Part shown: positions 1-40,742 of the stretch, one piece after another
Numbering within the stretch: position 1 is the first letter of the stretch
Layout of the letters: each line of letters opens with the position of its first letter
Translations under genes and position numbers: made by a program
The notes under the pieces: model-generated
Databases searched by the model: none
Told to the model about the DNA's origin: nothing
The model's input: only the letters and a program-made list of their open reading frames with translations
Virus record (IMG/VR): IMGVR_UViG_3300034072_000939
Span: 1 to 40,742 of that record
Reading direction: 5' to 3' (one strand)
Length of the DNA stretch: 40,742 nt
DNA from: a virus

Positions 1-160
1 ATTATCCTCGCCCCGATTATTTGGGCCACGGATCGATTATCCCCGGTCGCCGGTCGGATAATCCACGGCTTGATTATCCGTGAGCGGTTATCCCCGGTCC
101 GATTATCCCTGGGGGGGGGGGGGGATTATCCATGGACCGATTATCCCTGGTCCGATTATT
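1..160. repeat. Cluster of GATTATCC-type iteron-like repeats
   Basis: Copies of GATTATCC or close variants start near 1, 15, 35, 72, 86, 101, 124, 139 and 154, and one copy lies in reverse orientation at 56-63. From 86 on, the unit is about 15 bp (GATTATCCCTGGTCC and variants) in near-tandem array, broken by a run of 14 G at 111-124. The core TTATCC matches the first six bases of the DnaA box TTATCCACA, but the following bases are usually CCGG or CTGG, so classical DnaA boxes are not present. The array lies upstream of the first gene. It could be an origin, an operator cluster or a packaging/terminus signal; the sequence does not decide. No gene is seen in 1-233. Confidence 0.75.
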
Positions 161-269
161 TCGGGTCACCTGCCCTCCGGGCGGGTGCGCGTTTTTGGCT
201 TCGCCCTAGTGGGGGTGCCTTGTTTCCGTTTCCTTGTGCTTTCCGCCCGCCCGTGCCACCCTAACGCCC

Positions 270-1061
270 ATGGGCGTTTCGAAGGCGAGGAAGAGCGGCG
301 CGTATCTGGGCGGTCGGCCTTTCCCCGTCTATTGCCCCGTTTGCCGCAAATGCGGTCTGGGGAAGCCGGGGCGTTTTTACAACAGCCGGGGGCTCTGCAA
401 TATTTGCCATCGCGAGGAGCGGCGGGAGGGCCGGAAGCATAAATGGCCCAATACCCCCACGATGCTCACCGATGGGGAGCTTCGGCGGTTGGCGTCCAAT
501 CCCCTTCGGTGGCTTCGCCAGCATGTGGGGCAAACGCATCTGAAGGATATCCCCCCGCATCTGCATGAGCTTGAGGCGTGGCGGATCGTTCATGTGGCCG
601 TTTGCCGTTGGTATGGGGAGAAGGTCTATCTCGATCCCATCCAGGTATCTTCATATGAGGATGTGGTTTGGGCCGCCCATGCCCCGCATGATGAGCGCGA
701 GCCGGCCGCCCTGGTCCCGCCCGCCAAAAAGCCGCTGCCCAAGAAGCGCCGCCGGGCGCGCACCGATCCGGTCCGGGATGCTTTGCTGGTGAATATCATC
801 CGCCCCCTGATGCGGCAGCTGCGCGAGGTTTTCCCGCAGCTGCCGCAGCCGCGCCTCATGCTTCTTAATGATAGCTGGACGCTGGTCTGGGTGAGCGGGT
901 TTGACTCCCTCGCCGTCAACGGTCCGATGAATGGTCCGGCCGCCACGATCGAGCTGTGCGAAAATGGTCCCGACGCTGTTACAGTCTTTGAATATCAGGT
1001 TGATATTTTCAAACTGATCTGGGACGTTTTTCAAATCGTTCAGGCGCAACAGGTGGACTAA
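270..1061 (+). CDS. Unrecognised protein with N-terminal Cys cluster
   Basis: A 263-residue protein of unknown function. Near its N-terminus it has a Cys-rich stretch (CPVCRKCG, then CNICH about 20 residues later) that looks like a treble-clef or zinc-ribbon metal site. It is followed by a basic segment (REERREGRKHK) and, in the middle, a second very basic stretch (KKPLPKKRRRAR), both consistent with nucleic-acid binding. The ATG at 270 is chosen because it precedes the Cys cluster; no Shine-Dalgarno sequence is visible there, and a TTG at 234 is open in frame. Base usage differs from the rest of the window: many CCC and GGG codons and long C runs. A transcription factor or DNA-binding accessory protein is possible; the family is not recognised. 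Confidence 0.6.
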   Translation: MGVSKARKSGAYLGGRPFPVYCPVCRKCGLGKPGRFYNSRGLCNICHREERREGRKHKWPNTPTMLTDGELRRLASNPLRWLRQHVGQTHLKDIPPHLHELEAWRIVHVAVCRWYGEKVYLDPIQVSSYEDVVWAAHAPHDEREPAALVPPAKKPLPKKRRRARTDPVRDALLVNIIRPLMRQLREVFPQLPQPRLMLLNDSWTLVWVSGFDSLAVNGPMNGPAATIELCENGPDAVTVFEYQVDIFKLIWDVFQIVQAQQVD

Positions 1062-1089
1062 CCTCCCGCGCTGTGGCATTTATGCGGGC

Positions 1090-4000
1090 ATGAAAGCAGA
1101 TCCCGCAGGTACAGTTCGTCAGCGCGCCGATGGCTCCGTCTGGGAGAAACCCACCTCCACATCTAAGGAGTGGACCCAGGTGAAGGACGGCGTAAACTCC
1201 GTTGGTACTGCCGCCCCCAAAGGCGCCGCCCCCGACTTTGAAAAAGGTCAGGATGGCGATGCCTGGATGAAGGCGCAGGCTCAATACGACCTCGATGGCC
1301 ATAAGCCGTCGAAGGAAACCCATCCCCAGCATGTGGATATCGACGCCGAGGGCGATATCGATAAGAAGCCCGTGCTGATGTGGAAGGATGATAAGGGCAG
1401 CGATCGCCGCTCCTACACCAAGCGGTTCCATTGGAACCGTTATTCCAAGGTCCATGACGACACCAAGGGCGCCGCTGACGCCATGGCGAAGGCTCAGGAG
1501 TACCTCGCTGAGTGCTGCAAGTCCGATAGCCCCGACCGCGAAGCCGCCATGGCCGCGCTGGTGCATCTGAAGACCGGTCACCCCGTCAATAACGTGCTGG
1601 CGCTGCACCCCGAGGCCACCCACGTTGCCCGTAAGATGAAGAAGTCGGGCAATCCTGACCTCTTTAAGGGCCAGACGACCGACAAGCTGCGCGAAATCCT
1701 CACCGCGTCGATCGCTCTGCGCGACCGCACCCAGTCTTTCCACTGGAACGTGACCGGCCCGACCTTCCCGCAGCTCCATGTGCTCTTCGGCGACCAGTAC
1801 GATGACCTCGCTGACGCCGTTGACCTGCTCGCCGAGCGCATTCGCGGCTTCCAAATCGTCGTCGATGAGGTTTCGATCGAGCCTCGAGCCATGCCGGCCG
1901 ACGCTCAGGGCATGTTGGTCGAGCTGATCGCGGCCCATGAGCAGCTTTGTGAGCTTTGCGAGCAGGGTGTCGAGGCCGCTGAGGCCGAAAATGACGCCGG
2001 AACGGTCGATATCCTCGGCAAGCGGGCCGCTGACCACGACAAAGCGGCTTGGTTCCTCCGTTCGACGGCCGGGTTGCAGAAGGGAGGCTCGACGGAAGAC
2101 GTCGAGCACCCTGACAAAGCCCACTTCATGTTCGCCCACCCTCGTGGGCACGCCTACATGGCCTCGGTTCATGAGCCCGTTGTCGCTGAGCACGTCGCTT
2201 CTCGGCGTCAATCCGGTGAGGGAAGGCTCTTCAACGCCAAGCCCTCGCAGGTTAAGAAGCTCATCAAGAAGGCCGGCGTCGGTCATTTCGATGGCGAGAC
2301 CATGATGCACGCCAATGCGGCCATCATGTGCGCCGATTATCTGTCGAAGACGCCTAAGTTCGACATCGCCAACGACGGTATGGCCAAGGCAGCTGCTTGC
2401 GTGCGCAAGGCCTCCGATAAGGTCGCCCGCCAGTTCGGCCATCCTCCCTGCCCTGAGGGTATGTCGTACTGCCCGCCTGGCATCGCGATGGGTTACCTCG
2501 AGAATCTCGGGGCTGCCAAGGCGTTCCCGAAGGCTTTCGAGGACCTCAAGCGCGCCGCCGACCCGTACTCGACCGCAAACCCGAAGGAGCAGATCCGCGC
2601 TGAGATCAAGCGGGATGAGCGCGACGTGACGGACCCCGAGGACCTCAAGCGCGCTGAGATGACCGTTCGAAAGGCTTACGGCACGATCGAGGGCCGCGAG
2701 TCAGATATCCAGCGCATCCTTCAGACGCTTCAGTCAAAGAAGCACAAGATCAATAAAGGAACCCAGACATGCTCTCCGACCGAGGCCGAGAAATCCTCTC
2801 CTGTTCAGACTCTTACAACTTCAAGCGATCTGCCGACGTCAAGCTTCACGACGGCGACTGCTGTACAGAAGTCGACCACGCCTGGCCAGAACTCGCTGTC
2901 TTCAAAGGCAGCGGTGCTGGACGACGCGATCGAGAAGGGCGGCCAGTTCCTCGCACGGCTGTCCCCGGCTCGCGGGGATAATCGGGCGCGCTACGTCTAC
3001 GACAAGACGGCGTTCCTCTCGCTTGTCGAGAGCGACCACTTCGCCAACATCGTGACGCCGGGCGTGAAGTTCCACTGCCCGATCCACACGGGCGAGAAGT
3101 TCGTCGACGGCTTTGTCTCCATCGAGGATCGCGTCGGGCAGATGCTTCACGTCGCGCACGATGGGACCGGCCGCCGTGGCAGCCTCGGTATCGATCAGCT
3201 CCAGAAGATGCTCCTCGAGTACCACCAGCCCTTCCTTGAGACGGAAGGTGACTGCGCTGAGTGCGAAGGCTGCGAGGATTGCGAGGAGTGGGAGGACGAT
3301 TCGGTCAACGAGCCGTCGATCATCAAGGCCACCGACATGACGACCCACGTCGATGTCGTGAAGGCTGACAGCATCCCCGACGACTACAACAAGCCCCGCC
3401 GCATCCGTCAGGGTGAGCCCGGCTACGGCAAGAAGAAGTTTGTCGTCAACGCTCGCAACGCTCAGGGCAAGACGCGCGTGATCCGGTTTGGCGACGCCAA
3501 CATGGAAATCCGCCGCGACGATCCCGAGCGCCGCAAGAATTTCCGCAGCCGCCACGGCTGCGACACGGCAGCGGGCAAGGACATCCTCACCGCCAAGTAC
3601 TGGTCGTGTAAGCAGTGGCGCCATAAGGAAAAGGTCGTGAAGTCCTCCGTCGAGCTTGCTGACTGGGGAACCAAGCAGCCCGAGCACGAGCTTATCCGTG
3701 CGCAGGCTCAGGCTGCTTACGTCAACGCTCTTCGCCGGTCGAAGGCTGGCGAGCTTAGCGACGACGTGATGAAGGCCATGAGCGTTGCGGTTCTCAACCG
3801 CGACTACAACGAGGTCCTCAAGCTTGCCGAGGAGGACAACGAGATCGAGCCGGTGCGCAAGGCTGTCTGGACGACCGCCTATGTCAACGACCTGCCCGAC
3901 TCTGCCTTCCTCTACGTCGAGTCCGGCGGAAAGAAGGATGGTGAGGGCAAGACCACGCCCCGGTCGCTCCGTCACCTTCCTTATAAGGACAAGAACGGAA

Positions 4001-4431
4001 AGGTTGACCTCCCTCACCTCCGCAACGCTCTCGCCCGCCTCGAGGGTACCCAGATCCCCGACTCGGTGAAGGCTGGGATTAGGAAGCGCGCTCAGTCCAT
4101 GCTTGCCGATGCCACGGGCAAGAAGGTGGAGAAGGCTGAGCCCGAGGTGAGCAAGGACGAGATCAAGAAGGCCAACATGGCTGTCGCCGGTCTCGTCGAG
4201 ACCGGTAAGTCGGCGATCGACCCTCTCGACGCTTGGCTTGCGAAAGGTCTTGTGCCGACCAACGAACTTGATGAATATATCAAGGAGTCAGTTGGTGACT
4301 TCTCAGACTTCGCCGAGGACCTAGCCTTCGCCCCCGCCTCAGTCCGAAGCCAAGCCCACTACCTTCGCATGGCGAAGGGACCCCTCGCTCTCCGCGCTCG
4401 CTACGTGGACGTCAAAGGTAAGCTCTCGTGA
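1090..4431 (+). CDS. Head-module polyprotein: TopIB-like halves around a Dps domain, plus C-terminal phage modules
   Basis: A 1113-residue multidomain protein directly upstream of the portal (GTGA overlap at 4428). Residues 91-170 and 340-475 resemble the two halves of a small type IB topoisomerase. The second half has LFNAKPSQVKKLIKKAG and FGHPP followed by a SYCPP site at Y460, but the catalytic arginine of the DFRT-type motif reads GET, so activity is unlikely. Between them, residues about 197-328 form a full Dps-like four-helix domain with HWNVTGPTFPQLH (H218, H230), D245 and E249. After a Ser/Thr-rich stretch (about 560-607) come a domain with a CxxCxxCxxC acidic cluster (722-731), a small module ending RHGCD and YWSCKQW (770-843), and a module with LPDSAF, PRSLRHLP and LRNALARLEG (about 930-1003) known from phage head proteins. 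The start has only a weak ribosome site. Possibly an internal head protein; function is inferred. Around 2769-2910 another frame may be the coding one (separate entry). Confidence 0.7.
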   Translation: MKADPAGTVRQRADGSVWEKPTSTSKEWTQVKDGVNSVGTAAPKGAAPDFEKGQDGDAWMKAQAQYDLDGHKPSKETHPQHVDIDAEGDIDKKPVLMWKDDKGSDRRSYTKRFHWNRYSKVHDDTKGAADAMAKAQEYLAECCKSDSPDREAAMAALVHLKTGHPVNNVLALHPEATHVARKMKKSGNPDLFKGQTTDKLREILTASIALRDRTQSFHWNVTGPTFPQLHVLFGDQYDDLADAVDLLAERIRGFQIVVDEVSIEPRAMPADAQGMLVELIAAHEQLCELCEQGVEAAEAENDAGTVDILGKRAADHDKAAWFLRSTAGLQKGGSTEDVEHPDKAHFMFAHPRGHAYMASVHEPVVAEHVASRRQSGEGRLFNAKPSQVKKLIKKAGVGHFDGETMMHANAAIMCADYLSKTPKFDIANDGMAKAAACVRKASDKVARQFGHPPCPEGMSYCPPGIAMGYLENLGAAKAFPKAFEDLKRAADPYSTANPKEQIRAEIKRDERDVTDPEDLKRAEMTVRKAYGTIEGRESDIQRILQTLQSKKHKINKGTQTCSPTEAEKSSPVQTLTTSSDLPTSSFTTATAVQKSTTPGQNSLSSKAAVLDDAIEKGGQFLARLSPARGDNRARYVYDKTAFLSLVESDHFANIVTPGVKFHCPIHTGEKFVDGFVSIEDRVGQMLHVAHDGTGRRGSLGIDQLQKMLLEYHQPFLETEGDCAECEGCEDCEEWEDDSVNEPSIIKATDMTTHVDVVKADSIPDDYNKPRRIRQGEPGYGKKKFVVNARNAQGKTRVIRFGDANMEIRRDDPERRKNFRSRHGCDTAAGKDILTAKYWSCKQWRHKEKVVKSSVELADWGTKQPEHELIRAQAQAAYVNALRRSKAGELSDDVMKAMSVAVLNRDYNEVLKLAEEDNEIEPVRKAVWTTAYVNDLPDSAFLYVESGGKKDGEGKTTPRSLRHLPYKDKNGKVDLPHLRNALARLEGTQIPDSVKAGIRKRAQSMLADATGKKVEKAEPEVSKDEIKKANMAVAGLVETGKSAIDPLDAWLAKGLVPTNELDEYIKESVGDFSDFAEDLAFAPASVRSQAHYLRMAKGPLALRARYVDVKGKLS
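1672..2079 (+). other. Embedded Dps/ferritin-like domain (residues about 195-330 of the polyprotein)
   Basis: This segment follows the Dps pattern in order: helix A with ALRDRTQSFHWNVTG, helix B with FPQLHVLFGDQYDDLADAVD and LAERIR, helix C with MLVELIAAHEQLCEL, helix D with ILGKRAADHDKAAWFLRS. In Dps the intersubunit ferroxidase site uses two His and three acidic residues. H218, H230, D245 and E249 sit at the canonical spacings (12, 15 and 19), while the acid four residues after the second His is G234, with D235 next to it. Dps proteins bind DNA and oxidise Fe(II) with peroxide. Finding one inside a phage head-module polyprotein is unusual. Confidence 0.82.
2754..2914 (+). other. Possible out-of-frame gene start and frame switch inside the polyprotein
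   Basis: In the third frame a TAA (2754-2756) is followed by an AAAGGA ribosome site and an ATG at 2769. That frame gives a protein-like 46-codon stretch rich in C-ending codons (for example DVKLHDGDCCTEVDHAWPEL). The long frame over the same bases gives a Ser/Thr-rich string. Removing one base near 2907-2912 would join the ATG-2769 frame to the long frame, which is clearly coding again from about 2911. So this could be two genes fused by two small indels, a +1 frameshift site, or just an S/T linker with a shadow frame. GC at third positions does not settle it. Confidence 0.4.
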
Positions 4432-5885
4432 CAGACAAAACCGCCGACAGCTCTGAGACCATCGCCAAGGGCGATCTCCCTAAGGAGCTACTGAAGCCCG
4501 GCGGGGAAGTGCGCTTGGCGTCGCCTAAGGCGGCGAACCTCGACCCGATGAGCTCAATGTGGCTCACCGCCCAGTCGATGTTCCCGTCGGACATCCATCA
4601 AGGTACGGGCATCCTCTCGTATACGACGCTGCGGGCGATGTCCCGCATCCCGTATATCGCGGCGATCCTGCTGACCCGTATGAATCAGGCTTCTGACTTC
4701 GCTGTTCAGCAGCCTGATCCGTACAGCCTCGGCCATGTCATCACTCCCGATGACAAGAAGCGCGTCCTGACTCGCCGGGATAGGTCCACCATCGCTGAGA
4801 TTCAGGAGTTCATCCTGAACGGCGGTGGCACCTATTTCCCCGGTGGGTTCGAGTCGTTCCTCCGAGCGATCGTTCACGACACGCTCGTGTATGATCAGGT
4901 CAACGTGGAAAAGGTGATGAACGTGACGACCGGCAAGCCCGGCGCCTTCGTTCCCGCCGATCCGACCACGATGCGACGGAAGGCTCCCGACCGTAGCCAG
5001 ATCAAAGACATGCGCTGGGATATCCGGGACACCGGATATATCCAGGTCCTCAACAACCGCATCGTCAATGAGTTCTCGCCCGACACGATGTCATGGTGGA
5101 TCCGCAACCGCGAGACCTTCATGTATCGGAATGGCTACGGCGCTCCTGAGCTTGAGAAGGCGGTCTCCATCGTGGCCGCCCTCGTCAACGCCATCACGCA
5201 CAACACCGTCAACTACACGACGGGTATCCACTCCCAGAACCTGATCGAGGCCGGTATCATCGGCTCCGATGACCGCATGTCGACGCTTCAGCGGGTTATC
5301 GAGGTCTCCACCTCCGGTATCCGACATTCGCGTCGCACGCCGCTCTTCCAGGTTAATCCGGCGCTCCAAGAATACTTGAAGGTCCACCCTCTCGGATCGA
5401 CCAACAAGGAGATGGAGTTCTCCGAGTGGATTAACTTCCTGAAGAAGCAGCTGTGCTCTCTGTTCCAGATGGACCCCGCCGAGCTGGGCGACATCTTCGG
5501 AACGGAGAACCAGAGGACGCAGGTTGGCTCGGCTTCTCCGACTGATCGGATTATCGCCTCTAAGGAGCGTGGCCTTCGTCCGCTCATGCGGACTATCCAG
5601 CGCTGGATCAATGAGTTCCTCATTGCTCCTCACTGGCCTGGATACCGGCTCACCTTCCGAGGCTTTGATGCGGTCACGGAAGAGAAGAAGATCGAGCTGG
5701 ACCTCAAGGCGGTCTCCTCGTTCCTCTCACCGAACGAGCTTCGTCTTGAGCGCGGCCTCGAGCCCTGGGATGACCCGGTCTCGAAGCGTCCTCTCAATGC
5801 CCTCTACACCGCCTACATCCAAGATCAGCTCGCCAACCAGCAAGCTGATACGGAAGATGACGCTAAGGCTGTAGTTGGTAATTGA
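4428..5885 (+). CDS. Portal protein
   Basis: A 485-residue protein with the length, position and sequence character of a phage portal, the dodecameric ring at the capsid vertex through which DNA enters and leaves. It starts at a GTG that overlaps the stop of the previous gene (GTGA) and is followed by the prohead protease. Supporting stretches are MSRIPYIAAILLTRMNQ near the N-terminus, FMYRNGYGAPELEKAV in the middle (portal proteins often carry a GYG-SPLE-like motif here), a long central helical part, and SPNELRLERGLEPWDDP near the C-terminus, typical of the portal wing end. The last 25 residues are polar and acidic. No protease or MuF-type domain is fused to it. Confidence 0.85.
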   Translation: MTDKTADSSETIAKGDLPKELLKPGGEVRLASPKAANLDPMSSMWLTAQSMFPSDIHQGTGILSYTTLRAMSRIPYIAAILLTRMNQASDFAVQQPDPYSLGHVITPDDKKRVLTRRDRSTIAEIQEFILNGGGTYFPGGFESFLRAIVHDTLVYDQVNVEKVMNVTTGKPGAFVPADPTTMRRKAPDRSQIKDMRWDIRDTGYIQVLNNRIVNEFSPDTMSWWIRNRETFMYRNGYGAPELEKAVSIVAALVNAITHNTVNYTTGIHSQNLIEAGIIGSDDRMSTLQRVIEVSTSGIRHSRRTPLFQVNPALQEYLKVHPLGSTNKEMEFSEWINFLKKQLCSLFQMDPAELGDIFGTENQRTQVGSASPTDRIIASKERGLRPLMRTIQRWINEFLIAPHWPGYRLTFRGFDAVTEEKKIELDLKAVSSFLSPNELRLERGLEPWDDPVSKRPLNALYTAYIQDQLANQQADTEDDAKAVVGN

Positions 5886-5907
5886 ACTCCTGTGATTGCT
5901 AGGGCAT

Positions 5908-5939
5908 TGTTCACGAGAGGAGTTTTCCAATCGTGAACA
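5908..5939 (+). promoter_or_regulatory. Hairpin enclosing the ribosome site and start codon of the protease gene
   Basis: TGTTCACGA (5908-5916) and TCGTGAACA (5931-5939) form a perfect 9-bp inverted repeat. The 14-base loop holds the ribosome site GAGGAG (5917-5922), and the GTG start (5933) lies in the 3' arm. As RNA this would hide the start codon; as DNA it would be a dyad operator. A 9-bp hairpin can arise by chance once or twice in a window of this size, so the argument rests on its exact placement in a 47-base intergenic gap. Confidence 0.5.
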
Positions 5940-6808
5940 CTGCTGCACAACCACAGCTTGTTAGCTTCGGCGGTCTTTCCTCCGGGTTTGACTCTTCGAT
6001 CTTTCTTGACGAGGACCGGTTCCGTCTTTGGACGCCGGCCTCGGTAACGATCGAAGGTTTTTCCAAGGGGACTAAGACCAAGCCGAGGCTTGGCCGCATT
6101 TCTGGAATCGCCACGTCTGAGGCGCCTGACGAGGATGGTGACATCGTCGATCAGGAAGGTCTCGAGTGGGATTACTTCATCGGTAAGGGCGGGCAAAAGG
6201 GCCACGGGCTGATTTTGCTTGAGCATCCCGTCGGAGTGGTCAATACCATCGGCTACCCGGTGGGCATTGAGCTGACTGAGATCAAGTCGGCGATCACGGG
6301 GCAGATGGTCAAGGCGACTAAGGTCGTCGCTGACCTCTATCTTGAAGATAAGATGGGCCGCGTCACTTACAAGAAAGCCAGAGTTATGAAGCGGGCTGGT
6401 GCCCAGCGCTCGATTGGATTTTCCATCGAGGGCGGCGTCAAGCAGCGCGTCGGGAAGCGTATCGCAAAAGGCCGCGTAAAGTGGCTTGCGGTTACCGCTG
6501 CTCCAAGAAATCATGACTCTTGGTGGGAGCCCATGATGATGTCAGCTAATGGTGCAACCATCACCAAAGCGCAGGTTGGTTATCCCATGCAGGGTGCCGG
6601 CTACGTTGGTGAGATTGCTCCATTGGTTGCGCAGTCTCTTCAAGGTGCCCAATCAATTGATCGCGAGAAATTGGTGATGCAAATCGCCAAGACCTGGTCG
6701 CAGGAACTTACCTGGTCACAGGCAGAAAGTGTTTTCGATTATATCGTTCAGTCCCTGACGGCGAAGGGCCTTCGCGTCGGACCCCAAAACAAGGCAGGAA
6801 AACCATGA
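5933..6808 (+). CDS. Prohead maturation protease (HK97/S78-like serine protease)
   Basis: A 291-residue protein between portal and scaffold, the usual place of the prohead protease that cleaves scaffold and capsid arms during maturation. The N-terminal part has SGIATSEAPDEDGDIVDQEG, typical of this fold. The likely catalytic His is H98 in LLEHP and the likely Ser is S160 in QRSIGFSIEGG, matching the His and SxGF-type Ser of this family. WLAVTAAPRN follows. The GTG start lies 10 bases after GAGGAG and inside a hairpin. The C-terminal third is unusual: residues 217-237 (YPMQGAGY, then EIAPLVAQSLQ) repeat a motif of the major capsid protein N-arm. The stop overlaps the next start (ATGA). Confidence 0.85.
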   Translation: MNTAAQPQLVSFGGLSSGFDSSIFLDEDRFRLWTPASVTIEGFSKGTKTKPRLGRISGIATSEAPDEDGDIVDQEGLEWDYFIGKGGQKGHGLILLEHPVGVVNTIGYPVGIELTEIKSAITGQMVKATKVVADLYLEDKMGRVTYKKARVMKRAGAQRSIGFSIEGGVKQRVGKRIAKGRVKWLAVTAAPRNHDSWWEPMMMSANGATITKAQVGYPMQGAGYVGEIAPLVAQSLQGAQSIDREKLVMQIAKTWSQELTWSQAESVFDYIVQSLTAKGLRVGPQNKAGKP

Positions 6809-7557
6809 TCAAGGGAAAGGCGAGCGAGCTGTTTCAGAAGCTCCTTCCGACGCTCGGCGACGATGAAGCCCGAGCCATCTGCGTCGAGAAGATCCACAAG
6901 GGCCAGCTCGAGGACGACCTCGGCGCGGCTCCCATTATCGGTCAGGCCGAGATGAGCAAGCTCATCGACGAACTGGCCAAGTCCTTTGTCGCTGAGGTTG
7001 CCCCCGCAGCCCCGGCCAAGATCGTCAAGGGCGGCTCCCGCTTCGTTGGCAACGAGGACGTCGACAGCGCGTCGGCTCTCGTTGACATTGAGGCTTCGGT
7101 CTCGGCGCTCTCGGCTCAGTCGGACCGCCACTACACCCAGCTCGTCAAGGGTCTCACCGCCCTCGGCAACATCGAGAAGACGGTCCTCACGACCCTCGCC
7201 GAGATGGACCGCCGCAATGCAGAGCTGACCAACACTGTTGCCGAGCTTCGTAAGGGCCTTGAGGCCATCACGAAGGGCGGCCCGAAGTCGACCCAGGCGA
7301 CCGCCGTCGTCCCGCACCCCGCTGAGGCGGCTCGCGGCGCGGCTGACGGTGTCGTTGCGCAGGCCACCGGCAACATCGAAGTTGACCGCGAGCTTGCTCT
7401 CTTCACCAAGGTCGAGCAGTTCTGCAACGAGAACATCGCCAAGGGTGGCACCGCTGAGGACCGCAAGCAGGAGCTTCGCTTCGCGCTTGGTGAGATCTTC
7501 TCCGGCGCGCTCCCGAGCGACGTCAACACCCGCTACAACCTCGGGCTTCAGGCCTGA
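6805..7557 (+). CDS. Probable capsid scaffold / assembly protein
   Basis: A 250-residue acidic, Ala-rich protein lying between protease and major capsid protein, the classical scaffold position. It has an alpha-helical N-terminal part, an Ala/Pro linker around residues 64-72, a likely coiled coil (about 90-155, with heptad-like LSAQSDRHYTQLVKGLTAL and LTNTVAELRKGLEAI), a low-complexity segment (TQATAVVPHPAEAARGAAD) and a helical C-terminus. No enzymatic motif is visible. Scaffold proteins of this kind direct procapsid assembly and are removed by the protease. The start overlaps the protease stop. A minor capsid or decoration role is the alternative. Confidence 0.6.
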   Translation: MIKGKASELFQKLLPTLGDDEARAICVEKIHKGQLEDDLGAAPIIGQAEMSKLIDELAKSFVAEVAPAAPAKIVKGGSRFVGNEDVDSASALVDIEASVSALSAQSDRHYTQLVKGLTALGNIEKTVLTTLAEMDRRNAELTNTVAELRKGLEAITKGGPKSTQATAVVPHPAEAARGAADGVVAQATGNIEVDRELALFTKVEQFCNENIAKGGTAEDRKQELRFALGEIFSGALPSDVNTRYNLGLQA

Positions 7558-7588
7558 TCTGACGGCCTCTGACACAGGAGACTAACGC

Positions 7589-9082
7589 ATGATTCCTCAG
7601 GATCTTCTCGCAGGGCTGCCGCCGGAAGGCTTTGACGCCAGCGTCGGCGAGCTTCGTAAGCTCAACCAGGCTCTCCGCTCGGCGGCGATGCTTGGCCTCC
7701 GTAAGGGTGGTGTGAACTACCCGCTCCAGGGCGTTGGCTACGACAGTGGCACGCTCCCCGGCGGCGAGTTCGCCCCGCTCGTTCCCCAGTCCATCCAGCC
7801 CATGCTGGACAACGCGACCTTCGACGATGAGCACATTGTCGCTTGGAAGCTCCTCGCCAAGACCTCGGCTTCGTCCCCGATGCACGAGTACAACGTTCGC
7901 CGCAGCTACGGCTCGGCAGCGCTGAACCCGTTCGTCCGCGAAGGTGGCGTCCCCGCCATCAGCGAGTCGTCGTTCGAGCGTAAGGTTGTCCGCGTCAAGT
8001 ACGCCGCGACCTTCCGCCAGATCACCGACGTCGCGTCGATGACCGGCATGATGCACCCGTCGCCCCAGGCGATCTCGATCGCCTCGATGGACGGCATGAT
8101 GGAACTCGTCCAGAAGATGGAGTCCTTCCTCTTCCACGGCGACTCGTCCATCAACCCGCTCGAGTACGACGGTATCTACAAGTCGATCCGCTCCGGCGCT
8201 CCGTCGAACTTCCGCGATGCCGAAGGCTCCGTGACCTCCCTCGAGGAGCTTCAGGAGATCATTGGTCGTATGACCAATCCTCCGTACTACGCGAAGCCCA
8301 CTGAGATCTGGTGCGACCACCGCGTGTGGACGAACCTCCAGAACCAGATGCTCAGCAAGTACGGCCGTATGGAGATCTCGCAGCAGCGCGACATCTACGG
8401 CGGCGTCGGCAAGCTCTTCGTCTCGACGGCTCACGGGAATATCCCCATCCTGTCGATCCCCTTCCTCTCGCACCGCGAGCACCCGATCTCGCGCCCCGAG
8501 GGCGACGGCGCTCCGGCTGTCATCGCGCCGTCCATCGCCTACCAGGCGTCGGTCACCGGCTCGAAGTTCAAGACCGCCGACGTGACGGGCAAGGACTTCC
8601 ACTACATCGTCGAAGGCATCGGCGACGAGGGCGCGGTCAACTTCGCGGCTTCGGCGGCGGTTTCGCACTCGGCGGCGGGCGGTTCCAGCCGCTTCACCAT
8701 CAACGACGCGGGCGTGCCCTCCTACGGCACGAACTCGATCCGTTACTACAACGTCTTCCGCGCTGACGTTGCGACGGGCGCTGGCGCCCCGGCTGACCAG
8801 AACGAGTACTGGTTCGTCGGCCGCTTTGCTCGCAACCTCGTTGCCTCGGGTACCCACACCCGCTTCGACGAGATCAACGAGCACCGCCCGCAGAAGTCGC
8901 CGGTGTACATCCTCACCAACCGCCGCGACTGCATGGAGTGGGTCAACTTCCTTGACCTCACCCGCCGCCCGATCACCGTGTCGCGCAGCGCCACGACCCA
9001 GTTCATGATCATGCTCTTCGGCGCGCTCAAAATGGGCGTTCCCCAGAAGCACTGGATCCTGGACAACGTCGGCTACGCTTGA
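7589..9082 (+). CDS. Major capsid protein (HK97 fold)
   Basis: A 497-residue protein after protease and scaffold, followed by a strong terminator, as expected for the most highly expressed phage gene. The sequence has the look of an HK97-type capsid protein: an N-terminal arm (1-75), an E-loop-like stretch (NPFVREGGVPAISESSFERK), a long helix with MDGMMELVQKMESFLFHGDS, a P-domain with PPYYAKPTEIWCDHRVWTNL, and a C-terminal beta-rich part ending NVGYA. The ribosome site is CAGGAG before ATG 7589, and codons are strongly C/G-ending. Residues 44-70 of the arm (YPLQGVGY, then EFAPLVPQSIQ) are shared with the protease C-terminus. Confidence 0.88.
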   Translation: MIPQDLLAGLPPEGFDASVGELRKLNQALRSAAMLGLRKGGVNYPLQGVGYDSGTLPGGEFAPLVPQSIQPMLDNATFDDEHIVAWKLLAKTSASSPMHEYNVRRSYGSAALNPFVREGGVPAISESSFERKVVRVKYAATFRQITDVASMTGMMHPSPQAISIASMDGMMELVQKMESFLFHGDSSINPLEYDGIYKSIRSGAPSNFRDAEGSVTSLEELQEIIGRMTNPPYYAKPTEIWCDHRVWTNLQNQMLSKYGRMEISQQRDIYGGVGKLFVSTAHGNIPILSIPFLSHREHPISRPEGDGAPAVIAPSIAYQASVTGSKFKTADVTGKDFHYIVEGIGDEGAVNFAASAAVSHSAAGGSSRFTINDAGVPSYGTNSIRYYNVFRADVATGAGAPADQNEYWFVGRFARNLVASGTHTRFDEINEHRPQKSPVYILTNRRDCMEWVNFLDLTRRPITVSRSATTQFMIMLFGALKMGVPQKHWILDNVGYA

Positions 9083-9111
9083 TAGCTGATAACGGCCTGA
9101 TCGGCTAACTT

Positions 9112-9151
9112 GAAGGGGGAGGAGGCCCACGCCGCCTCCCCCTTCTTGTTT
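9112..9151 (+). terminator. Intrinsic terminator after the capsid gene
   Basis: GAAGGGGGAGG (9112-9122) pairs perfectly with CCTCCCCCTTC (9135-9145), with partial pairing further in, and is followed by TTGTTTC. It lies between the capsid stop codons and the next ribosome site, so it likely attenuates transcription after the capsid gene. Confidence 0.8.
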
Positions 9152-9165
9152 CAAGGAGAACAAAT

Positions 9166-9639
9166 ATGCGGCTGCGCGCTCTTCGTGAAATTCCTTCCAA
9201 CGGGAAGATCGCCTTCGGACCTCTTCTCTTTTCTGTCGACGCTGACGGCGTCCTCGACCCCCAACCTACGGACCTTCAGGTTTCTTCTATGAAGCTCGAG
9301 GTCTACCTGAAATGGGTTGAGCGGGCCGATGTCGCTGAGCCTGAAAAGAAGCCCGACCTGCCTGTCTTCAATTTCGCTGTGAAGCCCAGCGAGCCTAAGA
9401 CCCCGAACCTCATCGTTCCGGTCGAGGATGAAGACGAGGACGACGATAACGTGTTCGTTGATATCCTCCCGGCGGAAATTGCCCCCGCGCCAGCGCCGGT
9501 AGTTGCATCGAAGGCTGCGACTGAAGACTACTCAAAGTTGACTGCAGCGGAACTTCGCGACCTCTGCGACGCCTTTGAGATCAAGTACCCGTCAAATGCC
9601 ACCAAGGCCAAGCTCGTCGAGCTTTTGAAGGGAGCCTGA
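9166..9639 (+). CDS. Small head protein with C-terminal SAP/HeH-like domain
   Basis: A 157-residue protein just after the capsid gene, with a clear AAGGAG site before ATG 9166. The N-terminal about 55 residues are beta-like and unrecognised. A long acidic, Pro/Ala-rich linker follows (VEDEDEDDDN and APAPAPVV). The last about 35 residues (YSKLTAAELRDLCDAFEI, then SNATKAKLVELLKGA) have the helix-extended-helix pattern of SAP/HeH/LEM-like domains, which often bind DNA. Proteins of this shape are frequent next to phage capsid and head-tail genes. A role in the head-tail joint or as a minor head protein is an inference. Confidence 0.65.
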   Translation: MRLRALREIPSNGKIAFGPLLFSVDADGVLDPQPTDLQVSSMKLEVYLKWVERADVAEPEKKPDLPVFNFAVKPSEPKTPNLIVPVEDEDEDDDNVFVDILPAEIAPAPAPVVASKAATEDYSKLTAAELRDLCDAFEIKYPSNATKAKLVELLKGA

Positions 9640-9642
9640 GTC

Positions 9643-10587
9643 ATGCCGATCACCGATATCATCACGCCAGAGTACATCAAGAATGCCGTCCTCCCGACGG
9701 TGAAGTTTGTCGGGCGTGATGGTACCCCGGTGTCGGACGACTATTTCTACCGGTCGATTGATAACGCAGTGGCTGAGGTCGAGGAGATGACCGGCCTCAC
9801 CCTGCGTACCGACCACCGCAAGCTTCACGAAGAGCGGCACGATTCGCTCGAGTGGCACGACGAGACCTTCTACCTGAAGAAGACGCTCCGTCGCCCTCTG
9901 CGAAAGGTCGATAAGATCTCGATCGTCTGGGCTAATTTCCCAGGCTACGACCTTGAGCCTGACCGAACGCTGCTTCGATCGAACAAATACGGGCAGGTGC
10001 AGATCGTGCCCGGACCCACACTCAGCACACATCCATTCTTCCTTACCTACTGGGGTGTCGGATGGAATGACCGCCCTGAGTATATGCCCGGTCTCATTAA
10101 GATCGATTTCTATGCCGGCTTCGACTCTCTGCTGGTCGGCACGCATAACACCGTCGCCAATTCCAACACAGTCACCATTACCGACGACACGACCAACGCT
10201 GCTTACGGTCTTGAGTCTGGTCAGTGGGTCAAGATTGGCGGGCACCCGCGTCGCATCGCCGCTGTTGTCAATGGGTCGACCTACAAGGTCAGCGGTACCT
10301 TTCCCGCGACGTACTCAGGTGAAGCCATTCATCTCGCTTACCCAGGTTCGGCTCTTTCGGCCGTCTCGGCGCTCGCCGCCATCCCGATGCTAAGCTTGGC
10401 CGGTACTCTGATTTACGGGGCCGGCGTCACCGATAAACACCTGCAGATCGACGGTATGCGCCAGGCCAAGAGCATCGATCCTCGAGGACCGTATGCCAAC
10501 TGGCAGAAGGAACTCAGGCTCGCGGCTGAGAGTGCCATGCGCGCCCTTCACTCCGACTACACCCCGGTTCGCGGATTCTCTGTCTGA
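9643..10587 (+). CDS. Head-tail connector (adaptor) protein
   Basis: A 314-residue protein four bases after the previous stop. The N-terminal 150 residues read as a connector/adaptor: DDYFYRSIDNAVAEVEEMTG followed by paired beta strands is typical of head-completion proteins that bind below the portal. Residues about 165-240 (TVTITDDTTNAAYGLESGQW and on) look like an inserted small beta-barrel of the type often seen in phage fibres. The C-terminus returns to helices (YANWQKELRLAAESAMRALH) ending GFSV. The gene lies between head and tail genes, in keeping with this. The exact homologue (gp6-like or T4 gp13/14-like) cannot be told. Confidence 0.6.
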   Translation: MPITDIITPEYIKNAVLPTVKFVGRDGTPVSDDYFYRSIDNAVAEVEEMTGLTLRTDHRKLHEERHDSLEWHDETFYLKKTLRRPLRKVDKISIVWANFPGYDLEPDRTLLRSNKYGQVQIVPGPTLSTHPFFLTYWGVGWNDRPEYMPGLIKIDFYAGFDSLLVGTHNTVANSNTVTITDDTTNAAYGLESGQWVKIGGHPRRIAAVVNGSTYKVSGTFPATYSGEAIHLAYPGSALSAVSALAAIPMLSLAGTLIYGAGVTDKHLQIDGMRQAKSIDPRGPYANWQKELRLAAESAMRALHSDYTPVRGFSV

Positions 10588-10595
10588 GGTGACAC

Positions 10596-11471
10596 ATGCC
10601 GCAACTACGCCTCGTCCTCCCGAAGTACATCGAGCCCGATACCGTCGATTTCGATCTCGAGGAGTTCAGGCGTGCCCTTTTCCAGAAAGGGCGAGAACTC
10701 ACCTGGGACTGGGCGATGTCCTGCCCGTGCCAAGCGCGCGTCACGTCGTCCACCAGAACCACACTCATCTCGCAGAACAGAATCGACTGTCCGGGCTGCA
10801 AGGGTAGCGGCGTCATCTATTCGAACCGTCAGACCACCATCGGGATGCTGACGGACGCGATGTTCGACCAGAAGTTCTTCAACCTCTACGGAAGGTACTC
10901 TGAAGGCTCGGTCTTCATTACGCTTTTGCCCGAGCACCTACCTGCAATGAACGACCGGTTCACTCTAACTCGGGGTGTGGTCGTTTACGAGGAGACGGGC
11001 TTCAGACACTCCGCGACTATCGAGCGTCCGCGCTTCCCGATCGTGAAGCGTCTCATGTACCTCGGCTCCGAGGGCGACCAGACCGAACCCGAGCGGGCCG
11101 AGATCGGCGTGCTTTATTGCCGGGCTGCAGGGCTGAACGGTGAGTTGCTCGCGACGGAGTACACCGAGAACGAGCATTTCACCGTCAACGACGACGGCGA
11201 CCTTGATTGGTCGATCGCTGGTGCTGGGGCACCTCCCATCGGCTCCAGGCTCGCGATCAGGTATTACGGCCGGCCGTCCTTCGTGGTCAGAGGTTTTCCG
11301 TACGCCCAGCGCGACCTCTACCAGAATGACGCTGCCACCATGGATGACCGGCAGCTAGGGCTTCATCCCGTCAAGGTGGTTTGCGTACCTGAGTTCTTCG
11401 GCGCCAGGAATCCGCCTGTTGTCGGTGATGTCACGGGGGCAGAGGCATCGCCTTCTGATGAGCTTCCATGA
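10596..11471 (+). CDS. Neck-region protein with a CxC/CxxCxGxG metal site
   Basis: A 291-residue protein of unknown function in the head-tail junction block. After an N-terminal helix it has C43 and C45 (MSCPCQARV) and C65 and C68 (DCPGCKGSG). This four-Cys arrangement with a CxxCxGxG half resembles a DnaJ-type zinc finger and probably binds zinc. The remainder is beta-rich. The last 20 residues are Pro/Ser-rich. Position suggests a head-closure or neck structural role. It overlaps the next gene by an ATGA, which suggests translational coupling. Confidence 0.55.
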   Translation: MPQLRLVLPKYIEPDTVDFDLEEFRRALFQKGRELTWDWAMSCPCQARVTSSTRTTLISQNRIDCPGCKGSGVIYSNRQTTIGMLTDAMFDQKFFNLYGRYSEGSVFITLLPEHLPAMNDRFTLTRGVVVYEETGFRHSATIERPRFPIVKRLMYLGSEGDQTEPERAEIGVLYCRAAGLNGELLATEYTENEHFTVNDDGDLDWSIAGAGAPPIGSRLAIRYYGRPSFVVRGFPYAQRDLYQNDAATMDDRQLGLHPVKVVCVPEFFGARNPPVVGDVTGAEASPSDELP

Positions 11472-12973
11472 GAATAAAACGCTCCAACGCGCAGATAAAG
11501 CTTGATGAGGCTACAAATCAGCAAGTTGGTAAGCTGGTTAACGAGATAAAGCAGCGCTACCTCGCTGACATTACCCAGCGACTTCGTAAAGAGATCGTTA
11601 AGCTCATAGACGCTGAGTGGCGAGCACTCGCCACGAAAAAGCTTACAGGCTCGCGAGCCAAGTACCTCGCTCGATACCTCCAAGGTATCGAGCCTGTTGT
11701 CCTCAAGGGGGACAGCATCATCCTCTCGCTCGGCACCGCCGACGCTGCAAAGATTGAGGCGGGCTGGGCACCACCGCAGAGTAATGGGTCTACCATCAAC
11801 GATGGTATCGGCACCTACGACGGCACACCGAAAGACCTCAGGCCGCTGCTGCTCTATAGCGGAAAGCCTGCTAACGTTGCCACTACTTGGCAATCTGAGT
11901 CAAGGCACTGGAAGGTCATAAAGTTTGACCTTGGTAATAGCCAAAGTGCCATCGAGACAGTTGTTACCGACTGGATGAAGCAGAAATTCGAGACCGACAA
12001 CGAGGGTAACCTTGCCGGTGAATTTGCTCAGAAGGCCGATAAAGCATTCAAGCTTGGTCTTGCTAAGGCTGTAAAGGCTGCTAAAGCAAGCAGAGATCGT
12101 GTGCGACGCCGTACGGGCGTTAGCGATGGTCGCGCCAACTTGGAAAAGAAAGCGATTGCTCGGCTTGGAAATACGAAAACCATTCTCTGGTCTGAGACTT
12201 TGCAGAAGAGTGAGGAGATTCAACACCGACAGCATATATTCGCGAATATGCGCGTACGGGCTGCTGGTCGAAAGGTCTCGTTCGCTACGTTCAGAACTAT
12301 CAGTGACAGTCCGAAGCAGAGAAACCGCTGGCGCGCTGTTGGTATCCCGCCCGCTAACATTATTTCTGGCGACCCTAACGGTGACGATCTGGTGCGTCGC
12401 ATCGCTACCATCCTGGTCGACAAGGGATTCCGTAACGTACTCCGGTCCAACACCAACCTCATCCCGAAGTATTCGCGTGCCGCTCCGATCAACCTCGGTA
12501 CCGTAACAGAAGGACCGTCTCGTTCAACGTCCGCTCCGGTCTCAGCTCCAATCGCGTCTACAACCCCTACGTTCGCTGCAAAGAGCTCCACGTCCGCTGC
12601 TCCCGCCGCCGTTGATCCGGTTGTTGCTAGCATGGCGGCTAGGTCTCAAACGCAATCGCCCGCGCCAGCCGTCGTGACACCTCCTGCAGCTCAGGTCGTT
12701 CAAGCGTCTCCGACCAAGGAGATGAGCTACGACTCGCGCGTTGAGGCCAAGGCCCGTGAACTGATTGCCCGCGACTTCCCGAAGAACCCTGAGCAGAAGT
12801 GGGAGCAGTATCGGAGCATGTATCTTGAGAACGCCAAAGCGATCGTCAATAAAGAGCGCTACGTGTTCAAAGATAAAGTCGGAGACAACGCAGAAATTGA
12901 AAAAGCTAACATGGTGGCTGACGCTCTGAACGAGTCGCGGCGAGGAAAGTCTGCGAACTGGTCCGGTAGCTGA
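11468..12973 (+). CDS. Probable neck / tail-completion protein (HK97 gp10-like N-terminus)
   Basis: A 501-residue protein. Its N-terminal 150 residues show the pattern of tail-completion proteins: a basic helix, then LSLGTADAAKIEAGWAPPQ and a DLRPLLL stretch. The middle (about 190-330) is helical and basic with a second mixed domain (VSFATFRTISDSPKQRNRW). Residues about 345-420 form a Ser/Thr/Ala/Pro-rich linker. A charged helical C-terminal domain follows (YDSRVEAKARELIARDFPKN). It is much longer than the usual 130-200 residues of gp10-like proteins because of the added linker and C-terminal domain. Base usage is a little more AT-rich than that of the flanking genes. Function is inferred from position and the N-terminal pattern. 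Confidence 0.5.
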   Translation: MRIKRSNAQIKLDEATNQQVGKLVNEIKQRYLADITQRLRKEIVKLIDAEWRALATKKLTGSRAKYLARYLQGIEPVVLKGDSIILSLGTADAAKIEAGWAPPQSNGSTINDGIGTYDGTPKDLRPLLLYSGKPANVATTWQSESRHWKVIKFDLGNSQSAIETVVTDWMKQKFETDNEGNLAGEFAQKADKAFKLGLAKAVKAAKASRDRVRRRTGVSDGRANLEKKAIARLGNTKTILWSETLQKSEEIQHRQHIFANMRVRAAGRKVSFATFRTISDSPKQRNRWRAVGIPPANIISGDPNGDDLVRRIATILVDKGFRNVLRSNTNLIPKYSRAAPINLGTVTEGPSRSTSAPVSAPIASTTPTFAAKSSTSAAPAAVDPVVASMAARSQTQSPAPAVVTPPAAQVVQASPTKEMSYDSRVEAKARELIARDFPKNPEQKWEQYRSMYLENAKAIVNKERYVFKDKVGDNAEIEKANMVADALNESRRGKSANWSGS

Positions 12974-12983
12974 GAGGGTATAC

Positions 12984-13712
12984 ATGGCCTACGACATACT
13001 CAGTGACCTCCTTTTTGAGACGTCTATCGAGAACGCTAGGATTCGATTTTTTGAAGGTGACCTAGCGGACTTTGAGGCGGTCTTCGGCGCCACCATTTCT
13101 CCCGAACTCATTGAGATGGTGTGGGATCAGATCAACTCCTGGGGACCCGACGGATTCCGCGTCGAGGCTGCGTTCTCGCCCGTCGTCTACAAAGACAGCC
13201 ACATTATCATCAGCATCGTCTGTGAGAACTGCGAGCCCCAACTGCCCGTAGGATATTCCGTCGGACCTACGCTGACGAGCGTCTCGCCCGACGTCAGAGA
13301 GCTGGAAGCATCAACTCCGCAGACTGAATCGATCGGCGTTTACATCATGGCGCCAAACCGAGAAGTTCTTCGTCTGCTTGACTTGTTCATCAAGAGCACG
13401 CTGATTTTCGATCAGGACTGGTTCATCGAAAAGGGCATCAACCGCCCCCTGTGGATACGAACATCTGATCTGGCTCCGGTAGAAGTCGCAGCCGGAAATG
13501 AGACGGTACTGAAGTACGTGCGCAAACAAACTTGGGGTGTAGACAGTGTCTTCGCCCTTAGACCTTTCGGTGGTCAGATCGTCTCACCGAAAAAGATTCT
13601 CGTACACAGGTCCGGCACTTTCGTGAACTCCGTGCCGAACCCAGAGACTCGAACGTACGAAGAGCTGAACGGCACAACTGCTGGCGGGGTCACCCCCACG
13701 CCTGACGACTAG
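12984..13712 (+). CDS. Possible tail terminator / neck protein
   Basis: A 242-residue protein directly upstream of the sheath gene, where myoviruses usually place the tail terminator or tail-completion gene. It is acidic. A middle beta-strand pattern (SPVVYKDSHIIISIVCENC), followed by alternating strands and a helix (NREVLRLLDLFIKSTLIF), is compatible with a tail-terminator fold, but no diagnostic motif is visible. The C-terminus is Thr/Pro-rich. GAGAGGG precedes the ATG at 12984. The call rests mainly on position. Confidence 0.45.
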   Translation: MAYDILSDLLFETSIENARIRFFEGDLADFEAVFGATISPELIEMVWDQINSWGPDGFRVEAAFSPVVYKDSHIIISIVCENCEPQLPVGYSVGPTLTSVSPDVRELEASTPQTESIGVYIMAPNREVLRLLDLFIKSTLIFDQDWFIEKGINRPLWIRTSDLAPVEVAAGNETVLKYVRKQTWGVDSVFALRPFGGQIVSPKKILVHRSGTFVNSVPNPETRTYEELNGTTAGGVTPTPDD

Positions 13713-13722
13713 GAGCTGACCA

Positions 13723-15834
13723 ATGGCTGGTAGCATTGTTATCAATGGGCAGGAGACCGGGATCCCCGGTGTCTACGCCATCCCTGAATTCCTGAAGCTC
13801 CAGAGTAGGGCTCCGCTCACGAGCGTCCTCGCCGTTGTCGGCGAGTTCCCGTTCCTCGAGCAGAATACGCCCTACCTCTCGACCGATCAGGCCACGTTTG
13901 ACGCGCTTTCGCCGTCCAACACCACTCTCAAGAAGCTGTCGAACATCATCTTCGACGCCTCTAACGACCCGGCGGCGCAGAACAGCCCGGCGGGCGTGTA
14001 CCTCATCTCCCCGACTGCGACCACGCAGGCTTTCGGCTACCTTCAGGACAGCGGCTCGGCCAACGTTCTGAAGCTTTCGGCCAAGCAGTGGGGCACCGAG
14101 GGTAACCGTACCCGTTTCCAGATTGTCGAGAACGCCACCCTCGGTGGCTGGGACGTCTCGATCCGCAATGGCTCGTACGTCGAGAACTTCCGCGTTGCGG
14201 CTGAGCCGACGCTGCTCACGCTCGACTACAATCCCACCTACAGCCCGGCGGTCACCATCCCGACTGGTTTCGAGGACAATGCCGGCGTCACCGGCTCGGT
14301 GTCCGGCGCTGTTAGCCTCGAGAAGTCCGGCTCGGACATCGACGTCACGTTCTCGCGCGTTGTCGATGAGGGCTGCGTCAAGGTCACCGGCTCGTCGGCT
14401 TGGTCTTGGTACAGCTACGCCCCGGTTGACGGTGTCCTCACCTTCAACTCGGACGCTGCGGCCACCATCACGACCGGCCCCCTCGGAATTGTCATCTCCG
14501 GTATCAACAAAGACACCGGCGCGGCTGAGACCGAGACCCTCAGCTGGACCAAGACCGATATCGAGGCGCAGACCGCCAAGGTCTCCACCAAGTCGTGGAC
14601 CGGCCCCGTCTACGTTCGTTTCCAAGAGGCGACCTCGGTCAGCTTCAACGGTGAGATCACCATCACCGGCGCGGTCTTCCCGACCTTCAACGAGGCCGCC
14701 GGCCAGACCTACGTCGCCGACGTGATCAGCTACATCTCGGGCTTCGCGAGCACGGGCTTTGTGGTCACGACCTCGTCGACCCGCACGACCTCGGTCAAGA
14801 TCGCGGAACTCGACGACCTCGCCGTGACGGTGCTCGATGTCGACCTGACGGCCAACCTCTGGAAAATCGCGAGCACGATCGCGGCCCAGTCTCTACTCGT
14901 CGAGGTCGAGCGCGTTGGTGACAACGAGCCGAATATCACGACGACCCCGACGGCCTTCTACCTCGCCGGTGGCTCGCAGGTCTCTGCGACGGCCACTGAC
15001 TGGGAAAATGCTCTCGGTGAGCTTGAGTGGTACGACATCGACATCGTCGCCCCGCTCTACGACCCCACGGGCACGGCGGCGGCTTCGGACACGATCCTGC
15101 CGAAGTTCATCGCTCACGTTCAGCGTATGTGGGGCGTCGGCGCCAACGAGCGCATCCTGTGGCTTCCGGTCGGCGACGACGAGACCTACGCGCAGCTCAC
15201 CGCTCGTCAGGTCACGCTCGGCAGCGAGTACGTCTCGATGCCGATCGACGCGGTCTCGCTCGTCCAGTACAACAACCAGGTTGAGGAGATGCTCCCCTAC
15301 TGGAATGCGGTGCTGATGGCGGCCTTCGATGCGTCCACGTCCGGTCTGGTCCCCCTGACCTACCGCTCGCCTCGCGTCACGGCCTACCGCCGTAACTCGG
15401 CGCTCTACTCGCGTGAGTCCCGCGAGGCCCTCATCAAGAGTGGCTTCGTGTTCCTCATTGATCCGCCGGGCCAGTCCCCGCAGGTTCAGCGCGACATCAC
15501 CTCCTACACGGCTGACCAGGACGTCCGCCGCACGGAGCGCACCTCGGTCCGCTCGCTCATGCTTTCGCTGAAGAGCATGCGTCGCGCGCTCCGTGGCCTG
15601 ATGACCCTCGACAACGGCGCGGTCGCCACTGGCGCCGATGTTCGCGCGGCTGTGATTGGCGAGCTTGACCGCCAGAAGCGCTATGGCATCATCAAGACCT
15701 TCGACCAGACGAAGGTTTCGATCAGGTCGTACGCTGACCGCTTCGAGGTCGACTACGAGTTCACGCCGGTCTACCCCGTCAACTTCATCGTTATCCGCGC
15801 CAAGGTTTCGGCGCCGGTGACCCAGACCTTCTGA
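13723..15834 (+). CDS. Contractile tail sheath protein
   Basis: A 703-residue protein that marks the phage as a myovirus. The N-terminus has the sheath signature GIPGVYAIPE. The middle contains large beta-rich insertions (about 150-430), the variable outer domain of sheath proteins. The C-terminal 150 residues carry the conserved core: RTERTSVRSLMLSLKSMRRA, then VRAAVIGELDRQKRYGIIK, then YEFTPVYPVNFIVIRAKV. Sheath subunits stack round the tube and contract on adsorption. The tube gene follows 10 bases later. Codon usage is strongly C/G-ending, in line with high expression. Confidence 0.9.
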   Translation: MAGSIVINGQETGIPGVYAIPEFLKLQSRAPLTSVLAVVGEFPFLEQNTPYLSTDQATFDALSPSNTTLKKLSNIIFDASNDPAAQNSPAGVYLISPTATTQAFGYLQDSGSANVLKLSAKQWGTEGNRTRFQIVENATLGGWDVSIRNGSYVENFRVAAEPTLLTLDYNPTYSPAVTIPTGFEDNAGVTGSVSGAVSLEKSGSDIDVTFSRVVDEGCVKVTGSSAWSWYSYAPVDGVLTFNSDAAATITTGPLGIVISGINKDTGAAETETLSWTKTDIEAQTAKVSTKSWTGPVYVRFQEATSVSFNGEITITGAVFPTFNEAAGQTYVADVISYISGFASTGFVVTTSSTRTTSVKIAELDDLAVTVLDVDLTANLWKIASTIAAQSLLVEVERVGDNEPNITTTPTAFYLAGGSQVSATATDWENALGELEWYDIDIVAPLYDPTGTAAASDTILPKFIAHVQRMWGVGANERILWLPVGDDETYAQLTARQVTLGSEYVSMPIDAVSLVQYNNQVEEMLPYWNAVLMAAFDASTSGLVPLTYRSPRVTAYRRNSALYSRESREALIKSGFVFLIDPPGQSPQVQRDITSYTADQDVRRTERTSVRSLMLSLKSMRRALRGLMTLDNGAVATGADVRAAVIGELDRQKRYGIIKTFDQTKVSIRSYADRFEVDYEFTPVYPVNFIVIRAKVSAPVTQTF

Positions 15835-15844
15835 GAGGTAAGCG

Positions 15845-16339
15845 ATGGCTGCACCTAATCTTGTTAAGCAGGCATTCTCAGCCGCTCGCGGTATCATTAA
15901 GGTCGGCGGCGTGCCGATCGGATGGGCCACGGGTTTCCGCGCTGAGGAGGCGTACTCCCAATTCCCGATCGACGTTCTCGGTGACGTCTACACGCAGACC
16001 CATGAGCTGGTCGGCGTGAAGGTCTCCGGGTCGTTCGACCGTTTCCGCGTCTACAGTGAGCCGCTTGCCCATCAAACCACTAGCGGCGGTCAGCCGCTTT
16101 GGTACAACCAGGCGAACGACACTCCCGACCTCATCAAGCTCCTTGAGAAGGAGTTCACGCTTGAGGACACGGCCGGAGTCACCACTAGCGGCGTGAATCC
16201 CGCACCCGTGTACACGATTATCGGCTGGAAGCCTTCTAGCCGCTCGATCACGTACAACAACGGGTCGGTGTTGATGGAGTCTTGCTCTTGGGTTGCGATC
16301 CGCATCATCGAGAGCAGGGTGGAGCAAGCGTCCACTTGA
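15845..16339 (+). CDS. Tail tube protein
   Basis: A 164-residue protein immediately after the sheath, the standard gene order in myoviruses. It has the compact beta-sandwich look of tube proteins: VGGVPIGWATGFRAEEAY near the N-terminus, TQTHELVGVKVSGSFDRFRV in the middle, and PSSRSITYNNGSVLMESCSW near the end. The tube carries the DNA and is driven into the host when the sheath contracts. A very strong terminator lies just after its stop codon, as often seen for sheath-tube units. Confidence 0.85.
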   Translation: MAAPNLVKQAFSAARGIIKVGGVPIGWATGFRAEEAYSQFPIDVLGDVYTQTHELVGVKVSGSFDRFRVYSEPLAHQTTSGGQPLWYNQANDTPDLIKLLEKEFTLEDTAGVTTSGVNPAPVYTIIGWKPSSRSITYNNGSVLMESCSWVAIRIIESRVEQAST

Positions 16340-16345
16340 TCCCTC

Positions 16346-16384
16346 GCTGAAAACCCCGCCTGATAGTCAGGCGGGGTTTTCAGC
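16346..16384. terminator. Very strong (symmetrical) terminator after sheath and tube
   Basis: GCTGAAAACCCCGCCTGA (16346-16363) and its exact complement (16367-16384) form an 18-bp perfect stem with a TAG loop. The GC-rich core is followed by TTTT inside the 3' arm, and the symmetry means it can act on both strands. It separates the sheath-tube unit from the chaperone and tape measure genes. Confidence 0.92.
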
Positions 16385-16405
16385 ATCTTTGTAAGGTGCC
16401 TAAAA

Positions 16406-16903
16406 ATGAAGCCTTCCTACGATGACAAGCTCGATGAGCTTGAGCAGCTCCGCTATGAGCGCGAGTTGAAGTCCAAGCCTGCCAAGGCTACCAAGCGCGC
16501 CCTGGTTCCTCCGGTGGCTACTTTCAAGGTTGAGTACGTCGACCCTGAAGGCGAAGAGTACGAGGCGTCGCTCGATGTGCGAATCTTTACGCAAGACGAG
16601 CTTATGCGCGTGACGCAGCTGTCCGCGATGTTCGCTGGCGTCGACTTCGATTATCTCCCCGAGTACGGCAAGCGTATTTGCCTGGCTCGCGCCACGGTCC
16701 TTGTGATGTGGGGGAAAGAGGTACCCGAGTGGCTTAAGACCGCGTTCGAACTTGACGAAACTATTTCGTTGCAAGTTTACGAAGCGGTTACCAGCCACCG
16801 GGCTGCCTGGTTTCGCGGAGACTATCGAACGGGTGGCGAAGATAAGAAGCCGGGGGGAATGGTACTTACTCAAATCAAGCCTCCCCCCGTTACCGGCCAG
16901 TAA
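16406..16903 (+). CDS. Tail assembly chaperone, short form (gpG-like)
   Basis: A 165-residue protein between the tube and the tape measure gene, the fixed place of the tail assembly chaperone pair (gpG and gpGT in lambda, E and E+E' in P2). It is acidic, with a charged N-terminal helix, a mixed beta part (TFKVEYVDPEGEEYEASLDV) and a helical C-terminal half (LARATVLVMWGKEVPEWLKT), ending in a basic, Pro-rich tail (QIKPPPVTGQ). These proteins coat the tape measure during tail assembly. Its 3' end overlaps a second frame that lacks a good start of its own, so a frameshifted longer product is expected. Confidence 0.72.
   Translation: MKPSYDDKLDELEQLRYERELKSKPAKATKRALVPPVATFKVEYVDPEGEEYEASLDVRIFTQDELMRVTQLSAMFAGVDFDYLPEYGKRICLARATVLVMWGKEVPEWLKTAFELDETISLQVYEAVTSHRAAWFRGDYRTGGEDKKPGGMVLTQIKPPPVTGQ
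16851..16890 (+). promoter_or_regulatory. Probable programmed frameshift site (+1 or -2)
   Basis: Near the end of the short chaperone frame lie a run of six G (16852-16857) and a run of six C (16883-16888, read CCC CCC GTT). The downstream chaperone frame is reached by +1 (equivalently -2). A Pro-tRNA on CCC can re-pair perfectly one base ahead. The two runs can pair with each other (CGGGGGGA with TCCCCCCG, 8 bp, 23-base loop). Lambda and P2 shift by -1 in this gene; Mu shifts by -2. Which run is used cannot be told from sequence alone. Confidence 0.55.
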
Positions 16904-17123
16904 ATACTCCCCTACGCAACTCTGCGTCGCGGAGGAGGAGTATTTTGAGCATGCGCTGATGCGGTGCGATGACGATATCTGGAATCAAATCTACGGCAGG
17001 TGGCTCGATGCCAAGGCCGCAGAGACCCCTGATAAGCAGGAAGGCCCCATAACTACAGGGGACTACCAGATCGATCAGCTAGAAGCGCAGTTCTACAAAA
17101 AGTATGTTTTAAAGGAGACGTGA
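16884..17123 (+). CDS. Tail assembly chaperone, frameshift extension (gpT-like part)
   Basis: About 78 codons in the frame +1 to the short chaperone. They contain YSPTQLCVAEEEYFEHALM and DIWNQIYGRWLDAKA and end QFYKKYVLKET just before the tape measure start. The frame is open back to 16752 but overlaps the short form with no convincing start. The only ATG in frame (16959) is 19 bases from the nearest purine-rich stretch, which itself encodes EEE. Translation by frameshift from the upstream frame would give a chaperone of about 238 residues, as in gpGT. The T part normally recruits tube subunits. Confidence 0.65.
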   Translation, partial: PPLPASKYSPTQLCVAEEEYFEHALMRCDDDIWNQIYGRWLDAKAAETPDKQEGPITTGDYQIDQLEAQFYKKYVLKET

Positions 17124-17124
17124 A

Positions 17125-20100
17125 GTGGCGAGTTCGAATCAACACACACTCGATATCCTTTTAAACATCAGAGAGCACATAACCCAGACTCGCCAAGCCA
17201 CGCAAGCTAGCCTAGAGCGCTTGGGCGTTGACCCTGACACGGCCAGAGCCCAAGCGCATCAGGCGATAGAGCAGCTGGCCCCCAAGTATCTGGCGCCCCT
17301 CTATAATAAAGAGGGTGTGTTTCAGCCGCCGGCGAAGTCCTCCCCCCAGTACTGGGCCGCAATGGCCGGCATCAATTCGATGCGGTACGTGGCCCCCTTC
17401 ATGGCGGGCCGAGCCGGCGTCATCCGTAACATCGCGCAAGCTGGGTTTGAGTCCGGTGTCATCGACCCGGCGACGATGCAGGACCTTTCTGCTGCTCAGA
17501 TACAGCTAGCCCACGCGCGCCGTGACGTCTTTATTCGCGCAGCCACGACGGGCCAGGTCGCTGAAGCTGAAATTAAGACGGCGGGTGGCAAGGGCACGCT
17601 AGCTAAGGTCAAAGCCCTTCCGGTTTCTCAGCTCAAGGCGCGTCTAAAATCACTCAGAGAAGCTGACCTCGGCTACAGACCGGGGTATTTCGATCCTACG
17701 GCTACTAGGCTTGAAGATCTATTTGATCTGTCTAGCAATGAGGCGCTAGGGGGAGAAATACAGGGTATTGCCCTGCAGCAGGCCAACGATCTGTTCAATG
17801 ACTTTTCGGCGAAGTACAACTCTGAGCGCGCCACAATTGCTTCTGGAGAGCGCGACGTAAGGCGCCGTAGGCGTGAGCAGTCGCCTGAGCTGGCTCAGAT
17901 GAAGCGGGGGGCGCGCTCAGAGCGTGTACTGCAGGCCATTTCACGCAGCCCGCGTCTGGCCGCGATGTTTGAAGAAGGCCTGATGAGAACTCAGGACCTC
18001 TTCAGGCGGATTCAGGACCCGGACCTAGATCCCGTCGCCAGGGCTCGCTACGAGACAGAATACGACATTGAGATGTCGGGCCTGCGAGCTGGATTTAAGG
18101 AGTACAAGCCCGCGACAGAGCGCGAGATTAGAAAGGCTCGCGAGGCAATCGCCAAGCGTGAGACAGTGTCGGCGGCGAAACTCAAAGAGGCCATGCTCGG
18201 CCCGGTCGACGTCACCGCGCCCGGCAAGCGCGCCGCCCCCACAATGACTGAAGAGCAGCGCGCTCGACTTGCACAGGCGGACCGGGATATCGCTCGTGGC
18301 AAGGAGATGCTGTCGGCCACGGACATCCTTAAGCCTGAGCTTCAAGAAGCCCTCGACCTCGTTGCGAAGGGCAACGAGGCGCGGGCGCAGGTCACCAGAG
18401 AGCTGGTGAACAACACCAAGGCCACAAAGGACGCCACCAAACAGCAGGCCGATTTTACTTCAAGAGAAGCACTCGGTCTTACTTATCTTGTTCGAGGTCT
18501 CGGCGGCCGTGCTGCTGGATTTTTTGGCGGCATGGCGGGAGTGTCTGGTGCAGAGCTTCCTAGTTACGTAGCGACTAGAGGTCTTATGGGGGGAGCAGGT
18601 GCTCTTCAAGACCTAGCTACAAATAACTTTATACAAAAGGGTACGCTTGGAGCCTTTGGCGGACTTATCGGAGCTACCATCCTCAGCGCTGCCACAAATG
18701 TATTTGGAAGCTTCGCAGAGCGCGGGGCTAAAATTAGGCAGGAGGTCGGTCAGCTTCGCACTGAGCGCCATCTGGAGCTTGCTCAGATTCTTAACCCTAG
18801 CCCTGTAGCAGCTGCTTTTAATACTGGATTTGAGACATTTAAAACTGGTCCAGTAGACCTTGATTACTTTTATGAAAAGTATGGCATAGAGGCTATCTCT
18901 GCGATAAGAGATGGTGCTAAAAGATACAATTCTGAAGTCGGAGAGATAAGCTCAAAAAATAGCGCCTTTGCGCTTACCACAAAGTACAAACCAGGCGTAT
19001 TAAACTTAACAACTGAGCAAGCGAAGTTCCTGACAGCGGGCGCTCGAATGGCTGTCATGAATAAAGAACGCGACTTTCTTGAAGGCGTTCTTAACACGGC
19101 CATGGATCGATTTGGCTACGGCGGCGCTGTCTCCGGCTCTGAGATGCTTAAGGCTGCAAGTGCTATCAGTGCCGAGGGCATTCCTATTCAGAGGCTAGCT
19201 CGGTCCTTATACGGAAAAGAGCTGTCTTTTGTCGGGCCTGGTGGCAGGTTCCAACCCTCTATGGGTACCGGCGGCTACGGAAACGTGCCTTATCAAGCAG
19301 GCGTTAGCGAGCTTGCTATCGGAGCCTACGCGACCGCCATCGCTAAGAGTAGCGGCCTCGGCATGAACGCCGTGCAATCCGCGATCGCCATGCAGGGAAT
19401 GGGGCTGTCTAATATCGGCCTCGGCGTAAACAAGCTCACCGGAGGAGTCAGCTCCACGGCGCTCAGCAACTTTGCGGCGGCGATACGCGGCGGATTGCCT
19501 GTTTCAGCAGCGTCCCAGGTCATGGGCACAGCCCTCGCCATGAATCGAGAGGGAATGTTTACGGACCTCACGAGCCTCGCAGCACATACTCGAGGATTGA
19601 GTGAGGCGGGTATTACGCCTGGTGTCATCGGCATGGCTAAGTCTAACATGATGCAGCTAAGCCGGGGGGCTTATCAGACACTGTCAGCCCCCTACCGGTC
19701 GCTTACCAACTCTATGGCTTTCTTGTACGCCTTAGAGAGATCGGGAGGTGATCCTGGTAAAGCCATGGAAATGGCTAGAACCATGGACACAAGCTCCCCC
19801 GAGTTCATCGAGTTCACTCGGTCTCGTCTTGGTCCAGAGCTGGCGGGATACGGTATCCAAGCCACAGGTAACTTGGCCCGGTCTGATGTAGGTAAGTTCA
19901 TGGCCGCGAGACCTAAAGAGATGACCTTCATGGAAGGCATTGAAAATGAGCTGTACAAGCTCTTTCCGTTCCTTTCGACCACTAAGCCAGGCGAAATTGC
20001 TAATAGGCTGGACATCGAGAGATCCAAGGCAGACAAGTCGGTTTCGGAGGAAGAGCGTGCTGCTTCTAGACAAGCCTCCTTGGACGACATTGCAGTTAAG

Positions 20101-20145
20101 CTGGACCGAATTGCAAATTCGCTAGGCGCGCTTGTTGGTTTCTGA
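17125..20145 (+). CDS. Tail tape measure protein
   Basis: A 1006-residue protein, right after the chaperone pair. It starts at a GTG 7 bases after AAAGGAG. It sets tail length and later leaves through the tube. The first 440 residues are helical and charged, with many Arg/Ala/Glu coiled-coil stretches (REIRKAREAIAKRETVSAAK). Residues about 445-532 are Gly/Ala-rich and hydrophobic (GGRAAGFFGGMAGVSG and GTLGAFGGLIGATILSAA), the membrane-active segment common in tape measures. The C-terminal half is Gly/Ala-rich and again helical. No lytic transglycosylase or peptidase motif was seen. The region around 18470-19250 is more AT-rich than its flanks. Confidence 0.82.
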   Translation: MASSNQHTLDILLNIREHITQTRQATQASLERLGVDPDTARAQAHQAIEQLAPKYLAPLYNKEGVFQPPAKSSPQYWAAMAGINSMRYVAPFMAGRAGVIRNIAQAGFESGVIDPATMQDLSAAQIQLAHARRDVFIRAATTGQVAEAEIKTAGGKGTLAKVKALPVSQLKARLKSLREADLGYRPGYFDPTATRLEDLFDLSSNEALGGEIQGIALQQANDLFNDFSAKYNSERATIASGERDVRRRRREQSPELAQMKRGARSERVLQAISRSPRLAAMFEEGLMRTQDLFRRIQDPDLDPVARARYETEYDIEMSGLRAGFKEYKPATEREIRKAREAIAKRETVSAAKLKEAMLGPVDVTAPGKRAAPTMTEEQRARLAQADRDIARGKEMLSATDILKPELQEALDLVAKGNEARAQVTRELVNNTKATKDATKQQADFTSREALGLTYLVRGLGGRAAGFFGGMAGVSGAELPSYVATRGLMGGAGALQDLATNNFIQKGTLGAFGGLIGATILSAATNVFGSFAERGAKIRQEVGQLRTERHLELAQILNPSPVAAAFNTGFETFKTGPVDLDYFYEKYGIEAISAIRDGAKRYNSEVGEISSKNSAFALTTKYKPGVLNLTTEQAKFLTAGARMAVMNKERDFLEGVLNTAMDRFGYGGAVSGSEMLKAASAISAEGIPIQRLARSLYGKELSFVGPGGRFQPSMGTGGYGNVPYQAGVSELAIGAYATAIAKSSGLGMNAVQSAIAMQGMGLSNIGLGVNKLTGGVSSTALSNFAAAIRGGLPVSAASQVMGTALAMNREGMFTDLTSLAAHTRGLSEAGITPGVIGMAKSNMMQLSRGAYQTLSAPYRSLTNSMAFLYALERSGGDPGKAMEMARTMDTSSPEFIEFTRSRLGPELAGYGIQATGNLARSDVGKFMAARPKEMTFMEGIENELYKLFPFLSTTKPGEIANRLDIERSKADKSVSEEERAASRQASLDDIAVKLDRIANSLGALVGF

Positions 20146-20167
20146 CAGCCTTCCAAGGAGTCCGTAG

Positions 20168-22903
20168 ATGCGTCCAATGCCTAACCTTCCAAGAATAACT
20201 GTTAAAGTGCTTAGGCATGGTCGTACGGAAGTAGACGACCTCACTGACGATGTCCTAAAGGTCGAGTGGTTTCAATCCATCTCGGCCCCCTGGCAGTCTC
20301 TCACCGTTACTTGGAAGGCTACGGTGGGAGACTCCTTTACACGTGTCATGGAGGGTGACTGGATCGATTTTCGAATCACGTCAGCCTCGGCACAGAACAC
20401 CGGCGTGCTCAGCGCCGGCCTTCTTCATGTTGACTCCACCAGCGGCGGCATCGGCGTGTCGCCGATCGGTGGAGTCTCTACACAGCCGTGTGTCTTCAAG
20501 GCCACCAGCTGGTGGAACTTCCTGTCGACCGTCAACATCTACTCTGTCCTCGGGTGGACAGAGGACGTGGGTACGGTCTTCTCGATGCCCACATGGTCAA
20601 AGCTCATCAGCACCGTCGTCACCGAATACACGGCCGGTGCGCTCGGTAAGGCGTTCACGGACTTATTTAAACAGATCGTCAGTAAGATCAAGCTGCCGTT
20701 AAATGGAACTTTTAACGGGCAAGCCATTTCGAACATCTTAGCTGATCGGATATGGGTCGTTACCGACGATGCGCTTTTTAATGCTGCCTGGAAATATCGG
20801 CCTGTAGAGTCGATTGACATCGGTGGAGGTTCCCCAACACGGATTCAATCCGCTATGGGTGCTTACGAGAACTCAGTCGTTGATTTTTTCACAGGTACTT
20901 TTGTACCTGAGCCGATGTTGATTGAGTTGTTTCCGTCTTTTGAGCCCTTGGCACCACAGACAGCACCAGGTGCTAGCGGTGTTCAAGGGTCTCAAAGTAG
21001 CTCACAAAATTGGGGAGTTACCAACGAATATTTCGGAGGTCATCACACGCTGATCCTCAGGATGAAGCCGTTCCGGGATAAGCCTCTCAGGGAAGCGGCT
21101 GTAGCCCACGTCGCTTACAAGCACGATGAGGTGGAGAGAGCGTATCAGTGGGAGCTGAGCCAGCTAGCAGCTGATGGCAACAGCAACCCCGACGAGGCCA
21201 CCAAGGCGGCGGCTAATGTAAGAGCCCAAGAAGCCGCCGCACGCATCGATTACCTGAAGACCGCCGCTAACGCCAAGGCCACTGAGCTTCTTGACAATGC
21301 GTTTGAGCAGGTCACCTGGGACTACACCACACTGACCAATATCGACACCAGCTTGGTCCGCTCGATGACCTGGTCTCGGGACGACCGGAACCGAATCAAT
21401 TGCAGCTCAATCAAGCTCTCTTTCGATGAGAAGTCCGGCATCGAGGGTGTGCTTGGCGCGGGGTTGCCGATCACCTATGACGAGGAGATCGCTCGCCACG
21501 GCCTTCGTCTCTCTAAGCCTACATGGACGTACAACCTCAACATCTCTAAGAAGCTACGCGAGCGCGCGCTTGAGAACAAAAAGCGCGCCGCAGAAGGGCA
21601 GAAACCGCTTCCGATTGATCCGGCTACGAGTGCTGAGGGCGGTGACTGGGTCACCTTCATGCGCACCATCTGTGCGCAGTTCATGCAGTTCTACAAAAAC
21701 AATCACATGTACCTGAAGGGTACGATCAGTCTGAACCTGACCGAGGCGATCACCAACGAAGGCATTTCTCCCGTCGTCGATAAGGTCCTCATGCTTAGGC
21801 ACGGGGAGGGCTTTGCGATGTCCTTGGACCGCAAGCTCGATGTCATCTACGGGTACTGCGAAACGATCGGTCACACGTTCTCGATTCGCGATGGTGGTAT
21901 CGAAGCGGCCTCCACCACGATTGAGTACAGCCGAGGGCACGTAGGTGTCTCTGCGGATGCACTCTCCCGAGACACCCTCGTTCCCCTCAGAGAGCCGGTC
22001 GCTCCGAAGCCGAGGACCCAGAACGCTCGAGGATCCAAGTTCGATGGTAAGCAGACTCCTGTCTCGACTGGCAGTATTTTGATTGCTGGTAACGACTACG
22101 GCTACACTGCTTCACCACCGGGCGGGGCATTCAGGTACCTGATAAATTACGACGAAGTTGGAACTTCTGGCTACTACAACAGAAAGTCTAGCGATTTCAA
22201 CGCCGCCATCATTCATTATGACGCGGGCAGCGTGTATTCGACGGCTGTTTCACTTAAAGATTTCTTTCAAAAATCCATAGACGACTTGAAGCCTAAAGAC
22301 GGCACCAGCTACGTCTCGTCACACTTCGGTATCGATCCTAACGGAGCCATTTACCAGTACGCCGACTTGGATAAAGTCGTATACCATGGCGGTGTACCTG
22401 GTTATCCTACTAACGCAGTGTCCGTTGGTATCGATCTTATCTGCCCAGAAATAAAGTTTGTAGATACACCTGAAAAGGTAGCTAAGGCCAAAGAGCGAGG
22501 CTGGGTACTTGTTGAGAATCCAGTGAACACAGTAGGTGGTGTTGCTTCTACTGGGTTTAAAGTTTGGAAGTGGTCAGGATCAAAGTACGTGAACGAGACC
22601 ACTAAGTCCGCTCTGTGGGTACCGAGCCAAGTCCAGCTGAATGCGCTAGCTATTCTACTAGGGTCTCTTAACAGGCACGTGGGGTTCCCTCTCATAGCGA
22701 CCAAGGTCGACGGCTACGATACCCGGTACAACATGATTGTGCTTAAAGACAGTGAGATGAAAGAGATCTTTAAAGAGAAAGGTGCCAGCGGTAAGTTGGG
22801 TAAAGGTGGCGTGTATCATCACAGGCAGATATACTCCAACAGGTACGACGCTCTCGGCACTGACCTGTATGACGTCGTTAACCGCGCTAAGAACTACAAG
22901 TAA
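20168..22903 (+). CDS. Baseplate hub protein fused to an amidase_2 (PGRP-type) domain
   Basis: A 911-residue protein downstream of the tape measure. ATG 20168 follows AAGGAG. The first about 640 residues read as a hub of the gpD/gp27 type (VLKVEWFQSISAPWQSLTV, TSWWNFLSTVNIYSVLGW, SLVRSMTWSRDDRNRINC). Residues about 655-911 form an N-acetylmuramoyl-L-alanine amidase domain: AAIIHYDAGS (H683), SSHFGIDPNGAIYQYAD, VVYHGG (H740), NAVSVGIDL, then GVYHHRQIYSNRYDALGTD. Zinc ligands are probably H683, H884 or H885, and D894, by analogy with AmpD and T7 lysozyme. It would cut the murein peptide stem at the tail tip during entry. The usual tail lysozymes are separate or differently placed. Confidence 0.78.
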   Translation: MRPMPNLPRITVKVLRHGRTEVDDLTDDVLKVEWFQSISAPWQSLTVTWKATVGDSFTRVMEGDWIDFRITSASAQNTGVLSAGLLHVDSTSGGIGVSPIGGVSTQPCVFKATSWWNFLSTVNIYSVLGWTEDVGTVFSMPTWSKLISTVVTEYTAGALGKAFTDLFKQIVSKIKLPLNGTFNGQAISNILADRIWVVTDDALFNAAWKYRPVESIDIGGGSPTRIQSAMGAYENSVVDFFTGTFVPEPMLIELFPSFEPLAPQTAPGASGVQGSQSSSQNWGVTNEYFGGHHTLILRMKPFRDKPLREAAVAHVAYKHDEVERAYQWELSQLAADGNSNPDEATKAAANVRAQEAAARIDYLKTAANAKATELLDNAFEQVTWDYTTLTNIDTSLVRSMTWSRDDRNRINCSSIKLSFDEKSGIEGVLGAGLPITYDEEIARHGLRLSKPTWTYNLNISKKLRERALENKKRAAEGQKPLPIDPATSAEGGDWVTFMRTICAQFMQFYKNNHMYLKGTISLNLTEAITNEGISPVVDKVLMLRHGEGFAMSLDRKLDVIYGYCETIGHTFSIRDGGIEAASTTIEYSRGHVGVSADALSRDTLVPLREPVAPKPRTQNARGSKFDGKQTPVSTGSILIAGNDYGYTASPPGGAFRYLINYDEVGTSGYYNRKSSDFNAAIIHYDAGSVYSTAVSLKDFFQKSIDDLKPKDGTSYVSSHFGIDPNGAIYQYADLDKVVYHGGVPGYPTNAVSVGIDLICPEIKFVDTPEKVAKAKERGWVLVENPVNTVGGVASTGFKVWKWSGSKYVNETTKSALWVPSQVQLNALAILLGSLNRHVGFPLIATKVDGYDTRYNMIVLKDSEMKEIFKEKGASGKLGKGGVYHHRQIYSNRYDALGTDLYDVVNRAKNYK

Positions 22904-22917
22904 CTGAGGGGATGGTA

Positions 22918-23742
22918 ATGGTCAGCAAGTTCAGACCTTCTCCCATTGGCCGCGTTCTCGGTGCCGGCGGCTGCGAGATCATGTACGCCATTCGAAGCTA
23001 CGCCAACGACAGCGGGGACCATCGCTGCGACGTGTTTAGTCCAGAGGGTGGTGTACTTCACTTCAACTGCCCAGTCTTCAACGGCAACACGAATCGAATC
23101 GGGGCTCCTTCTACACCTTGGAACGGTGAGGACCTGAACGACGGCACCTACCCCCTCGTGATCGCTCTGACCCGCAGCGGTGGTCGTGGTCCTGTGATCC
23201 TCGGTCGGATTGACAACCCAAGTATCTACTATGAGCCCACAGCCACCGGCCCCGGAACCCCGCCACCACCACCGACACCGCCACCAGATCCACCAAAGAC
23301 AGAAGCGAGTGGCAATCCGCCGTCCGTGACAATCAACGACGTCATCATTCAGAACGACAACACGAAGATCGTTATCAGAGACGAGACGGCCGGCAACGAC
23401 GCCGTCATTGTGTCCGCACGCAACATCGAGCTTATCGCTGACAGTGGTAGGGTGATGGTGCCTAAGGGTACAGACGCGAGCGATGGCCCGGTTCTCGCCA
23501 CTCCGTTTAAAGAGCGTGATGACACTATCATCGCGTACTGCGCTGCGATGACGGAATGGGCCAACTCACTCTATCAATGGGCGTCTCAGTTGTTCCTGGT
23601 CACGGGACCGGCTGGACCTACGGCTGCGATCCCCGTCAGCACGGTCGTTTCGTCACCGCCAGAGCCTCCTACGGAGCTGGACCCAACCACCGTCCGTAGC
23701 GCAGTGCTTCGCTTAGCATCTCACGTAGAGGCAGGGACATAA
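22918..23742 (+). CDS. Baseplate spike (gpV/gp45-like) with poly-Pro linker
   Basis: A 274-residue protein after the hub. An ATG at 22912 is open in frame, but GAGGGG (22906-22911) abuts it; ATG 22918, six bases after that site, is the better start. The N-terminal about 110 residues look like the OB-fold of spike proteins (DGTYPLVIALTRSGGRGPVI, then LGRIDNPSIYYEP). A proline-rich linker (GTPPPPPTPPPDPP) follows. The C-terminal part starts with a repetitive beta pattern (SVTINDVIIQNDNTKIVIRD, then NIELIADSGRVMV) like the spike helix and ends with a helical segment (AYCAAMTEWANSLYQW). The spike tip would pierce the outer membrane. No metal-binding HxH tip motif was found. Confidence 0.65.
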   Translation: MVSKFRPSPIGRVLGAGGCEIMYAIRSYANDSGDHRCDVFSPEGGVLHFNCPVFNGNTNRIGAPSTPWNGEDLNDGTYPLVIALTRSGGRGPVILGRIDNPSIYYEPTATGPGTPPPPPTPPPDPPKTEASGNPPSVTINDVIIQNDNTKIVIRDETAGNDAVIVSARNIELIADSGRVMVPKGTDASDGPVLATPFKERDDTIIAYCAAMTEWANSLYQWASQLFLVTGPAGPTAAIPVSTVVSSPPEPPTELDPTTVRSAVLRLASHVEAGT

Positions 23743-23763
23743 CCGTCCCGATGGAGGGTAGCT

Positions 23764-25551
23764 GTGGGCTTTTTTACAGATCCCGCGCGCAGGTCCGCCG
23801 TTCAGGCCGCATCTGCGAGTAAGTCGAGGCTTAAGACGAAAGCTACTGATGCGCCCACCGCACCATCTTCTATGGAAGATTGCTACGCGCTAGAGAACAG
23901 TGAGGATGAAGCTGCTTGCCTAAACAGGCAGTTTATCGAAACTAACAACACTACACGAGCAGACCGAGCTAGTTCACGACCTAGTGGAGCTAGTGGTTCA
24001 GAGGACAGTAAGACGCCTCCCCAAAAGGAGGGGTTTTATACAATCGGCAATCACCCTCACAACTACATACTGCAGTTGTTTAAAGAAGGTGGTGATAACC
24101 CCAACACAGTGCTGTCGCTCCCGTTCGTGACCTCTATCGAGATGGATCAGCCTAATGCGGTCACGAGAACGTGGACCCTGGGCGGCACTCCATACGAGGA
24201 GCACTCCGGGTTTAAGCAAAGGACTTTCAGAATAAGAGGGCGAAGCGGTTTCACTAACTCTCAGCTTCAGAGGTTCGCTAAACTTCGCAACCTCCTAGAA
24301 AGTTACGCGCACGCGGCGTCCAACACGATGAACGCCTTCTACCGCGCCAACGCAAAAAAGGTGACGAAGCTTGTGTTCAGAGCTTTGTGGGAGGGAGAAG
24401 CCTGGGAAACCACCGTCACGTCCTTCCGATACCAACGTGACTCCGGCTCGTCTCGTGTCAGCTATAGTTACGAACTGATGCTTGTAACTAATGGAGTCCC
24501 CAGCAGAGCCTGGAATCCTGACAACGCCTTTGCCTCTAGCAAAGGCGGCGAGGCTGTCGATCAAGATCATACCGATCCTGCGCACGATTGCTATTATTTC
24601 GCGACAAAAGGAGTTCTCGAAGCGCCGCCTGATTTGGAACGAAACATACCAAATCACGTGCTAAAAGTAATGAAGTACGTCAGGACGATACCCAATCCGA
24701 CCATCTACGACTGGTATTTTTGGTATCGTCTCTACTACCTATGCCTAGAGACGATGGAAGCGATAACGTCCTATCGGAAACGACTGACGTTCTCTCAGCT
24801 CGCTGCTTGGAAGGGCCTGCTCGACTCGTTTTTGAGGTGGGTGCTTGACCTCAGTATTCAGTGTGAGGTCTTCATCGGAAGCCTCAACCTCGGCGTGCCG
24901 ATCCTCCGTATCGGAGACGTGCCGCCTAATGCTGCCAATAGTACGGCGCCTAGGCCTTTGCCCAACAACGGTAATCCGGTCATCTCCATTGTCGTGACGC
25001 AGAGCCAGTCCAACGTCTTTGACATCGCCGCTCAATACCTCGGGGGACGGAACTACTGGGCTCGAATTGTCGAGCTGAACAGGATGCAGGACGCGCGCAC
25101 AAAGAACGACGGCACGCCGCTCGTACCCGGTGATCGCCTCCTCGTGCCGTCGATTAACGGTGTCAAGAATATCGACCCGGACACCTTCTATGGTCGGAAC
25201 CTTCTCTTCCGAGACGGTGACCTTGTCGCCGTCGGCGACGGCACCGACATCGCTACGGTTTCTGGTCTGGCCAATTTCTACCAGAACTTCAGGCATCGGA
25301 TGCTGACCGTCGTCGGCGAGAATCGAAGCTACCCTGACTTCGGACTGCCGAAGCTCGTCGGTGATAGTGAGGGCAGCGATCTTGCTGGCCAAGTGTACAG
25401 CAACATCCTAAACCAGACCCTGTCGGACCACCGTGTTTCTCGCGTGACTGAGATGAACATGACCACCGAGGCTGGCAACATCGACGTGAAGATGGCCATC
25501 ATCACGGCGCTGCAGGAGAAGACCAGAACCGGTGTCTCCTACCCCTTCTGA
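23764..25551 (+). CDS. Baseplate wedge fusion: gp53-like part, LysM-like domain and gp25-like domain
   Basis: A 595-residue protein starting at GTG 23764 (GGAGGG upstream). Residues 1-90 are a polar, disordered leader. Residues about 90-240 are a beta-rich domain (TIGNHPHNYILQLFKEGGDN, then YEEHSGFKQRTFRIRGRSGF) like the DNA-circularisation/gp53-type proteins of long tails. Residues about 403-455 look like LysM (SQSNVFDIAAQYLGGRNYWA, then VPGDRLLVPS). The C-terminus (about 465-595) is gp25/gpW-like, with LFRDGDLVAVGDGTDIATVS, then NLRHRM-type NFRHRMLTVVGE and a final beta pattern. In T4 and P2 these are separate proteins, so this is a fused wedge. Confidence 0.7.
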   Translation: MGFFTDPARRSAVQAASASKSRLKTKATDAPTAPSSMEDCYALENSEDEAACLNRQFIETNNTTRADRASSRPSGASGSEDSKTPPQKEGFYTIGNHPHNYILQLFKEGGDNPNTVLSLPFVTSIEMDQPNAVTRTWTLGGTPYEEHSGFKQRTFRIRGRSGFTNSQLQRFAKLRNLLESYAHAASNTMNAFYRANAKKVTKLVFRALWEGEAWETTVTSFRYQRDSGSSRVSYSYELMLVTNGVPSRAWNPDNAFASSKGGEAVDQDHTDPAHDCYYFATKGVLEAPPDLERNIPNHVLKVMKYVRTIPNPTIYDWYFWYRLYYLCLETMEAITSYRKRLTFSQLAAWKGLLDSFLRWVLDLSIQCEVFIGSLNLGVPILRIGDVPPNAANSTAPRPLPNNGNPVISIVVTQSQSNVFDIAAQYLGGRNYWARIVELNRMQDARTKNDGTPLVPGDRLLVPSINGVKNIDPDTFYGRNLLFRDGDLVAVGDGTDIATVSGLANFYQNFRHRMLTVVGENRSYPDFGLPKLVGDSEGSDLAGQVYSNILNQTLSDHRVSRVTEMNMTTEAGNIDVKMAIITALQEKTRTGVSYPF

Positions 25552-25560
25552 GAGGCGACG

Positions 25561-26913
25561 ATGCCGTTCACCCCTGAGTACCCCGATGAGATCCGGCGCC
25601 GGATGCTCACGCGCCTCATCGCCACGTCCCGGCTGATTGACCTCAGCGAGGGCAGCGAGTTCGGTTCGATTCTCGGCGTGGTCTCGGACGAGATGTCGAG
25701 CGTTCAGTTCAAACTCTCCGACTTCCACCAGTCGCATCTGTTTAATGCGCGTGGACAGCTGCTGGACGACCGTATCGCTCAGCTCCCCACAGGCTTTGAG
25801 CGGCGTCGTGAGCCTCGACCTGCTCGAGGTGGAAATGTCACGCTCTGGAGAAGTACGTCCGGGACCACTGTCAGCTACGGTCCTGGCGAGCTGTCGTTCA
25901 GCCGAGAAGACGCCCCTGACCTTAGGTACGTCAACACCGACACCATCACCTTCGATGCTGCAAGCCTTACGGCCACGGGCATCAGTGTCCGAAGTGTTGC
26001 CGTCGGCACGCTAACGAACGCCCCTCCGGGGGCTATCAACGTCCTCCTGTCGGCACCCTCTGATGTTTATCAGGTGCGCAATCTGGTGGGTGTTGGTGGC
26101 GGCTCCGAGCGCGAGTCTGATGATGAGCTTCGCGGACGCGCCGAGCTTTGGCTCAATGCCCTGACGCGCACCACCAACACAGCGATCGAGGCGCTGGCCG
26201 TCAACTACATCCCGACCAGCACAGATCAACGTGTCCGATACGCGCGTGTCTGGGAAGACCCAGACACGCGCGGATATTGCGAGCTTCTGATCGACGACGG
26301 CTTTGGTTTTATTGGCAGCACGCGAGCGGCTAATACTCAAAGTGGTGTGGTTCCTGACATCGACTCCACATCAGCCAGGCATCAGTTCACCTTTGAATCA
26401 CCCGCCGCAACGGCTCCAAATCTAACGGTGAGCGGTGTCACCTACACCGCTCCGACCTCGGACTTCCTTGTTGTCGAGGAGCGGGGTGTGATGCTGGCGA
26501 AGCCTAACTCCACGTCGTTGCCCCTCGCTGCAGGCGACGAGTGGTCTACAGGCGGGCATCAGGTTTACACCGGGCTTCCCGCCGAGCTTCAAGCGTACGT
26601 CGAAGCGAACTGCCGAGCCGCAGGCTCTCGAGTTCGCGTCGTCGTTCCGACTGTTACGAGCCTCAAGCTTAGTGCCAATGTTACGGTCTATCCGGGCTAC
26701 GATATCAGCGATGTGTTCGACACGGTGAAACGAGCCACGTCCGAGTACGTGTCTCGCGTCCTCCCAGGATCACCACTCCTCATTTTCCGCCTCTGCGGTG
26801 AGCTGATCAACATCCCTGGCGTACGCAACATCAAGTTTGACCAGACTGACCGGTACCCAGCGACGCCACGAACAAAGTTCGTCTGCTACTACAACGACAT
26901 CACATTGAGGTGA
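25561..26913 (+). CDS. Baseplate J-like wedge protein (T4 gp6 / P2 gpJ family)
   Basis: A 450-residue protein following the gp25-type domain, the usual gene order. Diagnostic stretches are RGGNVTLWRSTSGTTVSYGP (the beta part of baseplate J), RNLVGVGGGSERESDDELRG and RAELWLNALTRTTNTAIEAL (the conserved SDDELR-R helix of gpJ), and LPAELQAYVEANCRAAGSRV near the end. Gp6/gpJ forms the wedge ring that triggers sheath contraction. A perfect 14-bp inverted repeat lies inside the coding sequence at 26241-26272. The stop overlaps the next start as GTGA. Confidence 0.85.
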   Translation: MPFTPEYPDEIRRRMLTRLIATSRLIDLSEGSEFGSILGVVSDEMSSVQFKLSDFHQSHLFNARGQLLDDRIAQLPTGFERRREPRPARGGNVTLWRSTSGTTVSYGPGELSFSREDAPDLRYVNTDTITFDAASLTATGISVRSVAVGTLTNAPPGAINVLLSAPSDVYQVRNLVGVGGGSERESDDELRGRAELWLNALTRTTNTAIEALAVNYIPTSTDQRVRYARVWEDPDTRGYCELLIDDGFGFIGSTRAANTQSGVVPDIDSTSARHQFTFESPAATAPNLTVSGVTYTAPTSDFLVVEERGVMLAKPNSTSLPLAAGDEWSTGGHQVYTGLPAELQAYVEANCRAAGSRVRVVVPTVTSLKLSANVTVYPGYDISDVFDTVKRATSEYVSRVLPGSPLLIFRLCGELINIPGVRNIKFDQTDRYPATPRTKFVCYYNDITLR

Positions 26914-27191
26914 CCGTGATCCGAGTCTTCGTGCGGTGGGAAGACGGAAGGCCAACGGAAGAGGATTTTGATACTGATACTGAAGCATACGTCTGGATAA
27001 GAAGCAGCTCCGGGATTGCAAGCGCCGCTATCTGTGAGAAGTTCCCGGAGAACCCTTTGATGGATGATGTTGACAGAGCAGCTTGGATCTGTGTGGATGT
27101 CGTCAGACCTAGTGAAGAGATCTGGCGCTCTCAACCAGAAGAAGAGCCAGATGAAAGACCTGTAAGTAAGAAGAAGCGCAAGAAGGGGTGA
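26910..27191 (+). CDS. Small acidic-to-basic protein of unknown function
   Basis: A 93-residue protein between the J-like gene and the first fibre gene. The GTG at 26910 overlaps the previous stop; a second in-frame GTG at 26916 is also possible. The N-terminal two thirds are acidic and beta-like (VIRVFVRWEDGRPTEEDFDT); the C-terminus is a charged tail ending SKKKRKKG. Position suggests a small baseplate or fibre-joining protein. No family was recognised. Confidence 0.55.
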   Translation: MTVIRVFVRWEDGRPTEEDFDTDTEAYVWIRSSSGIASAAICEKFPENPLMDDVDRAAWICVDVVRPSEEIWRSQPEEEPDERPVSKKKRKKG

Positions 27192-27194
27192 TCT

Positions 27195-28481
27195 ATGGCC
27201 ACAGGTGACCGGCCCATTTTCCCGCTGACCAACCAGCGCCTTGATAAAGCTGACCTTGAAGCGATCAGCGACCTCGTCGGCGAAAATATCATGCGGACGG
27301 TTGGTGCATTGCTCGGCCCCTGTGGCGGGCTGCTCAGCGATGTCGTCGCAACCTATGATAGCACGGTCGGGACTGTGACTATCGGCGCCTGCCGGCTTGG
27401 TTATGCAGCCTTGGCCACAGACTCGAACGTCGTGATCGACGGCGGTGTGGTCCGGTGGGACCCCGCCTACGTGGCTGGTGGTGACGTCGTCGACATCAGT
27501 TCGTTCGGTACTGCCGAAGGGGATGACGGGTACATCTTCTTCAGGCGGTCTGAGCTTGAGCACGACGAGGACAACCGCGCCTATTACGACGCGCTTGCTC
27601 AAGAAAAGAAGGTCGGCGTCGCGAACACCCGATCGCGTGAGATCGCTGAGTTCGGCACCGCCCTGACCTACGATGGACTGCTCCGTTCCGAGGGTTGGTT
27701 CCCTTTTCTTTACGTGAAGTTCACCAACCCCAGCGGGGTACCTTCGATCTATAAGATCTCGGCCTTCGATGGTTTTGGCGGCGGCGTTGACAACGCGGGT
27801 CTGGCTAGAGCGTTTGGCGGTGACGTCGGTCTCGGTGTCGACTGGGACGAAGGCTACGTGGGCATCGCTCGCCTTTTTCGTGAGGCGCTCGGAAGCATCC
27901 AGCACGCTTACGACAGCGATTTTGCGCTGGATTCGCAGGGATCCATCACATCAGGAATTTCTGAGCAGGCGTATCGCTGGACAGGCTACGCGCTTCCCCG
28001 TGGTATAAAGCAGCTCAATGCTGACTTGGCTACAGCTGAGACCACACTCACCTCGATTGAGTCAGATGTTAACAACATTGTCTCCACGACCGTGGAGGAC
28101 ACTGACACCCTGAAGTCTTCATACCCGAAGACTGCCACGCTATTCGTGGCCGAGGTGGATACCGACGCGGAGGAACACACCTACACCTCCGCGCTCTTGG
28201 CCGACCCCCTCATATCGATCACGTACGGTACCACAGGGGTCACGGTTTTTGACTTCTATTCTGACGGCAGCTCCTACATCTCTTACAACACCGTCGCTGT
28301 GTTGCTAAGTGCTGAGGGTACTGGTGGTACGGGTAGCATACGATTTGTTCACTATGAGTGGACAAGCACGCATCAACTCACCATTCGAATCAAAGATTCG
28401 GCTGGTAGCGCTATCGAGGGCAAGTTCTCAATGTGCCTGATCAACAAGACGGGCAATCCGTGGAACTACCTCAGCACCTAA
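27195..28481 (+). CDS. Baseplate-proximal tail fibre protein
   Basis: A 428-residue protein after the baseplate wedge genes. The N-terminus (DRPIFPLTNQRLDKADLEAI) is a likely baseplate-attachment part. A beta-rich middle follows (VTIGACRLGYAALATDSNVV), then a Gly-rich segment, a short possible coiled coil (LNADLATAETTLTSIESDVN) and a beta-sandwich C-terminal part (VAEVDTDAEEHTYTSALLAD) ending GNPWNYLST. This matches fibre or adaptor proteins in overall make-up, but no specific family is recognised. Four small stem-loops lie in tandem at 28082-28193. Confidence 0.55.
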   Translation: MATGDRPIFPLTNQRLDKADLEAISDLVGENIMRTVGALLGPCGGLLSDVVATYDSTVGTVTIGACRLGYAALATDSNVVIDGGVVRWDPAYVAGGDVVDISSFGTAEGDDGYIFFRRSELEHDEDNRAYYDALAQEKKVGVANTRSREIAEFGTALTYDGLLRSEGWFPFLYVKFTNPSGVPSIYKISAFDGFGGGVDNAGLARAFGGDVGLGVDWDEGYVGIARLFREALGSIQHAYDSDFALDSQGSITSGISEQAYRWTGYALPRGIKQLNADLATAETTLTSIESDVNNIVSTTVEDTDTLKSSYPKTATLFVAEVDTDAEEHTYTSALLADPLISITYGTTGVTVFDFYSDGSSYISYNTVAVLLSAEGTGGTGSIRFVHYEWTSTHQLTIRIKDSAGSAIEGKFSMCLINKTGNPWNYLST

Positions 28482-28511
28482 TAAAATCATTGTGAAGGGT
28501 GGGTAATATCA

Positions 28512-30251
28512 ATGGCTGATCCAATCGCCGTCATCACAATCACGGGCACGTCCGAGATCAATTACTCGGACCTCTCGCCCACCCCGCCGTTGCGAACCTT
28601 GAGCGGCACGTCTTCGACGCCGGGCAGCGGCTCGAGCATTTCCACCTATCAGTGGTACTTGCTCAGCGCCCCGACCGGATCGGCTGCGACGTTCAACGAT
28701 GACACGCTGGCGTCGCCCACCCTCGGGCCGCTCGACAGGGCCGGTACCTATCGCGTCTTCCTCGTCGTGACGAACGACCTGAGTGACAGCAGCCACTCGG
28801 CACCTGTGCCCATCCAGAGCCTGTCCTCGCCCTACTCGTTTGCAGTGCCGCCCGCCTCGGCCTTTTTCGAGATCCGGGTGCTGACCGAGTTCGCCGGTCT
28901 GAAGAAGGTCGCCTACGGCGAGCGAGATTGGCTCGAGGATGGCCTCTGGCCTCTCGTCGATGCGGTCGATGCGCATGAGGGCAAGCTTGATGACATCTGG
29001 GTATCGCCTGGTGTCATCAAGGCTAACACCATTCAGGAGTACACCTCGGCCAATGGCGTGTACGTCGACGGGGTGCTGCTGAAGGACGGTGATGTAAAGG
29101 CCGCCACCTCCAGCGATGCTCTCTACACCAATATCCTTATCGGCGGGTCCGCAGCTGGCGGTAGCTCGAGCCTCATCGTCTATGCGTCACCGACCACTGT
29201 GATAGGTAACTTTGGATGCAGCGGCCTTACGGCCATGAACACAATCAACGAGTACACCACGAACTCGGGGGTGACTGTTGAAGGTGTCCTTGTGAAGGAC
29301 GGCGATGTCACCGTAGCGACCTCATCTGACAGAGTCTATACCAACCGCGTAGAGGCTGGGTCAGTCGCGGGCGGCAGTAACGACCTGATGCTTTATGCCA
29401 CGGGTGACACCCTAGTTCGGTCCAACAGCCTCGACTGCAACTGCGAGGTCAGGTCCACGTACCTTGAGCCTTACTCTAACAACACTTCAGTTATCGCGCG
29501 TGGTCGCGGCACGCACACCGCCGACCTCGATGTCGACATCATCGAAGCGGACACGACCGGTGGGGGTGTCACCGTACTTGGTAAAGGTACGCACAGCTAC
29601 GACCTTCAAGCGGACATCATCAAGACCAACTCGGTCACCAGTGATGTCGTCGGCGCGATGACGCTCACGAATACTGTCGGCGCCATTCAGATCCAAGCTG
29701 CAACCGCTATCACGCTGACCGCTGGTAGCGCTATTCAGATGGCTGGTCTTGAGACCAATCTCGGTGGCAGCGCTAACTACAACAGTGTGCCTGTTTGCAT
29801 CGCCAGCCAGTACTCAAACACCACGACAACGGGTACGTCTGAGCAGACACTCTGGGGACCCATCAATCTCCCTGCCAACATGCTTCATGTGAACGGGGAC
29901 AAGATTGTCGGATGGGCACTGTTCGCGACGGCGGCCAACAACCACTCTAAGACGGTAACCGTCACGATTAATTCGACTCCGGTCACCATCGCGACCCGCA
30001 CCTCGGCGGCTAACAATGGCTGGATCAAGCTAGACTTTGTGCTTCAGCGCACCGGCTCATCCACCCAGGTCTATTGGAGCGAGTCACGCGACAGTGACGG
30101 GGTCTACGGCGCGGGCAGCTTGAGCACCTCGTCTGTCACAGACACCGCTGCGATTCCCTTCGCTATAAAGGCGACCACAGCGTCGGGCGCTGGTGACGTC
30201 ACGCTCAAGACAGTTCACATTGAGTTCTGGCACTCGGACACCCTTCCATGA
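28512..30251 (+). CDS. Tail fibre protein with PKD-like N-terminus and internal repeats
   Basis: A 579-residue protein. Residues about 5-103 look like an Ig/PKD domain (STYQWYLLSAPTGSAATF, then RAGTYRVFLVVTNDLSD). Residues 172-207 and 243-278 are near-identical repeats (NTI-EYT, then VDGVL or VEGVL, then KDGDV and ATSSD) of the fibre-shaft type common in phage trimeric fibres. A second repeat pair is RGRGTHTADLDVDIIEAD (about 331-347) and LGKGTHSYDLQADIIKTN (about 356-373). The C-terminal about 150 residues form a beta-sandwich (ANMLHVNGDKIVGWALFATA and on), probably the receptor-binding head. The stop overlaps the next ATG. Confidence 0.68.
   Translation: MADPIAVITITGTSEINYSDLSPTPPLRTLSGTSSTPGSGSSISTYQWYLLSAPTGSAATFNDDTLASPTLGPLDRAGTYRVFLVVTNDLSDSSHSAPVPIQSLSSPYSFAVPPASAFFEIRVLTEFAGLKKVAYGERDWLEDGLWPLVDAVDAHEGKLDDIWVSPGVIKANTIQEYTSANGVYVDGVLLKDGDVKAATSSDALYTNILIGGSAAGGSSSLIVYASPTTVIGNFGCSGLTAMNTINEYTTNSGVTVEGVLVKDGDVTVATSSDRVYTNRVEAGSVAGGSNDLMLYATGDTLVRSNSLDCNCEVRSTYLEPYSNNTSVIARGRGTHTADLDVDIIEADTTGGGVTVLGKGTHSYDLQADIIKTNSVTSDVVGAMTLTNTVGAIQIQAATAITLTAGSAIQMAGLETNLGGSANYNSVPVCIASQYSNTTTTGTSEQTLWGPINLPANMLHVNGDKIVGWALFATAANNHSKTVTVTINSTPVTIATRTSAANNGWIKLDFVLQRTGSSTQVYWSESRDSDGVYGAGSLSTSSVTDTAAIPFAIKATTASGAGDVTLKTVHIEFWHSDTLP
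29025..29399 (+). repeat. Two-copy repeat in the fibre shaft
   Basis: The coding sequence for residues 172-225 recurs for residues 243-296, 213 bp apart. The two copies share the order NTI-EYT, DGVL or EGVL, LKDGDV or VKDGDV, ATSSD, YTN, GGS or AGS and AGG at protein level, while the DNA has diverged, so the duplication is old. Confidence 0.75.
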
Positions 30252-30874
30252 GCAGCTTCCCCTTTACCGGCGCGGGTGACCCTACTTCTTACCCTGGGTT
30301 CTCTGGCCCCTACGGAAGTGCTGGGGCTGGTGCTCCACTGGAGTACCCTGACTTTCCTGGGGACTATTTCCCCGCGCTCGGTTCAGGGGACCCATTTTCC
30401 ACCGCTGACGTTACGTTCATCGTGTCGTTCAATTTCGGCGGGTACTGGTCCTACAACAGCCCTGAGTACAGCCCGCTACGGAACCCCGACCCGTACTGGC
30501 TTTCTCAGGAGGGCGGCTACACGGTGGAGCTGCACTCTGCCGGTCAGGTCCTCTACGACGGCCCATACCGGGTTGACCTGATCGACGCTGCCGGACAGTC
30601 GCATCCGATCCTCGAGCCCGGATGCTATGGCGGGGTGCAGGACGGCGGCACGGAGATCCAGCCCGAGCCGAACGGCACGAGCCTCGTCTTCGGCTCGCCG
30701 CCGACACCACTCGGCGAGTACACGATCCGCGTGTCCGACAAGTTCGACATCGCTGTGTACGTCCCCGAGACGCTCCTCGCTGTCCCCGTGCCCGACAGCA
30801 ACGAGGTCAGCGGTATCCGGTCTGGCCTCCCCAACACTGTGTTTGTTCACGCTTACCCTGACAAGAGCGACTAA
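30248..30874 (+). CDS. Unrecognised tail-region protein, Gly/Pro/Tyr-rich N-terminus
   Basis: A 208-residue protein coupled to the fibre gene by an ATGA overlap. The first 55 residues are low complexity (GAGDPTSYPGFSGPYGSAGA). The rest is beta-rich (GGYTVELHSAGQVLYDGPYR, then EYTIRVSDKFDIAVYVPETL). No catalytic motif is seen. Its place between two fibre genes suggests a fibre-associated or fibre-cap structural protein, but this is position only. Confidence 0.5.
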   Translation: MSSFPFTGAGDPTSYPGFSGPYGSAGAGAPLEYPDFPGDYFPALGSGDPFSTADVTFIVSFNFGGYWSYNSPEYSPLRNPDPYWLSQEGGYTVELHSAGQVLYDGPYRVDLIDAAGQSHPILEPGCYGGVQDGGTEIQPEPNGTSLVFGSPPTPLGEYTIRVSDKFDIAVYVPETLLAVPVPDSNEVSGIRSGLPNTVFVHAYPDKSD

Positions 30875-30891
30875 TCGCTTCGGAGCCGAGC

Positions 30892-33800
30892 ATGGCCTAC
30901 TCCAACGCTATCTTCTTTGTCGATGACGGCTCCGTTTCAGGCACCCCAGGGAGCGATTCGGCCCGCACGCCTCTGACCAGCTGCACGGCCAGCAACCCGA
31001 GCGGGACCATCACCCGAATCACGAAAGTCAGTCACGGGCTTGTCACCGGAGCGGTCGTCGATCTCACCGACTTCGATTCGTGGCTGAACAACGCTTGGAA
31101 GATCACGAAGATCGACAACGACAACTTTGACCTCGTCGGCGCGACGTGGCAGACCACTGGTGACGCCAGCGGCACCGTCACGCCGCGCGGGGGAAGCTCG
31201 TGGGCCGATGCGTGGCTGACGACGCAGTACGGAGCTACGTCAGCTCGAATCCAGCCCGGCGACACCATCCGTCACGCCAAGAGCGGTGACCCTGCTTCTG
31301 TCGGCGGCGCTCAGTGGACGGGCGGTGTTCTTGGAGACGAGAAGGCCATCACGTCGAGCACCGACGCGACCCCGATCGTCGTCACCGCTACGAGCCACGG
31401 CTTCATCGACGGCGACTATGTACGCATCTATGACCATGCGACGAACACCAACGCTAACGGCGTGTGGCGTGTGGCTAACAAGACGCCAAACACGTTCGAG
31501 CTTGTAGACCCAGAGACAGGAGCTAACCGCGCTGGAAATGGTGCGGGTGCTGGTTCCGGCGGGACTGCTCGGAATATCACGGCGCAGGTCGTTTACCTCG
31601 ATGCCGCACAGACCGCCACAGTCGATAACTGTGAGGTCGCATGGACGGGGGTTACTGGGTACGTTTCTGACGTCATTACCGTTACGGCGGGTGGTAAAGG
31701 TTATCAGGTCGACGACATCCTGACGATCGACGACGGCCCTTCAGACGCCACTGTTCGTGTACTCACGGTTGCGACCACCGGCCCTGTCCTCACCGTAGCA
31801 ATCAACGATGGCGGCACGGGGTACACTATTGGTGACACCCTCTTTATCCAGGCTGGCGATAACGCGGCCTCCGTCTCAGTGACGGCGACCTCAGGGCTGC
31901 CCGATAATGCGGTGACCGCTGTGACTGTCCTGACTGGCGGTACTGGCTACTCGGTGGCTTCTGGTCTGAGCACCACTGGCGGAACGGGTATCACCAACTG
32001 CCTGCTCGACGTCCTGACCGTCGATGACGGTGACGTCCTCACCGTTGACCTCGAAGACCAGTCGGCTCTCGGTGGGTACACGGCGGGCTCTGGAGTCGCT
32101 ACGCTGAACGGCTCTGGTACGGGCTGTACCTTGGATATCGCAGCTGTTTCGGCGGGTAACTTCACTCTGAAAGACAACGCCTCTGGCTGGGAATCACCGC
32201 AGGGTGACAAGCACATCGAGTTTCAGATCGGTAGCAATCTGGTGGCTGGCGGAATCCCTGCGCGCCTGTGTTACCGCGCTCTCCCATCCACGCTCGACCT
32301 CAGCAGCTACAGCAAGCTCTCTTTCTGGGCTTACGCAAACGGCGACGCGCCAGCAGCGAACGAGTGGAAGCTTTGCCTGTGCTCCGACAGCTCGGGCCAG
32401 ACAGTCGTCGATACCATCAAGCTGACCGCCCTTCCGGCGTCTCAGAAGTGGTATCCGCTTACCCTAGCTCGTGTTGGCGGCGGTAATTTCGGGGCTTCCA
32501 TCCAGTCAATCGCGCTCTACTCGGATACCGCCACGGCGCTTAACGCGACGATCGAAATAGACAACATCATCGCCTGCACAGCTAGCGGTTTGAATCTGCA
32601 GTCGCTGATCACAAAGAACAGCGCTGCCCACGGTGGTAGCGAGTACGCCTACTCGATTGAGTCGATCAGCGGTCGTGTGGTCATGCTCGGGTCTTTTCCG
32701 ACGTCTAACTTTGTTCCTAAGGGATCAGCGCGACGCGGCTATATCGGCACGACTGCTAACGTGACAACCTACATCCGTAAGCCGATCATCTCTATTCAGA
32801 CCAGCGGCTACGCTAATCGAGCCACTGACAACGGTGCTTACGGAAACAACATCCTATACTCCGGTGGCTGGGACCCCGTAGGCGGTACACAGAACGGCAC
32901 GACCATCTTCGACGGACATGCCGGCACGGGTACAGGGTTTTATACCTCCAAGGCGTACAATACCGTCGAGCGTTTTCAGTTTTCGCGCTACGACACCGGG
33001 CTGAGAATTGAAGATTCAGCTGCGTTTAGAAATACGATTACTGACGTGGTCGCGACGCACTGTCTCACACAAGGTGTTGTTCTCAATAACTGCGAGCTGA
33101 ACACCATTGAGTCTTTGCGTGCGAACTACTGCGTCACTGGCCTGTCGATGGCTGGATGCACCAATAATACAGCTGACATCGATAATCTCACTAACTGCGT
33201 CAACGGCGTGACCTTTTCTGCAGGCGCGGCCGACAACGTTATCGAGGATATTGCCTGCCAGTACTGCTCTTATGGTGCGTACATGGCCGCGTCGTCCGAT
33301 AACGAGATCAAGGCAGGCACGTTCAGCAACTGCACCGCAGGAGTCTTCATGCTCGGCGGTCACAATTACGGTCGCGGCCTGACGTTCACCAGCTGCACCT
33401 ACGACGTCTACCCGTACCCATCTTTGAAGTCTGCCAAGTTCGACTCTAAGAGCCACGACGGCACTGGTCAGAACTACCTCTTCGACCAGGGTGTTGAGGT
33501 TGTCAGCCAAGCAACGACTCGATCCGGTGGTAGCGGTTTGATGTGGGGTATCACCCTCACCTCGCCGATGGGTCCATATCGCGACGAGGGCTGGCCGTAC
33601 TACCTGCCCGTCGCGCAGGTGCCGGTCGAAGCGAACCTCCTCGTTACCGCATCGCTGTGGATGCAGAAGAGCGATGCTGCCGACATCGAGGGGTCATTTA
33701 TCTGCAAGGGTGACCAAGTCGCGGGCGTGCCTCTCGACGTCGAGACCGTGAAGGCCGCTGACACCAGCTGGGAAAACGTGACCATCACTTTCACCCCAAC

Positions 33801-33900
33801 CGCGCGCGGTGTCGTGGAGCTTGGTGTCAAGGTCTGGTTCGTGACCAGCGCCCCGCAGACCGTCTATATCGACGACATCTCCATCAGCCAGGCGGTGTGA
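30892..33900 (+). CDS. Large tailspike / fibre with right-handed beta-helix
   Basis: A 1002-residue modular protein. Residues about 40-95 and 155-210 carry two small beta-barrel modules with the HGL/HGF, then G-V or GDYV, pattern (VSHGLVTGAVVDL and ATSHGFIDGDYVRIY). Residues about 265-400 hold Gly-rich repeats GGKGYQVDD, GGTGYTIGD, GGTGYSVAS and LGGYTAGS. About 425-565 is a carbohydrate-binding-like beta-sandwich. About 665-840 is a right-handed parallel beta-helix with short repeating NNCE-NTIESL, then NCVNGV, then NCTAGV coils rich in Cys and Asn. About 870-1002 is a second beta-sandwich. A host-polysaccharide binding or degrading role is likely. No lyase or hydrolase active site could be placed. 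Confidence 0.68.
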   Translation: MAYSNAIFFVDDGSVSGTPGSDSARTPLTSCTASNPSGTITRITKVSHGLVTGAVVDLTDFDSWLNNAWKITKIDNDNFDLVGATWQTTGDASGTVTPRGGSSWADAWLTTQYGATSARIQPGDTIRHAKSGDPASVGGAQWTGGVLGDEKAITSSTDATPIVVTATSHGFIDGDYVRIYDHATNTNANGVWRVANKTPNTFELVDPETGANRAGNGAGAGSGGTARNITAQVVYLDAAQTATVDNCEVAWTGVTGYVSDVITVTAGGKGYQVDDILTIDDGPSDATVRVLTVATTGPVLTVAINDGGTGYTIGDTLFIQAGDNAASVSVTATSGLPDNAVTAVTVLTGGTGYSVASGLSTTGGTGITNCLLDVLTVDDGDVLTVDLEDQSALGGYTAGSGVATLNGSGTGCTLDIAAVSAGNFTLKDNASGWESPQGDKHIEFQIGSNLVAGGIPARLCYRALPSTLDLSSYSKLSFWAYANGDAPAANEWKLCLCSDSSGQTVVDTIKLTALPASQKWYPLTLARVGGGNFGASIQSIALYSDTATALNATIEIDNIIACTASGLNLQSLITKNSAAHGGSEYAYSIESISGRVVMLGSFPTSNFVPKGSARRGYIGTTANVTTYIRKPIISIQTSGYANRATDNGAYGNNILYSGGWDPVGGTQNGTTIFDGHAGTGTGFYTSKAYNTVERFQFSRYDTGLRIEDSAAFRNTITDVVATHCLTQGVVLNNCELNTIESLRANYCVTGLSMAGCTNNTADIDNLTNCVNGVTFSAGAADNVIEDIACQYCSYGAYMAASSDNEIKAGTFSNCTAGVFMLGGHNYGRGLTFTSCTYDVYPYPSLKSAKFDSKSHDGTGQNYLFDQGVEVVSQATTRSGGSGLMWGITLTSPMGPYRDEGWPYYLPVAQVPVEANLLVTASLWMQKSDAADIEGSFICKGDQVAGVPLDVETVKAADTSWENVTITFTPTARGVVELGVKVWFVTSAPQTVYIDDISISQAV

Positions 33901-33901
33901 C

Positions 33902-34663
33902 GTGACGACCACCACCAACAGTGTCGCCCTGAACTACGACTACAGGGGAGCGCCCTTTGTCAGGGTTCCTGTCAGTAATGGGACCGACACCTCGGACCTC
34001 TCCTATGACTGGAGAGGCGCCCCGTTCGTCGCGATCACGCCGAATTTCGCGACGATCACGCCGACGCTGGTGGATATCAATCACGTCGACGTCGAGCTGA
34101 GTACGGCCGTGACCGTCACCGGCTGGGAGTTTCTCCTCGACGGTGTGTCCGCGCTGGTGTCGGTTGAGGCGTTGAGTTCGACCGAGTTTCGGCTGACGAC
34201 AGACCTCCTGCGCCCCGGACGAACCTATTACGTCCGGGCGTTTTATTCGGTGGGCAACAGCGGCCTCGTGGCGTTCTCGATCCCGACCAATCCGTCGTGG
34301 ATCAACTACAACGCCTACCCGCTGCCGTTCCCGATGAAGCTCCTCGAGTCCGTCACCTACATGTTCGGAAAGGAGCTTCAGTACCTCGGTGGCGTGCCGG
34401 TCACCCACCTCACTCAGAACTACACCGCGCTCGGCACCTACATGATGGTGAAGAGCACCCTCGGCTTCCAGCGGTCCGGCTATTTCTACGTCGCCGGTCG
34501 GAAGTTCTACTACGGATCGAAGACGCAGACCGCTCTCCTCGAGCTAGAGGGCGATGACGTCTACGACAACATCCCGAGCGGCTCGAAGGTCACCTTCGAT
34601 TCGAAGTCCGTCGAGCCGTCAGATTACACCCCAGGGATTATCGTCACGGCGTCATTCCCGTGA
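33902..34663 (+). CDS. Tail-region structural protein with YxxRGAPFV repeats
   Basis: A 253-residue protein starting at GTG 33902, one base after the spike stop. Near the N-terminus a short motif occurs twice (NYDYRGAPFVRV and SYDWRGAPFVAI). The middle reads as an Ig-like beta-sandwich (VTVTGWEFLLDGVSALVSVE, then LRPGRTYYVRAFYSVGNSGL). The C-terminal half is beta-rich with YVAGRKFYYGSKTQTALLEL. No known catalytic signature is seen. It probably belongs to the fibre or baseplate accessory set. A GC-rich stem followed by TTTTATT lies inside the gene at 34211-34247. Confidence 0.5.
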   Translation: MTTTTNSVALNYDYRGAPFVRVPVSNGTDTSDLSYDWRGAPFVAITPNFATITPTLVDINHVDVELSTAVTVTGWEFLLDGVSALVSVEALSSTEFRLTTDLLRPGRTYYVRAFYSVGNSGLVAFSIPTNPSWINYNAYPLPFPMKLLESVTYMFGKELQYLGGVPVTHLTQNYTALGTYMMVKSTLGFQRSGYFYVAGRKFYYGSKTQTALLELEGDDVYDNIPSGSKVTFDSKSVEPSDYTPGIIVTASFP

Positions 34664-34677
34664 GCGTGAGGTAGACC

Positions 34678-35832
34678 ATGCACTTCTCGTGGCCTCAGAC
34701 TGAAGAATGCTGGCGGGATACGCTGGTTCACAAGGCAGAGAAGTCCGCCTTCGATAAGATCGCGAACCTCTACTCGTTTACCTGGGCCAAGGCCATCCCG
34801 GAAAATAGCTGGCGCAAGGCGCTCAAGCTCGTAGCTCTCGGGCCGCGTGACCTTTTCCCGACCTTGTTCGGTGCGGTCGAGGGTATTTTCCAGGGCTACA
34901 ACGAGGTCTTCAAAGACATCTACTATGCGGACGGCGCCGATAAACGGCTGTACCGAGAAGACGGGTGGGACCGCTCTCACGTCTACAGGTTTGTTCGCAT
35001 TGGTACGAAGCTGTACTGGAGCATCGATCGCGAGGACGGTGACAAGTACCTCCGGCTCACCCCGTACAAGTCGGCCTACTGGGATCAGCCGAGCTGGGAA
35101 GAGTACGTCGATCTCGAGCCTGTCGGCGAGGACGTTCACCTGCTCCCGTTCCGAGTGTACGAGCGGCAGGCGGGACCGAGCTATCCGACATGGAACGGTC
35201 GAACCTACTCCGGTGGTGTCGAGTGCACGGTCGAGTTCGTGTTCCTCTCCTACGTCACCGACGTGCCTGAGACGTTCATCGTCAACCCGACCGATTATAC
35301 CAACGCCACCCCAGGGGCGTGCCCGACGGCCGATGGACCTCAAGGTCCAGGCGACACGCCGATCTGCACGACGGATGACTTCCCCAACACCGGGTTCTTG
35401 ATCGACACCGATACCGCAGACGAGATCGCCGGAAATACCTACGAGGTGACCGCGAGCGAAGACTTGGACGACAACACGATCGTCTTCACGACTTCGATTG
35501 CGCACAACTACTACAAGAACACAGGTATACGGTTTTCTGCTGACACAGGTGGTGCGCTACCGTCTGGCCTGTCCTCGAGCACGGACTACTACTGCCTGCC
35601 GCTGTCTTCGACGACGTTTAAGATTGCTACGACGTCGGAAGGCAGCCCTGTCGCGTATGTGGACAGCGGTACGCCCACGTTCAGGGTGACGCGCTCGGTC
35701 ACGAGTATTTCCGTCGACGACGCGCAGCCGATTTATCTGTACGACGGTCACGTGGCGCCCGAGATCGAGGACCAGTTGAACAAGTTGTGCCCCGCCGGAT
35801 CGCACGTTCTCTTGAGAGCTTCAGTTGTTTGA
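34678..35832 (+). CDS. Tail-region protein with helical N-terminus and C-terminal beta modules
   Basis: A 384-residue protein closing the tail block. The first about 90 residues are helical (HFSWPQTEECWRDTLVHKAE, then LFGAVEGIFQGYNEVFKDIY). The middle is beta-rich and aromatic. A Pro/Thr-rich linker lies near residues 210-235. Residues about 250-345 form a small module (IVFTTSIAHNYYKNTGIRFS, then YYCLPLSSTTFKIAT) of the type often inserted in phage structural proteins. A role at the baseplate or as a fibre connector is inferred from position. The family is not recognised. Confidence 0.5.
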   Translation: MHFSWPQTEECWRDTLVHKAEKSAFDKIANLYSFTWAKAIPENSWRKALKLVALGPRDLFPTLFGAVEGIFQGYNEVFKDIYYADGADKRLYREDGWDRSHVYRFVRIGTKLYWSIDREDGDKYLRLTPYKSAYWDQPSWEEYVDLEPVGEDVHLLPFRVYERQAGPSYPTWNGRTYSGGVECTVEFVFLSYVTDVPETFIVNPTDYTNATPGACPTADGPQGPGDTPICTTDDFPNTGFLIDTDTADEIAGNTYEVTASEDLDDNTIVFTTSIAHNYYKNTGIRFSADTGGALPSGLSSSTDYYCLPLSSTTFKIATTSEGSPVAYVDSGTPTFRVTRSVTSISVDDAQPIYLYDGHVAPEIEDQLNKLCPAGSHVLLRASVV

Positions 35833-35835
35833 ACG

Positions 35836-35864
35836 TTGAGGCTTGCCTGAGCTAGCGGTACAAA
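35836..35864 (+). promoter_or_regulatory. Possible sigma70-like promoter before the lysis region
   Basis: TTGAGG (35836-35841) and TACAAA (35859-35864) are 17 bases apart, each matching four of six consensus bases. It lies in a 58-base gap between the last tail gene and 35891. The match is modest, so this is only a candidate. Confidence 0.3.
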
Positions 35865-35865
35865 G

Positions 35866-35887
35866 GCACCTCTGACCTAAGAGGTGC
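35866..35887 (+). promoter_or_regulatory. Hairpin covering a ribosome site
   Basis: GCACCTCT (35866-35873) and AGAGGTGC (35880-35887) form an 8-bp perfect stem with a 6-base loop. The 3' arm contains the ribosome site AGAGGTG of the gene at 35891. There is no T-tract, so it is more likely a translational control or RNA-end structure than a terminator. Stems of this length also occur by chance. Confidence 0.4.
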
Positions 35888-35890
35888 AAG

Positions 35891-36226
35891 ATGGCCGACT
35901 ACACGATTCTGCCCCCGTCTTTGAACAACCACAAGTCCGCGCTGACAGGGCCTATTTCCCCTGTCAGCGGCGCGGTTGTGTTGACCTATGGAACGCTCGG
36001 CTGGTCGCCGGAGCTATTTCCTGTTCTGATCCTCCAGTGCAACGCCTCGGCCACTGTTGAGGTCCTCGGCCTCGACGAGTCAACCTGGATTGCGTATCCG
36101 GGCTCGCTCGCGTCCGGCACCCTGAAGGTGATTCGCGGCCGCTGGAAAGCCCTGAAGGTCACGACCTCTGATCCTGTTTACGCCAAGGGCGACCTTGATT
36201 GGCAGGCTTGGCTCGTTTCGCCCTGA
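35891..36226 (+). CDS. Small beta-rich protein of unknown function
   Basis: A 111-residue protein, the first gene after the tail block. It is beta-rich with no signal peptide (SGAVVLTYGTLGWSPELFPV, then SATVEVLGLDESTWIAYPGS) and a basic C-terminal part (LKVIRGRWKALKVTTSD). It resembles small decoration or fibre-tip-like phage proteins in length and composition, but no family is recognised. An 11-bp perfect stem (35940-35950 with 35959-35969) lies inside it. Confidence 0.55.
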   Translation: MADYTILPPSLNNHKSALTGPISPVSGAVVLTYGTLGWSPELFPVLILQCNASATVEVLGLDESTWIAYPGSLASGTLKVIRGRWKALKVTTSDPVYAKGDLDWQAWLVSP

Positions 36227-36259
36227 CACGCTCTTTGAATTTTTGCGGGAGACAAAGAC

Positions 36260-36580
36260 ATGTCCGACTCTGAACCCACCGGACCCACCACACGGGCTGT
36301 TGAGCGTATTAACCGTCTTGTGACCTGGGGGCGCCTCGCATGGATTGCGATCGTACTCGGCTCCGGTGGTGTCGGTACGGGTGTTGGCTTCCTCCTCGGT
36401 GAGGGAGCCGCTCGCGCAACATTTGAAGCGAAGTGGGCTGAGCACGACCGGCGCCTTCAAGAACTCGAAACGTCCAACGCTGACACGATCAAGTTTCAGC
36501 AGGTCATCCTTGGCAAGCTTGAGAAGGTCGAGGGCTCCCTCGACGTGATCAAGCTTCAGTTGATGAGGTCAGACAAATGA
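36260..36580 (+). CDS. Membrane protein with one TM and a coiled coil (holin/antiholin-like)
   Basis: A 106-residue protein. One likely membrane segment lies at about 25-48 (WGRLAWIAIVLGSGGVGTGV). It is followed by a charged, coiled-coil C-terminus (AEHDRRLQELETSNADTIKF, then ILGKLEKVEGSLDVIKLQLM). The stop overlaps the start of a three-TM protein (ATGA), so the two are probably made together. This pairing suits a holin with an accessory or antiholin protein, but the role is inferred. GGGAGA precedes the ATG. Confidence 0.6.
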   Translation: MSDSEPTGPTTRAVERINRLVTWGRLAWIAIVLGSGGVGTGVGFLLGEGAARATFEAKWAEHDRRLQELETSNADTIKFQQVILGKLEKVEGSLDVIKLQLMRSDK

Positions 36581-36867
36581 GCACTGAAGCAATCGTCGCA
36601 GCCGTGGTCGTTGCCCTCGCTCTCGCCGCTCAGTCGGTGCGCTCGCTTGTTGCTATTCCTGGTAGCAAAGAGCGTATCGGCCGTCTTGTCGTGCTGATCG
36701 TCGCGGCCACGCTTGGCGCACTTATCGTCGAGCAGCTTGTAGCGCCTGATTATTGGGCGTTCGGCATCGCGCTCGGTCTCGGTATGGTTGAGCTTGGTCC
36801 TGTGGTTTCTGGAGTAGCCAAGCGCTTTGTCCGCCGTAAAGGTGACAGCAAAGTTGAGAAGGATTGA
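36577..36867 (+). CDS. Holin-like protein with three membrane segments
   Basis: A 96-residue hydrophobic protein with three likely membrane helices: about 4-26 (AIVAAVVVALALAAQSVRSL), about 36-56 (LVVLIVAATLGALIVEQLVA) and about 59-82 (YWAFGIALGLGMVELGPVVS). A short basic C-terminal tail (RRKGDSKVEKD) follows. The size, three-TM layout and charged tail fit a class I holin, which permeabilises the inner membrane to release endolysin. It lies just upstream of the CHAP endolysin block. Confidence 0.65.
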   Translation: MSTEAIVAAVVVALALAAQSVRSLVAIPGSKERIGRLVVLIVAATLGALIVEQLVAPDYWAFGIALGLGMVELGPVVSGVAKRFVRRKGDSKVEKD

Positions 36868-36914
36868 CTTCCTGAACGCGCCACGAAAAGGTTAGACCCT
36901 CTTCGGAGGATCCC

Positions 36915-37175
36915 TTGGTTCAACCAATAGTGCGCAGCCCGTTCAAAACCGCAGTCGCCGATTGCGAAACCATCGCTTTCCCTCGCAGCCCGAATACGGG
37001 CTGTGTTTGTTTTAGGGTGGACCAAGGCCTCCTTTTTCGATGGGAGGGCCGTGCGTGGATAGAGCTTCCTGTTCCAAAGGGAAAGCTTTGGTTCAACCCT
37101 AGAACGAGAAAGCTTTGTATATGGACGGGCACGCACTGGCATGTCCACGGGGAGGGCGACCATGCCGATCGTTGA
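36915..37175 (+). CDS. Small Trp-rich beta protein of unknown function
   Basis: An 86-residue protein starting at TTG 36915, preceded by CGGAGGA. It contains two similar aromatic beta units: GLLFRWEGRAWIELPVPKGK and LWFNPRTRKLCIWTGTHWHV. Units of the form W-TG-xW recur in phage fibre tips and connectors. It overlaps the following HNH gene by 14 bases. Function is not known. Confidence 0.5.
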   Translation: MVQPIVRSPFKTAVADCETIAFPRSPNTGCVCFRVDQGLLFRWEGRAWIELPVPKGKLWFNPRTRKLCIWTGTHWHVHGEGDHADR

Positions 37176-37824
37176 AAAGGTCGTTGAGGTAAAGAAGGTC
37201 TTCAAGCGATGGGACGACGCGCCGCGCCCGAAGAAAGACAAGCGGAAGAAGCCTAAGGTCAAGTTCGCCTGCGATGAGTGCGGCAAGGTCTTCATCCTCA
37301 CCGAGAAGACGGCCAGCGACCGGAAATACTGCTCGACCACCTGCGCTGACGCCGGTCGAGCCGTTCCGATGTTTCACCGCCTTTGCCGTCTCTATGAGGA
37401 AAAGCCTTCGGGCTGCTGGGAATGGAAAGGGCGCCTGAACATCGGCGGCTACGGCACCATCCGTGACGGCGACAAGATGGTGACCGCTCACCGGACCAGC
37501 TATCGCCTTTTCCATGGTGAGATCCCAGACGGATTAATGATCTGTCACAAGTGCGACAACCGCCTGTGCATCAACCCGGAGCACCTCTACGCAGGTACTC
37601 ACGAAGAGAACATGCGGGACCTGTCGATCTCCAACCACTCGTCCTTTTCCAAGACCGAGTGGGATGACCGATATCAGATGCACCTGCTCCTCCTGAAGGG
37701 GGAGAGCGTCAAGAAGATCGCCACCGCCTTTGACGTGTCTGTGAAGACCGTTCAGGTTTGGCACCAAAGATTCCTGCAGCGCGACCGCGTCCCAGAGAGG
37801 TACTTCAATGGCTCAGCTGACTGA
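37162..37824 (+). CDS. HNH homing endonuclease with zinc ribbon and HTH
   Basis: A 220-residue protein from ATG 37162 (GGGGAGGG upstream; the ATG at 37141 lacks a site). An N-terminal zinc ribbon (FACDECGKVF, then YCSTTC) is followed by the HNH_3-type nuclease core: GCWEWKGRLNIGGYGTI, TAHRTSYRLFHGEIPDGLMI, CHKCDNRLCINPEHLYAGT. A C-terminal helix-turn-helix (VKKIATAFDVSVKTVQVWHQ) would bind DNA. Free-standing HNH endonucleases of this type are mobile in phages and insert between genes. Here it sits in the lysis region and overlaps both neighbours. Its basic N-terminus (PRPKKDKRKKPK) also fits DNA binding. Confidence 0.85.
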   Translation: MPIVEKVVEVKKVFKRWDDAPRPKKDKRKKPKVKFACDECGKVFILTEKTASDRKYCSTTCADAGRAVPMFHRLCRLYEEKPSGCWEWKGRLNIGGYGTIRDGDKMVTAHRTSYRLFHGEIPDGLMICHKCDNRLCINPEHLYAGTHEENMRDLSISNHSSFSKTEWDDRYQMHLLLLKGESVKKIATAFDVSVKTVQVWHQRFLQRDRVPERYFNGSAD

Positions 37825-37981
37825 CGAGACGACCCCGCACATTCACGAGCCGCGCGACGACAACCGCTGCGCGAAATGTAAGGCGCTGCTAAACAGCGTG
37901 AGGAAAGGCCGCGCATCCGCAGAGGTGGATACGTTCAAGTCTGACAACCAGGGCGAAGAGACCCTGTCTAAGAGGTGGTGA
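37808..37981 (+). CDS. 57-residue protein with a CxxC pair
   Basis: A short gene that overlaps the 3' end of the HNH gene by 17 bases. ATG 37808 follows AGAGAGG with a 7-base spacer; it ends at TGA 37979-37981, three bases before the endolysin ATG. The protein begins MAQLTDETTP, has RCAKCKALL (one CxxC) and ends LSKRW. It is charged and has no membrane segment. Function unknown. It fills an otherwise empty 160-base gap. Confidence 0.55.
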   Translation: MAQLTDETTPHIHEPRDDNRCAKCKALLNSVRKGRASAEVDTFKSDNQGEETLSKRW

Positions 37982-37984
37982 TCT

Positions 37985-38686
37985 ATGATGACGATTGAGC
38001 AGCAGAAGGAAGCCATCAAGAAGGCAGGGCAGGAAGCCCTACGGCTCGCGGTCGTGGCGTGGAACAAGGGCATCATGGACCCCACGCGCAAGGCGTGGGG
38101 AGACCCGTCCTTTGACGATGACCGCGCCTTCATCAACCTCTGCATCAAGTCCCCCTCTCAGGGTCTTGGCTGGCCCTCTGTCAGCATGACCACCAAGGAT
38201 TATCGCTGGGATGGTGACTTCGAGTGGTGCGGCGCATTCGCCTCGCACGCTTGGCAGGCGCTCGACCCCGATATCCGCAAGCACTACCTCGCATCGACCT
38301 ACCGGCTTTTCCGGTACGCTCGTTACCAGAGCCCGCCCAACAAGTTCGTCAGCTACATGAAGAAGGCCCCCGAGGGCACGGTCGAGCGAAAGTTCGCTGA
38401 GCTTCTCGGAAACGACGCGGCCAAGATCGCGCTCGTCGAGAAGTTCGAGCCGCAGATGGGCGACATCCTCATCGTCAACGGCACCGATCGGTTCGGCCAG
38501 CACATCACCGTCGTCGACTCGTGGGACCCCGTCGCCAAGACCTTCGACACCGTCGAGGGGAACGCCACCGGACGTGGTCCGAAAGGTCAGCGGTTCCAGG
38601 GCGTCATCCGCCAGACTCGGCCCATCGCCGTCTGCAAGCATCTCTACCGCCCCGGCTTCGCCGATATTATGCGGTGGCCGGAATGA
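37985..38686 (+). CDS. CHAP-domain endolysin (cysteine amidohydrolase/peptidase)
   Basis: A 233-residue protein with a CHAP domain: EWCGAFASHAW (Cys 82), then MGDILIVNGTDRFGQHITVV (His 173), then VEGNATGRG (Glu 191 or Asn 193), the Cys-His-Glu/Asn triad of this family. CHAP enzymes cut peptidoglycan amide or peptide bonds. The domain fills residues about 70-215; residues 1-70 are helical and may help wall binding. There is no signal peptide, so export by holin is expected. It sits between the small CxxC gene and a chain of overlapping small genes. The ATG at 37988 is an alternative start. Confidence 0.8.
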   Translation: MMTIEQQKEAIKKAGQEALRLAVVAWNKGIMDPTRKAWGDPSFDDDRAFINLCIKSPSQGLGWPSVSMTTKDYRWDGDFEWCGAFASHAWQALDPDIRKHYLASTYRLFRYARYQSPPNKFVSYMKKAPEGTVERKFAELLGNDAAKIALVEKFEPQMGDILIVNGTDRFGQHITVVDSWDPVAKTFDTVEGNATGRGPKGQRFQGVIRQTRPIAVCKHLYRPGFADIMRWPE

Positions 38687-38976
38687 ACGATCAGGCCGAT
38701 AAAGTCGAGCTTCTCGACTGGCTGATCAGCACACAGATGGATGCCGTGAAGCGTTTCGGTACGCACTGGCCGGGCTATCACATGATGGCTGGCTTTATCG
38801 AAAGGCAGCGAAAGATCGTCAGTGAAGAGTCTTGCGAGCATGTGTTCGTAACCAAACCTGAAACTCAAATGCTTATGGGTTGGCGAACGGACACGGCCTG
38901 TAAGAAGTGCGGCAAGCTTCAAAGTTACAAGTTTGAGTATTTCGACGGCGATGTGAGAGAGGAGACGTACACATGA
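38683..38976 (+). CDS. 97-residue protein with C/H plus CxxC motif
   Basis: A 97-residue protein starting at an ATG that overlaps the endolysin stop (ATGA) and itself ending in an ATGA overlap. N-terminal helices (KVELLDWLISTQMDAVKRFG) are followed by CEHVF and ACKKCGKLQSYKF, a possible C-H-C-C zinc site. A small cytoplasmic protein of unknown function, translationally coupled to the lysis genes. Confidence 0.6.
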   Translation: MNDQADKVELLDWLISTQMDAVKRFGTHWPGYHMMAGFIERQRKIVSEESCEHVFVTKPETQMLMGWRTDTACKKCGKLQSYKFEYFDGDVREETYT

Positions 38977-39359
38977 AGTTCTTCAATCTACCAAGATGGA
39001 TCGTTTGGACTCTCGTCTCTTTACTCGCAATTTTGCTCTGCGCAATCTGGCAGTGGAAAAGAGCGATGAATCTCTTGGATGCTACCTCCGAAAAGTTGGA
39101 GGATGCGCTTAGGCAAAAGTCTGAAGCTGAAGCTAGGGCTCGAGAAGCTGCCGCAGCAGCTGAACGAGAACGAGAGCTTAGCGCAAAGCGCGCAGCGATC
39201 TCTGCCGAGGTCAAAGCCGAGCTTAAGAAAATTGACCAAGACCGAGATTTGTTAAATAAAGCTAATGATTCTAAGACTTCCGAGGCTAAAGATGCGGTGG
39301 TACGGTCAGGCACCGCCGTTGATAAGTTCAACGCCTGGAAGCAAAAGAGGCGTAAATGA
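38973..39359 (+). CDS. Inner-membrane spanin-like (Rz-like) protein
   Basis: A 128-residue protein. One N-terminal membrane segment (about 9-28, IVWTLVSLLAILLCAIWQW) is followed by a long charged coiled coil (KLEDALRQKSEAEARAREAA, then ERERELSAKRAAISAEVKAE). This is the shape of i-spanins such as Rz, which span the periplasm with an outer-membrane lipoprotein partner to break the outer membrane. No embedded or following lipobox partner was found. It belongs to the ATGA-linked chain of small genes, which supports a lysis role. Confidence 0.6.
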   Translation: MKFFNLPRWIVWTLVSLLAILLCAIWQWKRAMNLLDATSEKLEDALRQKSEAEARAREAAAAAERERELSAKRAAISAEVKAELKKIDQDRDLLNKANDSKTSEAKDAVVRSGTAVDKFNAWKQKRRK

Positions 39360-39574
39360 CTCCTGACCCCGTAGCGCCGCCTGAAGAGCTTGCTTACTTC
39401 TCTTACGGTCATCTGACAGAGCCTATGCGCTCTATAAGTATGCACTTCTCCAACCTTGCCTATCAAGCCTATAGCTCGCTGCCTGACTGCAGGCAGCGAG
39501 CTATTTGTCTTGAGTACTTGCTTATGGCCAAAGACGCGGCCGTTCGCGCTGCATTAAAAGGGCTCAAGCGATGA
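39356..39574 (+). CDS. 72-residue helical-hairpin protein, Acb2/Tad1-hairpin-like
   Basis: A 72-residue protein predicted as two helices (about 21-42 and 45-69). The order FSY (15-17), then a helix with FSNLAYQAY, then LPDCRQRAICLEYLLMAKDA and AVRAAL resembles the pattern of the phage Acb2 hairpin family (FTY, then a helix with LA, then P-SRE-SLALTKLEEA and MWANAAI). Acb2 proteins bind cyclic di- or trinucleotides and block CBASS or Thoeris defence. This is pattern reading only. A perfect 15-bp hairpin (39471-39485 with 39490-39504) lies in its coding sequence. It is linked by ATGA overlaps to both neighbours. Confidence 0.5.
   Translation: MTPDPVAPPEELAYFSYGHLTEPMRSISMHFSNLAYQAYSSLPDCRQRAICLEYLLMAKDAAVRAALKGLKR
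39471..39504 (+). promoter_or_regulatory. Perfect 15-bp stem-loop inside a coding sequence
   Basis: ATAGCTCGCTGCCTG (39471-39485) and CAGGCAGCGAGCTAT (39490-39504) pair perfectly round an ACTG loop, followed by TTTGTCTTG. A stem this long is very unlikely by chance. It could act as an internal terminator or RNA-processing site within the lysis operon. Confidence 0.6.
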
Positions 39575-40011
39575 AACCTGCTAAGATTGCAGCCGTCGTG
39601 GTATTGGCTTTTGCTTTTGGGCTGCTAAGTACGAAAGCTTGCTTTTACGCCAGAGCCGCCGAGCCTGAGCCAGCCTACAATGCTGTCCACCTCAAGAAGG
39701 GTGAGCGCGCTCCGTTCGACGGTGACCTCGTTGACCCGGATGACCTGATTGATCTGCTCATCGATGCCGAGTGCGACGATGAGCATCTCGAGATTTTCAC
39801 CTGCGGCCGTAAGCTGACGTTGCTTGAGGAAAAGCACACCCAAGAAGTCAAGCTGCTCGATGACGCTCGCTTGGCCTGTGAGCGCCGTCCTCCGCTGACC
39901 GTTGAGGTTATCAAGCCCGTTCCGTTTTACGAGCGGCCTTGGTTCATGCTAACAGTCGGGGTCGTAGTCGGTGGTACGGCGGCGGCTTTCGCAGTCATGG
40001 CTGCCAACTAG
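39571..40011 (+). CDS. Two-TM protein of the lysis region
   Basis: A 146-residue protein with an N-terminal signal or membrane segment (IAAVVVLAFAFGLLSTKACF) and a C-terminal one (FMLTVGVVVGGTAAAFAVMA). Between them are AVHLKKGERAPFDGDLVDPD, an acidic stretch, and a coiled region with Cys. The KKGERAPFDGDLV type of motif recurs in phage lysis-region membrane proteins. A unimolecular spanin-like or lysis-accessory role is possible but unproven. The start overlaps the previous stop. Confidence 0.55.
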   Translation: MKPAKIAAVVVLAFAFGLLSTKACFYARAAEPEPAYNAVHLKKGERAPFDGDLVDPDDLIDLLIDAECDDEHLEIFTCGRKLTLLEEKHTQEVKLLDDARLACERRPPLTVEVIKPVPFYERPWFMLTVGVVVGGTAAAFAVMAAN

Positions 40012-40051
40012 AGTAGTCAACGCCGCGCCGTGCGCCACAGCGCCCCCGCGC

Positions 40052-40089
40052 GGCATCGTCTGTCGCAGGCGATGCCTCTTCCAAGAGGC
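40052..40089 (+). terminator. Two overlapping stem-loops, possible weak terminator
   Basis: GGCATCG (40052-40058) pairs with CGATGCC (40070-40076), and GCCTCTT (40074-40080) pairs with AAGAGGC (40083-40089), followed by TTTACGG. The two share bases, so only one can form at a time. They lie in the 104-base gap after the lysis genes. Support as a terminator is weak. Confidence 0.35.
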
Positions 40090-40115
40090 TTTACGGTCTC
40101 CAAGGAGAAACTCCG

Positions 40116-40553
40116 ATGTCGTTCAGCAATACCCTCGAAAATGAAATGCTGCTTCACCTGCTCAACAACTCCGACATCGCCGACATCGGCGACGCGACGG
40201 GGCTGCGCGGTAGCACGACAGCAGGCTCGTTCTATCTCTCGCTTCACACCTCGTCGCCTGGCGAGACCGGCACGCAGAGCACGAACGAGACGAGCTACAC
40301 GAGCTACGCTCGCGTTGCTGTGGCGCGTACTGCAGGCGGATGGACCGTCACTGGCAACTCGGCCTCGCCGACGGCCAATGTGGACTTCCCCGAAGCCACC
40401 GGCGGCACTGCAACCATCACGCACGTCGGTCTCGGCACGGCCTCCTCTGGCACTGGCAAGCTGGTGCTTTACGGCGCGCTCTCGCCGTCAATCTCGGTGA
40501 CCACGGGCGTCATCCCGCGCGTCAAGACGACGTCGACCATCACGCTCGACTGA
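40116..40553 (+). CDS. Small phage structural protein (fibre/decoration-like)
   Basis: A 145-residue protein with AAGGAG before its ATG. It follows a familiar phage pattern: a short N-terminal helix (NTLENEMLLHLLN), then YLSLHTSSPGETG, then ARVAVARTAGGWTV, then VDFPEATGGTATITHVGLG and LVLYGAL, ending in beta strands. Proteins of this pattern are usually annotated as tail fibre or minor structural proteins. Its place after the lysis genes hints at a second structural unit continuing beyond the window. Confidence 0.65.
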   Translation: MSFSNTLENEMLLHLLNNSDIADIGDATGLRGSTTAGSFYLSLHTSSPGETGTQSTNETSYTSYARVAVARTAGGWTVTGNSASPTANVDFPEATGGTATITHVGLGTASSGTGKLVLYGALSPSISVTTGVIPRVKTTSTITLD

Positions 40554-40564
40554 TGAGGTAAGCG

Positions 40565-40742
40565 ATGCCCAGCTTTTATGACCGCGTCGAGGACACGACC
40601 ACGACGACCGGCTCGTCCGACATGACGCTCTCAGGCACCGCTCCGACGGGCCGCGTGACGTTCAACACGGCCTTCGGCAATGGCGGCATCGAGTCCAAGC
40701 GTTTTTCATACGTCATCCAGAACGATGATGAGTCGGAATGGG
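40565..40742 (+). CDS. Partial structural-type protein, cut by the window edge
   Basis: The first 59 codons of a gene that runs off the right edge; ATG 40565 follows GAGGTAAGCG. The N-terminus (MPSFYDRVEDTTTTTGSSDM, then TLSGTAPTGRVTFNTAFGN, then FSYVIQNDDESEW) fits a common family of small phage beta proteins found next to the previous one. The complete length cannot be known here. Confidence 0.55.
   Translation, partial: MPSFYDRVEDTTTTTGSSDMTLSGTAPTGRVTFNTAFGNGGIESKRFSYVIQNDDESEW

Follow-up and report, generated by a model that had tools for sequence, protein, structure and literature searches.

Stand-alone Dps genes of the family treated here are known from several phages: PHROG 3636, Proteus phage Privateer, the Aeromonas LAh phages, Synechococcus S-EIV1 and S-SRM01, and the gut 'Gratiaviridae'. 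They encode single-domain proteins and, in the cases examined, lie away from the head genes. According to the published reading, the enzyme protects anaerobic hosts during infection (PMC8008677). The stand-alone Dps of Privateer (QIN94861) was found with virions (PMC7881722). Its gene sits among replication genes, and the protein could be carry-over. In T4 and giant phages, a removable sequence serves to load proteins into the prohead, and the prohead protease processes them (PMC5694885). Encapsulins probably derive from HK97-type phages and enclose ferritin-like cargo, sometimes as fusions (PMC8346489).

The window—the whole stretch of DNA that was analyzed—is a virus record of 40,742 bases. 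In contrast to the stand-alone phage Dps, the Dps domain of the window is part of a large protein encoded within the head module that looks like a head polyprotein. A viral contig of 101 kb (L002) carries an identical copy of the gene close to its end, and a full-length orthologue with 73–75% identity occurs in locus L003.

The multi-module protein and its Dps domain

The open reading frame at 1090..4431 on the + strand encodes a protein of 1113 residues, and its extent is supported by the L003 orthologue. The protein features the Dps domain at residues 195–330 (1672..2079, + strand); a phrog_7595 module at residues 764–843 (3379..3618, + strand; PHROG E-value 1.9e-10); and, at residues 917–1003 (3838..4098, + strand; 65.5% identity, E-value 6e-26), a module in common with Tsac_2860 of Thermoanaerobacterium phage THSA-485A. 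The gene of Tsac_2860 is the second after the large terminase in that phage, and residues 917–1003 may resemble DUF6582. The region around the phrog_7595 module (residues 756–845) is 89.8% identical to L003 with a dN/dS of 0.12; the neighborhood of this module in isolated marine phages says nothing about the head. The Dps domain has a pI of 4.5, and its flanks at residues 165–200 and 330–400 have a pI of about 9.8. Because of these modules and the surrounding head genes, the protein looks like a multi-module head polyprotein, which may be cleaved. Such a placement had been proposed in the first-pass annotation: its multi-module part stands, and the role in the head module, which that annotation marked as inference, is backed by fused relatives and by the proximity of portal genes. 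An AlphaFold model of the full-length protein built from two sequences is uninformative (pLDDT 37), though the Dps helices appear in it. An assembly artefact joining two genes is ruled out, since the fusion is intact in L003 and fusions of this type recur in many independent metagenomes. Near the left end of the window, a 15-base tandem repeat, GATTATCCATGGACC, is present in 2.4 copies (124–159).

As judged by profile searches and structure prediction, residues 195–330 are a genuine Dps domain, as had been read from the letters alone. The Pfam family Ferritin (PF00210) is matched above its cut-off at an E-value of 1.8e-18 by the whole protein (residues 198–326) and at 3.8e-20 by the domain alone; PHROG 3636 is matched by the domain at 1.3e-20. 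In a phmmer search against PDB chains, the best match is 8ff9 (E-value 1.8e-17), and the matches listed are Dps-family proteins or Dps-containing chimeras. The NCBIfam Dps model is matched below its curated equivalog cut-off (43.9 vs 114 bits). The AlphaFold2 model of the domain, based on 76 aligned phage Dps sequences, has a pLDDT of 90.3 and a pTM of 0.84 and features four long helices at model residues 11–36, 42–68, 88–115, and 119–143 (window residue = model residue + 184). The 50 Foldseek matches listed against the PDB are all Dps-family proteins, the best being PA0962 (8ff9) with a TM-score of 0.78 and an rmsd of 2.0. The full Dps helix order that had been expected is present as regards the four bundle helices; the BC helix is missing in the model. 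Chance similarity is ruled out by the E-values, the fold match, purifying selection, and the occurrence of the same domain in proteins of this kind from dozens of other phages.

Compared with its L003 orthologue, the Dps domain is 93% identical with a dN/dS of 0.058, while the aligned proteins as a whole show 75% identity and a dN/dS of 0.204, and poorly conserved segments range from 0.26 to 0.49. Of ten segments compared, the domain is hence under the strongest constraint.

The first-pass annotation had placed four of five ferroxidase ligands at canonical spacing, and this is exactly what is found: H218 (codon 1741..1743), H230 (1777..1779), D245 (1822..1824), and E249 (1834..1836; all + strand) correspond to H51, H63, D78, and E82 of Escherichia coli Dps. 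All four are invariant in a 76-row alignment and in 55 of 55 fused relatives; the conservation of H51 is biased upward because the sequences were partly retrieved by peptide patterns that include this first ligand, and the other three ligands are less affected. At position 67, the usual acidic ligand is replaced by G234, which is followed by the acidic D235 (codons 1789..1794, + strand). Among the 55 fused relatives, position 67 is occupied by G in 29 and by Q in 16, and an acidic residue is found at position 67 or 68 in 41. Since this position varies within the Dps family, the glycine weakens the case for normal activity more than the case for Dps membership. The retention of the four ligands across architectures argues that the chemistry, or at least metal binding, is kept.

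The segment following E249 (1837..1914, + strand) is shortened, as judged by the alignment and the model. From E82 to helix C, it comprises 27 residues counted from E249, compared with 35–36 in most relatives—a deletion of eight residues. The BC helix contributes to the two-fold interface of Dps cages; the AlphaFold2 model shows none at this point. Because of this shortening, a standard dodecamer cannot be assumed for the window copy, and, with one ligand being non-canonical in addition, its cage and activity may be altered.

Head-gene context and fused relatives

The gene of the Dps protein lies within the head module. Its stop overlaps the start of the portal gene (4428..5885, + strand; phrog_12, E-value 2.6e-27; PF04860 slightly below cut-off), and the gene for the head maturation (prohead) protease comes next (5933..6808, + strand; phrog_1028, E-value 3.2e-15), in the order noted previously. 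A 250-residue protein starting at 6805 separates the protease from the major head protein (7589..9082, + strand; phrog_752, E-value 1.3e-47). Sheath, baseplate, and other tail genes follow downstream of the head genes, in line with a contractile-tailed phage. For the major head protein, the relatives with the best coverage come from Bordetella phage PHB04, the Pseudomonas phages Jeremy and Dolphis, and Bacillus phages including Moonbeam; identities are 21–24%. A scan with the window portal retrieved the same lineage only; the added contigs L290 and L291 are too short upstream of the portal for a version devoid of Dps to be visible. Dps protein and protease are separate chains in the window, which thus belongs to a wider head-module Dps group and lies outside the protease-fused subset.

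The C-terminal part of the protease (6536–6643) and the N-terminal part of the major head protein (7673–7798) have a motif in common (QVGYPMQGAGY...EIAPLVAQSLQ and GVNYPLQGVGY...EFAPLVPQSIQ; 45% identity over 42 residues), which is perhaps a common processing or assembly element. In the comparison of these two proteins with the Dps protein, no motif common to the latter and either of them was found.

When 2.9 million viral contigs were searched with the Dps domain, at least 80 Dps loci were obtained: mostly stand-alone genes of about 144–174 residues and, in addition, large fusions. The counts here and below come from scans ranked by similarity and do not reflect population frequencies. After further viral scans and a genome scan, at least 61 distinct Dps-bearing reading frames of 365 residues or more were available, 55 of which were scanned together (the window, L003, and four giant reading frames being left out). 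Ferritin (Pfam) is matched by all 55, Peptidase_S78 by 41, and XkdF by two; the prohead protease is therefore in the same chain in 43 of 55, a total that presumes that no reading frame matches both protease families and with which the PHROGs agree. Other Pfam domains in these proteins are HAD phosphatase in 17 and Tudor in six. The domain order is variable: HAD-Dps-S78 (L117, L177); S78-Dps-acidic tail (L156, L158); S78-Tudor-Dps-tail (L173); XkdF-Dps (L091); DUF5824-Dps-protease (L178); and S78-...-Dps-Dps directly after the portal gene (L048). The two tandem Dps domains of the last example (L048:5986–6900) are part of a prohead-protease polyprotein of at least 1710 residues. L125 and L142 carry giant reading frames of 1766 and 2363 residues that match portal/protease profiles and Dps. 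The closest fused relative outside the window's own lineage is L034, with Dps at the N-terminal end of a 1413-residue protein whose gene immediately precedes that of a phrog_1028 protease.

When 107 Dps domains are placed in a tree, six state changes are required to account for the fused copies, and well-supported branches force at least three of these; as judged by this tree, fusion or loss has therefore occurred more than once. The window and L034 are placed apart from the main fused clade, with many forks open in this short alignment. Several short Dps genes that fall within the main fused clade adjoin portal, protease, or major-head genes (L098, L108, L131, L143, L175).

Several further elements accompany these proteins. 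HAD phosphatase/polynucleotide-kinase-like and Tudor domains often stand beside Dps in head-protease polyproteins (L117, L177, and relatives), and a Zeta-toxin-like kinase is part of the L269 polyprotein and is encoded by the next gene in L091; together with Dps, they look like an exchangeable set of cargo domains. In L131 (4917–5560), a short Dps gene starts with the same stretch of ~60 bases as the XkdF-type protease gene next to it. The stretch comprises upstream bases and the N-terminal codons for VSWRFRDDSPIGA[I/M]R and may be either a head-targeting tag common to both genes or the product of a recent duplication. Short repeated motifs occur between the modules of the Dps polyproteins of L169 (KHGDHDQ[A/S]DHGN) and L152 (KYSEDQARD[E/G][H/S]GRFGSGGG), possibly as linkers or cleavage-site regions.

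All fused examples stem from metagenomic contigs; 50,697 records of isolated phages give module-level or stand-alone matches only. When the fused-Dps profile was run against 84,980 genomes of bacteria and archaea, only three contigs of metagenome-assembled genomes were matched, two of them with fused-size Dps reading frames in bins labeled Actinomycetota and Betaproteobacteria; these counts are not strictly comparable with those of the viral scan because the peptide patterns differed. No published account of a Dps–prohead protease fusion was found in the literature covered, which mostly excludes subscription journals.

Fused and stand-alone copies also differ in their distance from the portal gene. 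In 50 viral records with stand-alone Dps, a PF04860 portal is found in only five, at a distance of about 38–54 kb. Where Dps is fused or extended (19 records), it is the only ferritin found; a portal match is present in 15 (some below the family cut-off) and mostly lies 0.3–3.3 kb from the Dps domain, with three at about 8, 13, and 15 kb. The genomic context rules out an ordinary stand-alone phage Dps for the window. The S78 protein in the L165 record consists of protease, Tudor, and tail and is devoid of Dps, which is encoded by a separate, distant gene; its counterparts in L158 and L173 have both domains present, in differing order. On the basis of this comparison of sequences, Dps behaves like a cassette that can be swapped in and out of the protease polyprotein.

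Proposed role of the domain and alternatives

The reading that we favor, and regard as moderately probable, is that the phage encodes its Dps domain as head cargo that is enclosed in the procapsid, undergoes maturation cleavage, and handles iron or peroxide in company with the packaged DNA. The domain would be made within the multi-module protein, the gene of which overlaps that of the portal and precedes those of the protease and the major head protein. Enclosure in the procapsid would be brought about by fusion to the protease or by placement in the head operon—as suggested by synthesis beside portal, protease, and major head genes here and by protease fusion elsewhere. Since the Dps protein of the window is separate from the protease, the strongest comparative evidence reaches it by analogy, and its enclosure is suggested by operon position together with this analogy. 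The maturation protease would then cut the 1113-residue protein and free the Dps domain, which would remain in the head with the packaged DNA. There, the retained metal site may bind or oxidize iron and consume peroxide, thereby protecting the packaged genome; if ejected, Dps would perhaps protect the incoming DNA. The shielding of DNA and the blunting of host oxidative defense envisaged in the first-pass annotation may both be among its effects.

Among the alternatives, the one that survives best, and which we nevertheless hold to be unlikely, regards Dps as a structural part of head assembly: an oligomerizing core or scaffold that clusters copies of the protease or polyprotein in the procapsid, with metal chemistry that is incidental or serves only to stabilize the dimer. 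Dps proteins form oligomers, the domain is associated with the protease and with acidic or coiled tails in L156, L158, L160, and L173, and a non-canonical residue takes the place of one ligand in the window as in most relatives, all of which would suit such a role. However, the conservation of H51, H63, D78, and E82 in 55 of 55 fused proteins speaks for more than a scaffold, and the BC segment of the very dimer interface is shortened in the window lineage. In the L165 phage, moreover, Dps appears not to be needed for head assembly, because the protease polyprotein there is devoid of Dps and the Dps gene of the same phage is separate and distant.

Less likely still is an action of Dps in the infected cell instead of the virion, the protein being made late to guard the DNA of the phage, or its host, against iron and peroxide; the fusion would then be an expression convenience. 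The published reading of stand-alone phage Dps (PMC8008677) and the strong induction of host dps in phage YerA41 infection (PMC7354516) are in line with this role, whereas expression convenience does not account for Dps having been joined to the prohead protease repeatedly and in many different orders, and the genomic position contrasts with that of stand-alone phage Dps genes. That the domain is a degenerate, recombination-captured passenger devoid of function would agree with the non-canonical ligand and the shortened BC segment of the window lineage but is highly improbable and largely refuted by the selection analysis, the domain having the lowest dN/dS of the segments compared and four ligands that are invariant across deep divergence.

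Returning to Dps as head cargo, the fusions suggest, at the level of sequence, that the heads of some phages contain a small ferritin. A broader form of this reading, which we advance only tentatively, would be that widespread uncultured tailed phages load a mini-ferritin into the head through protease fusion or a head polyprotein, with Dps being one of several exchangeable cargoes, through which the next cell may receive a means of handling iron or protecting DNA.

Comparison with known systems

Like bacterial Dps, for which the nearest structure is PA0962 of Pseudomonas aeruginosa (8ff9), the domain of the window features a four-helix bundle, the residues H51/H63/D78/E82, and a match to PF00210. 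Unlike bacterial Dps of about 150–170 residues, it is embedded in a head-module protein of 1113 residues, carries G at position 67, and does not reach the NCBIfam Dps cut-offs; its BC segment is eight residues shorter than in most phage relatives. Polyproteins with an HK97-type prohead protease (Peptidase_S78) or XkdF represent the same gene module: the protease is in the same chain in 43 of the 55 others but is encoded by a separate gene, starting at 5933, in the window.

The proposed route resembles that of the internal head or ejection proteins of T4 and giant phages in that cargo is directed to the prohead and then undergoes processing by the protease there; the part of PMC5694885 considered here describes no Dps or ferritin as such cargo, whereas the present case would be a fused or head-protein cargo. 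Phage Dps has so far been read as a helper of host stress tolerance, and the recurrent protease fusion would place it in the virion, where the iron content of the particle or its peroxide detoxification would become directly testable. As the fusions indicate, the protease polyprotein may offer a natural position from which enzymes can be brought into the phage head as cargo.

If this model is right, the likeness to encapsulins lies in the working: an HK97-fold shell would surround a ferritin-family protein, giving a phage-side parallel to ferritin-loaded encapsulins. Unlike an encapsulin system, the phage of the window carries portal, protease, major head protein, sheath, and baseplate genes, its cargo is of the Dps type, and loading is proposed to occur by fusion or as part of a polyprotein and not by a C-terminal targeting peptide. 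By analogy, the window case would thus be a phage-side counterpart of encapsulins in its working and not a member of the encapsulin family.
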